64,000 nucleotides of DNA, taken from Aestuariirhabdus litorea. GTDB lineage: Bacteria > Pseudomonadota > Gammaproteobacteria > Pseudomonadales > Aestuariirhabdaceae. A model generated the notes under the pieces. It was given only the letters and a program-made list of their open reading frames with translations, had not been told where the DNA came from and did no database searches. Below are positions 1 through 64,000 of this stretch, piece by piece. A program made the position numbers and the translations under genes. Position 1 is the stretch's first letter, and each line of letters starts with the position of its first letter. The DNA lies in contig NZ_QWEZ01000002.1 of assembly GCF_003864255.1 (NCBI RefSeq), forward strand, positions 1,178,001 through 1,242,000. The letters are read 5' to 3'.

Positions 1-1
1 C

Positions 2-1501
2 AGGCAGGACTACTCCCATGAATATATTGTCGACGGTACCCCTACGATTGTGGATATGTACTTTGCCTCCGCCAGCCGCTGGAAAACGGTGCTGGCGGCC
101 GGCATGGGGGGCGGTGGACGCGCCATCTTTGCCCTGGATGTAACCGACCCCGCCGCGTTCAGTGAGGCCAATGCGGCCAGCCTGTTCCTGTGGGAGTTCA
201 CCGATAACGACCTCGGTCTCACCTACAGCCAGCCCCAGCTGGTGAAACTGAATAACGGCAAATGGGCGGCCATTTTTGGTAATGGCTACAACGCCACCGG
301 TACCGATACCGCGATGCTCTTTATTGTGGATGTGGAGACCGGTGCCCTGATCAAGAAGATCGATACCGGTGTCGGTAACAGTACCGACACCAACGGCTTG
401 TCCACACCCAACGTGGTGGACGATAACGGTGATTTTGTCGCCGATTACGTCTACGCCGGTGATCTGCAGGGCAACCTGTGGAAGTTCGACCTCACCGGCA
501 GCAATGCGGCCAACTGGGATGTGGCGATCAAGGTGGGTGGGGTGTCCACCCCGCTTTATCGTGCCATCAATGTTAACAGCGAGAAGCGTCCCATCATGGC
601 GCAACCCGTGGTGAATATTCATCCGCTGGGTAAGCAGTTTGGCTATATGGTCTATTTCGGGACCGGCAAGTTTATCGAAACCAGCGATGCCACCAACACT
701 ACCCAACCGATCGAGGGCTTTTATGCCATCGCCGACCGTAAGGCGGCCGGCAGCTTTGTCCATGAGCCTATCGCTCGCAACAACCTGCTGCAGCAGTTTA
801 TCACCGAGGAGGACGAAAATGACTTCTACAACGTAGTGGTGGAGCGGGACAGCAACAATAACGTGATTGAAACCAATGGCACCGATGCCAATGGTAATGC
901 AGCGGTCTATGTGTCTGTGTTTAACAAGGGAACCCAGCAGTTTGAGAACAGGACCAAGAGCGAGCTGGCGCTGAACGGGCAGATGTACACCGAGGATTTC
1001 CGCCTCAGTACCCGGAATCAGATCACCTACTACAACGCCAATGGTACCGCCAATCACAAGGGGTGGTTTATCGACCTCTGTGTGGATTGTTATGACGTTA
1101 ATACAGGCAACCTTAAGGCCAGCTACGATAACCAGGCCGAAAAGCAGACGGTAACCGCCTCCTATTTCGACGGCGTCATTACCTTCAACACCACGGTCCC
1201 CTCAACGGTTGAGTGTGCCGGTGGGGGCAGTGGGTGGATCATGAAGCTGAACGCCACCAGCGGTGCGCGCCTGAACACCTCACCCTTCGACTTCAACAAG
1301 GATGGGTTGTTCGATAACAAGGACCTGATCGGCTTGATTGCGGCGTCGGGCGCTAAGATCGATGGCGTGCCCACCTCCTCGACCCGGGTGGGAGACTACG
1401 AACTGACGGTCAGCTCCGACAGCGAAATAGAAGCGAACAAGACACTGGATACCTCCACCCCGTTGGGCCGCTACAAGTGGCGCCGGCTGATCGAAGAGTA
1501 A
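2..1501 (+). CDS. pilY1: Type IV pilus tip/assembly protein PilY1, C-terminal part (5' end outside window)
   Basis: The reading frame is open from base 2, so this is the 3' part (about 500 residues) of a larger gene. It matches the C-terminal beta-propeller of PilY1, the calcium-binding pilus-tip adhesin and assembly factor. Visible marks are GGRAIFALDVTDP near the start and a D-x-N-x-D loop (VDDNGDFVAD) followed by YAGDLQGNLWKFDL, the usual PilY1 calcium-loop context. A second Asp/Asn-rich loop (DFNKDGLFDNKDL) near the C-terminus resembles a dockerin/EF-hand calcium loop. The gene precedes a pilY2-position gene and a pilin gene, as at the end of Pseudomonas minor-pilin operons. The N-terminal adhesin domain cannot be assessed. 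Confidence 0.93.
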   Translation, partial: RQDYSHEYIVDGTPTIVDMYFASASRWKTVLAAGMGGGGRAIFALDVTDPAAFSEANAASLFLWEFTDNDLGLTYSQPQLVKLNNGKWAAIFGNGYNATGTDTAMLFIVDVETGALIKKIDTGVGNSTDTNGLSTPNVVDDNGDFVADYVYAGDLQGNLWKFDLTGSNAANWDVAIKVGGVSTPLYRAINVNSEKRPIMAQPVVNIHPLGKQFGYMVYFGTGKFIETSDATNTTQPIEGFYAIADRKAAGSFVHEPIARNNLLQQFITEEDENDFYNVVVERDSNNNVIETNGTDANGNAAVYVSVFNKGTQQFENRTKSELALNGQMYTEDFRLSTRNQITYYNANGTANHKGWFIDLCVDCYDVNTGNLKASYDNQAEKQTVTASYFDGVITFNTTVPSTVECAGGGSGWIMKLNATSGARLNTSPFDFNKDGLFDNKDLIGLIAASGAKIDGVPTSSTRVGDYELTVSSDSEIEANKTLDTSTPLGRYKWRRLIEE

Positions 1502-1522
1502 GGGTGGATAAGGAGTATTGTG

Positions 1523-1831
1523 ATGAAATCTCAAATTATGGTTGGACTGGTTGCCCTGCTTCTACCCCTGATGGGGCAGGCGCAGGGGGATTTTTACGGC
1601 ACCCTCTATCTTGATAACGAGCTGCCCGAACTGGTGATTGAGGATCGTCGCCATAATATGGCACCGATTCGGGTAAAAACGGCGAATGTCCAAGCCTACA
1701 GCCTGGATAACCGCGCCATACCCGTTGAGTGGCTGGAGAACGGCGACCCGGTCAGCTACAAGTACAACAGCTATACCCAACGCCTGAAGCTCTGGGTAGA
1801 CTTGGTGGCACTTGAGCGTATTGAGGATTAA
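1523..1831 (+). CDS. Small secreted protein in the pilY2 position
   Basis: This 102-residue protein has an N-terminal signal peptide (hydrophobic run, then MGQAQG). No domain is recognised. It lies between pilY1 and a pilE-like pilin, where P. aeruginosa carries pilY2, a small secreted protein of unclear role in pilus biogenesis. I infer a PilY2-like role from position and size; similarity cannot be claimed by eye. An in-frame GTG lies one codon upstream, but ATG at 1523 is preferred because AAGGAG (1510-1515) sits 7 nt before it. The downstream pilin starts 3 nt after its stop, so the two are co-translated. Confidence 0.7.
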   Translation: MKSQIMVGLVALLLPLMGQAQGDFYGTLYLDNELPELVIEDRRHNMAPIRVKTANVQAYSLDNRAIPVEWLENGDPVSYKYNSYTQRLKLWVDLVALERIED

Positions 1832-1834
1832 CCT

Positions 1835-2317
1835 GTGAACTCCATAAAGCCGCTTGGATTTACCCTGATTGAGCTGATCATTGTGGTGGCGATAACCGCT
1901 ATTCTTGCAGTGATTGCTATACCCGCCTACCAGAACACTGTTTACAAGGGACACAGGGCGGAGGCCAAGGCGGCACTGACCGAGATCGCTTCAATTCAGG
2001 AACGAATCTTTACCGAGACCCGCACCTACGTGAATAACGCCGGGCGGGGCCGCTTTAACCTCGACGCCAACTTCGATACCGAAAATGGCTATTACCGCAT
2101 TACGGTCGCCAATGCGGGTTGCACCGTCAATGTGGCTGGCGCCTTTGTCGACTACGATGGCAACGGTACCGACGATTCCGATGACCTCTTTACCTGCTTC
2201 ACCGCGACGGCTACGGCCAGGGGCGCCCAAGCCAACGACACCGCCTGTACCAGCTTATCCATCGACCAGAACGGCACCAAAACAGCAACCGGTACCGATG
2301 CAGCTAACTGCTGGTAG
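1835..2317 (+). CDS. pilE: Type IV (minor) pilin, PilE family
   Basis: This is a 160-residue type IVa pilin precursor. It has a short leader ending in Gly (MNSIKPLG), then the prepilin-peptidase processing site G|FTLIE with Glu at mature position 5, and a hydrophobic alpha-1 helix (IIVVAITAILAVIAIPAYQ). Two C-terminal cysteines (TACTS and ANCW) are placed to close the usual D-region disulfide loop. The protein would be processed by PilD and built into the pilus as a minor subunit. The start is a GTG 3 nt after the upstream stop. As the last gene after pilY1 it matches pilE of the fimU-pilVWXY1Y2E operon in Pseudomonas. Confidence 0.88.
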   Translation: MNSIKPLGFTLIELIIVVAITAILAVIAIPAYQNTVYKGHRAEAKAALTEIASIQERIFTETRTYVNNAGRGRFNLDANFDTENGYYRITVANAGCTVNVAGAFVDYDGNGTDDSDDLFTCFTATATARGAQANDTACTSLSIDQNGTKTATGTDAANCW

Positions 2318-2372
2318 CCGTCGGTTCAATCAAGTCAGGGCGGCAATAAGGTAACTCCTCATTGAAAGGGGG

Positions 2373-2933
2373 TTAAGGGGTGGTGCAGCCAAAGGAGGCG
2401 GCCAGCTGGGATGGGCTTATTCCATTGCGCGGCCGGTCATGCCGAACGCGCCCTAGCCGCGATACCACCAGCTTGCGAAACCGCTGCGTTTGTTGGCGGT
2501 CGGAGGGGCAGTAACGCAAGCTGCCGTTGGTGCCGAGGCTGAAACCCTCCCGGGAAAACTGCAGGTAGGGCTTTAGGGAGCGCCACTCCACTACGGCATT
2601 GCCCGGTTCAAGGGTTACCCAGCGCTCGATCTTTTCGTCGGCATCCACCTGCTCGTTACGGTTGGGGTCGGCAAACAGGATCAGGGGTTGCCTCCAGTCA
2701 TCACTGCAGTGCACAAAGTCGGCGCTTGGGCAGAGGGTTACTGTGGTGGTGTTCATAATCGCCAGTTGACGTGCGCTTTTGACCACCAGCCTCAGGGTGC
2801 TGAGGGTGGCTCTCATTCGTTGCCCCTCAATGACCTCTCCCAGGGTCGGCACTGCCAGTGTGGCGACCACCCCCACAACAGCGCAGACGCAGGCAAGCTC
2901 CACCAGTGTCGCCCCCCGTTGTTTCCAATTCAT
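2373..2933 (-). CDS. fimT: GspH/FimT-family pseudopilin
   Basis: The 186-residue protein begins MNWKQRG|ATLVE, a class III prepilin leader with Glu5 after the cleavage glycine, followed by a hydrophobic helix. The rest matches the GspH/FimT minor pseudopilin fold (VKSARQLAIMNTTTVTLCPS, then SREGFSLGTNGSLRYC). Such proteins initiate or prime type IV pili or, as FimT/FimU, take part in DNA uptake. It is read opposite to pilY1-pilE and divergently from thiO, from which it is separated by 80 nt. In P. aeruginosa fimT also lies beside thiO. GGGAG lies upstream of the ATG. The exact FimT/FimU assignment is from context. Confidence 0.82.
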   Translation of the reverse strand: MNWKQRGATLVELACVCAVVGVVATLAVPTLGEVIEGQRMRATLSTLRLVVKSARQLAIMNTTTVTLCPSADFVHCSDDWRQPLILFADPNRNEQVDADEKIERWVTLEPGNAVVEWRSLKPYLQFSREGFSLGTNGSLRYCPSDRQQTQRFRKLVVSRLGRVRHDRPRNGISPSQLAASFGCTTP

Positions 2934-3013
2934 GATAATCTCCCTCTGTTTTCGGGCGGCCCACCTCCCTGTGGGGCGCTTGTTTCACCCTCTTCCATTA
3001 ACAGGAGTCCCGA

Positions 3014-4105
3014 GTGAGCGACACACTGATCGTGGGTGCCGGGGTCATCGGCTTGATGCTGGCGCGTTCGCTGGCCCAACAGGGACAGCGGGTTACCCTG
3101 TTGGACCGCCAGGCATTGGGCCGCGGCGCCAGTTGGGCGGGGGGAGGGATCGTCTCTCCCCTCTACCCCTGGCGCTATCCGGACGCGGTTACCCGGTTAG
3201 CCAGCTGGTCGCAGGGCTTTTACCCCCAGCTGAGCGCAGAGCTTAACCACCAAACCCACATCGACCCCCAGTACCGCCAGCAGGGGCTGCTGATGCTGGA
3301 GATTGATGATGAGGCCCAGGCGCTGGCGTGGTCTGCCCGCTATGGGCGTGAGCTGGAGCGGGTCGATGGCCACCGTGTTCGTGAGCTGGAGCCGGCACTG
3401 GGTGGCGATCGGCCTACGGGGCTATGGATGCCGACCGTGGGCAGTATCCGCAACCCCCGCCTGTTGCAGGCGCTGACTCGCTGGGTGCGGCAATCGCCGC
3501 GGATAGAGGTGTTTGAGTCCTGCGGTTTGGTAAGCCTCATTACCGAAGGGGGAGCGGTGAGCGGCGCGTTTTCCCAGCGCTTCGGTCGCCATGAGGCGGA
3601 TGCGGTGGTGGTAGCGGCGGGGGCCTGGAGTGCACCCCTGTTAAGCCCCTTTGGGATCAGCTTGCCGGTTTTTCCAGTGCGGGGTCAGATGTTACTCTAC
3701 CGGGCGACTCCGGGGCTGGTCCGGCGGGTGAGCCTGATCGGGAATCGTTATGTGATACCCCGTCGGGATGGGCGGGTGCTGGTCGGCAGTTCGCTGGAGT
3801 ATGAGGGCTATCACTGCCACCCGACGATTGAACAACGGCGTAGCCTGGAACAGTCCGCGGAGGGGATTATTCCCGCCCTGGCGGGGTTTCCGGTAGAGCG
3901 CCACTGGGCCGGGCTGCGACCGGGCTCACCCGGAGGTATCCCCTTTATCGGCAAAGCGCCTGGGGTCGATCGCCTGTATGTGAGCGCGGGTCATTTTCGT
4001 AACGGGCTGGTGCTGGCTCCCGCCTCAACCGCGTTGATGACTTCAATGTTAACGGGGCAAGCCTGTGGTATTGATGGGGCTCCCTATGCCCTGCCACGGG
4101 ACTGA
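3014..4105 (+). CDS. thiO: Glycine oxidase ThiO (FAD-dependent)
   Basis: ThiO oxidises glycine to iminoacetate with FAD, supplying the thiazole precursor for thiamine synthesis. The protein (363 residues) is of the usual length for the DAO family. Residues 6-13 give the Rossmann motif VGAGVIGL. A substrate/FAD segment GRGASWAGGGIVSPLYPWRYP follows (given here as GRGASWAGGG then IVSPLYPWRYP), and the C-terminal signature SAGHFRNGLVLAPAS is characteristic of ThiO. The start is a GTG with CAGGAG 6 nt upstream. No thi genes are adjacent. Its place between fimT and pilR matches P. aeruginosa, where the gene is annotated as an amino-acid oxidase. Confidence 0.9.
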   Translation: MSDTLIVGAGVIGLMLARSLAQQGQRVTLLDRQALGRGASWAGGGIVSPLYPWRYPDAVTRLASWSQGFYPQLSAELNHQTHIDPQYRQQGLLMLEIDDEAQALAWSARYGRELERVDGHRVRELEPALGGDRPTGLWMPTVGSIRNPRLLQALTRWVRQSPRIEVFESCGLVSLITEGGAVSGAFSQRFGRHEADAVVVAAGAWSAPLLSPFGISLPVFPVRGQMLLYRATPGLVRRVSLIGNRYVIPRRDGRVLVGSSLEYEGYHCHPTIEQRRSLEQSAEGIIPALAGFPVERHWAGLRPGSPGGIPFIGKAPGVDRLYVSAGHFRNGLVLAPASTALMTSMLTGQACGIDGAPYALPRD

Positions 4106-4123
4106 CCCTGACGCCAGGGTCAG
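4102..4123. terminator. Hairpin between convergent thiO and pilR
   Basis: An 8-bp perfect stem (CTGACCCT / AGGGTCAG, loop of 6) overlaps the thiO stop codon and lies just before the pilR stop on the other strand. No clear U-tract follows on either side, so it is a weak intrinsic-terminator candidate. Confidence 0.4.
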
Positions 4124-4135
4124 CCTTATCGGCGT

Positions 4136-5476
4136 TTACTCCATCTCCAGTTTTTTCAGGCGATAACGGAGGGCGCGAAAACTGATGCCCAGTTGTTTGG
4201 CAGCGGCGGTCTTGTTGCCCCGGGTCTTTTCAAGGGCCTGGGTGATGGCGCTGCGCTCGATCGTTTCCATATAGGCTTCGAGGGAATCCACCCCTAAGGT
4301 GGGGAGAGGGGCGTTCTCGCTTTCAAGGGGCTGGGCGGGTTCGAGCTGGAGGTCTTCGGCGCCGATCTGTTCCTCTTCGCAGAGGGTAAAGGCCCGCTCG
4401 AGAATGTTTTCCAGCTCACGCACATTGCCGGGGAAGGGGTAACGCATCAATGCATCCAGCGCCTCCTGGTCCAGCTGGGGCGGAGTGGTGTCGCACTCCT
4501 CGGCCAGCTTGCGCAAAATGCTTTGGGCCAGCAGGGGGATATCTTCGCTGCGCTCGCGCAGGCTGGGAACCTTGAGCTCAATCACGTTGATGCGGTAGAA
4601 GAGGTCCTGACGAAACTGCTGCTCCTTGACCAGCTGCGCGAGATCCTTATGGGTGGCGCTGAGGATACGAACGTCTACCGCTATCTCCTGTTCGCTTCCC
4701 ACGGGGCGCACGGACTTCTCCTGAATGGCGCGCAGCAGTTTTACCTGCATATGAAGCGGCAGGTCCGCCACCTCATCGAGGAACAGGGTGCCCCCGGTGG
4801 CGGCCTGGAAAAGCCCCGCCTTGGCAGCCGTGGCGCCGGTAAAGCTGCCTTTTGTGTGGCCAAAAAATTCGCTCTCCATCAACTCAGAGGGAATCGCGCC
4901 GCAGTTGACCGGGATAAAGGGAGCTTCTGCCCGGGGACCCTGCTCGTGGATCTTGCGGGCCACCAGCTCCTTGCCGCTGCCCGACTCGCCGCTGATATAG
5001 ACCGGTGCCTGGCTGCGGGCCAGTTTACGGATCTGGGCCTGCAGTTTTGCGATGCGCGGGGACTCCCCCAGCATTGGCGTGCTCTGTTCGGGAGAGGGCT
5101 CCGTGTGACGGTTCAGCTTGAGGGCGGTGTTGACCAGGTCTCTCAGTCGATTCAGCTCTACGGGTTTGGAGACAAAATCGAAGGCGCCCGCTTTAAGGGC
5201 ATCCACTGCGGTATCCATACTGCCAAAGGCGGTGATCATGGCGACCGGGGTGTCACTGCAGTATTTCTGGATGTGTTTGACCAGCTCAATGCCGTTACCA
5301 TCGGGCAGCTGCATATCCGTCAGGCACAGGTCGAAGCGATTTTTTTGCAGCAAAAGACGGGCATCCTGAAGGTTTGCAGCCGAGTGGGTTTTCAGCCCCA
5401 TACGACTGAGAGTGATCTCCAGCAGCTCGCGAATATCGGGCTCATCATCGACAATCAGGGCGGTGGTGTGGCTCAT
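4136..5476 (-). CDS. pilR: Type IV pilus response regulator PilR (sigma-54 activator)
   Basis: The protein has a receiver domain (acidic pair at 10-11, phosphoacceptor Asp54 in LTDMQLPDG). A sigma-54 AAA+ domain follows, with Walker A GESGSGKE, the sigma-54 contact loop in the form GSFTGA, and GGTLFLDEV as Walker B. The C-terminal Fis-type helix-turn-helix (TAAAKQLGISFRALRYRLKK) is typical of PilR. With PilS it activates major pilin transcription through RpoN. The start chosen is ATG at 5476. A TTG at 5491 overlapping the pilS stop would add five residues. It is transcribed with pilS directly upstream. Confidence 0.95.
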   Translation of the reverse strand: MSHTTALIVDDEPDIRELLEITLSRMGLKTHSAANLQDARLLLQKNRFDLCLTDMQLPDGNGIELVKHIQKYCSDTPVAMITAFGSMDTAVDALKAGAFDFVSKPVELNRLRDLVNTALKLNRHTEPSPEQSTPMLGESPRIAKLQAQIRKLARSQAPVYISGESGSGKELVARKIHEQGPRAEAPFIPVNCGAIPSELMESEFFGHTKGSFTGATAAKAGLFQAATGGTLFLDEVADLPLHMQVKLLRAIQEKSVRPVGSEQEIAVDVRILSATHKDLAQLVKEQQFRQDLFYRINVIELKVPSLRERSEDIPLLAQSILRKLAEECDTTPPQLDQEALDALMRYPFPGNVRELENILERAFTLCEEEQIGAEDLQLEPAQPLESENAPLPTLGVDSLEAYMETIERSAITQALEKTRGNKTAAAKQLGISFRALRYRLKKLEME

Positions 5477-5487
5477 GGTGCTTCGAT

Positions 5488-7065
5488 TCAATGGATGCGT
5501 TTTTCCGGGTGGGGGAAGGTGATGCGAAAACGGCAGCCTGCCTCACTTTCCAGTAGTTCCAGACTAGCATGGTTGGCTTCGCATAGCTCCCTGGAGAGAT
5601 AGAGCCCGAGCCCGGTCCCGTTGGTTTCGGTGGTGTAGAACGGCTCGAACAGGTGTTCGCGAATCGCCTCGGGAACCCCGGGGCCCTGGTCAATCACATC
5701 CAGATAGGGGTGACCGGTATCGGCTTTGACGCCGGTGTGCAGGCGAAGAGTGGGATGGCCGTTTTTCATTACGCTGTAACGTAAGCCGTTTTGACACAGG
5801 TTGCTCAGGACCTGGGTGAACTGGTCCCGATCCATGCGCACCTCGATCTCTTCGCTGGCGTCGAGGTCGATGCGGGTGTCGGGCGGTCCCCCAAGGCGGT
5901 ACTCCTCAATGTACTGGCGCAGCCATTGGTTCAGGGAAAACTGTTCTGTCAGGCTGGCCCGGCGGCGCGACAGCTGTAATACGTTTTCGATAATGCGATT
6001 CATGCGCCTTGAGTGGTTCTGGATGATCTCCAAAAGCCGCAGGTCGCCTTCGGGCAGGTCCGGTGACTCCTGCATCAGTTGCGCCGCGTGGCTGATGGCG
6101 CCCAGCGGGTTACGAATCTCGTGGGCAATACTGGCGGTCAGGCGGCCGAGGGAGGCGAGTTTGAGTTGCTGGGCCTGCTGCGCCAGCATCAGGGTATCGT
6201 CCAGGAACACCAGTCGGTGCCGCTGCCCTGCCATTGGCTCCAGTTCGGTAAAGTTGGCCTGGATGGTCGGAGTATTGGGGCGTACCTTAAAGGGTTCCCC
6301 GCGCAGCGTCGGGTTTTCAATCCAGTTTTGCAGCCGCTGGTTGAGTTCGGGCGAGACCAGGTTCAACGGGGCTGACTTTTGCGGGCAGTCGAGCATCTGC
6401 GCCGCCGCCTCGTTCATCAGCACGATCTGGCGGTGATCATCGACGACCAGAATGCCGGTGCGCATGCGCTGGATGATGCTGTGGTTAAGCTGCTGCAGTT
6501 GCCGGTATTGGTCCTGCTGCTCCAATCGCTGCTGTTCGCTGCGTCGCAGGCGTTCAGCCAGGCTCTGCATCACGAAGGCGCTGGCAAAAAACAGCAGCCC
6601 CAGTACACCCGCGTTGATGTGGCCCTGCATGGGGGTGTCACGCAGTACGGTGTAGTAAAGGCTGGTCCCCAGCATACCCAGGGTGGCGATGGCCGCCAGC
6701 AGGGTTCCGGCGCGGCCGGTAATGAGGACGTTTCCGGCCGCCACCGCGATAATGATCAGGTTACCCAGCACCGCGCTCTTGTTGCCGCTGAGGAAGATCA
6801 GGGTGGTCAGCAGCAGGATATCAAGGCAGCAGACGGCGAAGTAGTGGGCCCGGGTGCGCACCCGGTTGCTGACCAGCGCAACAAGGATGTTGATCAGCGC
6901 GTAGCTGACGCTGAAGACCTGGAACCGCTCCAGATGAGAAAAAGTGACCAGCTGTTGGCCGATGTCGGTGAAGGTGGCGGCCAGGAACAATATCGCCAGC
7001 AGGATGCGGTAGCCATTGTAGATGCCCAGTAGCTGCTGGTTTCGCTGTTGATTGCTGATGATCAA
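5488..7065 (-). CDS. pilS: Type IV pilus sensor histidine kinase PilS
   Basis: This 525-residue kinase has about six N-terminal membrane segments (residues 18-170), a PAS-like linker, the H-box ASIAHEIRNPLG with His315, and a C-terminal ATPase domain with DQGPGVPEAIREHLFEPFYTT split over N/G1 boxes and GTGLGLYLS. PilS senses pilin in the inner membrane and controls PilR. The start is an unusual TTG. It is supported by GAGGAG at 7075-7080, 9 nt upstream, and by the lack of an earlier usable ATG. Its stop nearly abuts pilR, so the genes form one operon. Confidence 0.93.
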   Translation of the reverse strand: MIISNQQRNQQLLGIYNGYRILLAILFLAATFTDIGQQLVTFSHLERFQVFSVSYALINILVALVSNRVRTRAHYFAVCCLDILLLTTLIFLSGNKSAVLGNLIIIAVAAGNVLITGRAGTLLAAIATLGMLGTSLYYTVLRDTPMQGHINAGVLGLLFFASAFVMQSLAERLRRSEQQRLEQQDQYRQLQQLNHSIIQRMRTGILVVDDHRQIVLMNEAAAQMLDCPQKSAPLNLVSPELNQRLQNWIENPTLRGEPFKVRPNTPTIQANFTELEPMAGQRHRLVFLDDTLMLAQQAQQLKLASLGRLTASIAHEIRNPLGAISHAAQLMQESPDLPEGDLRLLEIIQNHSRRMNRIIENVLQLSRRRASLTEQFSLNQWLRQYIEEYRLGGPPDTRIDLDASEEIEVRMDRDQFTQVLSNLCQNGLRYSVMKNGHPTLRLHTGVKADTGHPYLDVIDQGPGVPEAIREHLFEPFYTTETNGTGLGLYLSRELCEANHASLELLESEAGCRFRITFPHPEKRIH

Positions 7066-7229
7066 TGGAGGCCGCTCCTCGGGCGTCGACGGGAAATAAG
7101 GGACTTGGGTGCCGACGTGTAAGCGCTATTTTACACTGCCGGTGCTTTAGCGGAAAATACACCCCCTCAAAGCCCGGCTGCCATCACAGTTGGGGCACCA
7201 ATTGCCTATATTCGAGTGCACTATTTTTC

Positions 7230-8852
7230 ATGAGTCGTCCCATTCGCATCGCTATGGCCCAGCTGAACACTTTGGTGGGCGATATACCCGGTAATACCCA
7301 ACGCCTGATCGCAGCCGCTGAAGAGGCCCGTGATCGGCTCAAGGCTGACCTGATCCTGTTTCCGGAACTGGCCCTGTGCGGTTATCCCCCGGAGGATCTG
7401 CTGTTGCGCAGCAGCATGCTGGGGCGGGTGGCCCAGGGGCTCGAGCAGCTAAAGGCGGTATCGGGTATCCATATGGTGATCGGCTTGCCGGGAGAGCAGG
7501 AGGGCCGTCTCTATAACCAGGCGGTTGTGCTGCGTGACGGCGAGGTGCTGGGGCGTTACAGCAAACAGCACCTGCCCAACTACCAGGTGTTCGATGAAAA
7601 ACGCTACTTTGTCGAAGGCCGTGAGACGCTGGTCGTGGATTGCCTGGGGACGCCCATGGCCATTACGGTGTGCGAGGATGTCTGGCATCCGCAACCGGTG
7701 GCCCAGGCCAGAGAGCTGGGGGCGAAGTTGATCCTCACCATCAACGCCTCCCCCTTCCACCTCGACAAGCTGCAGCAGCGCCATCAGGTGGTGGCCCAGC
7801 GCTGCGCCGAAAGTGAACTGCCGCTGGTCTATATCAACCAGGTGGGAGGGCAGGATGAGCTGGTGTTCGATGGCGCCTCCTTCGCGATGAATGCCGACGG
7901 GGTGCTGGCGGCCAGCGCGCCGGCCTACGAGGAGGGGATCTTCCTGGTGGAGTTTGACCCGGCCGCCGGTCGCCTGCTGCCGGGGGACTGTGCCGCGCCT
8001 CTGGATCGCAACGCCTCGGCCTACCAGGCGCTGGTGTGTGGGGTGCGCGATTACGTCACCAAAAATGGTTTTCGCGGCGTTGTGCTGGGGCTGTCCGGCG
8101 GTATCGACTCGGCGTTGACCCTGGCGGTGGCGGTGGATGCGCTGGGTGCCGAGCGGGTCGAAGCGGTGATGATGCCGTTCCGCTACACCTCGCAGATGAG
8201 TCTGGAGGATGCGGAGGAGGAGGCCAACACCCTCGGCGTCCGCTATTCGGTGCTGCCCATTGAACCGATGTTTGATGCCTTTATGGCCACCCTGGCACCC
8301 CAGTTTGAGGGCACTGGCCGCGACACCACCGAGGAGAATCTGCAGGCGCGCTGTCGCGGCGTGCTGCTGATGGCACTGTCGAATAAAAAGGGTTACCTGG
8401 TGCTCACCACCGGTAACAAGAGCGAGATGGCGGTCGGCTACGCCACCCTCTACGGCGATATGGCCGGCGGCTTTGATGTGCTCAAGGATGTGCCCAAGTC
8501 GATGGTGTTTGCCCTCTCCAACTACCGTAACAGCCTCTCACCGGCGATCCCCCAACGGGTGATTGATCGCCCCCCCTCCGCCGAGCTGGCCCCTGACCAG
8601 GTCGATGAGGACAGCCTGCCACCCTACGATGTGCTCGACCCCATGCTGGAGCTCTATATCGAGCAGGACCAGAGCGCGGAGGCGATCATCGCCCAGGGCT
8701 TTGAACGCGAGTCGGTTTACCGGGTGCTACGTATGGTCGATATCAATGAGTACAAACGCCGCCAGGCCGCCATCGGGGTACGGATCACCTCGCGGGGGTT
8801 TGGGCGTGACCGTCGCTATCCCGTGACCTCCGGCTGGAAGCAGGGGGATTGA
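7230..8852 (+). CDS. nadE: Glutamine-dependent NAD+ synthetase
   Basis: This 540-residue two-domain enzyme converts deamido-NAD to NAD. The N-terminal nitrilase-type glutaminase has its triad visible as Glu46 (LILFPELALCGYPPEDL), Lys112 (YSKQHLPNY) and Cys148 (AITVCEDVWHP). The C-terminal synthetase carries the PP-loop SGGIDSAL and the conserved TTGNKSEMAVGYATLYGDMAGG segment (two adjoining motifs, TTGNKSEMAVGYATLYGD and MAGGFDVLKDV). The start MSRPIRIAMAQLN fits the family; an upstream in-frame extension lacks conserved sequence. The ribosome site is weak. It is divergent from pilSR. nadC is also in this window, so two NAD steps are represented. Confidence 0.95.
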   Translation: MSRPIRIAMAQLNTLVGDIPGNTQRLIAAAEEARDRLKADLILFPELALCGYPPEDLLLRSSMLGRVAQGLEQLKAVSGIHMVIGLPGEQEGRLYNQAVVLRDGEVLGRYSKQHLPNYQVFDEKRYFVEGRETLVVDCLGTPMAITVCEDVWHPQPVAQARELGAKLILTINASPFHLDKLQQRHQVVAQRCAESELPLVYINQVGGQDELVFDGASFAMNADGVLAASAPAYEEGIFLVEFDPAAGRLLPGDCAAPLDRNASAYQALVCGVRDYVTKNGFRGVVLGLSGGIDSALTLAVAVDALGAERVEAVMMPFRYTSQMSLEDAEEEANTLGVRYSVLPIEPMFDAFMATLAPQFEGTGRDTTEENLQARCRGVLLMALSNKKGYLVLTTGNKSEMAVGYATLYGDMAGGFDVLKDVPKSMVFALSNYRNSLSPAIPQRVIDRPPSAELAPDQVDEDSLPPYDVLDPMLELYIEQDQSAEAIIAQGFERESVYRVLRMVDINEYKRRQAAIGVRITSRGFGRDRRYPVTSGWKQGD

Positions 8853-8893
8853 GCCGGCTTACGCGCAGGCGGTGGGTGGCGGTACGCTAGCCG

Positions 8894-9817
8894 ATGCGCC
8901 GCTATACGATGCCGATCGGCCTGCTGCTGGCCTTTACCTGTGCCCTGCTGTTTCCGCTCCCCGGACAGTGGCTCGAGCAGCTGGGGCTGGTGCAGTGGAT
9001 GGTGGCCCTCATCTTCCTGATCAACGGTTACCAGACCCGGTTGCAGGCAAATTCCGCCGCGGCGGGTAGCCTGCGCCTGCTGCTGATCGGTTTCCTGGTC
9101 AATCTGCTGCTGGCCCCCTGGGTGGGCTGGTGGGTGGTGAAACTCCTGCCCCTCAGTGCCGAGGTCGCTATCGGTGTGCTGGTGATGGCGGCGGTCCCTC
9201 CCACCCTGGCGACCGGGATCGTGATGACGCGCCTCGCGCGGGGTGACGCCGGGGGGGCGATGCTGTTAACCATCAGCCTCAACCTGTTGGGCGTGTTCAC
9301 CATTCCCCTGCTGCTGAGCCTGACCCTGGGCAGTGCGGAGCTGGTGGAGCTCTCCCCCTGGCCGTTGCTCTACAAACTGGCGCTGTTGGTGTTACTGCCC
9401 TTTGCCCTGGGGTTGCTGCTGCGCCGCGGCTGGGAGTCTCCGGCGCTGGCCGCCGCACTGCTCCCGCTTCTCCCCTGGGGGGTTATTCTGTCCGCGTGGA
9501 TGCTGATGTCCCGCTCCCAGCACACCCTGCTGACCGTGAAGCCGCTGGAGATGGTGTGGGCGGCGGCAGCGGGGTTGCTGGTGCATCTGGTGCTGCTCGG
9601 GTGCTGCCATCGGGCGGGTAGGGCCTGGTTGGCCAGTGAGGGGCAGCGGCGGGCACTGTTGTTTACCGCTTCCCAGAAAACCCTGCCGGTCGCGATCAGC
9701 GTAATGGCCGCGCTGGCGGTTGGGCAGGGCGGAGGGGTAGCGCTTCTTAGCTGCATTCTCTACCACTTTCTGCAGCTGCTGGTGGACTCTTATCTGGCGG
9801 GTCGATTGGCCCGTTAG
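8894..9817 (+). CDS. SBF-like (bile acid:sodium symporter superfamily) membrane transporter
   Basis: The 307-residue protein is almost entirely hydrophobic, with about nine to ten transmembrane segments. The conserved crossover region MAAVPPTLATGIVMTRLARGD with GGAMLLTISLNLLG (split motifs) and the later SQKTLPVAISVMAAL segment match SBF-like proteins of the YfeH type. The substrate is unknown; the superfamily transports organic anions with sodium. No strong ribosome site is visible, and ATG at 8909 is an alternative start. Its stop codon overlaps that of the convergent glutaredoxin-like gene by three bases (TTAG). Confidence 0.82.
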   Translation: MRRYTMPIGLLLAFTCALLFPLPGQWLEQLGLVQWMVALIFLINGYQTRLQANSAAAGSLRLLLIGFLVNLLLAPWVGWWVVKLLPLSAEVAIGVLVMAAVPPTLATGIVMTRLARGDAGGAMLLTISLNLLGVFTIPLLLSLTLGSAELVELSPWPLLYKLALLVLLPFALGLLLRRGWESPALAAALLPLLPWGVILSAWMLMSRSQHTLLTVKPLEMVWAAAAGLLVHLVLLGCCHRAGRAWLASEGQRRALLFTASQKTLPVAISVMAALAVGQGGGVALLSCILYHFLQLLVDSYLAGRLAR

Positions 9818-10176
9818 GCGAAACGCTGTTGCAGGTAGTGGATGATCTCCGAGGATTCGTACATCCAGCGCACCTCGCCCAGCTCGGTTTCGATGCGCAG
9901 GCAGGGGACCTTGACCTGCCCCCCCTCGGACTCCAGTTCCGCCCGGTGCAGGGGGTTGTTCCTGGCGTCCCGGGTTTCAATGTTCAGCCCCTGGCGCTTG
10001 ATGGCGCGGCGCACCTTTACGCAGAAGGGGCAGGCCTGGAACTGGTAGAGCGCCAGCTTGGCGGTCTGCTGGTCCAGCACCTGCTGCTGGTCCTCGGGGC
10101 GGCGAGGGGAGCGCGGGGTAAAAATAAAATCGAGGGTCAGGATTATCCGCCCGAGAATAAAGCGTATCAGAAACAT
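9814..10176 (-). CDS. Glutaredoxin-like protein with N-terminal hydrophobic extension
   Basis: The 120-residue protein has a short hydrophobic N-terminus (MFLIRFILGRIILTLDFIF) that may anchor it to the membrane, then a thioredoxin-fold domain. The domain has CPFC (ACPFCVKVRRAIKRQG), the cis-proline segment VKVPCL and the glutathione-site-like ESSEIIHYL. CPFC replaces the commoner CPYC. It is likely a glutaredoxin/GST-N type thiol-disulfide protein. It lies 29 nt downstream of bamD on the same strand and may be co-transcribed. The partner protein is unknown. Confidence 0.8.
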   Translation of the reverse strand: MFLIRFILGRIILTLDFIFTPRSPRRPEDQQQVLDQQTAKLALYQFQACPFCVKVRRAIKRQGLNIETRDARNNPLHRAELESEGGQVKVPCLRIETELGEVRWMYESSEIIHYLQQRFA

Positions 10177-10205
10177 GGAAAAACTCGTGTCAGGTTAGGG
10201 TTCGT

Positions 10206-11084
10206 TCAGTCACTGCTGGCCGGCGGTTGTGGTGTTTCGGCCTCTCCACCACCAATCAGGTCAAAGCTGATGATGGTCCAGACCGAGGGATCAACATCGT
10301 CAAAGCGCTTGTAACCGATGAAGTTGCCCGCTTCATCCAGCGAGGGATGTTTGGGGTAGTTAAGGCGCATTACCTCGAGGGTGCTTTGTGCCTCCTCGTC
10401 CAGGCCGAGCTGGAGGTACCCCTCCACCATCACGGCCAGTGCGGCGGGTACAGCGGGGGTGCGCTGCATGTTTTCCACAACGTACTGGCCACGGTTCACA
10501 GCGGCGACATAGGCTTTACGCTTCAGGTAGTAATCCGCCACATGGATCTCGTAGAGCGACAACTGGTTGCGCAGGAAGATCATGCGCTGGCGGGCGTCGG
10601 TGGCGTATGGGCTTTCGGGAAAGCGGTTGAGCAGTTCGGCAAATTCGGTGAAGGAGTCCCGTGCCTGTCCCGGGTCCCGACGGCTCATATCGATCTCGAC
10701 GTAGCGCTCCATTAAGCCCACGTCGGCGGTGTAGGAGGCTAGGCCTTTCATGTAGTAGGCGTAATCGACATTGGGGTGCTGGGGGTGCAGGCGGATAAAA
10801 CGCTCGGCGGTGGCCTTGGCCGATTCGGGTTCCTGGCGCATATAGTAGGCGTAGATCAGCTCCAGCTGCGCGTGCTCTGCGTAGGAGCCGAAGGGGTAGC
10901 GCGACTCCAGTGCTCGCAGGTTATCCACGGCCTCACCGAAGTTTCTCAACTCCAGGGCCGACTGGGCCTTGCGGTAGAGTTCGGTTTCCGAGAGGTCTTC
11001 GGGGATCAGGTTTTTATCGTCCGCGGCGCAGGCGACGAGCAACAGGGCCACCAGCGGAGTTATCAGGTTGCGGAATGAGCGCAT
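10206..11084 (-). CDS. bamD: Outer membrane assembly lipoprotein BamD
   Basis: BamD is the essential lipoprotein of the BAM complex that inserts beta-barrel proteins into the outer membrane. The precursor (292 residues) has a lipobox LVAC with Cys19, followed by TPR helices: [17 protein letters not shown], then [24 protein letters not shown] (two successive repeats). [20 protein letters not shown] is the standard BamD signature. It is divergent from rluD, as in Pseudomonas (the comL-rluD arrangement). The C-terminus is short and acidic. Confidence 0.95.
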
Positions 11085-11298
11085 GATCTATGCTGTTCCT
11101 TGGTAAATCATCTTAGTGACAACCGCTGCAGACGATCGCCAGGAATTGGGTTGGCTTGTGTTATTATGCGCCCGGCGGTGCAGGCGGTGCGTCCTTCAGG
11201 GTGGCGCACGGGTCGGCCAGTCGGCGGACATTTAAACACAGCCGTCAATGTAAACCAAAGCTCCGGCAAACAAAAGTGGGGGCAAATAGAAGGGTTCT

Positions 11299-12261
11299 AT
11301 GGCTGAACAGATCGAAATCAGTGCGGTGGTTCCTATGGAGATGGGCGGTCAGCGCCTCGATCGCATTGCGGCCCACTGCTTTCCCGATTATTCACGGTCT
11401 CGATTGCAGGAGTGGATTCGCGATGGCCTGCTGACCGTGGATGGACAGTCCCGCAAAACCCGCGACAAGCTGGTGGGGGGAGAGTCCCTCAAGGTTCGGG
11501 TCGAGGTGGAGGATGAGGAGCGCTGGGAGGCCCAGCCTATGGAGCTGGATATCCTCTACGAGGATGAGAGCATCCTGGTGATTAACAAACCCGCGGGACT
11601 GGTGGTTCACCCCGGCGCCGGCAACGCCGAAGGTACCTTGCTGAACGGCCTGCTGCACCACTGCCCGGATAACGCCAGCGTGCCCCGCGCCGGCATTGTG
11701 CACCGTCTCGACAAGGACACCACCGGGTTGATGGTGGTGGCCAAGACACTGGCGGCCCATACCGATCTGGTTGAGCAGTTGCAGGCCCGCAGTGTGAGTC
11801 GCGAATACGAGGCGGTGACCATCGGCGTAATGACGGCCGGTGGTACGGTCGATAAGCCGATCGGGCGACACTCGACCCAACGCACCCGCATGGCGGTGAC
11901 CGCCACCGGCAAGCCGGCGGTGACCCACTACCGGGTGCTCGACAAGTTCCGCCACCATACCCATATCCGGGTCGGGTTGGAGACCGGCCGTACCCACCAG
12001 ATCCGTGTGCACATGAGCCATATACACTTTCCGCTGGTGGGCGACCCCCTTTATGCGGGGCGCCTGCGCCTGCCTCCCGGTGCGACCGATGCGCTGAAAA
12101 CGACGCTACAGGGCTTTCATCGGCAGGCGCTGCATGCCTGCCAGCTGGGGCTCTACCACCCTAAACGGGATGAGTACATGGAGTGGCAGGTGCCGCTGCC
12201 CGCAGACTTCCTGCACCTGCTCTCCGTGCTGGAGGAGGATCTTCGAGCCCATGCCGACTGA
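11299..12261 (+). CDS. rluD: 23S rRNA pseudouridine synthase RluD
   Basis: RluD makes pseudouridines 1911, 1915 and 1917 in helix 69 of 23S rRNA. The protein (320 residues) has an N-terminal S4 RNA-binding domain ([18 protein letters not shown], then LTVDGQ). The catalytic domain has [16 protein letters not shown] with catalytic Asp138. [23 protein letters not shown] (split at the middle Met) is the usual later motif. GAAGGG precedes the ATG. Its 3' end overlaps pgeF by 11 nt, so the two are translationally coupled. Confidence 0.96.
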
Positions 12262-13006
12262 GTTGCTGCACGGACGTTACCTTGAGGCCTCCTGGGAGGC
12301 GCCGGCACGGGTGCGTGCGCTGGTGACGACCCGGGTTCGGGGCGATAGCCAGCCGCCCTTTGACCGCTTCAATATTGCCGACCATGTGGGCGATGACCCC
12401 CTGCAGGTGGCGCGCCAGCGTGAACGCTTGTGCCGCGAGCTTGGATTGCAGCGCCTTCCCCAGTGGTTGCGCCAGGTGCATGGGACCCAGGTGGTTAAAG
12501 CCCAACCGGATGGTATCGTGCGGGAGGCCGATGCGGTGTTCAGCGATGAACCGGGGCAGGCCTGTGTGGTGATGACTGCCGACTGTCTGCCGGTGTTTCT
12601 CTGCTCCGGGCAGGGGGATCGTGTCGCGGTCGCCCACGCCGGTTGGCGTGGGTTGCTGGCCGGGGTGGTAGAGCGGACGGTGGAGTGCATGGGGGTGGCC
12701 CCTGACACACTTTACTGCTGGCTGGGTCCCGCCATTGGTCCGCAGCGTTTTGAGGTGGGGGCCGAAGTGCGCAGCGCCTTTTGCGACCAGTACCCGCAAG
12801 CAGCCAGCGCCTTCGTGGCCAGCGACGCCCCGGAGGAACGCTATTTCGCCGATATCTACCGGCTCGCCCGACAGCGGCTAGAGGCGTTGGGTGTCTCACG
12901 GATCAGTGGTGGAGACTACTGCACGCTGTCGCAACCCGACCTCTTCTACTCCTATCGGCACGCCCCCCAAACCGGCCGCATGGCCAATATCATCTGGTTC
13001 GACTGA
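12251..13006 (+). CDS. pgeF: Peptidoglycan editing factor PgeF (YfiH/laccase-domain family)
   Basis: The 251-residue protein belongs to the YfiH (DUF152) family. In E. coli its member PgeF removes peptidoglycan precursors misincorporating L-Ser; relatives are annotated as polyphenol oxidases or purine phosphorylases. The conserved metal/catalytic residues are visible as His77 (RQVHGTQV), Cys112 (MTADCLPV) and His129 (VAHAGWRG). The start is the ATG 11 nt inside the rluD end. The rluD-yfiH-clpB order is the one seen in Pseudomonas and enterobacteria. Confidence 0.92.
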
Positions 13007-13098
13007 GTCCAGGGGCTCGCGCCAGGCGCTTGCTATCGGCGTAGACGCTTCGCCGTCAATCCTTTCGCACCCATTGTGTGCCTTGCCCCGGTTACCGA

Positions 13099-13127
13099 CT
13101 TGAAAAGTGCGCCGGTGGCTACCATAT
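13099..13127 (+). promoter_or_regulatory. Sigma-32 (heat-shock) type promoter of clpB
   Basis: CTTGAAA at 13099-13105 is followed after 14 nt by TACCATAT at 13120-13127, close to the RpoH consensus CTTGAAA-N13-15-CCCCATNT. It lies about 100 nt upstream of the clpB start. The sequence match is direct; function is inferred. Confidence 0.75.
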
Positions 13128-13227
13128 AGTCTCTAGAATACAGCGGGCTAGGGTGCCGCTCGTCAGGACTTGAGTGGTAACAAGATCGGTAAGGCGCCCA
13201 CGCCATCGGTGATATATGGTGAGGAAT

Positions 13228-15795
13228 ATGAGAATCGATCGACTAACCAGTAAATTACAAAGTGCCCTGTCCGACGCCCAGTCGATTGCGGTGGGGCGTG
13301 ACCATAACTACATCGAGCCGGTGCACCTGATGGTGGCGATGCTGGACCAGCAGGGCGGCTCGATCCGACCGCTGCTGCGCCAGGTGGGCTTCGATGTCGA
13401 CAGCGTTCGCAAGCAGCTGGAGCAGCAGCTGGAGCGGCTGCCCCAGGTGCAGCAACACGACGGCGATGTGCAGATGTCCGCCAACGTGGGGCGCCTGCTC
13501 AATATTGCCGACAAACTGGCGCAGAAGAATCAGGATCAGTTTATCTCCAGCGAAACCGTGCTGCTGGCGGCAATGGAGGACAAGGGCCCCCTGGGGGAGC
13601 TGCTGAATGGCCAGGGGGTCAGCCGCCAGGCCCTGGAGAACGCCATCACTAATATGCGCGGAGGGGAATCGGTCAACGATCCCAATGCCGAGGACAACCG
13701 CAAGGCGCTCGACAAATACACGATTGATCTGACTGCACGGGCTGAACAGAGCAAACTGGACCCGGTGATCGGCCGTGACGATGAGATCCGGCGCACTGTG
13801 CAGGTGCTGCAGCGCCGCACCAAGAACAACCCCGTTATCATCGGCGAGCCCGGTGTGGGTAAAACCGCTATTGTGGAGGGACTGGCCCAGCGTATCGTCA
13901 ATGGCGAGGTGCCTGAGGGACTGCGCGACAAGCGCATACTGGCGCTCGATATGGGCTCCCTGCTGGCGGGCGCCAAATACCGTGGCGAATTTGAGGAGCG
14001 ACTCAAATCGGTGCTCAACGAACTCGCCAAACAGGAGGGGCGTATCATCCTGTTTGTGGACGAGCTGCACACCATGGTGGGAGCCGGCAAGGCGGATGGT
14101 GCCATGGACGCCGGTAATATGCTCAAACCTGCCCTGGCGCGGGGCGAGCTCCACTGTGTGGGGGCCACCACCCTGGATGAGTACCGCAAATACATCGAGA
14201 AGGATGCGGCGCTGGAGCGGCGCTTCCAGAAGGTGCTGGTGAATGAGCCCACCGAAGAGGACACCATTGCCATTTTGCGGGGCCTCAAGGAGCGTTACGA
14301 GGTGCACCACGGGGTCGATATTACGGACCCGGCGATCATCGCCGCCGCCAAACTCTCCCACCGTTACATCACCGACCGGCAGCTGCCCGACAAGGCGATC
14401 GATCTGGTGGATGAAGCCGCCAGCCGTATCCGTATGGAGATGGACTCCAAGCCGGAGAGCATGGATCGGCTCGAGCGGCGCCTGATCCAGTTCAAGATCG
14501 AGCGTGAGGCGCTGAAGAAGGAGGAGGATGCCGCCTCCCGCAAGCGGCTCGACAAGCTCGATGGGGAGATTGAACGCCTGGAGCGGGAGTATGCGGACCT
14601 TGATGAGGTCTGGAAGTCGGAAAAGGCCGCCCTGCACGGTTCCCAAAAGATCAAGGAGGAGCTGGAGAAGGCGCGGGTCGAGCTGGAAGCCGCCCGCCGC
14701 AACGGCGATTTGGGTGCCATGTCTGAACTCCAGTACGGTCGTATTCCGGCCCTGGAGAAGCAGTTGGATCTGGCCAGCCAGGCCGAGATGAACGAGATGC
14801 AACTGCTGCGCAACAAGGTAACGGAGGAGGAGATCGCCGAAGTAGTCTCAAAGTGGACCGGCATACCGGTGTCCAAGATGCTCGAAGGTGAACGTGACAA
14901 ACTCTTGCGAATGGAGGATGCGCTGCATAAACGCGTTATCGGTCAGGATGAGGCCGTGGTCGCGGTTTCCAATGCGGTGCGACGTTCGCGGGCCGGCTTG
15001 TCCGACCCCAACCGGCCGAATGGATCCTTTATGTTCCTCGGCCCCACCGGGGTGGGTAAAACCGAGCTCTGTAAGGCGTTGGCGGAGTTCCTGTTCGATA
15101 CCGAAGAGGCGATCGTGCGCATCGACATGTCCGAGTTTATGGAGAAGCACTCGGTGGCGCGGTTGGTGGGAGCGCCTCCCGGTTATGTCGGCTACGAAGA
15201 GGGGGGCTACCTGACCGAAGCGGTACGGCGACGTCCCTACTCCGTGGTGCTGCTCGATGAGGTCGAAAAAGCCCACCCCGATGTTTTCAATATCCTCCTG
15301 CAGGTGCTCGACGATGGTCGTTTGACCGACGGTCAGGGGCGCACCGTTGACTTCCGTAATACGGTGGTGGTGATGACCTCGAACCTCGGCTCCGACCTGA
15401 TCTACAACCTGGAGGACAGCAACTTCGAGACCATCAAGTCCACGCTGATGGAGGTGGTTGGCCAGCACTTCAGGCCCGAGTTTGTTAACCGGGTGGATGA
15501 GCTGGTGGTGTTCCATCCGCTGGCCAACGAGCAGATCGCCGGCATCGCCGAAATCCAGCTCGACCTGCTGCGCGATCGTCTCAGGGAGAAGGAGCTTGGC
15601 CTTGAGGTCCATGAGGATGCGATCAAGCGGCTGGTGGAGATCGGCTTCGATCCGGTGTACGGTGCTCGCCCCCTTAAGCGGGCGATCCAGCAGTGGATCG
15701 AAAACCCCCTGGCTCAGCAGCTGCTGGCCGGGAAGTTTGAGCCGGGTAAAACCATACATGTGTCGGCAGAGAACGACGGCATGAATTTTTACTGA
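13228..15795 (+). CDS. clpB: ATP-dependent disaggregase ClpB
   Basis: ClpB is the hexameric AAA+ disaggregase working with DnaK. The 855-residue protein has the Clp N domain ([18 protein letters not shown]) and a first nucleotide domain with Walker A GEPGVGKT near residue 206. A long middle coiled coil runs about 400-520 (rich in [16 protein letters not shown] and [10 protein letters not shown]). The second nucleotide domain has GPTGVGKT near residue 605 and [20 protein letters not shown]. The chosen start matches the E. coli N-terminus; an ATG 12 nt upstream would add four residues. A heat-shock promoter lies upstream and a strong terminator downstream. Confidence 0.97.
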
Positions 15796-15820
15796 TCGAG
15801 CAGCCCCCGCAATGGGGAGT

Positions 15821-15862
15821 GCATAAAAAAAGGGAGCCCCGAGAGGCTCCCTTTTTTTATGC
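15821..15862. terminator. Bidirectional intrinsic terminator between clpB and the PilZ gene
   Basis: A perfect 18-bp inverted repeat (GCATAAAAAAAGGGAGCC and its complement) with a 6-nt loop is flanked by A- and T-tracts. It can end clpB transcripts and also those of the convergent PilZ/DUF1631 operon. Confidence 0.92.
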
Positions 15863-15899
15863 TTTAACCCCTGCTGCAGCGGTCTATGGTGATCGCAGG

Positions 15900-16292
15900 T
15901 TAGTCCAGGGGGGTGCCGGAGAAGGACATGATCTTATGGATGATGGCTCGATCCTTGTCGCTGATCTCGATCAGGTGGAAGCCGGTCCAGTAGTGGGAGG
16001 GGGTGCTGCTCTGCTTGCACCAAAGGCTGTCGACCCCCATGTGGATCACGTCGGTCTCCTCGACGGTCTCCTGCAGGTTGATGCGGCACTGGTAGATGGT
16101 ATTGGTTTTAATCGGCTCGCTGCTCATCAGCATAAAACCTTCGCTGGAGATATCCACCAGGCTCCCCATATAGAGCTCGGTGTTGCAGTCGTACACATCC
16201 AGACTGTTTTGTAGCTTGATGCGGCTTTCTTTACGGTTTTCCTGCATGCCATCTGTCTCGCTGTCGTTATCGGTGCGGGGGGCTTGCGCCAC
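15900..16292 (-). CDS. PilZ-domain protein (probable cyclic-di-GMP receptor)
   Basis: The protein (130 residues from a GTG start) consists of a single PilZ domain. RKESR at about residues 20-24 is the RxxxR motif and DISSEGFML the (D/N)xSxxG motif, both needed to bind cyclic-di-GMP. The GTG start shares one base with the stop of the DUF1631 gene upstream, so translation is coupled. An internal ATG at 16247 (MQENRKESR) would still keep the whole domain. Its target is unknown; the coupling makes the DUF1631 protein the first suspect. Confidence 0.85.
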   Translation of the reverse strand: MAQAPRTDNDSETDGMQENRKESRIKLQNSLDVYDCNTELYMGSLVDISSEGFMLMSSEPIKTNTIYQCRINLQETVEETDVIHMGVDSLWCKQSSTPSHYWTGFHLIEISDKDRAIIHKIMSFSGTPLD

Positions 16293-18760
16293 TATTTACC
16301 CATAAAGAGCTTCAGAATGTTGTGGATCTTCTCCATCGCCCGGTCCATCAGTGGCGCCCGCTCGATGCTGGCAAAGCGGGCGCTACCAATAGTGATCTCG
16401 GTGGCGAGGGTGAAGATCGGTTTGACGGCCGCCTTGTTGCCTGCGCTGTCCACAAACATGTAATTCAGGGTGGTGGGGCTGAACCAGCTGAGCTTCAGGC
16501 GCTGTAGGCTCTGGTCGGGCTGGACGAAGTCAAACCAGGTACCAAACTCCACCTGCTTGAGTCGACTGATCAGGGCTGGGTCTACATCGACATCCTCAAG
16601 GACCTCGATATCCTCCGCCTCCTCCTCATCGAGGGGGAGCCCTCCCAGGGAGGCGACCGCAGCCGCCTCAAGTTGCTCTTCAACCGGCGGCGGCTCGGGG
16701 GCTTCCACCTCTTTGCCCTGCTCGGCCCTGAGTGCGGCCCGCTGACAGAGCACCAGGGGTTTGACCAGCCCCTTGATGTCCTCCTCCTGATGACCTCCGA
16801 GGTTGATCAGGTGCTGCTTGATATTGGTGATCAGGTGCGGCTGTGTCTCCTTTAGCCGATCCTTATCCTCTACGTTGAATTTAGGGGCAACGCTCCAGAA
16901 GATGTCGTCGGTGATATTGAGCGCCCGCTGCCAGGCTTCGCTCTCCTCACCGTGGCGCAGCAACAAAAAGACCAGTACATCGTTCCAGGCCGACAGTAAA
17001 AAATGCACCGTGGCCTTGGGTGGCTGCTGCTCCCGGATCCTCTCTTCCAGGGTGGCGCGCGCTTTTTTACGAGCCGCCAGCAAACGGTCGCGCCCCTTGG
17101 TGGCCTCCACCGCCCGGCGCTCGATGATTTCAGATTGCCGTTTGAGCAGGTTAATGAAACTGTTGAAGTCCTTGATCAGCTCGTCAAAGAGGCCGATCTC
17201 CCCCGCGTAATCGTTGATCACCCGCTGCACCACGTACTGGATCTTGGCCAGCACACCGCGGTCGTTCTGCTCATCCGGTGCCCAGAGTACGGCGGCCTGA
17301 GCCATGCTATTGAGCAGGCGCCGCGCCGGGTGCTGGTGGCGGACGAACATCTCCTTGTCGGTGAGTGCAATCTTGAGATAGGGGGTGTGCAGGTGGCTAA
17401 GTGCGGTTTTGCAGATATCCGGCAGGTTTTCGTCGTCGAGAATGAAGTCGAACAGCATCCCCACCAGGTCGATGATGTCGGCATCTTCCGGTGAGATGTT
17501 GCGGTTGGCCTTGCCGTCGGAACCGAGGTGCTTGACCAGACTGTCCTTGAAGGCGTTAACGGTCTGGGGGGTGGTAAAGGGGGTGCCGTCGGATTCGATA
17601 TTTTGCTTTTGCAGTGCGGTCAGGGCGTTGAGCAGGTCATCGGTGGTGTAGGGGGCCAGCCCCTCTTCCGGTGGAGAAAATGCGTGGACGCTACGGAAGT
17701 TGGCCTCCGGGATCTCCAGCGGCATCTTGTTTTCACGGCGGTTGGAGATCAGGTCGCTGATGGCACTGAACAGCTGGTCACTCACCGCGGGGTCCATATA
17801 GCTGGCCCCCTCCATCGCGGCATCCTGCGGAGTGCTGTCATCGTAATTGTGCGGGATGTTGCTCGCCAGTGGGCCGCGGTTGGGTGGGGCCGGTTGGCCG
17901 GCTCCCGCAGGAGTAGCGCCAGGGTTAGGGTACAGCCTGGAGGGGCTGCTCTGTGCCTGCGCGGGTGGCCGCTCCTTCCCGGGAGCGTCCCCCTTGCCCG
18001 CCTCAGCAATATCCAGATGGCGTTTGGCCCCCTGACTCTCGGCGTACTGGCGCGCCGAAAACTTGAGGTTGGGCAGTACGTCGGCCTGTATCAGGCGCTT
18101 GTTGAGGTCGTCGTAGATTTTATCCAGCTCGCTCATGACGTATTCGTCAAACAGGCGGAACAGAATCTCCTGGATGCGCTTGTGGGTCTGGAGCGCCTCC
18201 AGTGCCCGGCAAAAACTGGTGGCAATCTTTTTGGGGGCGACCGGGTTGGTCTGTTCGGTGACTTTAACACCGTTGATGATGATCGCCAGGCGTTGGTTGA
18301 GGGCGTAGAGGGATTCGGTGCAGCGACCATTCACCTTGGTCGCCATATTGGTGACCACCAGAGACTCCTCGTACACCTCATTCTGGACCAGCGACATCTC
18401 GTCGGCATCCAGCTCGGGAGCCGGGCCGGGTTGCTTGCCCTGGGGTTTGAGCTCGATAAAGTCGCTGAACAGCTGGGAGATCTCCTGATGGAAGACCCGT
18501 TCTGCCTGGGGGCGCTTGAGGCGGATCTCACGCATGCTGTCGAAAAACAGGGTTTGAATGGAGTTGTTCTCCGCCTTTTCGGCGGCATCGAACAGCGCGT
18601 CGTCGATGTGCTCGAACATCTCTGCCAGGGCACTGGCCGTGCTGTTCATGGTGATCTTGCGGCAAGCCTGAATGAGTTGCTGAAAGCGTGGCTGGATATG
18701 ATCCAGGTTTTCCATGCGGCTTTGCAGACTGACTACCTTGGGAGGCTCAGTTTTGCTCAT
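16292..18760 (-). CDS. DUF1631 family protein
   Basis: This large cytoplasmic protein (822 residues, no signal or membrane segment) matches the DUF1631 family: an N-terminal helical segment (MFEHIDDALFDAAEKAENNS), a Pro/Ala-rich linker at about 255-300, a helical middle, an acidic stretch near 700 (DEEEAEDIEVLEDVDVD), and a compact C-terminal domain (GTWFDF, LKLSWFSPTTLNYMFVD, PLMDRAMEKI). The C-terminal domain has the look of a small beta-barrel, but I cannot prove a PilZ-like fold by eye. The function of the family is unknown. It is transcribed with the PilZ gene downstream. Confidence 0.85.
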   Translation of the reverse strand: MSKTEPPKVVSLQSRMENLDHIQPRFQQLIQACRKITMNSTASALAEMFEHIDDALFDAAEKAENNSIQTLFFDSMREIRLKRPQAERVFHQEISQLFSDFIELKPQGKQPGPAPELDADEMSLVQNEVYEESLVVTNMATKVNGRCTESLYALNQRLAIIINGVKVTEQTNPVAPKKIATSFCRALEALQTHKRIQEILFRLFDEYVMSELDKIYDDLNKRLIQADVLPNLKFSARQYAESQGAKRHLDIAEAGKGDAPGKERPPAQAQSSPSRLYPNPGATPAGAGQPAPPNRGPLASNIPHNYDDSTPQDAAMEGASYMDPAVSDQLFSAISDLISNRRENKMPLEIPEANFRSVHAFSPPEEGLAPYTTDDLLNALTALQKQNIESDGTPFTTPQTVNAFKDSLVKHLGSDGKANRNISPEDADIIDLVGMLFDFILDDENLPDICKTALSHLHTPYLKIALTDKEMFVRHQHPARRLLNSMAQAAVLWAPDEQNDRGVLAKIQYVVQRVINDYAGEIGLFDELIKDFNSFINLLKRQSEIIERRAVEATKGRDRLLAARKKARATLEERIREQQPPKATVHFLLSAWNDVLVFLLLRHGEESEAWQRALNITDDIFWSVAPKFNVEDKDRLKETQPHLITNIKQHLINLGGHQEEDIKGLVKPLVLCQRAALRAEQGKEVEAPEPPPVEEQLEAAAVASLGGLPLDEEEAEDIEVLEDVDVDPALISRLKQVEFGTWFDFVQPDQSLQRLKLSWFSPTTLNYMFVDSAGNKAAVKPIFTLATEITIGSARFASIERAPLMDRAMEKIHNILKLFMGK

Positions 18761-18973
18761 AGTGTTCCCTGTTGCATTACCGGACTCTCTCTATAAAAGT
18801 CTCTTTTTTATCGTAGTCCATTATATGGTCGCCAAAGGCGATGAGCCCGTGACGGCCAATACCCCAGTGATTGAGTATATGCCTTAATAACTTTGGGCTC
18901 TAGCGCTCTTTAGGGCGGCAATAGCCGGCTTTCCGGTGGCTTAATAAATGGAGGGGGAAGGAGAAAAAGGGGG

Positions 18974-19001
18974 TTGACTATCGGACTGGCTCAGGTAATA
19001 T
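18974..19001 (+). promoter_or_regulatory. Sigma-70 promoter of the tRNA operon with GC-rich discriminator
   Basis: TTGACT (18974-18979) and TAATAT (18996-19001) are separated by 16 nt. The bases after the -10 are GCGCGCTCC, a GC-rich discriminator of the kind that makes stable-RNA promoters sensitive to ppGpp. It lies about 45 nt upstream of the first tRNA. Confidence 0.8.
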
Positions 19002-19055
19002 GCGCGCTCCAAGGTTGAGGGGCCTCGAAAACGCGCCCTAAATCCTGGAAATCGT

Positions 19056-19131
19056 TCCCTGATAGCTCAGTTGGTAGAGCAAATGACTGTTAATCATTGG
19101 GTCGCTGGTTCGAGTCCAGCTCAGGGAGCCA
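19056..19131 (+). tRNA. tRNA-Asn (anticodon GTT)
   Basis: This 76-nt cloverleaf has a 7-bp acceptor stem (TCCCTGA / TCAGGGA), D-arm AGCTCAGTTGGTAGAGC, anticodon loop CTGTTAA (GTT at 19089-19091), T-arm GGTTCGAGTCC and an encoded CCA end. It is the first of three tandem tRNA genes. Confidence 0.97.
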
Positions 19132-19134
19132 CTT

Positions 19135-19211
19135 CGGGGTATAGCGCAGTCTGGTAGCGCGCCTGCTTTGGGAGCAGGATGTCGGGAGTTCGAATCTCTC
19201 TACCCCGACCA
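19135..19211 (+). tRNA. tRNA-Pro (anticodon TGG)
   Basis: This 77-nt cloverleaf has acceptor stem CGGGGTA / TACCCCG, anticodon stem-loop CCTGC-TTTGGGA-GCAGG with TGG at 19169-19171, T-loop GTTCGAAT and encoded CCA. It starts 3 nt after the tRNA-Asn gene. Confidence 0.97.
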
Positions 19212-19216
19212 TCTAT

Positions 19217-19292
19217 GGGTCGTTAGCTCAGTCGGTAGAGCAGTTGGCTTTTAACCAATTGGTCGGGCGTTCGAGCCGCCCACGACCCACCA
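19217..19292 (+). tRNA. tRNA-Lys (anticodon TTT)
   Basis: This 76-nt cloverleaf has acceptor stem GGGTCGT / ACGACCC, anticodon stem-loop GTTGG-CTTTTAA-CCAAT (TTT), T-arm GTTCGAGC and encoded CCA. It is the last gene of the tRNA operon and is followed at once by a terminator. Confidence 0.97.
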
Positions 19293-19296
19293 TATT

Positions 19297-19329
19297 AAAA
19301 AGGGGAATCGCACCGCGGTTCCCCTTTTT
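19297..19329 (+). terminator. Intrinsic terminator of the tRNA operon
   Basis: An 11-bp stem (AAAAAGGGGAA / TTCCCCTTTTT) with an 11-nt GC-rich loop ends in a T-run, 4 nt after the tRNA-Lys CCA. Confidence 0.92.
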
Positions 19330-19467
19330 CTTTTGCGCGACAGTCTCACCCTTTCCCTCACTGCCCTCCCGGTTTGTCAGAGCCGCACGGCACACGCCCG
19401 CTGCTGGCCCGACACGCGGATAATCACTACACTGGCCTCTCTTATAGGGGCTGAGCTTAAGTGAGAG

Positions 19468-20277
19468 ATGATGACGGAGGCCTTTTTACACGACTGGTCC
19501 AGCAGCCGTAACGAGCAGGATGCCCTGGATGCGATGATCGAAGTTTCCCGGGTCCTCGACTGCTCGGGTGTAATGATCACCTACTCTCCGACGGGCTGGT
19601 TGCCCTCGAATGAGCCTGGGCTGATTCACCGGATACTGCAGTCGGGCATGGATGAGCGCCAGCTTCAGCACTGGATGGGCCCCGCCGCAGGCCAGCGTCT
19701 GCAGGTCAGCCCGTTCCATCGTAAATTTGACCCCATCCGCCGGCGGATGGTGAAGCAAACACTGCCGCGCTGCTTTGATCTTAGGGCCTTGATGGAGGGC
19801 GATTGGGGACCGCTGACGGCTCGCCAGCAGTTGTGGTGCAAGCACTTGCTTAGCCATGGGATCAGGGAGGTGATCTCGGTGCCGGTGCAGATACCGCCGA
19901 CCGAGTACTGGAATATGACCCTGATCTCCAACAGCCCGCATCAGGGCAGCCAGGCGGTCAGTGCGCTGCAGCGGGCGGGACTGACCTACTTTACCCACGG
20001 CCTGGTCCAGTTCTGTATCGAGCAATTGCACTGGCGTGAGTCCGGCTCCCGGGACCGGCAGATGTCGCTGCGTCCTCGCGAGCGTGACTGCCTCTACTGG
20101 GCGGCCATGGGCAAGTCGGCCGCCGAAACCGCCGAGATCCTCGACCTGAGGACCGAGACAGTGCGTAAATACCTCAAGGCGGCACTTTCCCGGCTGGATG
20201 CCCGTAACAAGGTGCAGGCGGTTACCAAGGCGGTCCAGTGGGGGCTCCTGGCGCTGAGCGGTGACGAGCCGAGCTAG
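19468..20277 (+). CDS. LuxR-family transcriptional regulator
   Basis: The 269-residue protein has a C-terminal LuxR/FixJ helix-turn-helix (LRPRERDCLYWAAMGKSAAE, TVRKYLKAALSRLDARNKVQ, AVTKAVQWGLL). The N-terminal 190 residues have the size and helix/strand pattern of the autoinducer-binding domain family. I cannot confirm the acyl-homoserine-lactone-binding residues, and no LuxI-type synthase is in the window. It may be a LuxR solo or respond to another small molecule. The start is one of two adjacent ATGs (19468 or 19471). It stands alone between the tRNA operon and a sugar-acid-type pair; the latter is a possible target. Confidence 0.8.
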   Translation: MMTEAFLHDWSSSRNEQDALDAMIEVSRVLDCSGVMITYSPTGWLPSNEPGLIHRILQSGMDERQLQHWMGPAAGQRLQVSPFHRKFDPIRRRMVKQTLPRCFDLRALMEGDWGPLTARQQLWCKHLLSHGIREVISVPVQIPPTEYWNMTLISNSPHQGSQAVSALQRAGLTYFTHGLVQFCIEQLHWRESGSRDRQMSLRPRERDCLYWAAMGKSAAETAEILDLRTETVRKYLKAALSRLDARNKVQAVTKAVQWGLLALSGDEPS

Positions 20278-20808
20278 CCCCCCCGCTCTGCATTTTCCCT
20301 TCGATCCCTTCCCCGGCGTAAACCCCTGAGAGTTGTCGTGCTTCTGTTTCCTGTACCCCCATATAGGGGTGCGAAGAATCCGGGGCGGCTCATTAGTATG
20401 TTGGTCACTGATCATGCGCCTGCATTATCCAGGGAGCAGACCAACATGCTTAGCCGTTGCCTCAATAGTGAAGATCGCCACCCCCAGGCGAACAAACGCC
20501 ATCAACGCGTAGATGGCCGATGGGCGGGCAGAGTGGAGACAACGCTTGAGACCCTGCGCAGGAGATGGTGCGGGATATGGCCCTGGGTAACTCGCCGCGG
20601 TGGCAGAGATGACCCCCGACCGGGTTCGGGGCCGTCTCAGGAGCGTTGCAGGCTAAGGGAAACGGTTGTAGAGAGATAAACCAGGGAGTGAGGGGGTTGC
20701 GACCTGGGCTTCCTCCCCCCGGAGGCCTGGGCGAAAGCCCTGCACAATAACCCTAACAAAACGGCCGCCATGCCCATCCGCTGGGGGCGCACAAAACGGG
20801 AGATACCC
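20278..20808 (+). other. 530-nt gap with inverted repeats and a GC-rich structured leader
   Basis: I see no convincing gene. It holds a small palindrome (ACCCC-N6-GGGGT, 20355-20370) and a 12-bp inverted repeat with one mismatch (20395-20406 and 20439-20450, arms AGTATGTTGGTC / GACCAACATGCT). A hairpin CCCCGA-N6-TCGGGG lies at 20614-20631. Next to the dehydratase gene are a hairpin GGCTTCC-N7-GGAGGCC (about 20708-20728) and a GNRA-loop hairpin GGGC-GAAA-GCCC (20729-20740). The repeat arms could be an operator and the hairpins a folded mRNA leader. No known riboswitch class is recognised. Confidence 0.45.
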
Positions 20809-22455
20809 ATGTCCAAAAAAAACAGTGACATTATCCACTCCAGCCCTAACCAGCTGGTGAACGCCTTTCGTAAGGGGTTGATGTCGGGCGCCGGCTACGA
20901 CACCGACAACCTGAAGAAAAAGCCCCTGATCGCCATCGCCAACTCCCATACTGAGATGACCGCTGGTCATAATCACCTGGGCCGGCTGGCGGACAAGGTA
21001 AAGGAGGGCATCCTGATCGAGGGGGGGGAGTACGCCGAATTCAATGTCCCGGCCCCCTGCGATGGCATCGCCATGGCCCACGATGGTATGCGCTACGTAC
21101 TGGCCCAGCGTGACCTGATCGCCGATATCGTGGAGACCCATGTGCGCTCGCAGGCCTTTGATGCGGTGGTCTTTATCGCCGGTTGCGACAAGATCAACCC
21201 CGGTATGATGATGGCCATGGGGCGGCTGGACCTGCCGAGCATCTACCTGGCCGGCGGGCCTGGCCAGATGAATATCCGTAACGTACCGCGCTTCAGCTCC
21301 TCCATCGACCACAACGACTTCCACAATGACCCGGAGCTGTTGCTGGAGACCTTTAATTGCAGCACCTGCGGTGCCTGCGAAATCATGGGCACCGCCAACA
21401 CCTTCCAGTGCCTGGCCGAAGCCATGGGCATCTGCTTGCCCGGTAGCTCCAATATTCCCGGCTGGCACTCGGACAAGCTCAAGGCGGCCCGTCATACCGG
21501 CCAGCGTGTGGTGCAGATGTACCGCGAGGGGCTCAACGCACGCCAGCTGCTGACCCAGGCCTCACTGGAGAACGCCGCCAGGATGCTGATGGCGATTGGC
21601 GGCTCAACCAACGGTACCCTGCACCTGCCTGCCATTGCCCACTCCGCCGGTGTTGAATTGACCCTCGAACATTTCAAGCAGGCCAGTGAGCAGATTCCTA
21701 CCCTGTTGGCGATTAGCCCCAACGGCCCCTGGGGAGTGCAGGACCTGTGGGCTGCCGGCGGAATGCCTGCGGTGCTCAAGGTGATGCAGGCGGACCTGGA
21801 TACCAGCACCAAAACGGTGACCGGCGGCACCCTGCAGGAGGTGATTGATGGTGCCCGTGTATTGAACTCCAAGGTGATCCCGCCACGGGAAACCCCCCAT
21901 CGTCCGACCGGTGGCATCAGTGTGCTGCATGGCAACCTCGCTGAAGGGGGCGCGGTGGTGAAGCAGGCGGGGGTGATCGAGAGTATGCTCAAGTGCACCG
22001 GTCCTGCGGTCTGCTTTGATTCCGAGGATGAGGCGCTGGCGGCGGTTCAGCAGGGGCAGGTGAAGGAGGGAGATATCATGGTGCTGCGCTATCAGGGGCC
22101 CAAGGGGGGACCCGGTATGCCGGAGATGCTGGGGGTTACAGTTGCCCTCAAGGCCGCGGGCCTGTCCAAGACCGCGCTGGTGACCGATGGCCGCTTTTCG
22201 GGGGCCACCTGTGGACCCTGCATCGGCCATATCTGCCCGGAGGCCTCCGATGGCGGCCTGATCGGCGTGGTCAAGGATGGTGACCTCATCGAGATCGATA
22301 TCCTCGGTGGTAAGCTCAATGTCGAGCTGAGCGATGAGGAGATCGCCCGCCGCCGGGAGGGATGGCAGCCGCTGGTGAAAGAAGTTGGGTATGGCTTTAT
22401 GGACCGTTATCGCCGCCACGTTCGCCCCGCCAGCGAGGGTGCGATTCTGGATTAA
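20809..22455 (+). CDS. IlvD/Edd-family dehydratase (dihydroxy-acid or sugar-acid dehydratase)
   Basis: The 548-residue protein belongs to the Fe-S dehydratase family of IlvD, Edd and sugar-acid dehydratases. Cluster-region motifs are AGCDKINPGM (Cys126) and CSTCGACEIMGTANT (Cys184/187/190); later come GPKGGPGMPEML and TDGRFSGATCGP. The segment NSHTEMTAGH resembles E. coli IlvD rather than the PCN-type [2Fe-2S] enzymes. The C-terminal motif is unusually rich in Cys (468, 471, 476), where IlvD has none. The next gene is an HpcH/HpaI aldolase, so a sugar-acid substrate is more likely than valine/isoleucine precursors. ATG at 20809 has GGGAGA upstream. Confidence 0.85.
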   Translation: MSKKNSDIIHSSPNQLVNAFRKGLMSGAGYDTDNLKKKPLIAIANSHTEMTAGHNHLGRLADKVKEGILIEGGEYAEFNVPAPCDGIAMAHDGMRYVLAQRDLIADIVETHVRSQAFDAVVFIAGCDKINPGMMMAMGRLDLPSIYLAGGPGQMNIRNVPRFSSSIDHNDFHNDPELLLETFNCSTCGACEIMGTANTFQCLAEAMGICLPGSSNIPGWHSDKLKAARHTGQRVVQMYREGLNARQLLTQASLENAARMLMAIGGSTNGTLHLPAIAHSAGVELTLEHFKQASEQIPTLLAISPNGPWGVQDLWAAGGMPAVLKVMQADLDTSTKTVTGGTLQEVIDGARVLNSKVIPPRETPHRPTGGISVLHGNLAEGGAVVKQAGVIESMLKCTGPAVCFDSEDEALAAVQQGQVKEGDIMVLRYQGPKGGPGMPEMLGVTVALKAAGLSKTALVTDGRFSGATCGPCIGHICPEASDGGLIGVVKDGDLIEIDILGGKLNVELSDEEIARRREGWQPLVKEVGYGFMDRYRRHVRPASEGAILD

Positions 22456-22584
22456 GGCGCCCCGTGGGAGCCTGTTTGGGCCGTCGTGGTAACGATCTGA
22501 CGGCCTGACCGGGCTTCTCTATACAGACAACGAATTACGTATCTTGTATCCAGTGTACCGGATCTGCTGGGCAGAGGAGGAATG

Positions 22585-23397
22585 ATGACCCGTTTGCATA
22601 AAAGTATCGTTAAGCGCCTGCAACACCAGGAGACCCTGCTGGGTGGCTGGGGCGCGATCCCCAGTGCCCTGTCGGCGGAGATTATGTCGCGTCTCGGCTT
22701 CGATTTTGTCTGCATCGATATGCAGCATGGCCTGCTGGACTACCAGACCGCCCTCAGCCTGCTGCAGGCGGTGGATGTCGCCGGCGCCTGTCCGGTGGTG
22801 AGGGTGCCCTGCAACGACAGCGCCGCCATTGGCAAGGCGCTGGATGCTGGCGCCCTGGGGATCATAGTCCCGATGACCAATAGCGCCGCAGAGGTGGAGG
22901 CGGTGGTACGCGCCGCGCGCTATGCCCCTGAGGGGGAGCGCAGCTTTGGTCCCATGCGGGCCGCCCTGGTCCATGGGCCGGAGTACGCGTTGGCGGCCAA
23001 CCGCGATATCGCCATCTTTCCCATGATTGAAACCGCCGAGGCGTTGGATAACCTGGAGGCGATCGCTTCCGTCGAGGGGATTTCGGGGTTGTTTGTTGGC
23101 CCCTACGACCTCTCCCTCAGTTTGGGTCTGGAGCCCGGAAACAATGATGGCACCCCCGAATTTGACCAGGCGCTTGCGCGGGTTCTGGAGGTCTGCCAGC
23201 GTAAGGGAATCGCCCCGGGGGTGATGGGTAACGAGCAGCTGGCGGCCATGCGCGCCAGGCAGGGGTTCCGGTTTGTGGTGGTGTCCACGGATGTCACTGC
23301 CCTGGCCACCGCACTGGCCACCGCGCTGGGCAAGGTACGCGCGGAGCTGGCGGGGGAAGAGGCCGTCAGTGCGGATGCGTCCAAAGGGGTCTATTAG
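22585..23397 (+). CDS. HpcH/HpaI-type class II aldolase
   Basis: The 270-residue TIM-barrel protein matches HpcH/HpaI aldolases, which split 2-keto-3-deoxy acids into pyruvate and an aldehyde using a divalent metal. Marks are GFDFVCIDMQHGLLDYQTA (active-site His), VRVPCND (arginine), IFPMIETAEALDN (metal Glu) and FVGPYDLSLSLG (metal Asp). AGGAGG at 22575-22580 favours the second of two adjacent ATGs. It follows the IlvD/Edd-family gene by 129 nt on the same strand. Together they could dehydrate and then cleave a sugar acid; the substrate is not evident. Confidence 0.88.
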   Translation: MTRLHKSIVKRLQHQETLLGGWGAIPSALSAEIMSRLGFDFVCIDMQHGLLDYQTALSLLQAVDVAGACPVVRVPCNDSAAIGKALDAGALGIIVPMTNSAAEVEAVVRAARYAPEGERSFGPMRAALVHGPEYALAANRDIAIFPMIETAEALDNLEAIASVEGISGLFVGPYDLSLSLGLEPGNNDGTPEFDQALARVLEVCQRKGIAPGVMGNEQLAAMRARQGFRFVVVSTDVTALATALATALGKVRAELAGEEAVSADASKGVY

Positions 23398-23437
23398 CGC
23401 GGTGCGCTGCAACGGCCGATGGAGTGCGCGGTCGGCA

Positions 23438-23471
23438 CAATAAAAAAGGGGCATATGCCCCTTTTTTATTG
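23438..23471. terminator. Perfect 34-nt palindromic bidirectional terminator
   Basis: A 17-bp perfect inverted repeat with no unpaired loop base (CAATAAAAAAGGGGCAT and its complement) has A- and T-runs on both sides. It separates the convergent aldolase and thiolase genes and can work in both directions. Confidence 0.93.
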
Positions 23472-23493
23472 GTCATGGTGTCGACCGGGGTGC

Positions 23494-24675
23494 TTACACC
23501 AGCTCGATCGCCATCGCGGTGGCCTCTCCGCCGCCGATGCACAGGGAAGCGACGCCGCGCTTCAGGCCGCGCTGCTTGAGGGCGTAGATGAGGCTGATGA
23601 GAATGCGTGAGCCGGTAGAGCCGACCGGGTGGCCCTGGGCGCAGGCACCGCCGTGCACGTTGACCTTGCTGTGGTCCAGGCCGTGCTCGCGCATCGCCAG
23701 CATGGTGACCATGGCGAAGGCCTCGTTGATCTCGTACAGATCCACCTCATCCTTGCTCCAGCCGGTATTGTCGAACAGCTTCTTCATGGCGCCGACCGGC
23801 GCGATGGTGAATTCGGAGGGGTGCTGGGAGTGGGTGCTGTGGCCAACAATGCGCGCCAGCGGCTGGAGGCCGCGTTTGGCGGCTTCGGACTCGGTCATCA
23901 GTACCAGCGCAGAGGCGCCATCGGAGATGGAGCTGGCGTTGGCCGCCGTAATGGTCCCCTCCTTGGCAAAGGCGGGACGCAGTCCGGGGATCTTGTCGAT
24001 GTTGGCGTTGTGGGGTTGTTCGTCGTCCACCACCAGGGTTTCGCCGGCGCGGCTTTTCACGCTGACCGGAACGGTTTCATCCTTGAGGGCGCCGCTGTCG
24101 ATGGCGCGCTGGGCACGGCGCAGGGACTCGATAGCGAAGGCATCCATCTCTTCCCGGGTAATGCCATAGCGATCAGCAACTTCCTGGGCGAAGGAGCCCA
24201 TCAGGCGACCGGTTTCAGCGTCCTCGAGACCGTCCAGGAACATGTGGTCCTTGACCTCGCCGTGGCCCATGCGCAGACCCTGGCGAACCTTGGGGAGTAT
24301 ATAGGGAGCATTGCTCATGCTCTCCATACCGCCGGCGACCATCACGCGGTTACTACCGGCTTTGATCAGGTCGTGGGCCAGCATTGTGGCCTTCATACCG
24401 GAGCCGCACAGCTTGTTAATGGTGGTGCAACCGGTGGCATCGGGCAGCCCCGCTGCTCGTGAAGCCTGGCGTGCGGGGCCCTGCTTGAGGCCAGCGGGCA
24501 GTACGCAGCCCATGATGACCTCTTCCACATCAGACGCCTCAATTCCGGCACGTTGCACGGCTTGGCGAATGGCGATAGCGCCCAGCTCCGGTGCGCCAAC
24601 GCTGGCGAGGCTACCCTGGAAGCCGCCCATGGGTGTGCGTGCACCGCTGACAATAACTACCTTATCTTCTGACAT
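23494..24675 (-). CDS. Acetyl-CoA C-acyltransferase (thiolase)
   Basis: The 393-residue thiolase has the acylated Cys90 (INKLCGSGMKA), the His motif GGACAQGHPVGSTGSR and the second catalytic Cys in ASLCIGGGEATA. Length and motifs fit the acetoacetyl-CoA/degradative class. Whether it works in beta-oxidation, acetoacetyl-CoA synthesis or another acyl-CoA pathway is not decided by sequence. GHPVGSTG in place of the commoner GHPIGASG is a mild variant. It is divergent from an acyl-CoA ligase gene 396 nt away, which suggests joint use in fatty-acid or related acyl-CoA breakdown. Confidence 0.92.
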   Translation of the reverse strand: MSEDKVVIVSGARTPMGGFQGSLASVGAPELGAIAIRQAVQRAGIEASDVEEVIMGCVLPAGLKQGPARQASRAAGLPDATGCTTINKLCGSGMKATMLAHDLIKAGSNRVMVAGGMESMSNAPYILPKVRQGLRMGHGEVKDHMFLDGLEDAETGRLMGSFAQEVADRYGITREEMDAFAIESLRRAQRAIDSGALKDETVPVSVKSRAGETLVVDDEQPHNANIDKIPGLRPAFAKEGTITAANASSISDGASALVLMTESEAAKRGLQPLARIVGHSTHSQHPSEFTIAPVGAMKKLFDNTGWSKDEVDLYEINEAFAMVTMLAMREHGLDHSKVNVHGGACAQGHPVGSTGSRILISLIYALKQRGLKRGVASLCIGGGEATAMAIELV

Positions 24676-25071
24676 CTTACTCGCTCCTGTATATCAAGGC
24701 TCGTCACGGCTCTGGGCCGCGCGGGCTCTAACGTTTCGGGCTGACTCCAGAGCAGCGCTCGAATGATCTAGGCAACCCGCAGCGGGCCTGGGCCGCTGGA
24801 AGGGGTGGCTGATTCTAGCAGATCCCTCAAAGGCGTCTGCTTTGTGGTAGCCGGACACTAGCCACTATGGCTGGAGGCGGCAATCCCATGTCGCGCATAG
24901 TAACAAAGTCGAAGCATTCGGGGCCCTGAATCCTCCTTCCCAGGCTCAAAATCATACTTTATGGCGATAGGGTCGGTTGATGGGCGAGGGCTATAGTGAC
25001 CCTCTAAGAGCAGATTCCAGTCCGGCCCCAGCGGGGGTCGGGCAAAATAACAACAAGATAGAGTTGATCCT
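24676..25071. other. 396-nt divergent intergenic region, thiolase / acyl-CoA ligase
   Basis: No gene is seen. A 13-bp dyad (AGCCA-CTA-TGGCT, 24860-24872) near the middle is the only clear symmetry and could be a regulator site. No confident promoter pair was found by eye. Confidence 0.35.
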
Positions 25072-26760
25072 ATGTCACAGACTCGAGTGTTGGCGCCGAC
25101 TCCCTCGGCCTATCCCTTCCCCTTACTTATCAAGCAGTTACTGCTGTCTGGCCGTCGTTATGAGTCAGGCAGAGAGATCGTCTACCGTGACCGTGTCCGC
25201 TACGATTACAATCAGCTAAACGAGCGCATCTGTCGCCTTGCCAACGCCCTCAAGGCGTCCGGTATTGGTCCGGGCGACGTGGTAGCGGTGATGGAGTGGG
25301 ACAGCCATCGCTATCTGGAAGCCATGTTTGCCATCCCCATGATTGGCGCGATTATCCACACCATTAATGTGCGCCTTTCCCCTGACCAGATTATCTACAC
25401 GGTCAATCACGCTGAAGACAAACTGATCCTGGTGAACGATGAGTTCCTGCCCCTGCTCAAGGGGATGCACGATCAGTTCACCACGGTGGAAAACTACCTG
25501 TTGATCAGCGATAACGATGACGCCCAGGTGCCATCGGATCTTCCTTTTGTGGGTGAATACGAAGCCTTGCTGGCGGCGCAGCCGGCCGAGTGTGAGTTTC
25601 CCGATTTTGATGAAAACAGCGTCGCCACCACCTTCTATACCACCGGCACCACCGGTAACCCCAAAGGGGTTTATTTCACCCACCGCCAGCTGGTGCTGCA
25701 CACCCTGGTTGAGACGGCGGTGATGGGCGGCCTTGGCAGTACGCCCTTGATGAACTCCGATGACGTCTACATGCCGGTAACACCGATGTTCCATGTGCAC
25801 GCCTGGGGGGTTCCCTATGTGGCCACCATGATGGGGATCAAACAGGTCTATCCGGGGCGCTACGAGCCGGATCTGCTGGTGGACCTGCAGCAGCGGGAAG
25901 GGGTCACCTACTCCCACTGTGTGCCGGCGATCATTCAGATGATCATGGGCTGCAAGCGCGCGCAGGAGGTCAATTTCAGCGGTTGGAAGGTGTTGATTGG
26001 CGGGTCGGCCCTCAACAAGGGATTGGCGCTGGCGGCTTTGGAGAAGGGGATCAAGCTATCAGCCGCTTACGGTATGTCGGAGACCTGCCCGCTGCTGAGC
26101 GCTGCCTATGTCACCGAGGTGATGCGTGATCAGCTCTCCGATGAGGAGCAGATGGATTACCGGATTGCCGCCGGAGTCCCGGTGCCGCTGGTGCAGCTTG
26201 AGGTGGTTGATGGCGATGGGAAATTCCAGCCCCACGACGGAGAAACCGTCGGCGAAGTGGTTGTTCGTGCGCCCTGGTTGACCCAGGCTTACTTCAAGGA
26301 GCCCGAGAAAAGCGAAGAGCTATGGGCCAATGGCTGGTTGCATACCGGCGATGTGGCCACCATTGATGAACTGGGTATCGTCAGGATTCGCGACCGTATC
26401 AAGGATGTGATCAAGACCGGCGGCGAGTGGATCTCATCCCTTGAGCTGGAAGGGCTGATGAGCCTGCATCCGGCCATCGCCGAAGTGGCGGTGGTGGGGG
26501 TGCCCGATCCGCAATGGGATGAGCGTCCCTTTGCGTTGGTGGTGGTCAAGCCGGGTGAAGATGTGGATGCCGCCAGCATCAAGAAGCATCTAAAGCAGTA
26601 TGTGGATGAAGGACGAATCAATAAGTGGGCGATTCCTACCCAGATTGCTGTGGTGGAGTCGATTCCCAAAACCAGTGTGGGCAAGCTCAATAAAAAGCAA
26701 ATACGGGCTGACTACGCTGATTCACTGAATGGAGGAGGGGCTTTTCTCTCCTCCGTATGA
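25072..26760 (+). CDS. Fatty-acid/acyl-CoA ligase (AMP-binding family)
   Basis: The 562-residue enzyme activates a carboxylic acid to its CoA thioester via an acyl-adenylate. It carries the P-loop TFYTTGTTGNPKGVYFTHRQ, the A5 motif YGMSETCPLL, A7 WLHTGDVATID, A8 RIRDRIKDVIKTGGEWIS and the catalytic Lys in SVGKLNKKQIR. It resembles medium/long-chain fatty-acid ligases of the AlkK type in size and motifs. The substrate is uncertain. It lies 179 nt upstream of DUF1302/DUF1329 genes of a kind associated with hydrophobic-compound use, and is divergent from thiolase. Confidence 0.9.
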   Translation: MSQTRVLAPTPSAYPFPLLIKQLLLSGRRYESGREIVYRDRVRYDYNQLNERICRLANALKASGIGPGDVVAVMEWDSHRYLEAMFAIPMIGAIIHTINVRLSPDQIIYTVNHAEDKLILVNDEFLPLLKGMHDQFTTVENYLLISDNDDAQVPSDLPFVGEYEALLAAQPAECEFPDFDENSVATTFYTTGTTGNPKGVYFTHRQLVLHTLVETAVMGGLGSTPLMNSDDVYMPVTPMFHVHAWGVPYVATMMGIKQVYPGRYEPDLLVDLQQREGVTYSHCVPAIIQMIMGCKRAQEVNFSGWKVLIGGSALNKGLALAALEKGIKLSAAYGMSETCPLLSAAYVTEVMRDQLSDEEQMDYRIAAGVPVPLVQLEVVDGDGKFQPHDGETVGEVVVRAPWLTQAYFKEPEKSEELWANGWLHTGDVATIDELGIVRIRDRIKDVIKTGGEWISSLELEGLMSLHPAIAEVAVVGVPDPQWDERPFALVVVKPGEDVDAASIKKHLKQYVDEGRINKWAIPTQIAVVESIPKTSVGKLNKKQIRADYADSLNGGGAFLSSV

Positions 26761-26878
26761 TGCCCCGCGGCGCTGGGTGATTATCACTCCTTAGGATGAT
26801 TAATCGTGTAATCCCCAGCGTTTATAGTGGGACTGTAGTTTAGCTGAGACCTAAAACCTGGCTAAAACACAATAATAA

Positions 26879-26900
26879 GAGGGGCGATCAACGTCCCCTC
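26879..26900 (+). promoter_or_regulatory. Inverted repeat in the DUF1302 leader
   Basis: GAGGGG (26879-26884) and CCCCTC (26895-26900) form a 6-bp stem 40 nt before the DUF1302 start. It could be an operator or mRNA hairpin; there is no T-run to make it a terminator. Confidence 0.35.
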
Positions 26901-26939
26901 ACAACACAAAAAACGATAATAACAACGGAGTAGTGTCCA

Positions 26940-28706
26940 ATGAGTATGCGTAATTCCTCACGCACCTGGCACCAGTTTACCCGTCTGCCACTGGCAGCTG
27001 CGGTAACCGCTGCAGTGCTTTCCTCTCAGGCCCAGGCCATCAGTTTCGAGCTGATGGATGGGGAGATCAGGGGTAACTTCGATTCCACCCTCTCTTACGG
27101 CGTCAGCTGGGCAGCGGCAGACGCTGACAAGGACTATTACAGCAACAACAGTAAGACCGGGGGGCGGGCGTTCAGTAGCACCACCGACGACGGCAAGCTG
27201 AACTACAAAAAGGGGCAGCGTTTCTCTGAGGTGGTGAAGGGTATTCACGACCTGGAGTTGACCTACGGCGATAGCGGTGTCTTTGTTCGCGGCAAGTACT
27301 GGTACGACTTTGAGCAGCGCCGCGAGACGGAATTTATCCAGCTGAGCGACAAAGGGAAGCCTGCCCTGTCCCAGAGCAAGGGCGCCGAGCTGCTCGACTA
27401 CTACGTATGGCACAACTATGAGCTGTTTGACCAGCCCGGTACGGTTCGCCTCGGCAGCCAGGTGGTCAGCTGGGGTGAGTCCACCTTTATCCAGAACAGC
27501 ATCAACTCCGCCAACCCGATCGATGTCTCCGCCTTCCGCAAGCCGGGTGCCGAGATCAAGGAAGGCCTGATGCCGTTGGAGATGCTCTACGTGCAGCAGG
27601 GCCTGTCCGATACCCTCTCCCTCGAAGCCTTCTACCAGTTCGAGTGGAAGCCCACGACCCTGGACAACTGCGGCACCTTCTTCGGTACCGATACCGTTAC
27701 CGAGGGCTGTAATGACCGTATGACGGTAGCTGTGCAGTCCCAGGGGCTGAAGCGCGCCAAAGACGACGAGCCCAGCGATGACGGCCAGTGGGGTGCGGCC
27801 ATTCGTTGGTACGCCGAGGAGCTGGGTGAGACCGAGTTCGGCGCCTACTTTATGAACTATCACAGCCGCTTGCCCAGCCTTGGTTTTGGTGAGTCCGGTG
27901 ATAAAGCTGACATCCTTGGAGACCCGGTTTTTGATGCGCTGTTCTTCAGTCAGTATCAAGTGCAGTACCCGGAGGATATTCGCCTCTACGGTTTGAGTTT
28001 TGCCACGACCCTGGGTCAAACCGCTGTCAGCGGTGAGGTGAGCTACCGTCCCAACCAGCCACTGACCACCAATACCGTCGACTCGCTGCTGGCACTGGTA
28101 GAGCCTTTCACTCAGCTTGGAGTGACAGGTTTGCCCTATTCCGGTGAAGGGTTTAATGCCTATCGCCGTAAAGAGGTGACCCAGGCCCAGGTAACCGCTA
28201 TCCATTTCTTTGACCAGGTGTTGGGCGCCAGCCGTGTGTCGCTGGTGGCCGAAGCCGGCGCCAACTGGATCGGCGGTCTGGATGACCCTGACAAGGGCGG
28301 TGAGCGCTTAGGTCGTCACCCCGTTTATGGCCCGGGGGCTGATAAAGCCGGCGCCTGTTTAGGGTTGGCGGCACAGTTCGGCTCGCCTGCCGGTGACAGT
28401 AAGGCGCAGTGTCATGGCGACGGTTACTACAGCGACTTCTCCTGGGGTTATCGTGCACGCGTGAGTGCCAAGTACAACGACGTCTTTGCCGGTATCAACA
28501 TGACACCCAGTGTGGCCTTTTCCCACGATGTGGATGGCTGGGGCCAGAACTTCAATGAGGGGCGCAAGGCGGTTTCTGTTGGCCTGACCGGTGAGTACCT
28601 CAATACCTACAAGGCGTCAGTGTCCTACACCGACTTTTTCGGTGGCGACTACAACACCAGTACCGATCGTGACTTCTTTGCTGCCAGCGTTAGCGCCAGC
28701 TTCTAA
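26940..28706 (+). CDS. DUF1302 family outer-membrane protein
   Basis: The precursor (588 residues) starts with a clear signal peptide (LAAAVTAAVLSSQAQA, cleaved before ISFEL). It continues with alternating beta-strand patterns rich in aromatic residues (LTYGDSGVFVRGKYWYDFEQ, VRLGSQVVSWGEST) and ends in Phe (FFAASVSASF), as expected of an outer-membrane beta-barrel. The N-terminal motif GEIRGNFDSTLSYGVSW is the DUF1302 hallmark. The function is not established; members often sit with a DUF1329 gene, as here. A role in uptake or handling of a hydrophobic substrate is inferred from the neighbouring acyl-CoA ligase. Confidence 0.9.
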   Translation: MSMRNSSRTWHQFTRLPLAAAVTAAVLSSQAQAISFELMDGEIRGNFDSTLSYGVSWAAADADKDYYSNNSKTGGRAFSSTTDDGKLNYKKGQRFSEVVKGIHDLELTYGDSGVFVRGKYWYDFEQRRETEFIQLSDKGKPALSQSKGAELLDYYVWHNYELFDQPGTVRLGSQVVSWGESTFIQNSINSANPIDVSAFRKPGAEIKEGLMPLEMLYVQQGLSDTLSLEAFYQFEWKPTTLDNCGTFFGTDTVTEGCNDRMTVAVQSQGLKRAKDDEPSDDGQWGAAIRWYAEELGETEFGAYFMNYHSRLPSLGFGESGDKADILGDPVFDALFFSQYQVQYPEDIRLYGLSFATTLGQTAVSGEVSYRPNQPLTTNTVDSLLALVEPFTQLGVTGLPYSGEGFNAYRRKEVTQAQVTAIHFFDQVLGASRVSLVAEAGANWIGGLDDPDKGGERLGRHPVYGPGADKAGACLGLAAQFGSPAGDSKAQCHGDGYYSDFSWGYRARVSAKYNDVFAGINMTPSVAFSHDVDGWGQNFNEGRKAVSVGLTGEYLNTYKASVSYTDFFGGDYNTSTDRDFFAASVSASF

Positions 28707-28732
28707 GCGACAGATTACGGAGAGAATTATAA

Positions 28733-30103
28733 ATGAATATGCATAAGAAACTGATCGGTGCCGGCGCCATGGCGCTGACCCTGATGAGCGCCAGTGTGAT
28801 GGCAGCCGTTTCTCCCGAGGAAGCGGCCCGACTGAACAAGGACCTGACTCCGTTGGGCGCCGAGCGTGCAGGTAATGCCGATGGCACCATTCCCGAGTGG
28901 ACCGGCGGTTTGACCAAGGCTTACGCACCCTTTGACGAAAACGGTAGCCTGGCCGATCCCTTTGCGGACGAGAAGCCTCTGTTCACCATCACGGCTCAAA
29001 ACTATGAGCAGTATGCGGACAAGCTGAGCGAAGGCCAGAAGGCCATGTTCAAGCTGTACCCTGAAACCTACAGCATGCCGGTTTACCCCACCCATCGTAC
29101 GGCGACGGTGCCCCAGGAGGTGCAGGAGCAGACCTTTGCCAACGCGACCTCTGTGGACACGGTTCGTGGCGGCAATGGCCTGAAGAACTACAAGCACATT
29201 GGATCTACCCCCTTCCCGATCCCCCAGGCCGGTGTTGAGGCGGTATGGAACCATACGGTTCGCTATCGCGGTGGTAGTACCAAACGTACCATTATCCAGG
29301 CCACCCCGACGACCTCTGGCTCGTTCTCTGCGGTGAAGTTCCAGGATGAGTTTACCTTCAGTGACAAGGTGACCGACTTCGATGGTAACCTCAACAACCT
29401 GCTGTTCTATTTCAAGCAGCGCGTACTGGAGCCGGCGCGTCTGGCGGGTAATGTTCTGCTGGTCCACGAGACCATCGACCAGGTTGAGCAGCCGCGTATG
29501 GCCTGGGTTTACAATGCCGGTCAGCGCCGGGTGCGTCGTGCGCCTCAGGTAGCCTACGATGGCCCGGGTACTGCTTCCGACGGTCTGCGCACCTCAGACA
29601 ACTTCGATATGTATAACGGAGCCCCCGATCGTTACGACTGGAAGCTGGTGGGTAAAAAGGAGATGTACATCCCCTACAACAGCTACAACCTCTACTCTAA
29701 CGAGCATACCTACGAAGACATCATCAAGGCGGGCCATATCGACCCCCAGTACACTCGTTACGAGCTGCACCGTGTGTGGGAAGTTGTGGGTACGCTGAAA
29801 GAGGGTGAGCGTCATATCTATGCCAAGCGGGTGATGTTCCTCGACGAGGACAGCTGGCAGGCATCGGTGATTGACCACTTCGATGGCCGTGGACAGCTGT
29901 GGCGTGTCGCTCAGGCGTACAATATGCACTTCTACCCCATCGGTACTCCATGGTACGCCGCTGAGACCCTCAATGATCTGCTTGCCGGCCGCTATCTCGT
30001 GCTGGGCCTGCAAAACGAAGAGAAAATTGGCTATCAGTTCGGCTTTGAAGCCACCACTAAGGACTATACGCCTGCGGCCCTGCGCCGTTCCGGTGTACGC
30101 TAA
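28733..30103 (+). CDS. DUF1329 family periplasmic protein
   Basis: The precursor (456 residues) has a signal peptide ending in ASVMAAVS. It has the DUF1329 marks LTPLGAERAGNADGTIPEWTGG at the N-terminus (two adjoining motifs), YMPV-type YSMPVYPTHRTA, and RRAPQVAYDGP with DNFDMYNGAPDRYDWKLVGK (split motifs). The fold is predicted by others to resemble lipid-binding LolA/LolB-type proteins; I infer envelope lipid handling only. It follows the DUF1302 gene by 26 nt and is certainly co-transcribed with it. A terminator follows. Confidence 0.9.
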   Translation: MNMHKKLIGAGAMALTLMSASVMAAVSPEEAARLNKDLTPLGAERAGNADGTIPEWTGGLTKAYAPFDENGSLADPFADEKPLFTITAQNYEQYADKLSEGQKAMFKLYPETYSMPVYPTHRTATVPQEVQEQTFANATSVDTVRGGNGLKNYKHIGSTPFPIPQAGVEAVWNHTVRYRGGSTKRTIIQATPTTSGSFSAVKFQDEFTFSDKVTDFDGNLNNLLFYFKQRVLEPARLAGNVLLVHETIDQVEQPRMAWVYNAGQRRVRRAPQVAYDGPGTASDGLRTSDNFDMYNGAPDRYDWKLVGKKEMYIPYNSYNLYSNEHTYEDIIKAGHIDPQYTRYELHRVWEVVGTLKEGERHIYAKRVMFLDEDSWQASVIDHFDGRGQLWRVAQAYNMHFYPIGTPWYAAETLNDLLAGRYLVLGLQNEEKIGYQFGFEATTKDYTPAALRRSGVR

Positions 30104-30111
30104 ACCTCATA

Positions 30112-30174
30112 GACGGCCAGCCTGACTGGCCGTCAACCTACTCTTGATTTAGCCGGGCTTTGCCCGGCTTTTTT
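30112..30174 (+). terminator. Hairpin pair and intrinsic terminator after DUF1329
   Basis: A first stem GACGGCCAG-N5-CTGGCCGTC (30112-30134) is followed by AGCCGGGC-N3-GCCCGGCT (30151-30169) and a run of six Ts. The second is a canonical rho-independent terminator for the DUF1302-DUF1329 operon. Confidence 0.88.
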
Positions 30175-30358
30175 ATGCCCAGGGAAGGGCGGTATGCCGC
30201 GAGAGCCAGGGAGGGCGTTAGCGGCTTATGCCCAGGGAAGGGCGGTATGCCGCGAGAGCCAGGGAGGGCGTTAGCGGCTTATGCCCAGGGAAAGGTGGTA
30301 TGCCGCGAGAGCCAGGGAGGGCGTTAGCGGCTTATGCCCAGGGAGAGTCGGTATGCCG
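30175..30358. repeat. 53-bp tandem direct repeat array (three full copies plus a partial one)
   Basis: Units begin at 30175, 30228, 30281 and 30334, an exact period of 53 bp. The first two copies are essentially identical, the third has two or three changes, and the fourth stops after about 25 bp. Each unit starts ATGCCCAGGGA and contains ATGCCGCGAGAGCCAGGGA and TTAGCGGCTT. The period is not a multiple of three and no gene spans it. It directly follows the terminator of the upstream operon. Confidence 0.93.
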
Positions 30359-30748
30359 ATAGCGATCCTTGGGGTAACAGGTCGTTTTTTTTCCTGCAAA
30401 AACGACACTCCAGACATCCCTGTCAGTCGTATGCCGCAGCCGTTTTTTGCTCCTGTGGCTATCTATCGTCAATACAGACACTCCCGACATCTCTTTGGGT
30501 CGAGAGCCAGGAACGGCGGCAGCGCCTGATGCCGTAAGCTTCCGGTTGAAGGTCGGCTAACGCAGGGTCGGGAGGCGATCCAAGCAGGCCCCATCGGCTC
30601 GACCCCAATCGGGGAATTTCATGACCTGGGTTAGTGTTGACCGCTGAGTCCGAATTGATTTGCTCTTGCCCGACACTGCATAATGCAACTGATAATCACG
30701 AGATGCGGCGATGTACTGCATCTCGAACAGCAGAGAAGCAGGGCGAGA
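30359..30748. other. Intergenic stretch with hairpin, short repeats and a degenerate copy of the 53-bp unit
   Basis: No gene is seen. A 9-bp perfect hairpin (GTCGTTTTT / AAAAACGAC, 30381-30406) is followed by two related pieces, ACTCCAGACATC and ACTCCCGACATC (about 30406-30500). At about 30500-30532 the sequence CGAGAGCCAGGAACGGCG...GATGCC closely follows the second half of the 53-bp unit, so an older copy lies 140 bp beyond the array. A possible promoter for the next gene is TTGATT (30655-30660), an 18-nt spacer and CATAAT (30679-30684). Confidence 0.6.
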
Positions 30749-33508
30749 ATGGTAGTGAGTCGAGAGATAGATCCCCCCTCGTTAACCAACGTTCGGGCGA
30801 GTAGGGGCGAGTCAACGCTTCCCGGAACAATTCTGGGGATGAAGCTTTATCGCCCGCCTCTGCCACAGGGGCATATTCCTCGGCCTCGACTGATCGAGCT
30901 GTTAGACCGGTCAAACTGTCGGCTGGCGGTAATCAGCGCCCCGGCCGGTTTTGGTAAATCGACCCTGGCCATTGAGTGGCTGCAACGACTGTCTGAAACC
31001 CACCGGGTTGCCTGGTTGTCTCTTGATGAGCGCGACAATAACCTTCAGCGCTTCCTCACCTATCTTGTTCACGCATTCGGCCGTTGCCTCGACGAGGGAG
31101 CCAGCGAGGCCTCTCTGGAGCAGTTGAGCGTTCATCAGGCGCACCAACCCCTCTCTTTTGAGTCGGTACTCACTCCCTTGCTGGAGGAGTTATGGCAGCT
31201 AAAGCAGCCGCTGGTGTTGGCCCTCGATGACTATCACGTGATAAACCGGGAGGCGGTGCATCAGTGTATGCACTTTCTCTTCGACCATTTACCCCCCAAT
31301 GTTCGCCTGCTGTTAACCAGTCGTTACCAAATGGGGGTGGCGATCTCAAAATTGCGCCTCAATCGCCAGCTGGCTGAGATCGGGCAGGAGGAGCTGCGCT
31401 TTACCCACGAGGAGATCGAAAGCTATCTTCTCGGGGAAGGCTTCAACGGTCTCACTTCCGGTGATATTTCGTTGGTTGAGCGGCGCAGTGAGGGGTGGAT
31501 TACCGGCTTGCGTCTTTTTGTCATGGCGCTCAGTCGTGAATCCGACCCTTGCCAGCATATCAGGGCCTTGAAAGGTACCGAGCAGTTTATCGCCAACTAT
31601 CTGCTGGAGGAGGTGTTTGTCCGCCTGGGTAGGGAAGTTCAGGAGTTTTTGCTCGATACGGCCCTGCTCGATAGTTTTAGCGCCAAGCTCTGTGATGCGG
31701 TGGGGCATCGCCAGAACAGCCTGGAGCTGCTGGAGCTGCTCCGCAGTAAGGGGGTATTTCTGGTGCCCCTTAACCATGAAGGTACCTGGTATCGCTACCA
31801 CCACCTGTTTGCCGAATTCCTACAGGAACAGAGCGTGCAGCGCGGCAATCTGCGAACAACCCTCGTGTGGGAGCGGGCGAGTCGCTGGTTCCATGAACGT
31901 GGCCAGATGCCGCAAGCGGTGGACTATGCATTGCGAGCCAATGATGTCGACGGCGCATCCCGCCTTGTGCAGGGCTTATCGGAGGAGCAGCTGCTGGCAG
32001 AGCAGAATCTGTCGCAGCTACTCAGCTGGCGGGCGGAGCTGCCGGAACAGCTGATCACAGGACGCCCCCGCCTGGTGGTGATCTACAGTTGGGCGTTGGC
32101 TCTCAGCTGCCAGTTGGCGGAAGCTGAGCGCCTGCTTGCCACGCTTTCAAAATTCGGAGAGAAGGAGCATGCCTTTTATCGGGGGCAGGAGCTCGCGATC
32201 CGGGCGGTGATTTTGCGGGGGCGCTCTGACCTTAAAGGTGCGGAAGAATCTGCCCAGGCGGCGTTGGAGCAACTCCCCCCAGAGTCTTATGGCGCGCGTA
32301 TTATTGCACTGTCGGTGCTTTGTAATTGCCACCTCAGCCGGGGGCAGATAGAGCCTGCACGGGACTATAACCGGATGTCAGTCGAGGAGGCTCAGCGCTC
32401 GGGGCATAGCCTGTTTGAGCTGCTTATGTGCTTTGATCAGGCCTCCCTGATGATGGATCGGGGGCACCTGGATATTGCTGTGCGCCATATCGATGAGCAT
32501 ACCAAGCGGATCTATTGCGATGCCGATACCACCAGCCTGGGTCGCCTCTACATGCTCAAGGGGTTTGCCCTGTGGAAGCAGCAGAATCTCGACGAAGCGG
32601 AGAGCTGGGCCCGCAGGGGCATTCCCATCGCCGAACGGGCCCGGGACGTCTCCGTGGTATTGGGGTATACGGTCCGTATCCTGATCTACCGCAACCGTAA
32701 GGATATTGGGGCGGCCTTTAACATGCTCGCCGAGGTCGAGCGCTTGATGAACCTGTGGGATATTCCCCAGGTGTTCTACCTGGCCTGGCTGACGGTGCTG
32801 AAGTGTGACCTCTGGATCTACCAGGGCAAACTCGAGCAGGCCCGGGGCTGGCTCGAGCGGTTGGTTGAGCTCTATGACAGCGAACAGGTGTGGCCCCCGC
32901 CCTACCTGCACTTTTTGCCGGGCCTGACCAAGCTGATCTATTGTCGGCTGCTGCTGGCCGATGGCAATCCCCAGGGGGCGGCTGAGGTGGCGGCCGTCAG
33001 TGCGGACAAGTACCGCCGACAGCAGCTTTACAATTATCAGGGGGTTGCCCTGCTCTACGAGGCGGCCGCCCGTAATCTGGCTGGTCAGGTGACTGAGGCG
33101 CAAGAGCGCCTGCGGGAGGCGCTTGAACTGCTGGAGGGGTCGGGGATGATCTACCCCTTCAGAGAGCTGGGCGATGCCATTGTTGCCCCTCTGCAGCAGC
33201 TGGGGGAGAACGAGTTTGCGCGGCGGATGCTGGCCATGATCTGCGCGAAGGCACCCAGCAGCCCGGAAAAGGAGAGCGCGGAAAACCGCCTTCTGGAAAT
33301 TAACCGCCAGTTGAATGAGCCGATCAGCAAACGGGAGATGGCGGTACTCAAGCTGATCGCCAGCGGGCTCTCGAACCAGCAGATCGCCGACAAGCTCTTT
33401 ATTTCGCTGCACACCGTGAAGACCCACGCCCGCCGCATCAACAACAAGCTGGAAGTAAGAAGCCGGACCCAGGCAGCTGCCAAAGCGCGGGAGCTGGGGT
33501 TGGTGTAA
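30749..33508 (+). CDS. MalT/AlkS-type LuxR-family ATP-dependent regulator
   Basis: This large regulator (919 residues) is built like MalT: a NACHT/STAND-type ATPase with Walker A SAPAGFGKST near residue 64, Walker B VLALDDYHVI, a helical TPR-like sensor region, and a C-terminal LuxR helix-turn-helix (ISKREMAVLKLIASGLSNQQ, IADKLFISLHTVKTHARRIN). Such proteins activate transcription on binding an inducer and ATP. The start is uncertain: GTG/ATG codons at 30683, 30749 and 30839 are in frame. The one at 30749 has AGGG upstream and lies downstream of a candidate promoter; the family core begins at MKLYRPPLP (30839). The DUF1302/DUF1329/acyl-CoA ligase genes are its likely targets. Confidence 0.87.
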   Translation: MVVSREIDPPSLTNVRASRGESTLPGTILGMKLYRPPLPQGHIPRPRLIELLDRSNCRLAVISAPAGFGKSTLAIEWLQRLSETHRVAWLSLDERDNNLQRFLTYLVHAFGRCLDEGASEASLEQLSVHQAHQPLSFESVLTPLLEELWQLKQPLVLALDDYHVINREAVHQCMHFLFDHLPPNVRLLLTSRYQMGVAISKLRLNRQLAEIGQEELRFTHEEIESYLLGEGFNGLTSGDISLVERRSEGWITGLRLFVMALSRESDPCQHIRALKGTEQFIANYLLEEVFVRLGREVQEFLLDTALLDSFSAKLCDAVGHRQNSLELLELLRSKGVFLVPLNHEGTWYRYHHLFAEFLQEQSVQRGNLRTTLVWERASRWFHERGQMPQAVDYALRANDVDGASRLVQGLSEEQLLAEQNLSQLLSWRAELPEQLITGRPRLVVIYSWALALSCQLAEAERLLATLSKFGEKEHAFYRGQELAIRAVILRGRSDLKGAEESAQAALEQLPPESYGARIIALSVLCNCHLSRGQIEPARDYNRMSVEEAQRSGHSLFELLMCFDQASLMMDRGHLDIAVRHIDEHTKRIYCDADTTSLGRLYMLKGFALWKQQNLDEAESWARRGIPIAERARDVSVVLGYTVRILIYRNRKDIGAAFNMLAEVERLMNLWDIPQVFYLAWLTVLKCDLWIYQGKLEQARGWLERLVELYDSEQVWPPPYLHFLPGLTKLIYCRLLLADGNPQGAAEVAAVSADKYRRQQLYNYQGVALLYEAAARNLAGQVTEAQERLREALELLEGSGMIYPFRELGDAIVAPLQQLGENEFARRMLAMICAKAPSSPEKESAENRLLEINRQLNEPISKREMAVLKLIASGLSNQQIADKLFISLHTVKTHARRINNKLEVRSRTQAAAKARELGLV

Positions 33509-33520
33509 CCGATGCCCGGG

Positions 33521-33585
33521 AAGGGTAAAGGCGGGCGGAGAATACGCAAAGCTGTGATCCTCCTTACCCTTCCTTTACCCTTTTT
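33521..33585 (+). terminator. Long-loop inverted repeat after the MalT-type gene
   Basis: AAGGGTAAAGG (33521-33531) and CCTTTACCCTT (33572-33582) are perfect 11-bp arms 40 nt apart, ending in TTTTT. It is a possible terminator, although the loop is unusually long. Confidence 0.4.
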
Positions 33586-33675
33586 CTGCTAGATTGTTGG
33601 AAACGGCCGTGACGGCGCTGCTCCTTCAGCGGTACTGTCGGGCGAAAAGACCCATAGAACACAGGAATAGCACCT

Positions 33676-34323
33676 ATGATCAAACAGTTAACTGCAATCA
33701 GTCTCAGCGCCCTTTTGCTGGCCGGTTGCCAGACCACGAACCCCTATACCGGCGAGCAGGAGATCAACAAAACCACCAAATATGGTGGCATTGGTGCCTT
33801 GGCAGGGGCTGTGGTCGGTGGCCTGGCTAATGGTAAGGATGGGGCACTGGCGGGTGCGGCCCTGGGCGGTGCGGCCGGTGCCGGGTATGGGTATTACACC
33901 GACCGGCAGGAGGCGGCCCTGCGCCAGCGCCTGCAGGGTACCGGCGTGCAGGTACAGCGCAACGGCAATGATCTCAAGCTGATCATGCCGGGTAACATCA
34001 CTTTTGCGACCAACTCCTATAACATCCAGGCAAGCTTCTACAGTGTGTTGGGGTCGGTTGCACTGGTGCTTCAGGAGTTCGACAAGAACACCGTCGAGGT
34101 CGTAGGCCACACCGACAGCACAGGGAGCCGCCAGTACAATATGAGCCTCTCGGAAAAGCGCGCCCAGAGCGTTGCCAGCTACCTGGTTAACCAGGGCGTG
34201 GCCGGCCCGCGGATCTCCTATTTTGGCGCCGGCCCCGACCAGCCTATCGCCAGTAACGACAGTACCAGTGGCCGCGCCCTGAACCGTCGAGTCGAGATCA
34301 ACCTTCGTCCCCCCGTGCAATAA
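33676..34323 (+). CDS. OmpA-family lipoprotein with glycine-zipper domain
   Basis: The precursor (215 residues) has a lipobox LLAGC (Cys18). A glycine-zipper segment follows (GGIGALAGAVVGGLANG, GALAGAALGGAAGAGYGYY), and then an OmpA C-terminal peptidoglycan-binding domain (ITFATNSYNI, VEVVGHTDSTGSRQYNMSLS, SEKRAQSVASYLV, ALNRRVEI). This is the YiaD type of architecture: a lipoprotein tying the outer membrane to the peptidoglycan. It stands alone; AGGA precedes the ATG. Confidence 0.9.
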   Translation: MIKQLTAISLSALLLAGCQTTNPYTGEQEINKTTKYGGIGALAGAVVGGLANGKDGALAGAALGGAAGAGYGYYTDRQEAALRQRLQGTGVQVQRNGNDLKLIMPGNITFATNSYNIQASFYSVLGSVALVLQEFDKNTVEVVGHTDSTGSRQYNMSLSEKRAQSVASYLVNQGVAGPRISYFGAGPDQPIASNDSTSGRALNRRVEINLRPPVQ

Positions 34324-34465
34324 GTTCGGCGCTCAACCGGCGGCCAATCGAGTCGCCGGTTGAGGCTTTGCTGGCATATTCTCCCGCTCTGTTAACTGAT
34401 AAACTGGCCGCAATTCGCGGGCGGCTGGCTTGCCCTGCGCGTATGGAATGAGAGGGGGTTGAGGC

Positions 34466-36013
34466 ATGAGTAACGATCGGGTTGTGATCTTTGATACTAC
34501 GCTGCGCGACGGCGAGCAGAGTCCGGGTGCTTCCATGACCCGCGAGGAGAAACTGCGCATTGCCCGGGCTCTGGAGATGATGCGGGTGGATGTGATCGAA
34601 GCGGGTTTCCCGGTCGCCAGCCCCGGTGACTTTGAGGCGGTTAAAGCGGTCGCCGAAACCATCCGTGAGAGTACGGTCTGCGGCCTGGCGCGGGCGCTGG
34701 ATAACGACATCGATCGCGCGGGTGAGGCCCTCAGGGGAGCGGCATCCGGCCGTATCCACACTTTTATTGCCACCTCCCCCATCCATATGCAGCACAAGCT
34801 GCGGATGCAGCCCGAGCAGGTGGTGGAGCAGGCGGTTTATGCGGTCAAGCGGGCCCGTAACCTGATCGCCGATGTGGAGTTTTCCTGCGAGGATGCGGGG
34901 CGCTCCGAGATCGACTTTCTGTGCCGCATCATCGAGGCGGCGATCGATGCTGGTGCTCGCACCATCAACATTCCCGACACGGTCGGCTATGCCATTCCCC
35001 ACCAGTTTGGGGAGACCATTGCCCAGTTGATCGCTCGTATCCCCAATGCCGACAAGGCGATCTTCTCGGTGCACTGCCACAATGATCTCGGTCTGGCCGT
35101 GGCCAACTCGCTGGCATCGGTGGTGCAGGGGGCGCGGCAGGTGGAGTGCACCATCAACGGACTCGGTGAGCGGGCGGGAAACGCCTCGCTGGAGGAGTTT
35201 GTGATGGCGCTCAAAACCCGCAAGGACCTGCTGGGGCTGGAGACCAATATCGACACCCGTCACATCGTCGCCACCTCCAAGCTGGTGTCCGGTATTACCG
35301 GTTTCCCGGTACAACCCAACAAGGCGATCGTGGGGGCCAATGCGTTTGCCCATGAGTCCGGGATTCACCAGGACGGGGTGCTCAAGCACCGCGAAACCTA
35401 CGAGATCATGAGTGCCGAAAGCGTCGGCTGGACCACCAACAAAATGGTGCTGGGCAAACACTCCGGTCGCGCGGCCTTCAAGAGTCGACTTGAGGAGTTG
35501 GGGATCGGATTCAACACCGAGTCCGAGCTCAATACAGCCTTTGCCCGCTTCAAGGAGCTGGCGGATAAGAAGCACGAAATTTTCGACGAGGATCTGCAGG
35601 CGCTGGTCAGCGATACGTTGGCGGCCGACGTCCCCGAAACCTATAAGCTGGTCTGCTCCGAGGTATGCTCGCGTACCGGCGAGACCCCCATGGCCCGGGT
35701 TACCCTCAATGTGGATGGTCAGGAGCAGAGCGTTGAGTGCGTCGGCGACGGGCCTGTGGACGCGGTCTTCAAGGCGATCGAAAAGATCGCCCAGTCGGAC
35801 GCTACACTGGTGCTCTACTCCGTTAACGCCATCACCAAGGGAACTGACTCCCAGGGCGAGGTGACCGTACGGCTTGAGAAGGGGGGCCGGATCGTCAACG
35901 GCAACGGTGCCGACACCGATATCATCGTGGCCTCGGAAAAGGCCTATATCAACGCCCTCAACCTGCTGTGCAAGGGCGTTGATCGGGCCCACCCGCAGAT
36001 TGCGGATGTCTGA
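34466..36013 (+). CDS. leuA: 2-isopropylmalate synthase
   Basis: LeuA condenses acetyl-CoA and 2-ketoisovalerate in the first step of leucine synthesis. The protein (515 residues) is the long enterobacterial-type form with an HMGL-like TIM barrel ([17 protein letters not shown], metal motif [32 protein letters not shown] split over two motifs). It also has the C-terminal leucine-sensing dimer domain ([25 protein letters not shown]). A purine-rich ribosome site precedes ATG 34466. No leader peptide or other leu genes are seen nearby. The next gene starts 15 nt after its stop. Confidence 0.95.
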
Positions 36014-36028
36014 CCGGAAGCCTTCGCC

Positions 36029-36922
36029 GTGCTAGAGCAGCAGCGCCAGCAGTACCTCAGTGCCATGGGTGTCCAGCCCTGGTTTGCCCGTAAGCGGCTG
36101 CCCTGTGCCAAGCCCTCGACCCGCTGTGCCTGGATCTGGGATCAGTCGTCCCGGCCGCAGCCCCAGGCCGGGGCGACGGCCAGTCCGCTGCCAAACCCCA
36201 TGCCCGACACGGCCGCTGAGCCGCGCTATGCGCCACAACTGAGCGCCCCCGCCGGTGCTCCCCAGGCGCGCCCCCCGGCCAGCCCTCGGGGAGGGAAGGA
36301 AGCCCTGGCCGCGCTCAAACAATCGGCGCAGGCGCCGGTGGCGCCCAAGCCCAAGGTCGCTCCACCGCTGGTGGTGGCACCGCCGGACGCTGATGCGCCG
36401 AGGGTGGAGACGGAGGGGGTGGCCACGGACCTGGAGCCCCCTGCCGCGGTCGAAGTGCCCCGCTGCCGACTGGAGATCATTGCCCTCAGCGACCGCCACT
36501 GGGTGATCGCCGACCTCCCCCATTCGGAGGTGGGTGGCTTTACCCGCTTCCATCAGCAGCTGTTGCAGGATATCGCCCGCAGCATCGGCTGGCCCCTTGA
36601 CCCCCAGGAGCGCAAAGGCTTTCACTGGCCCCTGGTGGACAACGGTGCCATCGACCAGGGCATAGGGGTGGCCCGGGACACCCTGGTGCACTGGCTGCAG
36701 CAGGATGAGCGCTGGAATCGCTGTACCCGGTTGATGCTGCTCGGCCCGCAGGCGATCTCGCTGCTGCTCGACGAGCATCAGGAGCCGGGCCAGGTGGTCA
36801 CACAAGGGGAGCGTACCCTGCTGCTGTGCCACAGCCTAAACGCCCTGATGAAGTTACCCGAATTGAAACGGGAAACCTGGCACGCTTTGCGTGGCTACCT
36901 GCAAACCACCAGGGAGTCCTAG
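36029..36922 (+). CDS. holD: Probable DNA polymerase III psi subunit (HolD analogue)
   Basis: The 297-residue protein begins RQQYLSAMGVQPWFARKRLP (residues 5-24), which closely parallels the E. coli HolD N-terminus (QLGITQWSLRRP) that binds the clamp loader. A Pro/Ala-rich linker of about 90 residues follows. The C-terminal domain starts at about residue 145 (RLEIIALSDRHWVIADLPHS). It lies 4 nt upstream of rimI, as holD does in E. coli, and the P. aeruginosa psi gene also precedes rimI. It is longer than E. coli psi (137 residues), as in pseudomonads. The start is GTG with GGAAG 9 nt upstream. The call rests on the N-terminal motif and gene order. Confidence 0.75.
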   Translation: MLEQQRQQYLSAMGVQPWFARKRLPCAKPSTRCAWIWDQSSRPQPQAGATASPLPNPMPDTAAEPRYAPQLSAPAGAPQARPPASPRGGKEALAALKQSAQAPVAPKPKVAPPLVVAPPDADAPRVETEGVATDLEPPAAVEVPRCRLEIIALSDRHWVIADLPHSEVGGFTRFHQQLLQDIARSIGWPLDPQERKGFHWPLVDNGAIDQGIGVARDTLVHWLQQDERWNRCTRLMLLGPQAISLLLDEHQEPGQVVTQGERTLLLCHSLNALMKLPELKRETWHALRGYLQTTRES

Positions 36923-36926
36923 GGCA

Positions 36927-37403
36927 ATGGTCGAGCGGGATTATCGGTTTAGGCCGATGGTGGAGGCCGACCTGGATGCGGTGATGGCGGTCGAGGTGCG
37001 CGCTTTCAGCCACCCCTGGACCCGGGGAATCTTCGCCGGCTGCCTGAAACCCGGCTACAGCTGCTGGGTGATCGAGAAGGGCTCGCGGCTGATTGGTCAT
37101 GGTGTGCTCAGTGCCGCCGCCGGCGAGGCCCACCTGCTCAATATTACGGTGAGCCCGGAGACCCAGGGGTTGGGGATCGGGCGCGACTTTTTACAGCACT
37201 TCCTGGATATTGCCCTGGGGGTGAAGGCCGAAACCCTGTTTCTTGAGGTGCGTCCTTCCAACCTGGCGGCGATCCGCTTGTACGAATCGATGGGGTTCAA
37301 TGAGCTGGGGCGGCGCAAGAACTACTACCCGGCCGTCGGTGGGCGGGAGGATTGCCTGATCATGGCCTACAGCTTTGAGGGGGCGGGGCCCTGGGAGGAG
37401 TAG
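36927..37403 (+). CDS. rimI: Ribosomal protein bS18 alanine N-acetyltransferase RimI
   Basis: The 158-residue GNAT acetyltransferase has the acetyl-CoA loop SPETQGLGIGRDFL and the RimI-typical end (NLAAIRLYESMGFNELGRRK, NYYPAVGGREDCLIM). RimI acetylates the N-terminal Ala of bS18. ATG at 36927, with AGGG upstream, fits family length; an upstream in-frame ATG within the preceding gene would add twelve unconserved residues. Confidence 0.93.
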   Translation: MVERDYRFRPMVEADLDAVMAVEVRAFSHPWTRGIFAGCLKPGYSCWVIEKGSRLIGHGVLSAAAGEAHLLNITVSPETQGLGIGRDFLQHFLDIALGVKAETLFLEVRPSNLAAIRLYESMGFNELGRRKNYYPAVGGREDCLIMAYSFEGAGPWEE

Positions 37404-37552
37404 CGTTCCCCTTGCAGCGCCTAGGCCTGGCTTGAAGTGAACCCATTTGCCCCCGGTGTGTCGCCATTGTTGGCTTTATGCCACCCCGGGCGGGGACTAC
37501 ACTGCTGTCGTTACCACCACAAGATCACCCGCGATGCAAAGGAGGGGCCTTG

Positions 37553-39466
37553 ATGTTTAAGACCCTGCGGCTGTGGGCCGCGCTGACCACCCTAGTGACT
37601 GTCCTGCCGGCGATGGCCCAGACCATTACGGTGCTCCACACCAACGACTGGCAATCGCGCCTGCTGGGGTTTGGCCCCAATCTGGAGTACAGCCCCCAGA
37701 GTATCAATGACGACGATACCCGCGGCGGCATTGCTCGCCTGGCCACCCTCATTAATGAACGGCGCCAGGCCGCCGGATCCCAGGGGCCGGTGTTGCTGCT
37801 TGACGGCGGCGACTTCAGCATGGGTACCCTGTTCCATACCCTCACTCGCGAGACCGGGGCCGAGCTGCAGCTGCTCACCCAACTGGGGTACGATGCCGTC
37901 ACCCTGGGCAACCACGAGTTCGATTTTCGCCCCGATGGGCTGGCCAGGATGTTTCGCGCCGCCCAGCAACACACCCCCGGACTGGTGCCTGTATTGGCTT
38001 CCAACCTGGTGTTCGATGCCGACGACCCGGCCGATGACAGCCTGCAGGCGGTGGTCGAGGCGGGTCTGATCCGGGAGGGAATGTTGCTGGAGCGAGGGGG
38101 CGTCACCTTTGGCTTGTTCGGCCTGATGGGGGTGGATGCCGGTGAGGTGGCCCCCAACAAGGCGCCGGTGACCCTCGCTGAGCAGGTGGACAGTGCGCAA
38201 CGGATGGTCGCCACCCTGCGCGAGCAGGGGGCAGAGCTGGTGATCCTGCTCTCCCATATGGGGGTGATTGCGGGCAAGGATGGCCAGTGGGAAGGGGAGG
38301 AGGTGACCCTGGTCCAGCAGGTGCCGGGTATCGACCTGGTGATCGGTGGCCACTCACACACCCCGCTTTCGCGCCCCATTATGGTGGGTGACACCCCTAT
38401 TGTGCAGGCGGGTTCCGAGGGACAGTACCTGGGTGAGCTGGTGCTGTCGCGGGAGGCGGGCCGGGTGCGGGTGGTGGACTATCAGCTGCATCCGGTGGAT
38501 GACCGTACTCCGGGCGACCCGGCGATCACTGCCCGTATTGAGGCCCTCAAGGCGCAGGTTACCGCGCAGGTGCTGCAGGACTTCGGCTACCGTTTCGATC
38601 AGCCGCTGGTCACCACACCCCGCACCCTGACCCGTGAATACGGGGATCCGGTGCTGGGTAACCTGGTCACCGATGCCCTGCGCGCCGCCACCGGGGCCGA
38701 TATTGCCCTGACCGGCAACGGCACCATTCGCGACGACCTCTGGCGAGGGCGAAGCGGGGTGCAGGCGGTCTCCGATCTCTATCGGCTGGAGCCTCTGGGC
38801 ATCGGCGAACTCAACGATGAACCCGGTTACCCCCTGATGAAGGTGTGGTTTCGGCCCCCCGACCTGAAGAGCATCTTCGAGGTATTGTTGCTGGGCTACC
38901 AGCTGCGGGGGGACTCCTACTTTCCCCGCTTATCGGGTGTGCGGGTTACCTACAATAACTATCGTCCCCCCTTCGACCGGGTTACCCGGGTGGAGCTGGG
39001 GGATTCGCAGCGGGGCTATCGGGAGCTCGATCTGTCGGCGGATAATCCCGAGCTCTTCAGCATTGGCGGCACCACCTACGTGGGCGGCTTTACCTGGCTG
39101 ATCGGGGATATCAGCTACGGACTTCTGTCGGCTACCCCGCGGGATGCCTCCGGTCGGCCGCTGGCGGATATTCGCGCGACCATTGTGGACGGCGATGAAA
39201 CACGAGCCGGGGTACAGGAGATCAAGGCCTGGAAAGCGCTACTCGACTACTTCAGTGCGCTGCCCGATACCAGCGGTGATGGTATCGCTGATATCGCCCT
39301 CGATGGAGTCAGCGGGGAGCAGCGCATGGTTGAGCGCTCCAGCCTGTCACCAGGGGCGATGCTGGCTAATACGGGGGGGATCGCGTGGACGCTATACTCG
39401 CTGGTGGCGCTGCTGCTGATACTCAGTCTCTGGCTGCTGTTACGTTTCTTAAAAAAGAGGCGCTGA
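37553..39466 (+). CDS. 5'-nucleotidase/metallophosphatase (UshA-type) with C-terminal membrane tail
   Basis: The 637-residue precursor has a signal peptide (TVLPAMA|QT) and a calcineurin-type metallophosphatase domain. Metal motifs are LHTNDW, LDGGDFSMGT, LGNHEFDF (catalytic His) and IGGHSHTP. A 5'-nucleotidase C-terminal domain follows (DPVLGNLVTDALRAATGADI, LTGNGTIRDDLWRG). The tail has TGG, then about 22 hydrophobic residues and FLKKRR, so it is membrane-anchored or a GlyGly-CTERM-like sorting tail. It probably scavenges nucleotides or phosphate in the periplasm or on the surface. AAAGGAGG lies just before the ATG. Confidence 0.9.
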   Translation: MFKTLRLWAALTTLVTVLPAMAQTITVLHTNDWQSRLLGFGPNLEYSPQSINDDDTRGGIARLATLINERRQAAGSQGPVLLLDGGDFSMGTLFHTLTRETGAELQLLTQLGYDAVTLGNHEFDFRPDGLARMFRAAQQHTPGLVPVLASNLVFDADDPADDSLQAVVEAGLIREGMLLERGGVTFGLFGLMGVDAGEVAPNKAPVTLAEQVDSAQRMVATLREQGAELVILLSHMGVIAGKDGQWEGEEVTLVQQVPGIDLVIGGHSHTPLSRPIMVGDTPIVQAGSEGQYLGELVLSREAGRVRVVDYQLHPVDDRTPGDPAITARIEALKAQVTAQVLQDFGYRFDQPLVTTPRTLTREYGDPVLGNLVTDALRAATGADIALTGNGTIRDDLWRGRSGVQAVSDLYRLEPLGIGELNDEPGYPLMKVWFRPPDLKSIFEVLLLGYQLRGDSYFPRLSGVRVTYNNYRPPFDRVTRVELGDSQRGYRELDLSADNPELFSIGGTTYVGGFTWLIGDISYGLLSATPRDASGRPLADIRATIVDGDETRAGVQEIKAWKALLDYFSALPDTSGDGIADIALDGVSGEQRMVERSSLSPGAMLANTGGIAWTLYSLVALLLILSLWLLLRFLKKRR

Positions 39467-39511
39467 CACAGCTGGTATACTGCGTGGATCTTATCCCAGG
39501 TATCCCATCAC

Positions 39512-40153
39512 ATGACCGATCTCACTAACCTGTTAAACAACAATCGCGAGTGGGCCGAGAAGATCCTTCAGGAAGACCCGGATTTTTTCAACAAGCTCAG
39601 CCAGCAACAGTCCCCCCAATACCTCTGGATCGGTTGTTCCGACAGCCGGGTGCCGGCCAATGAGATTGTTGGCCTGCTTCCCGGCGAGCTGTTCGTGCAT
39701 CGTAACGTAGCCAATGTGGTGATCCATACTGACCTCAACTGCCTTGCGGTACTTCAGTACGCGGTTGAGGTGTTAAAGGTCAAGCACATCATCGTTACCG
39801 GCCACTATGGCTGTGGCGGCGTCAAGGCGGCACTGGGGCAGGCGGAGCTGGGGCTGATCGACAACTGGCTGCGGGTGATTCGTGATATCTACCACCAGCA
39901 CCAGGACCGTTTCAACATGCTGACGGACGAAGAGGCTCGGGCGGACCTGTTGTGTGAACTCAATGTGATCGAGCAGGTGGGTAATGTATGCCACACCAAT
40001 ATTGTCCAGAACGCCTGGCGTCGAGGACAGGATCTCTCCGTGCATGGTTGGGTCTATTCGGTCAAGGATGGCATCGTCAAGGATCTGGGGGTGCGGGTCG
40101 ATGGCATCAAGCAGGTGCCCGAGGCTTACCGGGTTGGCAACGACGAGGACTAA
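39512..40153 (+). CDS. can: Beta-carbonic anhydrase
   Basis: The 213-residue enzyme interconverts CO2 and bicarbonate. The zinc ligands are Cys42 (in GCSDSRVP), His98 and Cys101 (in TGHYGCGG), with the Asp44/Arg46 dyad of beta-class enzymes. Length and the FVHRNVANVV motif match Can (YadF) of E. coli. It is a single gene whose stop overlaps that of the convergent CapK/PaaK-like gene by three bases (CTAA). Confidence 0.95.
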   Translation: MTDLTNLLNNNREWAEKILQEDPDFFNKLSQQQSPQYLWIGCSDSRVPANEIVGLLPGELFVHRNVANVVIHTDLNCLAVLQYAVEVLKVKHIIVTGHYGCGGVKAALGQAELGLIDNWLRVIRDIYHQHQDRFNMLTDEEARADLLCELNVIEQVGNVCHTNIVQNAWRRGQDLSVHGWVYSVKDGIVKDLGVRVDGIKQVPEAYRVGNDED

Positions 40154-41529
40154 AGCGGTCCGCTCAAGGGCTGCGCGGCCGAGCTCCAGTCGACCGCCAG
40201 TTTGCTGCTGACGTAGCGAAACTTGCCTGAGCGCTCGCGGGGAAGCTCCTCCAGACGCTCGACCACCACCCGAACCTCCCCCAGTCGCTGGCGCACCCCG
40301 GCAATGATCTGCTGCTCCAGTGCAGGGTCATACTCATCGCCGACCACCAGTTGCAGGCGAATCTCCTCCAGACTCTCCTGCACTATCCGAAACTCGCGTA
40401 CCGCCTCCAGGTCCCGCAGGATATAGATCAGCGACAGGGCGTGAAGCACGGTGCCATCGCGGGCCAGCAGAAAGTCGGTGGTCCGCCCCTCGATACGCTC
40501 CAGCAGGGGAAGCCCCCGGCCGCAGGGACAGCAGGCGGTACTGAGGCTGGCCAGGTCGCCGGTGCGGTAACGTACAAAGGGAAATTCGTGGGTGGCGGTG
40601 TGGGTCACCACCACCTCCCCGCGCTCGCCGGCCGGGAGGGGGTTGCCATCGGCATCAAGGATCTCGACAACCAGGTCTTCAGCGCTGATGTGCATGCCGC
40701 CAGCGGGACACTGGTGGGCGATAAAACCGGCGTCCCGGCCGCCATAGCCGTTGGCTGTGGGAGCACCGAATACCCGCTCGATGGTCGCTTTCTGGTTCTC
40801 GTAGAGACGCTCGGAGGTGACAAACACCACTTTGATGCCGAGCCGGTCGAGGGGGACGTTGCGGCGCTCTGCAAAGCTGGCGATCAGGGCCAGCGCCGAG
40901 GGATACCCAAACAGCATGCGGGGGCGGCGCTGGACGATGGTGTCTACGTAACGCTGAACATTGGCTTCGCTCATTTCGAAGGCCGGTAGCAGGTGGCTGC
41001 GCAGCATACGGTCGCGTAACAGGCGCAGTCGATCCTGACTGCCCAGCTCCACCGGAGAGCCCCAGACCACCAGCTCCGGATCGCCAATATCCACTCCCCA
41101 CCAACGGGTGGCTCGCCACTTGGCCGCGATGTCGTGGCTTTTTCGTGCCTTGCCTACCAGGAACCTGAGCGGCTCACCACTGGAGCCTCCGGTATTAAAC
41201 GGGGCCAGTGGGCCGGCGTCGCGGGCGATCAGCTCTTCACGATGGGCACGGATAACGGCCTTATCCATCAACGGCAGCTGCCGCAGGGCCGCCATGGAGT
41301 CCTCCTGGGCGGGATCAAATCCGAGGCGGGCAAAGAGCTCAGTGTACCAGGGCACCTGCTCGGCGATGCGGCACAGGAAACGGCGCAGGTTATCCCGTTG
41401 CAGTTGCTCTAGCTCCTCCCGGCTTAGCCATTGGGAGGCTTCGAGTTGGCGATGGCGGGCGACGCTACTATGGCGTTTAAGGGACTCGTGGAGAGGGAAT
41501 AGAAGGCGGGAGACCAGGGTGGTGTACAT
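40150..41529 (-). CDS. CapK/PaaK-like adenylate-forming enzyme
   Basis: The 459-residue protein resembles phenylacetate-CoA ligase and CapK proteins: the P-loop form NTGGSSGEPLRFLVGKARKS, the YGGRDAGFIAHQC region (A5 equivalent), a four-Cys-like stretch CCPCGRGLPLLERIEGRTTD and the C-terminal RSGKFRYVSSK with its catalytic-type Lys. CapK relatives occur in polysaccharide clusters; PaaK makes phenylacetyl-CoA. No other paa or capsule genes are present. The start chosen is ATG at 41529 (GGA upstream); a longer frame adds 28 unconserved residues. It lies 104 nt downstream of a penicillin-acylase-family gene on the same strand. Confidence 0.82.
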   Translation of the reverse strand: MYTTLVSRLLFPLHESLKRHSSVARHRQLEASQWLSREELEQLQRDNLRRFLCRIAEQVPWYTELFARLGFDPAQEDSMAALRQLPLMDKAVIRAHREELIARDAGPLAPFNTGGSSGEPLRFLVGKARKSHDIAAKWRATRWWGVDIGDPELVVWGSPVELGSQDRLRLLRDRMLRSHLLPAFEMSEANVQRYVDTIVQRRPRMLFGYPSALALIASFAERRNVPLDRLGIKVVFVTSERLYENQKATIERVFGAPTANGYGGRDAGFIAHQCPAGGMHISAEDLVVEILDADGNPLPAGERGEVVVTHTATHEFPFVRYRTGDLASLSTACCPCGRGLPLLERIEGRTTDFLLARDGTVLHALSLIYILRDLEAVREFRIVQESLEEIRLQLVVGDEYDPALEQQIIAGVRQRLGEVRVVVERLEELPRERSGKFRYVSSKLAVDWSSAAQPLSGPL

Positions 41530-41632
41530 AGCGATCCATCGCGTTGGCTCGGGGTGCCTAAGAGTATGGATCAAAAAACGCAGATCGGCTGGTCGGCGGC
41601 AGAAGGCGGGCACCCTCTGCCTGGCGCCCCTC

Positions 41633-44062
41633 TTAGGGAATCAACTCCAGGCGCTCGTCCGCGGCCTGCTCGATCTGCTGGCGGTTCATCAGTTGGGGCC
41701 GGTAGCCGCCCCGATTGTAGAGCGGGGCCTGGTCATCGAAGTGGCGATCGAAAGGGTTCCCCGACTGGCCGACCGGGTTGATCCCCTGGGCCTGTTCGAC
41801 ATCGGCCAACGGGATAATCCGGCGGGTCGAGGGGTTGCTGCTGACCCGGTAATGGTACTCGTCGTAGCTGTAGCCCATTTTGCTAAGTGAGCGCTTACTG
41901 CTGTCGATGGGGAAGGGGCCCACATTGAAGAGTCGGTTGAGGGGCCTGATCTTGCCCAGGGGGTGGGGGTGCTCAATGCTGTGCACCCTGCCCCAGACCC
42001 ACTCGTTCGGCGCATCACCAAACTGGCTGCGCAGCGAGGCGAGTGCCTGCGACCAGGACTCGGCCAGAATCTGCTCTCGGCGCTCCACCGCTTCGGTTCC
42101 TGATTTGTCCCACCAGGGGGAGTCGGCGTTGGCCAGTACCTGCTGGAAGCTGTTTTCCGCCATAAAGGTGGCCATGAAGAGCTCCAGTCGATCCCCCAGT
42201 TCGTCGCCAAAGGTGTTTTTGAGGGCGAAGTAGTAGGCCCGCTCGAAGAGGGTGGCGCCTACGCTGTCGAGTGGGTAGCGGAGGTCCCAGTTGGCCAGCT
42301 GGCTGAGGGCCTGCTGGGCGAGGGGCTCCTGCTGGGGAGGGAGGCTGGCCAACAGTCGATCACGGAAATGGTCGTTGAGGGCGCCCTCGGTGTCGAGCTG
42401 AAGTGCTTTCATCTCCTCCAGGGTCCAGTCCCGGCGGTCGCCGTTGTTCTCCGGGCTAAGCAGCTGGTGCAGCCGCTCGGCACGGTCGGCAGGGGCGTAG
42501 TAGCCGGGAATCATCGGTTGTCCGGGCTGCGAGTAGGCGTGGTTGGCGGAGAAGATCACCCCATTGTCGGGGTTGACCCGCCGGGGGTTGTGGCTGAAGT
42601 CGAGATAGCCGTCGATATCCTGCTCGCCGCTGGCACCGTCGAGCAGGGTCATGCTGTGAACCCCGGGCGCTCGGTTGGGCAGGCGACCGGTGGCCCACAT
42701 GGCGATGTTGCCCTGGGTGTCGGCGTAGTTGATGTTCAGGCCGGGGGCCCAGATATCGGCCACCGCCGCCTCGAACTGCTCGATTCCGCGGGCGCTATTG
42801 ACCCGGTAGAGAGCATCAACCGTGTTGTTGGCCGGGTCGGTGAAGGTCCAGAAGATCGACACCGGCTGGCTGCTGTCGTCGAGGCGGATGGCCGCTTTGC
42901 TGAGGTCGCTGATGACGGGGCCGTGCCCGGATTCACGCACGATGAGGGTAACCGGCTCTGCCCCCTTGATGCGGATCAGCTCCTGCCGGGTGCTCAGGTC
43001 CTGCCACTGGTCACGGTGCCATACCTGCTGCGGGTTATCGGGGTTGGCCCGCTCCTGGTAGAAGTCGATGTCATCGTTTTCGAACATGGTCAGTCCCCAG
43101 GCGTGGTACCGGCTGTTGCCCAGCACCGCAAAGGGGATGCCCGCGAGGTAGTGGCCGTAGAGTTCGAAGTCGGGGGTGCTGATATGGGCTTCGTACCAGA
43201 CCGCAGGCACAGCGATCCCAATATGGGGGTCGTTGGCCAGGATCGGCTTGCCGCTGGCGGTGCGCTCGGGGGCCAGTACCCAGGAGTTGCTGCCGATGAA
43301 GTGGCCGGCGGGGAAGAGGTCGCGGTTGATACGCAGAACCTGCTCGCTGAGACTCAGCAAGGCGTCGCTGCCCGCTGCCGGGCGGGTGGTGACGCGGTGC
43401 GCTTCAGTGGTAAAGGCGCCCTCAAGATAAACGGGGGCCAGATCGGCGAGGTAGCGCTCCCCCAGCTGCTGGCCGATCCAGTGGTAGAGCGGGTCGGTTT
43501 TAAAGGCGCCGGCAAAACTGTAGGCCATGTAGCCCATGGTGTGGCCTATATCCTCGAGTCGGAAGGGTTCGGGGTCGACCCGCAGGATCTGGTACTCCAG
43601 GGGCTTGGCGCGGGTAGCGATGTAATGGTTGATGCCATCCTGGTAGGCCCTGGCCAGGCGGTTTTGCGGCAGCTCGGGTGCCTGGCGCATGCGTCCGGCC
43701 AGCTGTGCGGCGTAGCGGTTGACCCCCAGGGTACGGAAAAAGCGATCGGTATCGACCATGGTTTCGCCAAACAACTCCGCCAGGGTTCCTGCGCCTATAC
43801 GGCGAAGCAGGTCCATCTGGAACAGGCGGTCCTGGGCGTGCAGGTAGCCCAGGGCGCGCTGCGCATCCTCTCTGGTGTGGGCGTAGATATGGGGAATTCC
43901 GAAGTCGTCGAAGAGCACCTCAACGGGACCCCCCAGCCCTGTTAAATGAAGTTGTCCGCTGCGTACCGGTTGGGTCTGCTGGTCGGTATAGACCAGCCAC
44001 AGGAGAGGAAGGGTTGCGAGGATGATAAAAATCAAAATCACTCTTCTGAGGGAGTGGCTCAT
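41633..44062 (-). CDS. Penicillin acylase-family Ntn hydrolase
   Basis: The 809-residue precursor starts with a membrane/signal segment (VILIFIILATLPLLWLVY) and matches the penicillin amidase family. VEVLFDDFGIPHIYAHTRED begins the alpha chain, and G-SNSWVLAP places the autocatalytic cut before Ser258, which becomes the N-terminal nucleophile of the beta chain. ANDPHIGIAVPAVWYEAHI and GNSRYHAWGLT are typical beta-chain motifs. Members cleave amides such as penicillins, acyl-homoserine lactones or N-acyl amino acids; the substrate is not known. It probably acts in the periplasm. The downstream CapK/PaaK-like enzyme could activate the released acid. Confidence 0.9.
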   Translation of the reverse strand: MSHSLRRVILIFIILATLPLLWLVYTDQQTQPVRSGQLHLTGLGGPVEVLFDDFGIPHIYAHTREDAQRALGYLHAQDRLFQMDLLRRIGAGTLAELFGETMVDTDRFFRTLGVNRYAAQLAGRMRQAPELPQNRLARAYQDGINHYIATRAKPLEYQILRVDPEPFRLEDIGHTMGYMAYSFAGAFKTDPLYHWIGQQLGERYLADLAPVYLEGAFTTEAHRVTTRPAAGSDALLSLSEQVLRINRDLFPAGHFIGSNSWVLAPERTASGKPILANDPHIGIAVPAVWYEAHISTPDFELYGHYLAGIPFAVLGNSRYHAWGLTMFENDDIDFYQERANPDNPQQVWHRDQWQDLSTRQELIRIKGAEPVTLIVRESGHGPVISDLSKAAIRLDDSSQPVSIFWTFTDPANNTVDALYRVNSARGIEQFEAAVADIWAPGLNINYADTQGNIAMWATGRLPNRAPGVHSMTLLDGASGEQDIDGYLDFSHNPRRVNPDNGVIFSANHAYSQPGQPMIPGYYAPADRAERLHQLLSPENNGDRRDWTLEEMKALQLDTEGALNDHFRDRLLASLPPQQEPLAQQALSQLANWDLRYPLDSVGATLFERAYYFALKNTFGDELGDRLELFMATFMAENSFQQVLANADSPWWDKSGTEAVERREQILAESWSQALASLRSQFGDAPNEWVWGRVHSIEHPHPLGKIRPLNRLFNVGPFPIDSSKRSLSKMGYSYDEYHYRVSSNPSTRRIIPLADVEQAQGINPVGQSGNPFDRHFDDQAPLYNRGGYRPQLMNRQQIEQAADERLELIP

Positions 44063-44161
44063 GAAGGGGGCCCGAGTTTATTATTGTGACTTGATGGTGA
44101 AACAGACGTTTGTTTTAGTCAAGCTGCTGGCGGTTGAGGTGGTTTGGAGAGTCAATAACGC

Positions 44162-44189
44162 TAAAGTTTTCACCCATCAGGGCCGACAC
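44162..44189 (+). promoter_or_regulatory. Sigma-28 (FliA)-like promoter of the chemoreceptor gene
   Basis: TAAAGTTT (44162-44169) matches the flagellar sigma -35 consensus exactly. GCCGACAC (44182-44189) matches six of eight bases of GCCGATAA. The spacer is 12 nt, one more than usual. It lies about 155 nt upstream of the receptor ATG. Confidence 0.65.
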
Positions 44190-44346
44190 ACCCTGTGCGC
44201 CGATATGGAGTGTTGTTCCCCTGCCGGGCAATCGGTTGACGCGATCAACCCGCCGGCGAGGGAAGGTTGCAGGCAGTGCAATAAAATAATACCCCCCCAG
44301 GGGACCCGTCGCTCGTCAGTTGCGTCGGTATCAAAAGGAGAGCGGA

Positions 44347-46335
44347 ATGAGCTTAAAAGTAACCCAGCGAATCGGGTTGGGGTTCGCTGTGCTGGTGGTT
44401 TTGCTGATGGTGACCGGGGGTGCCGGCCTGCAAAGCATTCTGACATTGAGCGATAGCCTCGACGTGACGACCCAGGAGACAACGCCCCTGCTGATCAGTA
44501 GCAGTGAGCTGGCGGTGGGCCTGCTGGCCTCCAATCGGGCGGTGATGGCGTACCGGATCGAGACCAATCCTGCCGAGCTCCCCAAGCATCGCAGCAACCT
44601 GGACCGCCATGCCGAGCACTATCACCACCAGCGCATGCAGATCAACGAACTGGCCACTGCCGCTGGCGAAGGCGAGCTGCTCAAGGAGCTGGATGCGTCC
44701 ACGTCCGAGTTTTTTTCCCGGGCGGATAGCCTGCTGGCCGAACACGCCGCCTATCTCGACGTCACCCGCGCGCGCAAGCTGGCGGAGCAGGACTACCTGT
44801 ACGAGATCGATTTTGTCGCCTCCGAGCTGGGGATGATGGTGGCCGAACAACGGGGAAGCGAGCTGGGACGTAAGTTGCAGGAGATGATGTCGCTGATCGG
44901 CGCCATGCGAAACTACGTGGATGAGGTGATCGCGGCCCAGGACAGCGAAACAGCAGCCCTGGCGGTCGACAAAGCTCTCGAAATGATGACCGAGTTGGAG
45001 GGCTACCGGGAGTGGCTCATCGCCAATGAGCCCGATGTGTTTGGCATCGTCGAAGATTCCTTCGCCATTGTTAATAAGCAGATGAGGGGTGAGAACGGCC
45101 TTCTTCAGCTCCACCTTAAACTGGTGTCCGGGAGTGAGCGCACGGCAGAGTTGATGCAACAGCAATCGGCGGCACTCGACCACTCGATCGATGCCCTCAA
45201 TCGCGTGATGGAGGATGTGCGGGCGATCGCCGCCACTGCCCAGGAGTCCGCGAGTGCGACTGTGAGGCTGGATAAAACCCTGATTCTGGTGATCTGCCTG
45301 GCGTCGGTCGTCTGTGCCGTCGCGGTAGCGGTATGGGTCGGGCGCAGCATCCACGGTCCCCTCAACCGGGTAAACCGAATCCTCTCCCAGATCGCTGCCG
45401 GCGACCTGACCCACAAACTGGATGCCAGCGGTCAGGATGAGTTTGGCGTGTTGGCCACCCAGGTCAACCAGTTGGTGGGCCGCCTGCATAGTCTGATCTC
45501 GCAAATCAACGCCAGCTCGGAGCAGGTATCCGATGCCGCAGCCAAGGCACGCAAGGTGAGTGAGGACTCGCTACAAGCGATTGAGTCGCAACGTGAGCAG
45601 ACCACCCAGGTGGCCTCGGCGGTGACCCAGATGGGGGCAACGGCGCACGAGGTGGCCGGGAGTGTGGAGCACTCGCTGCAGGAGGTGGAATCCCTCAATG
45701 AGGTGGCCGGGGAGAGCCAGCGGGTGATTCTGGAAACCATCGCCGACATTCAAAACCTGCAAAAAAGTGTGCTGAGCTCCACTGACACCATCCACCGCCT
45801 GAACGATTTCAGCTCGGAGATCGGGTCGGTACTGGATGTGATTCGCACCATTGCCGAGCAGACCAACCTGTTGGCTCTCAATGCGGCTATTGAGGCGGCC
45901 CGGGCCGGTGAACAGGGGCGTGGATTTGCGGTAGTGGCCGATGAGGTGCGGGCCCTGGCGAGCCGTACCCAGCAGTCGACCCAGGATATCCAGGCCACGG
46001 TAGAGAAGCTGCAGACCCAGGCGTCCCAGGCGGCGTCCATGATGTCCTCCAGTTCGGAGCAGGCCTCCAGCTGTGTGGAGAGCACCCAGCACACCGAGGA
46101 TGCGCTGGAGGCGATCGTTGAGGGGCTGAGTCGTATCAAGGATATGAGCGCCCAGATAGCGACCGCGGCGGAGGAGCAGAGTGTGGTGAGCCAGCAGGTG
46201 ACCCAGAGTGTGACCAGCATTGCTGAAATGGCGGAGATGGCCTCCGACAATGCCCAGCAGACCGCCAATGAAAGTGATTCCCTGCAGCATATGGTGGAGC
46301 AGCAAAACACTCTGATTCGGCAGTTCCGAATCTGA
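44347..46335 (+). CDS. Methyl-accepting chemotaxis protein
   Basis: The 663-residue receptor has a first membrane segment (about 8-30), a roughly 275-residue helical periplasmic sensor, a second membrane segment ([20 protein letters not shown]), HAMP, and a signalling domain with the hairpin tip [20 protein letters not shown] followed by [20 protein letters not shown]. The long all-helical sensor is the size of helical bimodular (HBM) domains, some of which bind organic acids. There is no C-terminal CheR-binding pentapeptide (it ends QFRI). AAGGAG precedes the ATG, and a sigma-28-like promoter lies upstream. Confidence 0.94.
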
Positions 46336-46342
46336 TAACGGG

Positions 46343-46909
46343 CTAGCCCTCCTCCCTGTTGCCGTCACCCGTCGCTGCGGGGGGCGGCTTCTGCAGCTTT
46401 CTTTGCAGGGTTCGTCGATGCATCCCCAACACCCGGGCGGTGGCGGAGATGTTACCGCCCTGTTCCTGCAGAATGCGCTGGATATGCTCCCACTCCAGCT
46501 GGTCTACCGAGAGCGGCGCACTCGGCTCCAGGCGTCCGGGATCGGCGGGCTGGCACAGCAGGGCGCTGGCAACCTCATCGGCATCGGCGGGCTTGCACAG
46601 GTAGTTGCTGGCACCGAGTTTGACGGCCTCCACGGCGGTGGCGATGCTGGCGTAACCGGTCAGCAGTACAACCTCCATTGCCGGGTTGACCGCTTTGAGC
46701 TCAGGCAACAGTGCCAACCCGCTGGTATCGAGGAGCTTCAGGTCGAGCACCGCGTAATCCGGTTTTATGCGCTGGAGCAGCTGTCGCGCGGTGGTTCCGC
46801 TGTCGGCGGTAAAGACGTCGAAGCCCCGGCGACGCATGGCCCTTGCCATCACCTGCAAGAAGGTGGTGTCGTCGTCGATCAGTAGCAGTAGGGGCAGGTT
46901 TTCGCTCAT
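46343..46909 (-). CDS. regA: Redox response regulator RegA/PrrA/ActR
   Basis: The 188-residue regulator has a receiver domain (acidic residues IDDD at 11-14, phosphoacceptor Asp56 in VLDLKLLD, LTGYASIATAVEAVKLGAS, KPADADEV). A short linker leads to a Fis-type DNA-binding domain (WEHIQRILQEQGGNISATAR, VLGMHRRTLQRKL). This matches the RegA/PrrA/ActR/RoxR class, which controls respiration, carbon and nitrogen metabolism in response to redox state. It starts 4 nt after the stop of regB. A longer in-frame extension overlapping regB is not conserved. Confidence 0.93.
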   Translation of the reverse strand: MSENLPLLLLIDDDTTFLQVMARAMRRRGFDVFTADSGTTARQLLQRIKPDYAVLDLKLLDTSGLALLPELKAVNPAMEVVLLTGYASIATAVEAVKLGASNYLCKPADADEVASALLCQPADPGRLEPSAPLSVDQLEWEHIQRILQEQGGNISATARVLGMHRRTLQRKLQKPPPAATGDGNREEG

Positions 46910-46913
46910 CCGT

Positions 46914-48170
46914 TTATTGGGCTCCAGGGGTAAGGGGGAGGATAATCTCGGTGAGCGTTCCCTGCTCCGGATGACGGTAGAGTCGCACCTGGCCGCCGAG
47001 GCGCTCAATGGTGGCCTGGCTGAGGCTGAAGCCAATGCCCATGCCGTCACGCTTCCCGGAGAAGAACAGCTCTCCCAGGTGCTCCGCAGTGCGCGCCGAT
47101 ATTCCCTTACCGTAATCACGCACACGGAGTTGCAGCTGCGCACCATCGCGGCGGGCCTGAAGCGCGATTCGGGGGCTTTGGTCGGCGGCATTGTTAAGCA
47201 AGTTGAGCAGGGCCTGATCGAGGGAGGGGTCCCACAGGGTATGGTGGGCATCGAGGCCCGGCTCCAGCGCCAGATCGATCTCCGCTTCAGGGCGCATGAG
47301 GCGCCAGCGGTCCAGCAAGCGTTCGAGCAGCGCTGTCACCTCGACCGGTTGTGGCTGCCCGTCCCGGCTGCGGCTAACCAGCGTATTGAGTGAATCACGG
47401 CAGAGGTTGACCTGCTCCAGCAGGCATTGGATATCCCGGCTGAGGTCGGGGTTAGAGGCGTAATCCAGTTGCATTTCACGGAGCAGGGTTTTGAGGGTCG
47501 ACAGGGGAGTGCCGAGCTCATGGGCGGTGCCGGCCGCCAGAGTGGCGATCGCCATCAGCTGTTCGTTGCGCAGCTGGCGCTCACGGTTGGCGGCGAGCTC
47601 CTGCTGCTTGCGCCTCAGGGCGCTGGCCATACGCACCACAAAAAGCGTGATCAGAAGGGCGCTCACCACGAAGGTCAGCCACATTCCCATGACGTGCATC
47701 TGCGCCATGCGCGTGCTGTCTCCCACAACCCGTACTTGCGGGTAGAGCTCGGCCAGGGGGACGTAGAAAAACAGCAGAACTCCGTAGCTAAGCACGCACA
47801 GTAGCAGCATCGCCCAGGCGTAGGGCCAGGCCAGGGTGGCCGCGGCAATACTCAGGGGGACCAGATAGAGGGCAAGGAAGGGGTTGGTAGCGCCGCCACT
47901 GAAAAAAAACACCAGGCTTAGGCTGCACAGGTCAAACAGAAGCTGGCCAAACAGCTCTGGCTGGGTGACAGGCGTGGTAGCGCGCAGCCGCCAGAGGGTG
48001 ACCAGGGTGAGCAGGGCGCTGACCAAAAGAATCGAGCCCAGGGCGGGCAAATTGAGTAGCAGGTTGAGGCTCTTGTGGGCCCAGATAAGCGCCAGCAACA
48101 GGGCTCCCACAATCAACGCGCGAATGATGCACAGCAGGCGAAGGTTTTCGCGGGGTGCAAAGCTGATCAT
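46914..48170 (-). CDS. regB: Redox sensor histidine kinase RegB/PrrB
   Basis: The 418-residue kinase has six N-terminal membrane segments with the quinone-binding heptad GGATNPF (92-98), the RegB-type H-box TLAAGTAHELGTPLSTLKTL (His217), the redox-active cysteine equivalent Cys257 (QVNLCRDSL) and an ATPase domain (LNLLNNAADQSP, GMGIGFSLS). In Rhodobacter the heptad and cysteine sense the quinone pool and redox state. It lies 16 nt after the APC transporter gene and 4 nt before regA, forming an operon. Confidence 0.93.
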   Translation of the reverse strand: MISFAPRENLRLLCIIRALIVGALLLALIWAHKSLNLLLNLPALGSILLVSALLTLVTLWRLRATTPVTQPELFGQLLFDLCSLSLVFFFSGGATNPFLALYLVPLSIAAATLAWPYAWAMLLLCVLSYGVLLFFYVPLAELYPQVRVVGDSTRMAQMHVMGMWLTFVVSALLITLFVVRMASALRRKQQELAANRERQLRNEQLMAIATLAAGTAHELGTPLSTLKTLLREMQLDYASNPDLSRDIQCLLEQVNLCRDSLNTLVSRSRDGQPQPVEVTALLERLLDRWRLMRPEAEIDLALEPGLDAHHTLWDPSLDQALLNLLNNAADQSPRIALQARRDGAQLQLRVRDYGKGISARTAEHLGELFFSGKRDGMGIGFSLSQATIERLGGQVRLYRHPEQGTLTEIILPLTPGAQ

Positions 48171-48186
48171 GGGCGGCCGGTTCAGG

Positions 48187-49512
48187 TCAGCCGTCGGCGG
48201 GGGGGGTGCTGCTTTGCCACTTCACATAACTGTAGACCGGCAACCCCAGCATCAGGAGCAGAAACCCCCAGTAGACGGTGTCCTGCCCCGACCCGGCGAT
48301 CGCCCACAGGCTATAGAGAAATCCCAGCATGGCGATCACGCTGTGGCCCAGTAGTCGCTCGGTGTTGGCTGAGCCGCGCCGTTTGCTGAGGATCATCAGC
48401 TCGGCAATGGCGGAGAAGCTGTAGGGGACCAGCGAGGTCAGGGTGGCGAGCAGAATAATAAAGGTGAAAGCCGCTACCAGTCCGCGGGTATAGTTCATCA
48501 CCATCAGCACGGTAATCAGGACGCTGGAGATCAGAATACCCATGTAGGGGACACCGTTGCGGTTAACACGCTTGAAGATCTCGGGAAAGAGTCCGTCGCG
48601 GGCGGCTGCGTGGGGCACCTGTCCCTGCAGGATCATCCAGCCGTTGAGGGCGCCAAAGCAGGAGATCACGGCACCCAGTCCGACCGCGTAGTAACCGATG
48701 TCGCCCCACATCAGCCGTGCCGCATCGGCGAAGGGGGCGTTGGAGGTGGCCAGTTGGTCGGGGTCGATCAGCCCCATCAGGGAAACGGTCGAGAGGATAT
48801 AGATGAGGGCACAAAACAGGGTGCCCAGAATGGTGGCGCGGGGGATGGTCACCCGCGGGTTTTCAACATCATCGGCCGGTACCGTGGCCGACTCCAGACC
48901 CAGGTAGGCCCACAGGGTCAGCGCTGCGCAGGCGGTGATGGCGGAAAAATTGGAGTCCCCGCTGCGGTTGACCGGGGTGAAGTGCTCGGGGTTAAGGTAA
49001 AACAGGCCCACCAGCGAGACCGCAATCAGGGGCAGAACCTTGAGCACAGTGGTTACCAGCTGCACCAAGCCGGCGGTATGGATGCCGCGGATGTTTACGA
49101 GGGAGAGGCCCCACAGGGCGGCCAGCCCGGTCAGGATGGAGGCGACAGGGCTGCTGCCCAGCACCGGGAAAAACACCGTCAGGTAACTGACAAAGGCCAC
49201 ACAGATGGCCGCGTTGCCGGCCCATACCGCGATCCAGTGCCCCCAGGCGATCAGGAAGCCGGCGAAGTCACCCAGCCCCTCCCGGGAGTAGGCATAGGGT
49301 CCCCCGGCACGAGGTACCAGCACCGACAGACGGGCAAAAACCAGAGCCAGCAGCAGGGCCCCGATGGAGGTGAAGACCCAGCCGACCAGGCTGATGGCAC
49401 CATAGGAGGCGAGAGAGGCCGGCAGGAGAAAAATGCCGGAGCCGATCACGTTGCCGACCACCAGCGATGTACAGATCCAAAGTCCCAGTCCCTTCTTCGT
49501 CGATGCGCTCAT
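48187..49512 (-). CDS. APC-family amino acid/polyamine antiporter (AdiC-like)
   Basis: The 441-residue transporter has about twelve membrane segments and resembles AdiC along its length: VVGNVIGSGIFLLPASLASYG (split at the GSG motif), PRAGGPYAYSREGLG, LTLWAYLGLESATVPADDVE (substrate-gate Trp region) and GALNGWMILQGQVPHAAARD. AdiC exchanges arginine for agmatine; relatives move other basic amino acids or polyamines. No decarboxylase gene is nearby. It is the first gene of an operon with regB and regA, an unusual combination. Confidence 0.88.
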   Translation of the reverse strand: MSASTKKGLGLWICTSLVVGNVIGSGIFLLPASLASYGAISLVGWVFTSIGALLLALVFARLSVLVPRAGGPYAYSREGLGDFAGFLIAWGHWIAVWAGNAAICVAFVSYLTVFFPVLGSSPVASILTGLAALWGLSLVNIRGIHTAGLVQLVTTVLKVLPLIAVSLVGLFYLNPEHFTPVNRSGDSNFSAITACAALTLWAYLGLESATVPADDVENPRVTIPRATILGTLFCALIYILSTVSLMGLIDPDQLATSNAPFADAARLMWGDIGYYAVGLGAVISCFGALNGWMILQGQVPHAAARDGLFPEIFKRVNRNGVPYMGILISSVLITVLMVMNYTRGLVAAFTFIILLATLTSLVPYSFSAIAELMILSKRRGSANTERLLGHSVIAMLGFLYSLWAIAGSGQDTVYWGFLLLMLGLPVYSYVKWQSSTPPADG

Positions 49513-49795
49513 TCAACCTATTCCCTGTTAAGTGCCTGCTATTATAGAAGAGCACCGCTCCCCGGGATAGCGTGTTTCGTCTTGATCTGGGGCGGTGCTA
49601 GCGGAACCCGGTGCTGGTCATGAGCCCGTGGTGCCCACGCGGCAGCTTCATTGAACGTTTGTGTCTGTCGCCAAGATCGGTGAAAATAGCGCCCATTTCC
49701 CAACCACCTATCGATCCAATCCCGTACCCTGGTTACCACAGGTCAGCCTGACTGTCGTCGCCTGTGCGGGGTAGCCATAGCAGAAGACCCTACTG

Positions 49796-51385
49796 ATGTC
49801 CGATTCCCGATTTCTTGAGCAGGTAGCCAAACGGCGCACCTTCGCCATCATCTCTCACCCTGATGCGGGTAAGACCACCATTACCGAAAAGCTGCTGCTG
49901 CTTGGCCAGGCGATTCAGGTCGCCGGCTCAGTGAAGGGTAAAAAGGGGGACCGTGCCGCGACCTCCGACTGGATGACCATGGAGCAGCAGCGCGGGATCT
50001 CGATCACCTCATCGGTGATGCAGTTTCCCTACAAGGGGCGGGTGGTGAACCTGTTGGACACCCCCGGTCACGAGGATTTTTCCGAGGACACCTACCGCAC
50101 CCTGACGGCGGTAGACTCCTGCCTGATGGTGATCGATGCCGCCAAGGGGGTGGAGGATCGTACCCGCAAACTGATGGAGGTCACCCGGCTCAGGGATACC
50201 CCGATCATCACCTTTATGAACAAGCTTGACCGCGAAGTGCGCGACCCCATGGAGCTGCTTGACGAGGTGGAGGATGAGCTGGGCATGATGTGTGCGCCGG
50301 TCAGCTGGCCGATCGGCTGCGGCAAGGCGTTCAAGGGGGTCTACCATATCGGTCGAGACGAAACCCTGCTTTACCAGTCAGGGATGGGGCATACCATTCA
50401 GGAGGTGCGTTCGATCAAGGGGCTGGATAACCCGCAGCTGGATGAGGCCGTGGGCCGCGAGCTTGCCGCGCAGCTGCGTGAGGAGATGGAACTGGTCACC
50501 GGTGCTTCCAATGAGTTTGACCTGGAGCTGTTCCTGCAGGGCCAGCTGACCCCGGTGTTTTTTGGCACTGCGCTGGGAAATTTTGGTGTCGACCATATGC
50601 TCGATGGCCTGGCGGAGTGGGCGCCCGCCCCCATTGCCCGGGATACCGATGTCCGCAAGGTCGACCCCACCGAGGAGCGCTTCTCCGGCTTTGTATTTAA
50701 GATCCAGGCCAACATGGACCCCAAACATCGAGACCGTATCGCCTTTATGCGTGTCTGTTCCGGTAAGTACAGCCGCGGAATGAAGATGAAACATGTTCGT
50801 ATTGGCAAGGATATCAAGGTGGCCGATGCCGTTACCTTTTTGGCGGGTGATCGCGCCAACGTGGAGGAGGCTGTCTCCGGCGATATTATTGGCCTGCATA
50901 ACCACGGCACTATCCAGATCGGTGATACCTTCACCGAGGGGGAAAGCCTTAAGTACACCGGCATTCCCCACTTTGCGCCAGAGTTGTTCCAGCGGGTGCG
51001 CCTAAAGGACCCCCTGAAGATGAAACAGCTGCAGAAGGGGCTGCAACAGCTCTCGGAGGAGGGTTCAACCCAGCTCTTTATGCCGCGCAAAAACAACGAC
51101 CTGATCGTCGGGGCCGTGGGTGTGCTGCAGTTTGAGGTGGTTGCCTACCGGCTTAAGGATGAATACAAGGTCGACTGCATCTACGAGCCGATCAGTGTCA
51201 ACACGGCTCGCTGGGTGGAGTGCGATGACCCCAGAATGCTGGAGGAATTCAAGCGCAAGGCCCACGATAATTTGGCGATCGACGGCGGTGGCCATCTTAC
51301 CTATTTGGCCCCGACGCGGGTCAACCTGAGCCTGACGGAAGAGCGCTGGCCGGATATCCGCTTCCGCTCCACACGCGAACATTAA
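49796..51385 (+). CDS. prfC: Peptide chain release factor 3 (RF3)
   Basis: RF3 is the GTPase that recycles RF1/RF2 from the ribosome. The 529-residue protein has G1 [16 protein letters not shown], the switch region [15 protein letters not shown]3 [14 protein letters not shown], and G4 NKLDRE, and ends with the RF3-specific C-terminal domain ([20 protein letters not shown]). The start is an ATG at 49796; about 280 nt separate it from the divergent APC gene, where no clear promoter pair was seen. Confidence 0.97.
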
Positions 51386-51429
51386 CCTGAGGCGGACTCT
51401 CCGCCTCCCGATCCTCAGGGGCCCTGCCA

Positions 51430-52152
51430 ATGAGCATTGAAACCATACCCTTCGAACGGTTGGCCATTGCGGCCATCCCTGTGGCGGCGCTGGTTCTCCT
51501 GCTGTTTTACTGGTCGCTGTCCTGGAAGAATGCATTGTATGCGCTGTCGCGCATGCTGGTGCAGCTACTGTTGATCGGCTATGCCCTGAGCTTCCTGTTT
51601 TTGTCGGACTCCTCACTGCTGGTGCTGGGGGTGCTGATGGTGATGCTGGTCGCATCCGCCTGGATCTCGCTGCGCACAGTGCCGACCGAACGTGGACGTC
51701 TGTTCGGGCAGGCGCTGCTATCGATCGGCCTGATGGGTGGACTGACCCTGGCTCTGGTCACCCAGGGAGTGCTGCAGCTGGATCCCTGGTATGACCCCCA
51801 GCGGATGATCCCGATCGCCGGCATGATCTTCTCCAATGCACTGAACGCGGTCAGCCTGGCGGCGGAGCGCATGGGGGCGGAACGGGAGCGTGGTTGTGGG
51901 GCTCGCAAGGCCCGTGGGATTGCGCTCAACGCCTCCCTGATCCCGATGACCAATGCGCTCTTTGCCGTTGGTTTGGTGGCCCTGCCGGGGATGATGACCG
52001 GCCAGATCCTCTCGGGCGTATCGCCGTTGATCGCGGTTCGCTACCAGATTATGGTGATGTTGATGACCTACGCCGCGGCTGGGCTTTCGGCTGCGTTTTT
52101 CCTCTACCGGGTCTGGCCTGCCCGGGCGTCGGATGCGGAGGATCGCCCGTAA
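51430..52152 (+). CDS. FetB-like ABC transporter permease (UPF0014)
   Basis: The 240-residue membrane protein has six to seven transmembrane segments and the FetB/UPF0014 signature LVALPGMMTGQILSGVSPLI followed by AVRYQIMVMLM. PIAGMIFSNALNAVSLAAER is another family motif. In E. coli FetAB exports iron and aids oxidative-stress resistance. The ATPase partner (FetA) is not next to it, on either side, which is unusual. Possible explanations are a distant fetA gene or work with another ATPase. It follows prfC by 44 nt and is followed by a strong terminator. Confidence 0.87.
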   Translation: MSIETIPFERLAIAAIPVAALVLLLFYWSLSWKNALYALSRMLVQLLLIGYALSFLFLSDSSLLVLGVLMVMLVASAWISLRTVPTERGRLFGQALLSIGLMGGLTLALVTQGVLQLDPWYDPQRMIPIAGMIFSNALNAVSLAAERMGAERERGCGARKARGIALNASLIPMTNALFAVGLVALPGMMTGQILSGVSPLIAVRYQIMVMLMTYAAAGLSAAFFLYRVWPARASDAEDRP

Positions 52153-52182
52153 AAAAAAACGGCGCCCTGGGCGCCGTTTTTT
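52151..52182. terminator. Intrinsic terminator between fetB-like gene and lldD
   Basis: An 11-bp stem AAAACGGCGCC / GGCGCCGTTTT with a 3-nt loop is flanked by A9 and T6 runs and lies between two convergent genes, so it can act in both directions. Confidence 0.93.
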
Positions 52183-52202
52183 GGGTTCTAGCAAGGGGCC
52201 CG

Positions 52203-53354
52203 CTATTGCACGTGATCGCGTTGAAGGGCACTGATGCTGTCGATACCGATCAGGGCCAGGGTGGCCTCCACCTCTTTCTGGAAGCTGTCGAGGTAGGCCC
52301 GCAGCCCCGCCTCTCCGCCACCGGCGATGGCCCAGATCCAGGGACGGCCGATAAGCACCCCCCTGGCTCCCAGGGCGACCGCCTTGACCAGGTCTACCCC
52401 GTTGCGCACGCCGCCGTCCAGCAGTACTTCCAGGTCACTGCCCACCGCTTCGGCGATGGCCGGTAGCTTGGAGATACTCGAAGCGGCCCCATCCAGCTGT
52501 CGGCCGCCGTGGTTGGAAACGACGATCCCTTCGGCGCCCAGTGCCTGGCAGCGCTTGGCGTCGTCGACTTCGAGGATGCCCTTGATCACCAGCTTGCCCT
52601 TCCAGTGATCCCTTAGCCACTGGATATCATCCCAGGTCACGCTGGCGTCAAACTGGGAGCTGGCAAAGATCTTGTAATCGGTAAAATCTTCCGACCCATT
52701 GAGCAACTCGCTGAGATTCCCCAGGGTATGGGGCTTGCCCTTGACCCCGACGTCGAACAGCCAGCCCGGCCGTGTGCCGAGCTGGTAGGCACGGCTGAGC
52801 TTGCCCTTCAGGCTTTGCGATTCGAGAGCGTTGCGGGCGTCCCTGTGGCGCAGGCCGGGAACCGCCAGGTCGACGGTAAACAGCAGGGTGTCGCAGCCGG
52901 CGCGGCGAGCACGTTCGAGGATCGAGACTACCGCCTGGCGGTCACGCAGCATATAGAGCTGGAACCAGAAGGGTTGCTGGCTAGCCGCCTTCACCTCTTC
53001 TACCGGACAGACCCCCACGGTGGAGAGAGTGAAGGGAACCCCGGCGGCCGCAGCGGCACGCACCGCCTGTACCTCACCCCGGCGGCGCATCATGCCGGCC
53101 ATGCCCACCGGCGCCAATGCCAGAGGCATATCTACCTCCTGACCGAGCAGGGTACTGCGGGTATTCACCTTGCTAACATCCCGCAATACCCGCTGGCTCA
53201 GGTGCAGGCGGGTAAAGTCCTGCACGTTCTCCTTCAGGGTCTGCTCGGCGTTGGCTCCTCCGTCAATGTAATCAAACAGGAAGCGGGGCAGCTTCTGTGC
53301 GGCCAGTCGACGGAAGTCGTCGGCGGTGACCGGAATGCTCAATGGATCAATCAT
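52203..53354 (-). CDS. lldD: FMN-dependent L-lactate dehydrogenase (alpha-hydroxyacid oxidase family)
   Basis: The 383-residue enzyme oxidises an L-2-hydroxyacid, most likely L-lactate to pyruvate, passing electrons to quinone. It aligns by eye with E. coli LldD through PRFLFDYIDGGANAEQTLKE, LAPVGMAGMMRRRGEVQA, FQLYMLRDR (Tyr134), FTVDLAVPGLRHRDARN and VVSNHGGRQLDGA with the catalytic His282 and Arg285. ATG at 53354 is preferred: GGAG lies 9 nt upstream, and the longer frame's first ATG precedes that site. It is 27 nt downstream of a GntP permease gene, an uptake-and-oxidation operon. Glycolate- or mandelate-type substrates cannot be excluded. Confidence 0.87.
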   Translation of the reverse strand: MIDPLSIPVTADDFRRLAAQKLPRFLFDYIDGGANAEQTLKENVQDFTRLHLSQRVLRDVSKVNTRSTLLGQEVDMPLALAPVGMAGMMRRRGEVQAVRAAAAAGVPFTLSTVGVCPVEEVKAASQQPFWFQLYMLRDRQAVVSILERARRAGCDTLLFTVDLAVPGLRHRDARNALESQSLKGKLSRAYQLGTRPGWLFDVGVKGKPHTLGNLSELLNGSEDFTDYKIFASSQFDASVTWDDIQWLRDHWKGKLVIKGILEVDDAKRCQALGAEGIVVSNHGGRQLDGAASSISKLPAIAEAVGSDLEVLLDGGVRNGVDLVKAVALGARGVLIGRPWIWAIAGGGEAGLRAYLDSFQKEVEATLALIGIDSISALQRDHVQ

Positions 53355-53381
53355 GTAAAAGGTCTCCTGCATTGCCTTGTT

Positions 53382-54752
53382 TTACAGAACGGTGGAGAGG
53401 GCCATGGTGCTGAGGGTGGCGATCACCGGTATCACCACGGTTACCACGCCAACATCCTTATAGGCCTGTTTGTGGGTCAACTGGGTGACGGTGAGCATAG
53501 CCACCACGGCACCGCAATGGGGGAGGGAGTCGAATCCACCGCTGGCCATGGTGGCGATACGGTGTAGCACTTCTGAATCGATGCCCATCTCCAGATAGGC
53601 CGGCGCCATCGTCTGCATAAAGATCTGCAGGCCACCGGAGGCGGAGCCGGTGATGGCGGAGACCAGGCTGACGGAGCCGAACAGGGAGAGCAGAGGCGGC
53701 AGGTCGGAGTTGAGTATCACAGAGACAAAGGCTTCAAAGCCGGAGGTGTGCGTTACGACTCCTCCAAAACCGATCACGGCAGCCGTGTTGATCAGTGGCA
53801 TGATCGAATCCTGTGCCCCTCGGCCCATCACCATCATCCCCTGATTGCGCACGGCTTTAAACAGGATCACGGCCAGGACACTGCCCACGAACAGCGCAAT
53901 GCTGGGCCAGACAATCGGCTGGCTGTTGGCAAAACGTAACAGGTCCATTAGCGCGCCTTCGCCTTGAAGCGTTTCAGGGGAGAGCGTCATGCTGAGCAGG
54001 CGGGGAAGGATGATGGTACCCAGTACTGCAACCAGGGGCAGACAGGCGCTCTGCCAGCGGGGGTATTCGCTGCTGTCAAGATCGACAATCAGGTCCCGTG
54101 GCCCCGGCTCGAATCCTTCTCCATTAGCGATCGAAAGTTTGCGCTGACGCTCAAGGTACCAGAGTCCCAGCACCAGCATGATGGTGCCGCCAAAGAGGCC
54201 GAGGGTAGCGCCCGCGAAGAGGTCTGTTTTGAGAGCAACCGCTGAGATCACGTTATGGATGGAGGGGGTGCCGGGGATCGCTGTTAGAGTGAAGGTTCCC
54301 GCTCCCAGGGCCATAGCGGCACAGAACAGCCGTTTAGGAATGTTGGCCTCCTGGATCAGGCGCAGGCCCAGGGGGTACATGGCGAAGATCACCACAAATA
54401 CCACTACACCACCGTAGGTCAGGAGAGCACAGAAAAGAACGGTAACCAGCAGGGTACGCTGTGGACCCAGAGCCCTGGTCAAAGCCATCGCCAGGCTGGA
54501 GGCTGCGTGGCTCTCACCCATGACGCGGCCAAAGACCGCGCCGGCGGCAAACAGCAGGAAAAACTTACCTGCAAAGGTAAACGCGCCAAGAGGGCCGAAG
54601 GAGAAATACTCCGTCACCCCCTTGGCGACAGGCAGGTCGTTGGTCAGGATGACAACCAACGAACAGGCCAGGGCGGCAAAGACGATATCCACGCCGCGAA
54701 GAGCCAGCCAGATAAGCAGGGCAACGCTGCCGATTAAACCAAAATATTCCAT
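53382..54752 (-). CDS. GntP-family permease
   Basis: The 456-residue protein has about twelve membrane segments and GntP-family motifs (FFLLFAAGAVFGRVMGESHA, LTYGGVVVFVVIFAMYPLG, TLTAIPGTPSIHNVI, ASGGFDSLPHCGAVVAML). The family moves gluconate, fructuronate, glycerate and related hydroxy acids with protons. Linked to lldD, it most likely imports lactate or another 2-hydroxyacid here. A GTG at 54764 would add four residues, but the GGAG within that stretch is the ribosome site for ATG 54752. Confidence 0.88.
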   Translation of the reverse strand: MEYFGLIGSVALLIWLALRGVDIVFAALACSLVVILTNDLPVAKGVTEYFSFGPLGAFTFAGKFFLLFAAGAVFGRVMGESHAASSLAMALTRALGPQRTLLVTVLFCALLTYGGVVVFVVIFAMYPLGLRLIQEANIPKRLFCAAMALGAGTFTLTAIPGTPSIHNVISAVALKTDLFAGATLGLFGGTIMLVLGLWYLERQRKLSIANGEGFEPGPRDLIVDLDSSEYPRWQSACLPLVAVLGTIILPRLLSMTLSPETLQGEGALMDLLRFANSQPIVWPSIALFVGSVLAVILFKAVRNQGMMVMGRGAQDSIMPLINTAAVIGFGGVVTHTSGFEAFVSVILNSDLPPLLSLFGSVSLVSAITGSASGGLQIFMQTMAPAYLEMGIDSEVLHRIATMASGGFDSLPHCGAVVAMLTVTQLTHKQAYKDVGVVTVVIPVIATLSTMALSTVL

Positions 54753-54890
54753 AGGGATCTCCACGAAGATTTTATTGTTGTTGTATGGGCGGCGCTTTAT
54801 GAGGTGCGCTGCGCCAACGGCCTGGTCGGCTATCAGGATACTGACCCGGCGAAGATTAACAAGCCATTATAAACCGGGGGAATGTTCAGG

Positions 54891-54909
54891 ATTGCAACCT
54901 GCATTGCAA
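54891..54909. promoter_or_regulatory. Candidate operator: paired TTGCAA half-sites
   Basis: ATTGCAA occurs at 54891-54897 and again from 54903, giving TTGCAA-N6-TTGCAA. Each half is its own complement, so the pair is also an 18-bp inverted repeat with the N6 spacing of Crp-type sites. It lies between the divergent GntP operon and the Crp/Fnr-family gene, about 55 nt before the latter. Confidence 0.45.
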
Positions 54910-54963
54910 ATTTCCGGAGGGGTAGATTGTCTGTGGCATCCCGATGGGATACCTTCACCCCTC

Positions 54964-55671
54964 ATGAAACGGCTGATCGACTTTCACAACTGGATTAACG
55001 GCTTGAGCGACCCCGTCAGGGCGGCAGTGCAGGCTTCTATGCGTCAACGGGATGTGGTCCAGGGTGGGGCCATCTTTCGTTTTGGTGAGCCCGCCAGTGA
55101 GTGCTATCAGGTAGAGCAGGGCCGGGTGGTCATTTATGCGATCTCCCGTGAGGGTAAAGAGTTGCAGCTGATGGAGCTGCGCGAAGGGGACTGTTTCGGG
55201 GAGATGGGGCTGATCGATGACCTGCCGCGTTTTAACCATGCCTATGCCGGTACCGACACCCGCCTGTGGGTGCTCAAACGCGCTGACTTTGAACAACTCT
55301 ATAATGAATATCCCGAGATCCCTCGCCAGCTGAACCGTTACTTCTGCTATCGCCTCAGGGTGACTGCGAACAACCTCGAAGAGGCCAGTGTGCTGAGCTT
55401 GCGAGAGCGTCTGGCGCGCCTGATTACCCGCCTCGCCTTCAGTGTTGGGGCCAGCGATCAGGGGGTCAGCAATATTGAGCACCTGAGCCACCAGAGCCTT
55501 TCGCGCATGCTGGGAGTGACTCGCCAGAGCGTCAGCCGTGAACTCAAGGCGATGGAGCGAGAGGGTTTGCTAAAGTGTCACTATAATCGCATCGAGGTGC
55601 TCGACTATGGGCGTCTGAGCCGGGAGGGCGGCAACAGCAGTGTCGACTGTGTACCGGCCTACGATGAGTGA
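54964..55671 (+). CDS. Crp/Fnr-family transcriptional regulator
   Basis: The 235-residue protein has a cyclic-nucleotide-binding-type beta-barrel (FRFGEPASECYQVEQGRVVI, ELREGDCFGEMGLIDDLPRF), a dimer helix and a Crp winged helix (LSHQSLSRMLGVTRQSVSRE, LKAMEREGLLKCHYNRIEVL). There is no FNR-like N-terminal Cys cluster. The phosphate-binding cassette is not the full CRP form, so a ligand cannot be named. ATG at 54964 follows a poorly conserved upstream frame. It is divergent from the GntP-lldD operon, a likely target, and starts an operon with two solute-binding-like proteins. Confidence 0.88.
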   Translation: MKRLIDFHNWINGLSDPVRAAVQASMRQRDVVQGGAIFRFGEPASECYQVEQGRVVIYAISREGKELQLMELREGDCFGEMGLIDDLPRFNHAYAGTDTRLWVLKRADFEQLYNEYPEIPRQLNRYFCYRLRVTANNLEEASVLSLRERLARLITRLAFSVGASDQGVSNIEHLSHQSLSRMLGVTRQSVSRELKAMEREGLLKCHYNRIEVLDYGRLSREGGNSSVDCVPAYDE

Positions 55672-55679
55672 GGTTGAGG

Positions 55680-56447
55680 ATGGGGCTATTAAGCAAGAGC
55701 TTGGCGGTGATGGGGGGCGCTGCTCTGCTGTTCTCGTCGGCCTTATGGGGTTCGCCTCCCACGCCGCCGTTATCGATGATGCGTCAGGACTCGCCCCCCA
55801 AGTATTTTCCGGTCGATGCAGGAACGCTGGGACTTTGTGATCAACTGTACCTGCGCTTGCAAGAGCGCCTTAAAGACCTGGGTGTTGAGAGCCGGATAGA
55901 GGCGGGGTTTACCCCCATCAAGCGCATTCTTTACCAGGTGGAGCATGAGGGGGATCGCATCTTTTGCGGGGCCGGCCGTAATGCAGAACGTGAGCAGCGC
56001 TTTATCTACTCTGAAATACCGCTTTATGAGGTATCCAATGTGATTGCGGTCCATAAGGATAATCCATGGAACCCGAAAACCCTGTCTGATCTCGCCAATG
56101 GAAGCACACTGGTAGCGCTGTACGGAACCTCGTCGGCGCGGTTTTTGAAAACAGAGTCCGGGGCAGAGGTTTATGACCGCTTCCATACGCCAATGGAGGC
56201 GTTGAGTGCAGTGGCACATCCCGATCGGGACATGGCATTTTATTACCACGATCTGGGGATCAATTACCTGATCCGGGAGAGCGGTTTACCCCTGCGCAGG
56301 GTGTCGACTCGCTTTCGCACGGTTCCCCAGTGGATGATCTATGGACGGCAGATGGATCCTCGCCTGATCGAGACGGTGGAACAGGTGCTCAGGGAGATGC
56401 AGGACTCCGGCGAGTTGGACGAGATGGGGCGGCGTTTTCTGGATTAG
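55680..56447 (+). CDS. Periplasmic solute-binding-like protein, copy 1
   Basis: The 255-residue precursor has a signal peptide (LAVMGGAALLFSSALWG). The body resembles family 3 extracellular solute-binding proteins: GFTPIKRILYQVE, RNAEREQRFIYSEIPLYEVS, NVIAVHKDNPWNP, MAFYYHDLGINYLIRE. Cys53 and Cys96 could form a disulfide. ATG at 55680 is chosen because GTGAGG lies 6 nt upstream and because it aligns residue-for-residue with the next gene. It starts 8 nt after the Crp/Fnr gene. No permease or ATPase lies nearby, so it may feed a sensor or distant transporter. Confidence 0.82.
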   Translation: MGLLSKSLAVMGGAALLFSSALWGSPPTPPLSMMRQDSPPKYFPVDAGTLGLCDQLYLRLQERLKDLGVESRIEAGFTPIKRILYQVEHEGDRIFCGAGRNAEREQRFIYSEIPLYEVSNVIAVHKDNPWNPKTLSDLANGSTLVALYGTSSARFLKTESGAEVYDRFHTPMEALSAVAHPDRDMAFYYHDLGINYLIRESGLPLRRVSTRFRTVPQWMIYGRQMDPRLIETVEQVLREMQDSGELDEMGRRFLD

Positions 56448-56482
56448 GCTGACCGAGGGCAAGCCGGTGGGGAGGGTGGCTG

Positions 56483-57253
56483 TTGAAACGGCATAGCGGG
56501 GTTATTAGAGGGGTGTTGGGCGCCTGGTTACTCTGCGCCAGCTCGCTCCTGTGGGGCCAAGGCTCCTATGATGTCAGGCTACTCCGCCAGGATAGCGAGC
56601 CCAAGTACATGGCTGACAGCAAATGGTCGCCCGGTCTCTGTGACCGAATCTATGCCGGCCTGCAAGCACGTCTCGCCGACAAGGGGGTTCGGGTCGAGAT
56701 CGATAGGGGTTTCACCCCGATTAAGCGCATCCTGTTGATGGTGGAGGAGGAGCCGGGTTTCGTTTTCTGTGGTACGGAGCGTAATGCGGAGCGGGAAAAG
56801 CGCTTTGTCTATGCCAAAACACCTCTCTACCGCTTATCCAATGTGGTCGCCGTCCATAAAAACGACCCCTGGAACCCTCGCACAATGGCAGAGCTGGGCA
56901 CGGGAAAGCCGATTGCGGCCCTCTATGGCAGTGCCTCCGCCCGTTTCTTGCAAAGCACCCCGGGTGTGAGCGTATATGCTCGCTACCACTCTCCCCTGGA
57001 GGCACTCAAGGCGGTTGCCCAATCGGATCGGGGGATGGCCTTTTTTTATTATGACCTGGGGGTCGCCTACATGATCCGTGAGCGGAGTCTACCGGTGCGC
57101 ATGGTGCCCCACCGATTACGCACCGTTGACCAGTGGATGATCTATAACCGCCAAACCAGCCCTGTCCTGCAGGCTATGATCGAAGAGACGCTGGAGGCGA
57201 TGTCGGCCAGTGGCGAGCTGGATGAAATTCAGCGCCTCTACACTGACCCCTGA
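56483..57253 (+). CDS. Periplasmic solute-binding-like protein, copy 2
   Basis: The 256-residue precursor is a tandem paralogue of the preceding protein. It shares GFTPIKRIL at residues 76-84, RNAERE-RF-Y, PLY-SNV-AVHK, PWNP and WMIY-RQ at matching positions, and the same Cys53 and Cys96. The start is a TTG: it gives a complete signal peptide (MKRHSGVIRGVLGAWLLCAS), has GGAGGG upstream, and brings the numbering into exact register with copy 1. It lies 35 nt after copy 1. The ligand is unknown. Confidence 0.82.
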   Translation: MKRHSGVIRGVLGAWLLCASSLLWGQGSYDVRLLRQDSEPKYMADSKWSPGLCDRIYAGLQARLADKGVRVEIDRGFTPIKRILLMVEEEPGFVFCGTERNAEREKRFVYAKTPLYRLSNVVAVHKNDPWNPRTMAELGTGKPIAALYGSASARFLQSTPGVSVYARYHSPLEALKAVAQSDRGMAFFYYDLGVAYMIRERSLPVRMVPHRLRTVDQWMIYNRQTSPVLQAMIEETLEAMSASGELDEIQRLYTDP

Positions 57254-57279
57254 AGGCGGCGCCGGCTCAGGCCTGATAC

Positions 57280-57294
57280 TTACAAAACCCTTAC
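57280..57294. promoter_or_regulatory. Direct TTAC repeats upstream of the Spy-like gene
   Basis: TTAC occurs at 57280-57283 and 57291-57294; on the other strand this reads GTAAG-N6-GTAAG. The E. coli CpxR box is GTAAA-N5-GTAAA, so this is a near but off-register match. A CpxR-like regulator gene lies 740 nt downstream. Confidence 0.3.
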
Positions 57295-57376
57295 CAACCC
57301 CATAACCACGCTATAGGGATCAGCCACTAGAATCTGTATCGAAAGCGGTACGATTTATTAGTTAAGGAGAAGGATC

Positions 57377-57925
57377 ATGAAAATGCGTTGGTTGTTAGTG
57401 CCGGCCCTGCTTGGGGGCGCAGCCATAGCGGTTGCCCAGCCCGGCGGCTTCGGTGGTGGAATGATGGGTGGTTATGGTGCTCATCATATGGGTGAGTTTT
57501 ACCAGGCGCTTGACCTGAGCGATGAGCAGAAAGACAAAGCCGAGCAGTTTATGCGCGAGCGTCGCGTGGAGCGTATGGCGCAGCGGATGGGGCTGGACGC
57601 TGAACAGCAGGAGCAGGTGCTTAAGCTGATGGATAGTCATCAGGCCGAGCGCGATGCCCTGCTCAAAAAATACGGGCTGACGCCGGACAAGCAGGCTGAG
57701 TTCGCCACTGAGATGCAGGCGATGCGTGCCGCGCATCATGCCGCGATGGAGGGCCTGCTGACCGATGAGCAGCGCGCCGGAATGCATGGGCGTGGACACC
57801 CCTACGGATACGGCAAACACCACCGCGGATTGGGTTCCGGCGGCATGGGTGGCTATGGTATGCACCCGGGTTATGGTAAGGGCTTCGGTATGGGACCCGG
57901 ATGCGATGGCCCCGTGGAGCGCTAG
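57377..57925 (+). CDS. Spy/CpxP-like periplasmic protein with Gly/His/Met-rich ends
   Basis: The 182-residue precursor has a signal peptide (LLVPALLGGAAIAVAQ). A helical core follows with LTxxQ-like motifs (LTPDKQ, LTDEQR), as in Spy/CpxP chaperones. The mature N-terminus (FGGGMMGGYGAHHMG) and a long C-terminal tail (GHPYGYGKHHRGLGSGGMGG onward) are rich in Gly, His and Met, which suggests metal binding. It is followed by a CpxR/CpxA-like pair, so it is a likely target or modulator of that system. Confidence 0.83.
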   Translation: MKMRWLLVPALLGGAAIAVAQPGGFGGGMMGGYGAHHMGEFYQALDLSDEQKDKAEQFMRERRVERMAQRMGLDAEQQEQVLKLMDSHQAERDALLKKYGLTPDKQAEFATEMQAMRAAHHAAMEGLLTDEQRAGMHGRGHPYGYGKHHRGLGSGGMGGYGMHPGYGKGFGMGPGCDGPVER

Positions 57926-57974
57926 GAGGCCATTCCCCCCGGGCCGCAAGGGTGCGACACTGAGCAGCCAGAGC

Positions 57975-58008
57975 ACGGCAGAAGCCCTCCGGGGCTTCTG
58001 TCGTTTTA
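57975..58008 (+). terminator. Hairpin between the Spy-like gene and the response regulator
   Basis: A stem CAGAAGCCC (57979-57987) / GGGCTTCTG (57992-58000) with outer ACG/CGT pairing is followed by TTTT. It may partly terminate the Spy-like transcript and lower expression of the downstream regulator. Confidence 0.65.
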
Positions 58009-58029
58009 TGTTCTTGAACAGGAGAGAGA

Positions 58030-58737
58030 ATGAGCCGATTGCTGCTGGTCGACGATGACCGTGAGCTTTGCGAACTGTTGGTGGAGTATCTGGCCATCGA
58101 GGGCTTTGAGGTCGAGGCGGTTCACGATGGCGAATCCGGTGCCGAGGCGGCACTGCAAGGCGGCTACTCCCTGGTCCTGCTCGATGTAACCCTGCCCAAA
58201 CTCAATGGCTTTGAGGTGCTGAAGCGGATCCGCAAACAATCGGAGATTCCGGTGTTGATGTTGACCGCTCGGGGTGATGATGTGGACCGCATCATCGGTC
58301 TTGAGATCGGGGCGGATGACTATCTGCCCAAGCCCTATAATCACCGTGAGCTGGTGGCGCGTATCAAGGCGATTTTACGGCGTGCTGAACAGTTCGGGGA
58401 GTCGCTGGCCGCGGATGACAGCCATCGCCTGCAACTGGACGATATAGAGCTGAATCTCGCCAACCACGAGGTGACCTGTAATGGTCAACCCATCGAGCTG
58501 ACCGCCACGGAGTTTATTGTTCTGAGGGTGTTGCTGGAGCGGGCCGGAGAGTTGATCTCGCGGGCGGAACTCACAGAGCTGGCGCTGGAACGACGCCTGG
58601 TGCAGTACGACCGGGCCATCGATATGCATGTCAGCAATGTTCGCCGTAAACTGGGTGCCAAGCCAGACGGCTCTCCTCGGTTCAAAACCGTGCGCGGCTC
58701 AGGTTACTATTACATCGCTACCGGGGCGGGACATTAA
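58030..58737 (+). CDS. cpxR: OmpR-family response regulator, CpxR-like
   Basis: The 235-residue regulator has a receiver domain (acidic DDD at 8-10, Asp52 in LLDVTLPKLNG, LTARGDD, PKPYNHREL) and a winged-helix DNA-binding domain (ELTATEFIVLRVLLERAGEL, DMHVSNVRRKLG, FKTVRGSGYYYI). The pattern (GADDYLPKPYNHRELVARI) fits CpxR. It pairs with the kinase gene that begins 1 nt after its stop and follows a Spy-like gene, the classic Cpx neighbourhood. Confidence 0.88.
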   Translation: MSRLLLVDDDRELCELLVEYLAIEGFEVEAVHDGESGAEAALQGGYSLVLLDVTLPKLNGFEVLKRIRKQSEIPVLMLTARGDDVDRIIGLEIGADDYLPKPYNHRELVARIKAILRRAEQFGESLAADDSHRLQLDDIELNLANHEVTCNGQPIELTATEFIVLRVLLERAGELISRAELTELALERRLVQYDRAIDMHVSNVRRKLGAKPDGSPRFKTVRGSGYYYIATGAGH

Positions 58738-58738
58738 G

Positions 58739-60202
58739 GTGTTACAGCGGCTATCGGCGGTTCTCGTTCAGCGGCTTTTCTGGAGGATATTCCTCTGGTT
58801 CTGGCTGGCCATGGTTGTGATCATCTGTGCCGTGGCGATCAGTATTGTTGTCAGTCTCGATCCCGATGCCCTGCGAGAGGAACGCCAGGGGCTTCTCGCC
58901 AAACTAGATAACGCCGCCGAGCGGATAGAGCGTTTTTCATCCCACTCTCGCAGGCATGCTCCTCCCTCTTTTCCGTCCTCCCCCACGAACCAGCACCACC
59001 CCATGTTGCCCCGGGGCGAGCTGGCCGTTCCCTCCAGGGAGCGACTTCGTTTCGTGGCCGAGCGAATGAACCAGACCCGGTTGCTTGATCACTACCTGTT
59101 TGATCTCCAGGACAAACCACTGCTCCAGGACACCCCCCCGGAGGTGGTGCGCTTTATGGCGCTGCACGGTGGTAGCACGGAACCCATCATTCGCCGGCTT
59201 GAGGGTCGACTACTGGTAGGGCCCCGACTCTTTTCCGTTGGTGAAGAAAGTTACCGCATGGTGATGAGTATGGAGCCTCCCTGGCAGGGAACCCGAATCC
59301 TCTATGCGAGTAGTACTCATATCAGTGCGGTGCTGATTGCGATAGTAGTATCGGGGGTGTTCAGTGGCCTGATGTCGGCATCACTGATCCGTCCGTTACG
59401 CCACCTGCAACTGGCGGCGCAGAAGATAGCGGGAGGGGATCTAAGTTCCCGCGCCGGAGAGCCCTTTATCGACAGGCGTGATGAGATTGGAGAGCTGGGG
59501 AGGGACTTCGATGTGATGGCTGACCAGCTGGAACGCCTTGTCAGCGGTCAGCAGCGGTTGTTGCGGGATGTCTCCCACGAGTTGAGGTCACCACTCACCC
59601 GTCTCCAGATATCCCTGGCACTGGCCCGCAACAAAAGCGATGGTGTTATCGACCCTCAGCTGGACCGCTCCGAGCGCGAGATTCAGCGCTTGAACCAGTT
59701 GATCGGGCAGGTAATCGAGTGGTCTCGCATCGATAGCAGTCCCCGTCCCTATCAAACACTTGATCTTGATGCGTTGCTGCGAACGGTCGTTGATGATTGC
59801 AACTTCGAGGCGCAGTCTCGAGGTTGTGAGGTGTTGCTGGGCGGTGAAAAAGCCAGCAGTGTCGAGGGGGATGGTGAAGCACTGCGCAGTGCGTTGGAGA
59901 ATATTATTCGCAATGCGATCCGTTTTTCCCCGGCGGGCCAGAGCATCGATGTCCGGGTCAGTCATCTTGATGCCTGGGTGATTCTCGATATTGAAGATAG
60001 GGGGCCGGGTGTGCCTGACGAATCTCTGGAAGCGATGTTCCAGCCCTTCTATCGGGTGGATGAAACCCGCGGAGAGGAGAATAGCGGGTCCGGTTTGGGA
60101 ACCGCGATTGCCCGTCGGGCCATCGAGCGTCATGGTGGCAACGTGGTGGCCACCAACCTGAATCCGGGACTCCGGGTTCGGGTCAAGATCCCTGCTTGCT
60201 AG
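58739..60202 (+). CDS. cpxA: Sensor histidine kinase, CpxA-like
   Basis: The 487-residue kinase has a first membrane segment (LFWRIFLWFWLAMVVIICAV), a periplasmic domain of about 150 residues, a second segment (ISAVLIAIVVSGVFSGLMSA), HAMP, the H-box RDVSHELRSPLTRLQISLAL with His280, and ATPase motifs (ENIIRNAIRFSP, DRGPGVPDE, GSGLGTAIARRAIERHGG). This is the CpxA pattern. The start is GTG immediately after the cpxR stop; a longer frame overlapping cpxR is not conserved. Confidence 0.88.
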   Translation: MLQRLSAVLVQRLFWRIFLWFWLAMVVIICAVAISIVVSLDPDALREERQGLLAKLDNAAERIERFSSHSRRHAPPSFPSSPTNQHHPMLPRGELAVPSRERLRFVAERMNQTRLLDHYLFDLQDKPLLQDTPPEVVRFMALHGGSTEPIIRRLEGRLLVGPRLFSVGEESYRMVMSMEPPWQGTRILYASSTHISAVLIAIVVSGVFSGLMSASLIRPLRHLQLAAQKIAGGDLSSRAGEPFIDRRDEIGELGRDFDVMADQLERLVSGQQRLLRDVSHELRSPLTRLQISLALARNKSDGVIDPQLDRSEREIQRLNQLIGQVIEWSRIDSSPRPYQTLDLDALLRTVVDDCNFEAQSRGCEVLLGGEKASSVEGDGEALRSALENIIRNAIRFSPAGQSIDVRVSHLDAWVILDIEDRGPGVPDESLEAMFQPFYRVDETRGEENSGSGLGTAIARRAIERHGGNVVATNLNPGLRVRVKIPAC

Positions 60203-60369
60203 GTGTCGAGGCCTTTTATATGCCCTGGAGCCCTGAGTTGATGCGGTAATTAAGCCAGCCTATGACACTGTTGTAGGCACCCCGGGTAATGTCGATTAAA
60301 ATGAGCATCAAAGGGCGTCAGGGACAGGGCGCTGATAACGAATCAATAGTTTTCTATGGAGACCCCCCT

Positions 60370-60699
60370 ATGTTGAAACCAATGCGTTGCCTGGCGGCTG
60401 TGGCCATCAGTGTATCGAGTACGGTTATTGCTGCCGAAGTGGCAACGATCGATCACGAGTTTTTGGCAAAGATGAAAGCGCAGTTTGAAGCCCTCGATAG
60501 CCAGAACCTGGGGTATCTCGACTACCAGCAAACCGCCGAGCTGATGCCCTCTATTGCTGACCAGGTCACCAAGATCGATATCAATGGCGATCAAAAGGTC
60601 ACCTGGCACGAGCTGGAGTTTACGATTCGATCATTCAACAATGTGCTCGATTCTCGGGCCGCACAGGAGATTCGCAGCCTGGATCCTGTCCAGCAGTAA
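60370..60699 (+). CDS. Small periplasmic EF-hand protein
   Basis: The 109-residue precursor has a signal peptide (LAAVAISVSSTVIAAE). It has one canonical EF-hand calcium loop at residues 70-81 (DINGDQKVTWHE), with acidic residues at positions 1, 5 and 12, preceded by a degenerate loop near 43-54 (DSQNLGYLDYQQ). It probably binds calcium in the periplasm. The longer in-frame start at 60289 would hide the signal peptide. The gene lies between the CpxA-like kinase and a MscS-type channel. Confidence 0.8.
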   Translation: MLKPMRCLAAVAISVSSTVIAAEVATIDHEFLAKMKAQFEALDSQNLGYLDYQQTAELMPSIADQVTKIDINGDQKVTWHELEFTIRSFNNVLDSRAAQEIRSLDPVQQ

Positions 60700-60786
60700 A
60701 GGCTGCTTTGACGTTAAGCCAGCGGGAGCCTCAGGCTTCCGACCCTTCCCGGTCGGCGGTGGTTCACTCCAGGATGAGGATTAATT

Positions 60787-63045
60787 ATGAATACCCTTAG
60801 GCGAGCGCTGGCGATCGGGACGCTGGCGATCTTTGGCCTGCTGGCCATTTCATCCCACGCGGCTCAAGAGACCCCGGCCAACGCACCGGCAGCGCCAACG
60901 GCTCAGGAGGAGAGTGCCGGGGGGTACGCCATGGGAGGGATGGTCGGTTCGGTTCAGGACCGCATGGACCGGTTCGCACAGGAGCTGACCGACCTGCGGC
61001 AGGGGTTGCAGGGACTTCCCCAGCAGCTGGCCGAAGCGAAAGCCAGCCTCTTTAACGGCGAGGAAACGGCGACGGATCTGCTGGGGCTGTTGCTGCTGAT
61101 GTTTGCGCTGGGGGCCGTCTGTGAGAAGCTGGCGACCCTGAGGCTGGATCCGCTGCGTCGACGGATGGAGCAGCAGCAAGAGTCTCGCTGGTATGTGCGC
61201 CTGGGTTATCTGGTGCTCGGGAGCCTCTTTAGCCTGGTGGCCTTGCTGGTGTTTACCCTGCCGGCGCTGTTGGTGCCGGTGATCGCATTTGATGCAGGCG
61301 AGCCGCCGCGCCTGCTATTGGTGAGCCTGCTGGCGGTGGTGGTGACCCTGCGGTTTGTTGCGGTACTGGCCCGTGTCATACTGGCCCCCTGGGCGCGGGG
61401 AATTCGCCCGCTGCCACTCGAGTGTGAGCAGGCGAGGTGCTTTTATCGTTGGACGCTCGCCTTTGCGCTGGTGTACGCATTGATGGTGCACGGGTCCGAG
61501 ATGCTGCTGGCGCTTGGCCTGCAACGTGAGCTGGTGCTGGCGGCGGTCGTTGTGTGCGGATTGCTGCTGACCCTGTTTGTGGTGGCGGTGATCTGGTTAG
61601 AGCGGCGGGCCATCAACCAGATGTTTGCCGAAGGCTTGAGTGAAGCCTCATCGGCCTCCCCTATTCGCCAGATGGTAGCGCAGTCCTGGCCTTTTCTGGC
61701 CACCGCATGGATCCTCCTGTTGTGGGGTATCTGGGCCTTCAATCGCTTTATTGATAACGACCTGCTGGCGGGCAAGGTAAGTCTCGCCTGGTGGGCTACC
61801 TTGCTGTTCCCGGCCCTGGATCGCCTGGTATACGCATTGCTTTCGCGGATTGCGGCACTGCCTGTCTTGCAGGTGGGCAGCTTTCCGCAACGGGCCCCGC
61901 GGGTGGTGTCGATCATCCTTAATGGGTTCAGGGTGCTGCTGGCGGCGGGTGCGCTGATCGCCCTCAGCGAAGCCTGGGGGATGGGCTCCTTCGATATGAT
62001 GCAGAGCCGTGGCGGCCAGCAGGTGCTGGGTCGGCTGGGGGATGTGCTGGTGATCCTGCTGTTGGCTTATGTGGTGTGGGAGGTGGTGCGCACTTTGATC
62101 GAACAGCATATGCCGGAGACGCAGGAGGACGCAGATGCCGCCCCCGAAGGGGAAGGCGGAGCGGGCGGGGCCACCCGCACCGAAACGCTTCTGCCGCTGC
62201 TGCGTAGCTTCATCCTGGTGGTGTTGGTGGTGGTCGTGGTACTTACCCTGCTGCACAGTTTGGGGATTGAGATCGGCCCCCTGATCGCGGGGGCGGGTGT
62301 GGTCGGTATCGCAGTGGGCTTTGGCGCCCAAAAGCTGGTGCAGGATGTGATTTCGGGTATCTTTTTCCTGCTCGATGATGCCTTCAGGCGTGGAGAATAC
62401 ATAGAAACCGGAGGGCTGAGGGGGACGGTAGAAAAGATCTCGATGCGATCCATGCGGCTTCGCCATCACCTGGGCGCGGTGCAAACCATCCCCTACGGCG
62501 AGATCGCCACGGTGAAAAACCTGAGCCGGGACTGGATCACCATGAAGCTTGAGCTGCGCCTTCCCTACGATACCGATATAGAGAAGGTGCGCAAAACCAT
62601 CAAGAAAGTGGGGCAGGAGATGCTCGAGGATGAGGAGATGGGCCCCAGCTTTATTCTGCCCCTCAAGTCCCAGGGGGTGATGCGGGTGGAGGAGTCGGCG
62701 TTGATCGTGCGTATGAAATTCACCAGCAAGCCGGGTGAGCAGTGGATCATCCGGCGCGAGGCGTTTCGCCGGGTGCGGGATGCCCTGCAGCAGCAGGGCA
62801 TCACCTTCGCGCACCGGGAGGTGCGGGTTCGGCTACCCGAAGAACTCGAACATGGGCATCCGGCGGAGCCGGCAGCGGCAGTAGCCGGTGGCCCGTCAGC
62901 GACGGCGGTAGGCGGCCCCGACCCGCAGCGGGAAAAGTTGGTCGAGCAGGCCACCGCCGCCGCGACCACCGCGGTGATCGCGGCTGAGCTGGCCCGTCAG
63001 CAGAAGCTTGATGGGGCCGAAGAGGGGGACGGTGAGGAGATGTAG
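60787..63045 (+). CDS. MscS-family mechanosensitive channel (YbiO-type)
   Basis: The 752-residue precursor has a signal peptide (LLAISSHAA) and about ten to eleven membrane segments. The MscS pore helix is visible as IGPLIAGAGVVGIAVGFGAQ followed by KLVQDVISGIFFLLDDAFRR. The cytoplasmic beta domain follows (GEYIETGGLRGTVEKISMRS, TIPYGEIATVKNLSRDW). The length and signal peptide fit YbiO rather than MscS itself. An Ala/Glu-rich tail of about 60 residues follows the cage domain. It protects against osmotic downshock. Its stop lies 4 nt from that of the convergent nadC. Confidence 0.9.
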   Translation: MNTLRRALAIGTLAIFGLLAISSHAAQETPANAPAAPTAQEESAGGYAMGGMVGSVQDRMDRFAQELTDLRQGLQGLPQQLAEAKASLFNGEETATDLLGLLLLMFALGAVCEKLATLRLDPLRRRMEQQQESRWYVRLGYLVLGSLFSLVALLVFTLPALLVPVIAFDAGEPPRLLLVSLLAVVVTLRFVAVLARVILAPWARGIRPLPLECEQARCFYRWTLAFALVYALMVHGSEMLLALGLQRELVLAAVVVCGLLLTLFVVAVIWLERRAINQMFAEGLSEASSASPIRQMVAQSWPFLATAWILLLWGIWAFNRFIDNDLLAGKVSLAWWATLLFPALDRLVYALLSRIAALPVLQVGSFPQRAPRVVSIILNGFRVLLAAGALIALSEAWGMGSFDMMQSRGGQQVLGRLGDVLVILLLAYVVWEVVRTLIEQHMPETQEDADAAPEGEGGAGGATRTETLLPLLRSFILVVLVVVVVLTLLHSLGIEIGPLIAGAGVVGIAVGFGAQKLVQDVISGIFFLLDDAFRRGEYIETGGLRGTVEKISMRSMRLRHHLGAVQTIPYGEIATVKNLSRDWITMKLELRLPYDTDIEKVRKTIKKVGQEMLEDEEMGPSFILPLKSQGVMRVEESALIVRMKFTSKPGEQWIIRREAFRRVRDALQQQGITFAHREVRVRLPEELEHGHPAEPAAAVAGGPSATAVGGPDPQREKLVEQATAAATTAVIAAELARQQKLDGAEEGDGEEM

Positions 63046-63049
63046 CAGG

Positions 63050-63934
<885 letters not shown>

Positions 63935-64000
63935 CTAATCATCAGTAGTGGCGCCGGATTATAGGGGGGATTGGCGGTGCTGTTAAGTCACTATCCCCCG

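Follow-up and report, generated by a model that had tools for sequence, protein, structure and literature searches.

A terminator-adjacent two-hairpin repeat in Aestuariirhabdus litorea, dispersed through the genome and possibly linked with CsrA/RsmA

Directly behind the terminator that closes a pair of DUF1302 and DUF1329 genes in Aestuariirhabdus litorea stands a tandem array with a period of 53 bp, and the same repeat is recognisable at 33 loci of this genome, all of which, on examination, start at the T-tract of an intrinsic terminator and lie on the terminator's strand. Each unit consists of two hairpins whose loop, A-N-GGA-N, is closed by a C-G pair and whose stems vary with compensation. 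We tentatively read the array as the local expansion of a probably mobile, REP/RPE-like repeat whose GGA hairpins may act on read-through RNA as decoys for CsrA, an account that we consider quite possible rather than probable. Were it true, a blank-looking intergenic repeat would amount to a reserve of regulator-binding hairpins tied to terminators, and mobile palindromic repeats would be connected to the Csr/Rsm network. Should CsrA play no part, the division of placements by lineage, at T-tracts or in frame and beside tRNA-Leu, still makes REP-like mobilisation testable in bacteria.

The array lies in a window of 64,000 nucleotides, the whole stretch of DNA that was analysed (contig NZ_QWEZ01000002.1, positions 1,178,001 to 1,242,000), and its parts are listed in Table 1. 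Tandem Repeats Finder places 3.5 copies of the 53-bp period, with 96% matches, at 30173-30358, and the preliminary description, which had reported such an array 3' of an operon terminator, was right in both respects: two units are identical, a third differs by two changes and a partial fourth follows. The left border is the T-tract of the DUF1329 terminator (GCCGGGC-TTT-GCCCGGC-TTTTTT), which is abutted by a perfect 7-bp stem. The 9-bp hairpin, the two ACTCC[A/C]GACATC pieces (30407-30418 and 30480-30491) and the degenerate further copy that had also been pointed out are all present, the last of them recovered by the covariance model described below. A coding repeat is disfavoured in the window by the period of 53 and by the sole open reading frames that overlap the array region, of 82 and 67 aa; there appears to be no reason to regard either as a gene.

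Table 1. Features of the array and its surroundings, in positions of the window
Feature	Position	Strand	Basis
Intrinsic terminator 3' of DUF1329 gene	about 30151-30174	+	sequence, terminator scan
Unit 1: hairpins A and B	30173-30225	+	repeat finding, folding, covariance model
Hairpin A of unit 1: TGCCC-AGGGAA-GGGCG	30176-30191	+	
Hairpin B of unit 1: GCCGC-GAGA-GCC-AGGGAG-GGC-GTTA-GCGGC	30196-30225	+	
Unit 2: same sequence as unit 1	30226-30278	+	sequence, repeat finding, covariance model
Unit 3: hairpin A with two substitutions, hairpin B intact	30279-30331	+	sequence, repeat finding, covariance model
Unit 4, partial: hairpin A degraded, hairpin B without its centre	30332-30358	+	sequence, repeat finding
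Inverted module C1: 9-bp hairpin (30381-30406) and GAC-AGGGAT-GTC (30413-30424), minus-strand reading	30381-30426	-	sequence, folding, module C alignment
Inverted module C2, degraded and chimeric, with ACTCCCGACATC at 30480-30491; borders approximate	30438-30502	-	comparison with intact C modules
Degenerate hairpin B, loop AGGAAC	30501-30525	+	model match 30501-30522 (19.1 bits, E 0.095), unit pattern

The supposition of the preliminary description that this is a genome-dispersed intergenic repeat, expanded locally, is borne out. With the array as query, BLASTN returned 35 matches in the organism's own genome at E up to 10; the unit pattern of hairpin B matched 32 times, against 2 for a reversed control pattern; and a covariance model of hairpin B only, built from 29 sequences and used to score 150 of 3070 first-look candidates, gave 57 matches (E up to 0.1). 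These 57 matches make up 29 loci which, with one more found by BLASTN (L230), are the 30 array loci examined. Eight weak BLASTN matches outside them (E 0.002 to 7.2) were all read individually: three are further elements directly 3' of a terminator T-tract (L316, L317, L318), which brings the recognisable loci to 33; four (L319, L320, L322, L323) were rejected on reading as chance; and one (L321), with no adjoining T-tract, could be a degenerate piece of the element. A unit with no other copies in its genome, the outcome that would have told against dispersal, was thus not what the search returned. The MalT-type regulator beside the array, to which attention had been drawn, looks incidental: what stays constant beside the element is the terminator upstream of it, not the gene downstream. 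The anatomy of hairpins and GGA loops, the adjacency to terminators at other loci and the spread to other lineages are additions to that description. Neither the plasmid nor the phage collection holds a match to the element, and an origin from a plasmid or phage is rejected.

All 30 array loci start at a T-tract followed by (A/T)TG, the T-tract being no part of the covariance model, and at 29 of them a script found a perfect stem of at least 5 bp directly 5' of the T-tract; the arrangement at the thirtieth, where the script had picked an inner T-run, proved on reading to be the same. The gap between T-tract and hairpin B is 15-19 nt in 26 of the 30 loci. The ATG is a property of the site and not necessarily of the element, since element-free terminators also often carry ATG after the T-tract: it is found at 2 of the 10 other terminators of the window, and at those behind groEL in the genus's two other genomes (G001, a sister species, and G002), where no element is recognisable. 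The terminator scan of the window found 11 terminators, one of which bears an array. Both T-tracts of a bidirectional terminator in the window (15825 and 15852) run into ATG, with the element absent.

The genes upstream of the arrays include those for GroEL, S20 (rpsT), PNPase (pnp), SodB, a cold-shock protein (csp), AceF, SecB and YebC, together with an ammonium transporter (amt), an FKBP (fklB) and porins, names that come from reading the translations and not from family search, which was used for DUF1302, DUF1329 and the MalT-type neighbour. Many of these upstream genes are usually strongly expressed. Two arrays are preceded by small RNA candidates with sub-threshold Rfam matches, each near the array's terminator: one is PrrF-like (L016 1337-1487, 82.7 bits, gathering 90) and the other ErsA/Pseudomon-1-like (L006 1797-1911, 35.6 bits, gathering 50).

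Pairing within the unit was assessed in an alignment of 29 rows, in which 95.0% of cells are paired, against 19.8-58.6% with one arm slid. Its covariation score of 0.381 was reached by not one of 500 shuffles, which give 0.150. Pairs changed on both sides and the number of pair types show no excess in the same alignment (312 and 121 of 500 shuffles as high, respectively). The seed rows had been filtered on the loop and on GTA, and a second set was therefore taken by the outer stem alone; GGA occupies the loop in 20 of its 21 copies, and their inner stems read GCC/GGC, GGC/GCC or GTC/GAC, with a GCC/GGT wobble in two. Folded as RNA on both strands, the 53-nt unit reaches -22.5 kcal/mol on the plus strand and -22.2 on the other, values so nearly equal that energy alone cannot tell the strand. 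The mismatches of hairpin B in 97 distinct model matches, with the outermost pair left out, comprise 18 G.U and 7 A.C, a bias with p about 0.04 (0.043) if copies were independent, which they are not, the counts being small as well; it speaks mildly for an RNA fold of the GGA strand. The 30 array zones (10,334 bases) hold 95 GGA hairpins in sense and 27 in antisense orientation, against 21 and 19 in the flanks (110,046 bases). GGA hairpins dominate the predicted fold of a single unit; in that of the full window array they compete with long-range pairing, with closing-pair probabilities of 0.02-0.52 at five sense GGA sites and 0.01 at the antisense site, and this competition weakens the case for RNA folding of the GGA strand. 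The hairpins of module C, which follows the tandem part in inverted orientation, are read on the minus strand and mostly have GGA loops: a hand reading of 37 script rows, nine of them unrelated and dropped, left 28 recognisable copies, 20 of which keep A-N-GGA-N, with the loops on the opposite strand. The mismatches of this module (G.U 15 and A.C 4 in the 37 raw rows, 6 and 1 in the 28) carry no weight in the argument.

Loop and stem length fit the published CsrA/RsmA site, for which the CsrA SELEX consensus is RUACARGGAUGU, with GGA mostly in six-nucleotide hairpin loops and four or fewer contiguous pairs, and ANGGAN is the site of RsmE (PMC7652899). A succession of GGA-loop hairpins likewise marks CsrB/CsrC, RsmX/Y/Z and the TwoAYGGAY motif (RF01731), the last proposed to bind CsrA (PMC4333381); unlike all of these, the present repeat is dispersed over at least 33 loci and has no Rfam match over its array hairpins. 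A known RNA family is rejected: Rfam at gathering gave no match over the array hairpins of the window, and none of the Rfam Csr/Rsm families covers such hairpins in 17 loci at E up to 1, the nearest being PrrB/RsmZ (L037 1351-1473, 21.3 bits, gathering 44, E 0.78), whose match ends at the T-tract that precedes the array. The genome does carry csrA, which proves little, since nearly all genomes asked carry it: 41 of 45, a set that includes G002 with no match to the element, and 36 of the 37 well-assembled ones, close to the base rate expected for the class.

In the mechanism that we propose, the repeat would be mobile, as its patchy presence and its in-frame and tRNA contexts suggest, and its folded GGA strand would matter as RNA, to which the G.U bias and the identity of the loop point. 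Where a gene is well expressed, RNA polymerase that fails to stop at its terminator would carry transcription on into the array; the RNA so extended would display sites of CsrA/RsmA type, with CsrA binding presumed from the match of loop and stem only, and might titrate a little CsrA as a dispersed counterpart of CsrB/RsmZ. Against CsrA decoys speak the expectation that an array behind a terminator goes mostly untranscribed, the GGA loops of module C, which lie on the other strand and keep the motif incompletely, the competing long-range pairing across a whole array, and the in-frame inserts in housekeeping genes of other genomes, which suggest plain selfish mobility. A broader version, in which a mobile repeat plants near-consensus CsrA/RsmA sites on the RNA of strongly expressed genes (groEL, rpsT, small RNAs, tRNA-Leu), be it read-through or precursor, and so forms a distributed sponge coupling CsrA availability to overall transcription, seems to us unlikely.

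The most serious alternative, itself a fair way short of probable, is that the repeat is purely selfish REP-like DNA with no host function, in which a mobilising enzyme would recognise the hairpin and its A-N-GGA-N loop on single-stranded DNA and terminators, being exposed, transcribed and T-rich, would be the insertion target. A role for CsrA and plain selfish persistence are about equally credible, and we prefer the former narrowly. Related elements occur in other genomes: within the order at least 30 of 390 have matches (E up to 0.001), and within the class at least 31 of 369 (E up to 0.0001), own genome included in both; these are lower bounds, as the searches ran with stricter filters and scored 17-18 candidates a genome. 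A T-tract start was found at 7 of 28 loci in the order search (L175, L176, L177, L178, L179, L184, L197), eight of the 28 being off-centre, and at 6 of 29 loci of other families in the class search (L243, L249, L250, L258, L261, L267). Another group stands before tRNA-Leu genes and follows a copy of the 5' part of tRNA-Leu (L183, L188, L191, L199, L201, L202; the junction was read in five, with L191 off-centre), an intact tRNA-Leu lying nearby in all six such loci scanned, with anticodons taa, cag and gag. Others are open in frame in genes (L255, L265, L271, L200, L266, L268, L186, L189, L198, L263). Each of the ten in-frame carrier proteins that were tested matches a Pfam family; they are N6 DNA methylases (three; hsdM), the class I tRNA synthetases LeuRS (leuS) and ValRS (valS), GMP synthase (guaA), MurC (murC), RsfS, an HsdR-type protein (hsdR) and an outer-membrane efflux protein. 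The element falls within the matched domain in four of them (L255, L268 and L198 by Pfam, L265 by NCBIfam) and before, after or between domains in the remaining six; among the own-genome loci examined, no in-frame gene insertion was found. Such insertions in leuS, valS, guaA, murC, hsdM and hsdR, and the placement before tRNA-Leu genes, argue for selfish spread, as does the inverted module C, which fits BIME-like DNA; a fixed loop on stems whose changes are compensated argues against it. The same in-frame peptide also occurs in an IS91/ISCR-like transposase in two genomes (L195, NCBIfam E 1.1e-33, under the model's cut-off; L196, by sequence likeness), a possible carrier of the element.

Comparison with known palindromic repeats bears on the same question. 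Like the present repeat, REP/BIME elements (PMC3733652) occur as many short palindromes, mostly 3' of genes and in clusters, tandem or inverted, with G-T pairs in the stems and some copies intragenic; the present repeat differs from them in its two hairpins per unit, its A-N-GGA-N loop and its adjacency to T-tracts, and the constant GTAG tag of REP is absent. After GTA, which belonged to the seed-row filter, the fourth base in 97 distinct rows is G in 42, T in 37, C in 9 and a gap in 9, the G being mostly paired. That source counts 24 GTAG and 4 CGTC families of REP and has CGTC families also without a dedicated transposase (PMC3733652); GACG, the complement of CGTC, stands 5' of the first hairpin in several of the coding copies that the class search brought up. 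The Y1/RAYT transposase (PF01797) had no match in the own genome, which is 98.7% complete, and was found in 5 of 14 control genomes; its absence counts against selfish spread and, with that of a constant GTAG, leads us to reject a RAYT-borne REP. To the Rickettsia palindromic elements (RPE) the repeat is likened by placement, not sequence: relatives in other genomes of the class lie in frame within functional gene families, inside their domains or next to them, and leave the frame open, whereas the recognisable loci examined in the own genome are all behind terminators. On these grounds it is classed as a REP/RPE-like palindromic repeat, set apart from the REP families by their published description, and it may overlap with one of them. 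No description of the repeat was found in the text of the openly accessible literature, and 12-13-mers of the repeat brought up no bacterial-repeat paper by title among the matches listed.

Closer relatives afford a view of gain and loss. Five of the nine array places in the sister species G001 have flanks homologous to array loci of the own genome (DUF1329, L233; the ammonium transporter, L242; L127; L135; L231), two of the nine, L127 and L130, sitting at contig ends and perhaps forming one array. At the DUF1329 locus of G001 the same kind of terminator is followed by TTGCTTAC-AAGGAT-GTAAG and by B hairpins of GATCGC type; three full units here face two and a degenerate third there, of a different unit type. 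The element is not general around the DUF1329 gene, since 80 loci of its named relatives, mostly from Pseudomonas, gave two weak model matches (E 0.054 and 0.14). The remaining genome of the genus, G002 (87% complete), yielded nothing with the model up to E 0.001 under the stricter filters. Elements occupy the groEL terminators of the own genome (G000), G133 and G070 (three units), which represent three families, and no copy is recognisable at those of G001 and G002, where a degenerate remnant is possible; the pattern is consistent with recurrent gain and loss at favoured terminators, and with it the repeated insertion expected of selfish DNA. At the L220/L231 locus, which is common by descent, an A-U pair of G001 corresponds to G-C in one own copy, which suggests that pairing is kept in place and would tell against purely selfish persistence; three of the four own copies, however, are unpaired at that position.

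Two further explanations strike us as improbable. The arrays may be small RNAs with promoters of their own, decoys of CsrB/RsmZ type that owe nothing to read-through, and an array can have as many as 11 GGA hairpins, counted on both strands (L205), a density that recalls the Csr small RNAs; the arrays begin immediately after a terminator, however, and the Rfam Csr/Rsm search of 17 loci covered none of their hairpins. We give equally little credence to a DNA-level element at operon boundaries, a site for gyrase or a nucleoid protein or a back-up roadblock, like the BIMEs of E. coli: placement at 3' ends, inverted modules and tandem growth would suit it, but a strand-specific loop kept on varying stems is unexpected of a duplex DNA site, and the mismatches favour G.U over A.C. 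A chance local tandem duplication of no wider meaning accounts for the existence of a tandem array at this locus and can be dismissed as next to impossible, ruled out by the BLASTN, unit-pattern and 57 model matches across the genome; the sister species, too, carries an array there.

On the upstream side of the same terminator, the 3' UTR of the DUF1329 gene (30104-30175) gives a weak Rfam match to the SorX small RNA (30.6 bits; gathering 46.6), and AACCTACTCT, upstream of the terminator, is common to the window and G001; this UTR may be a candidate 3'-UTR small RNA.
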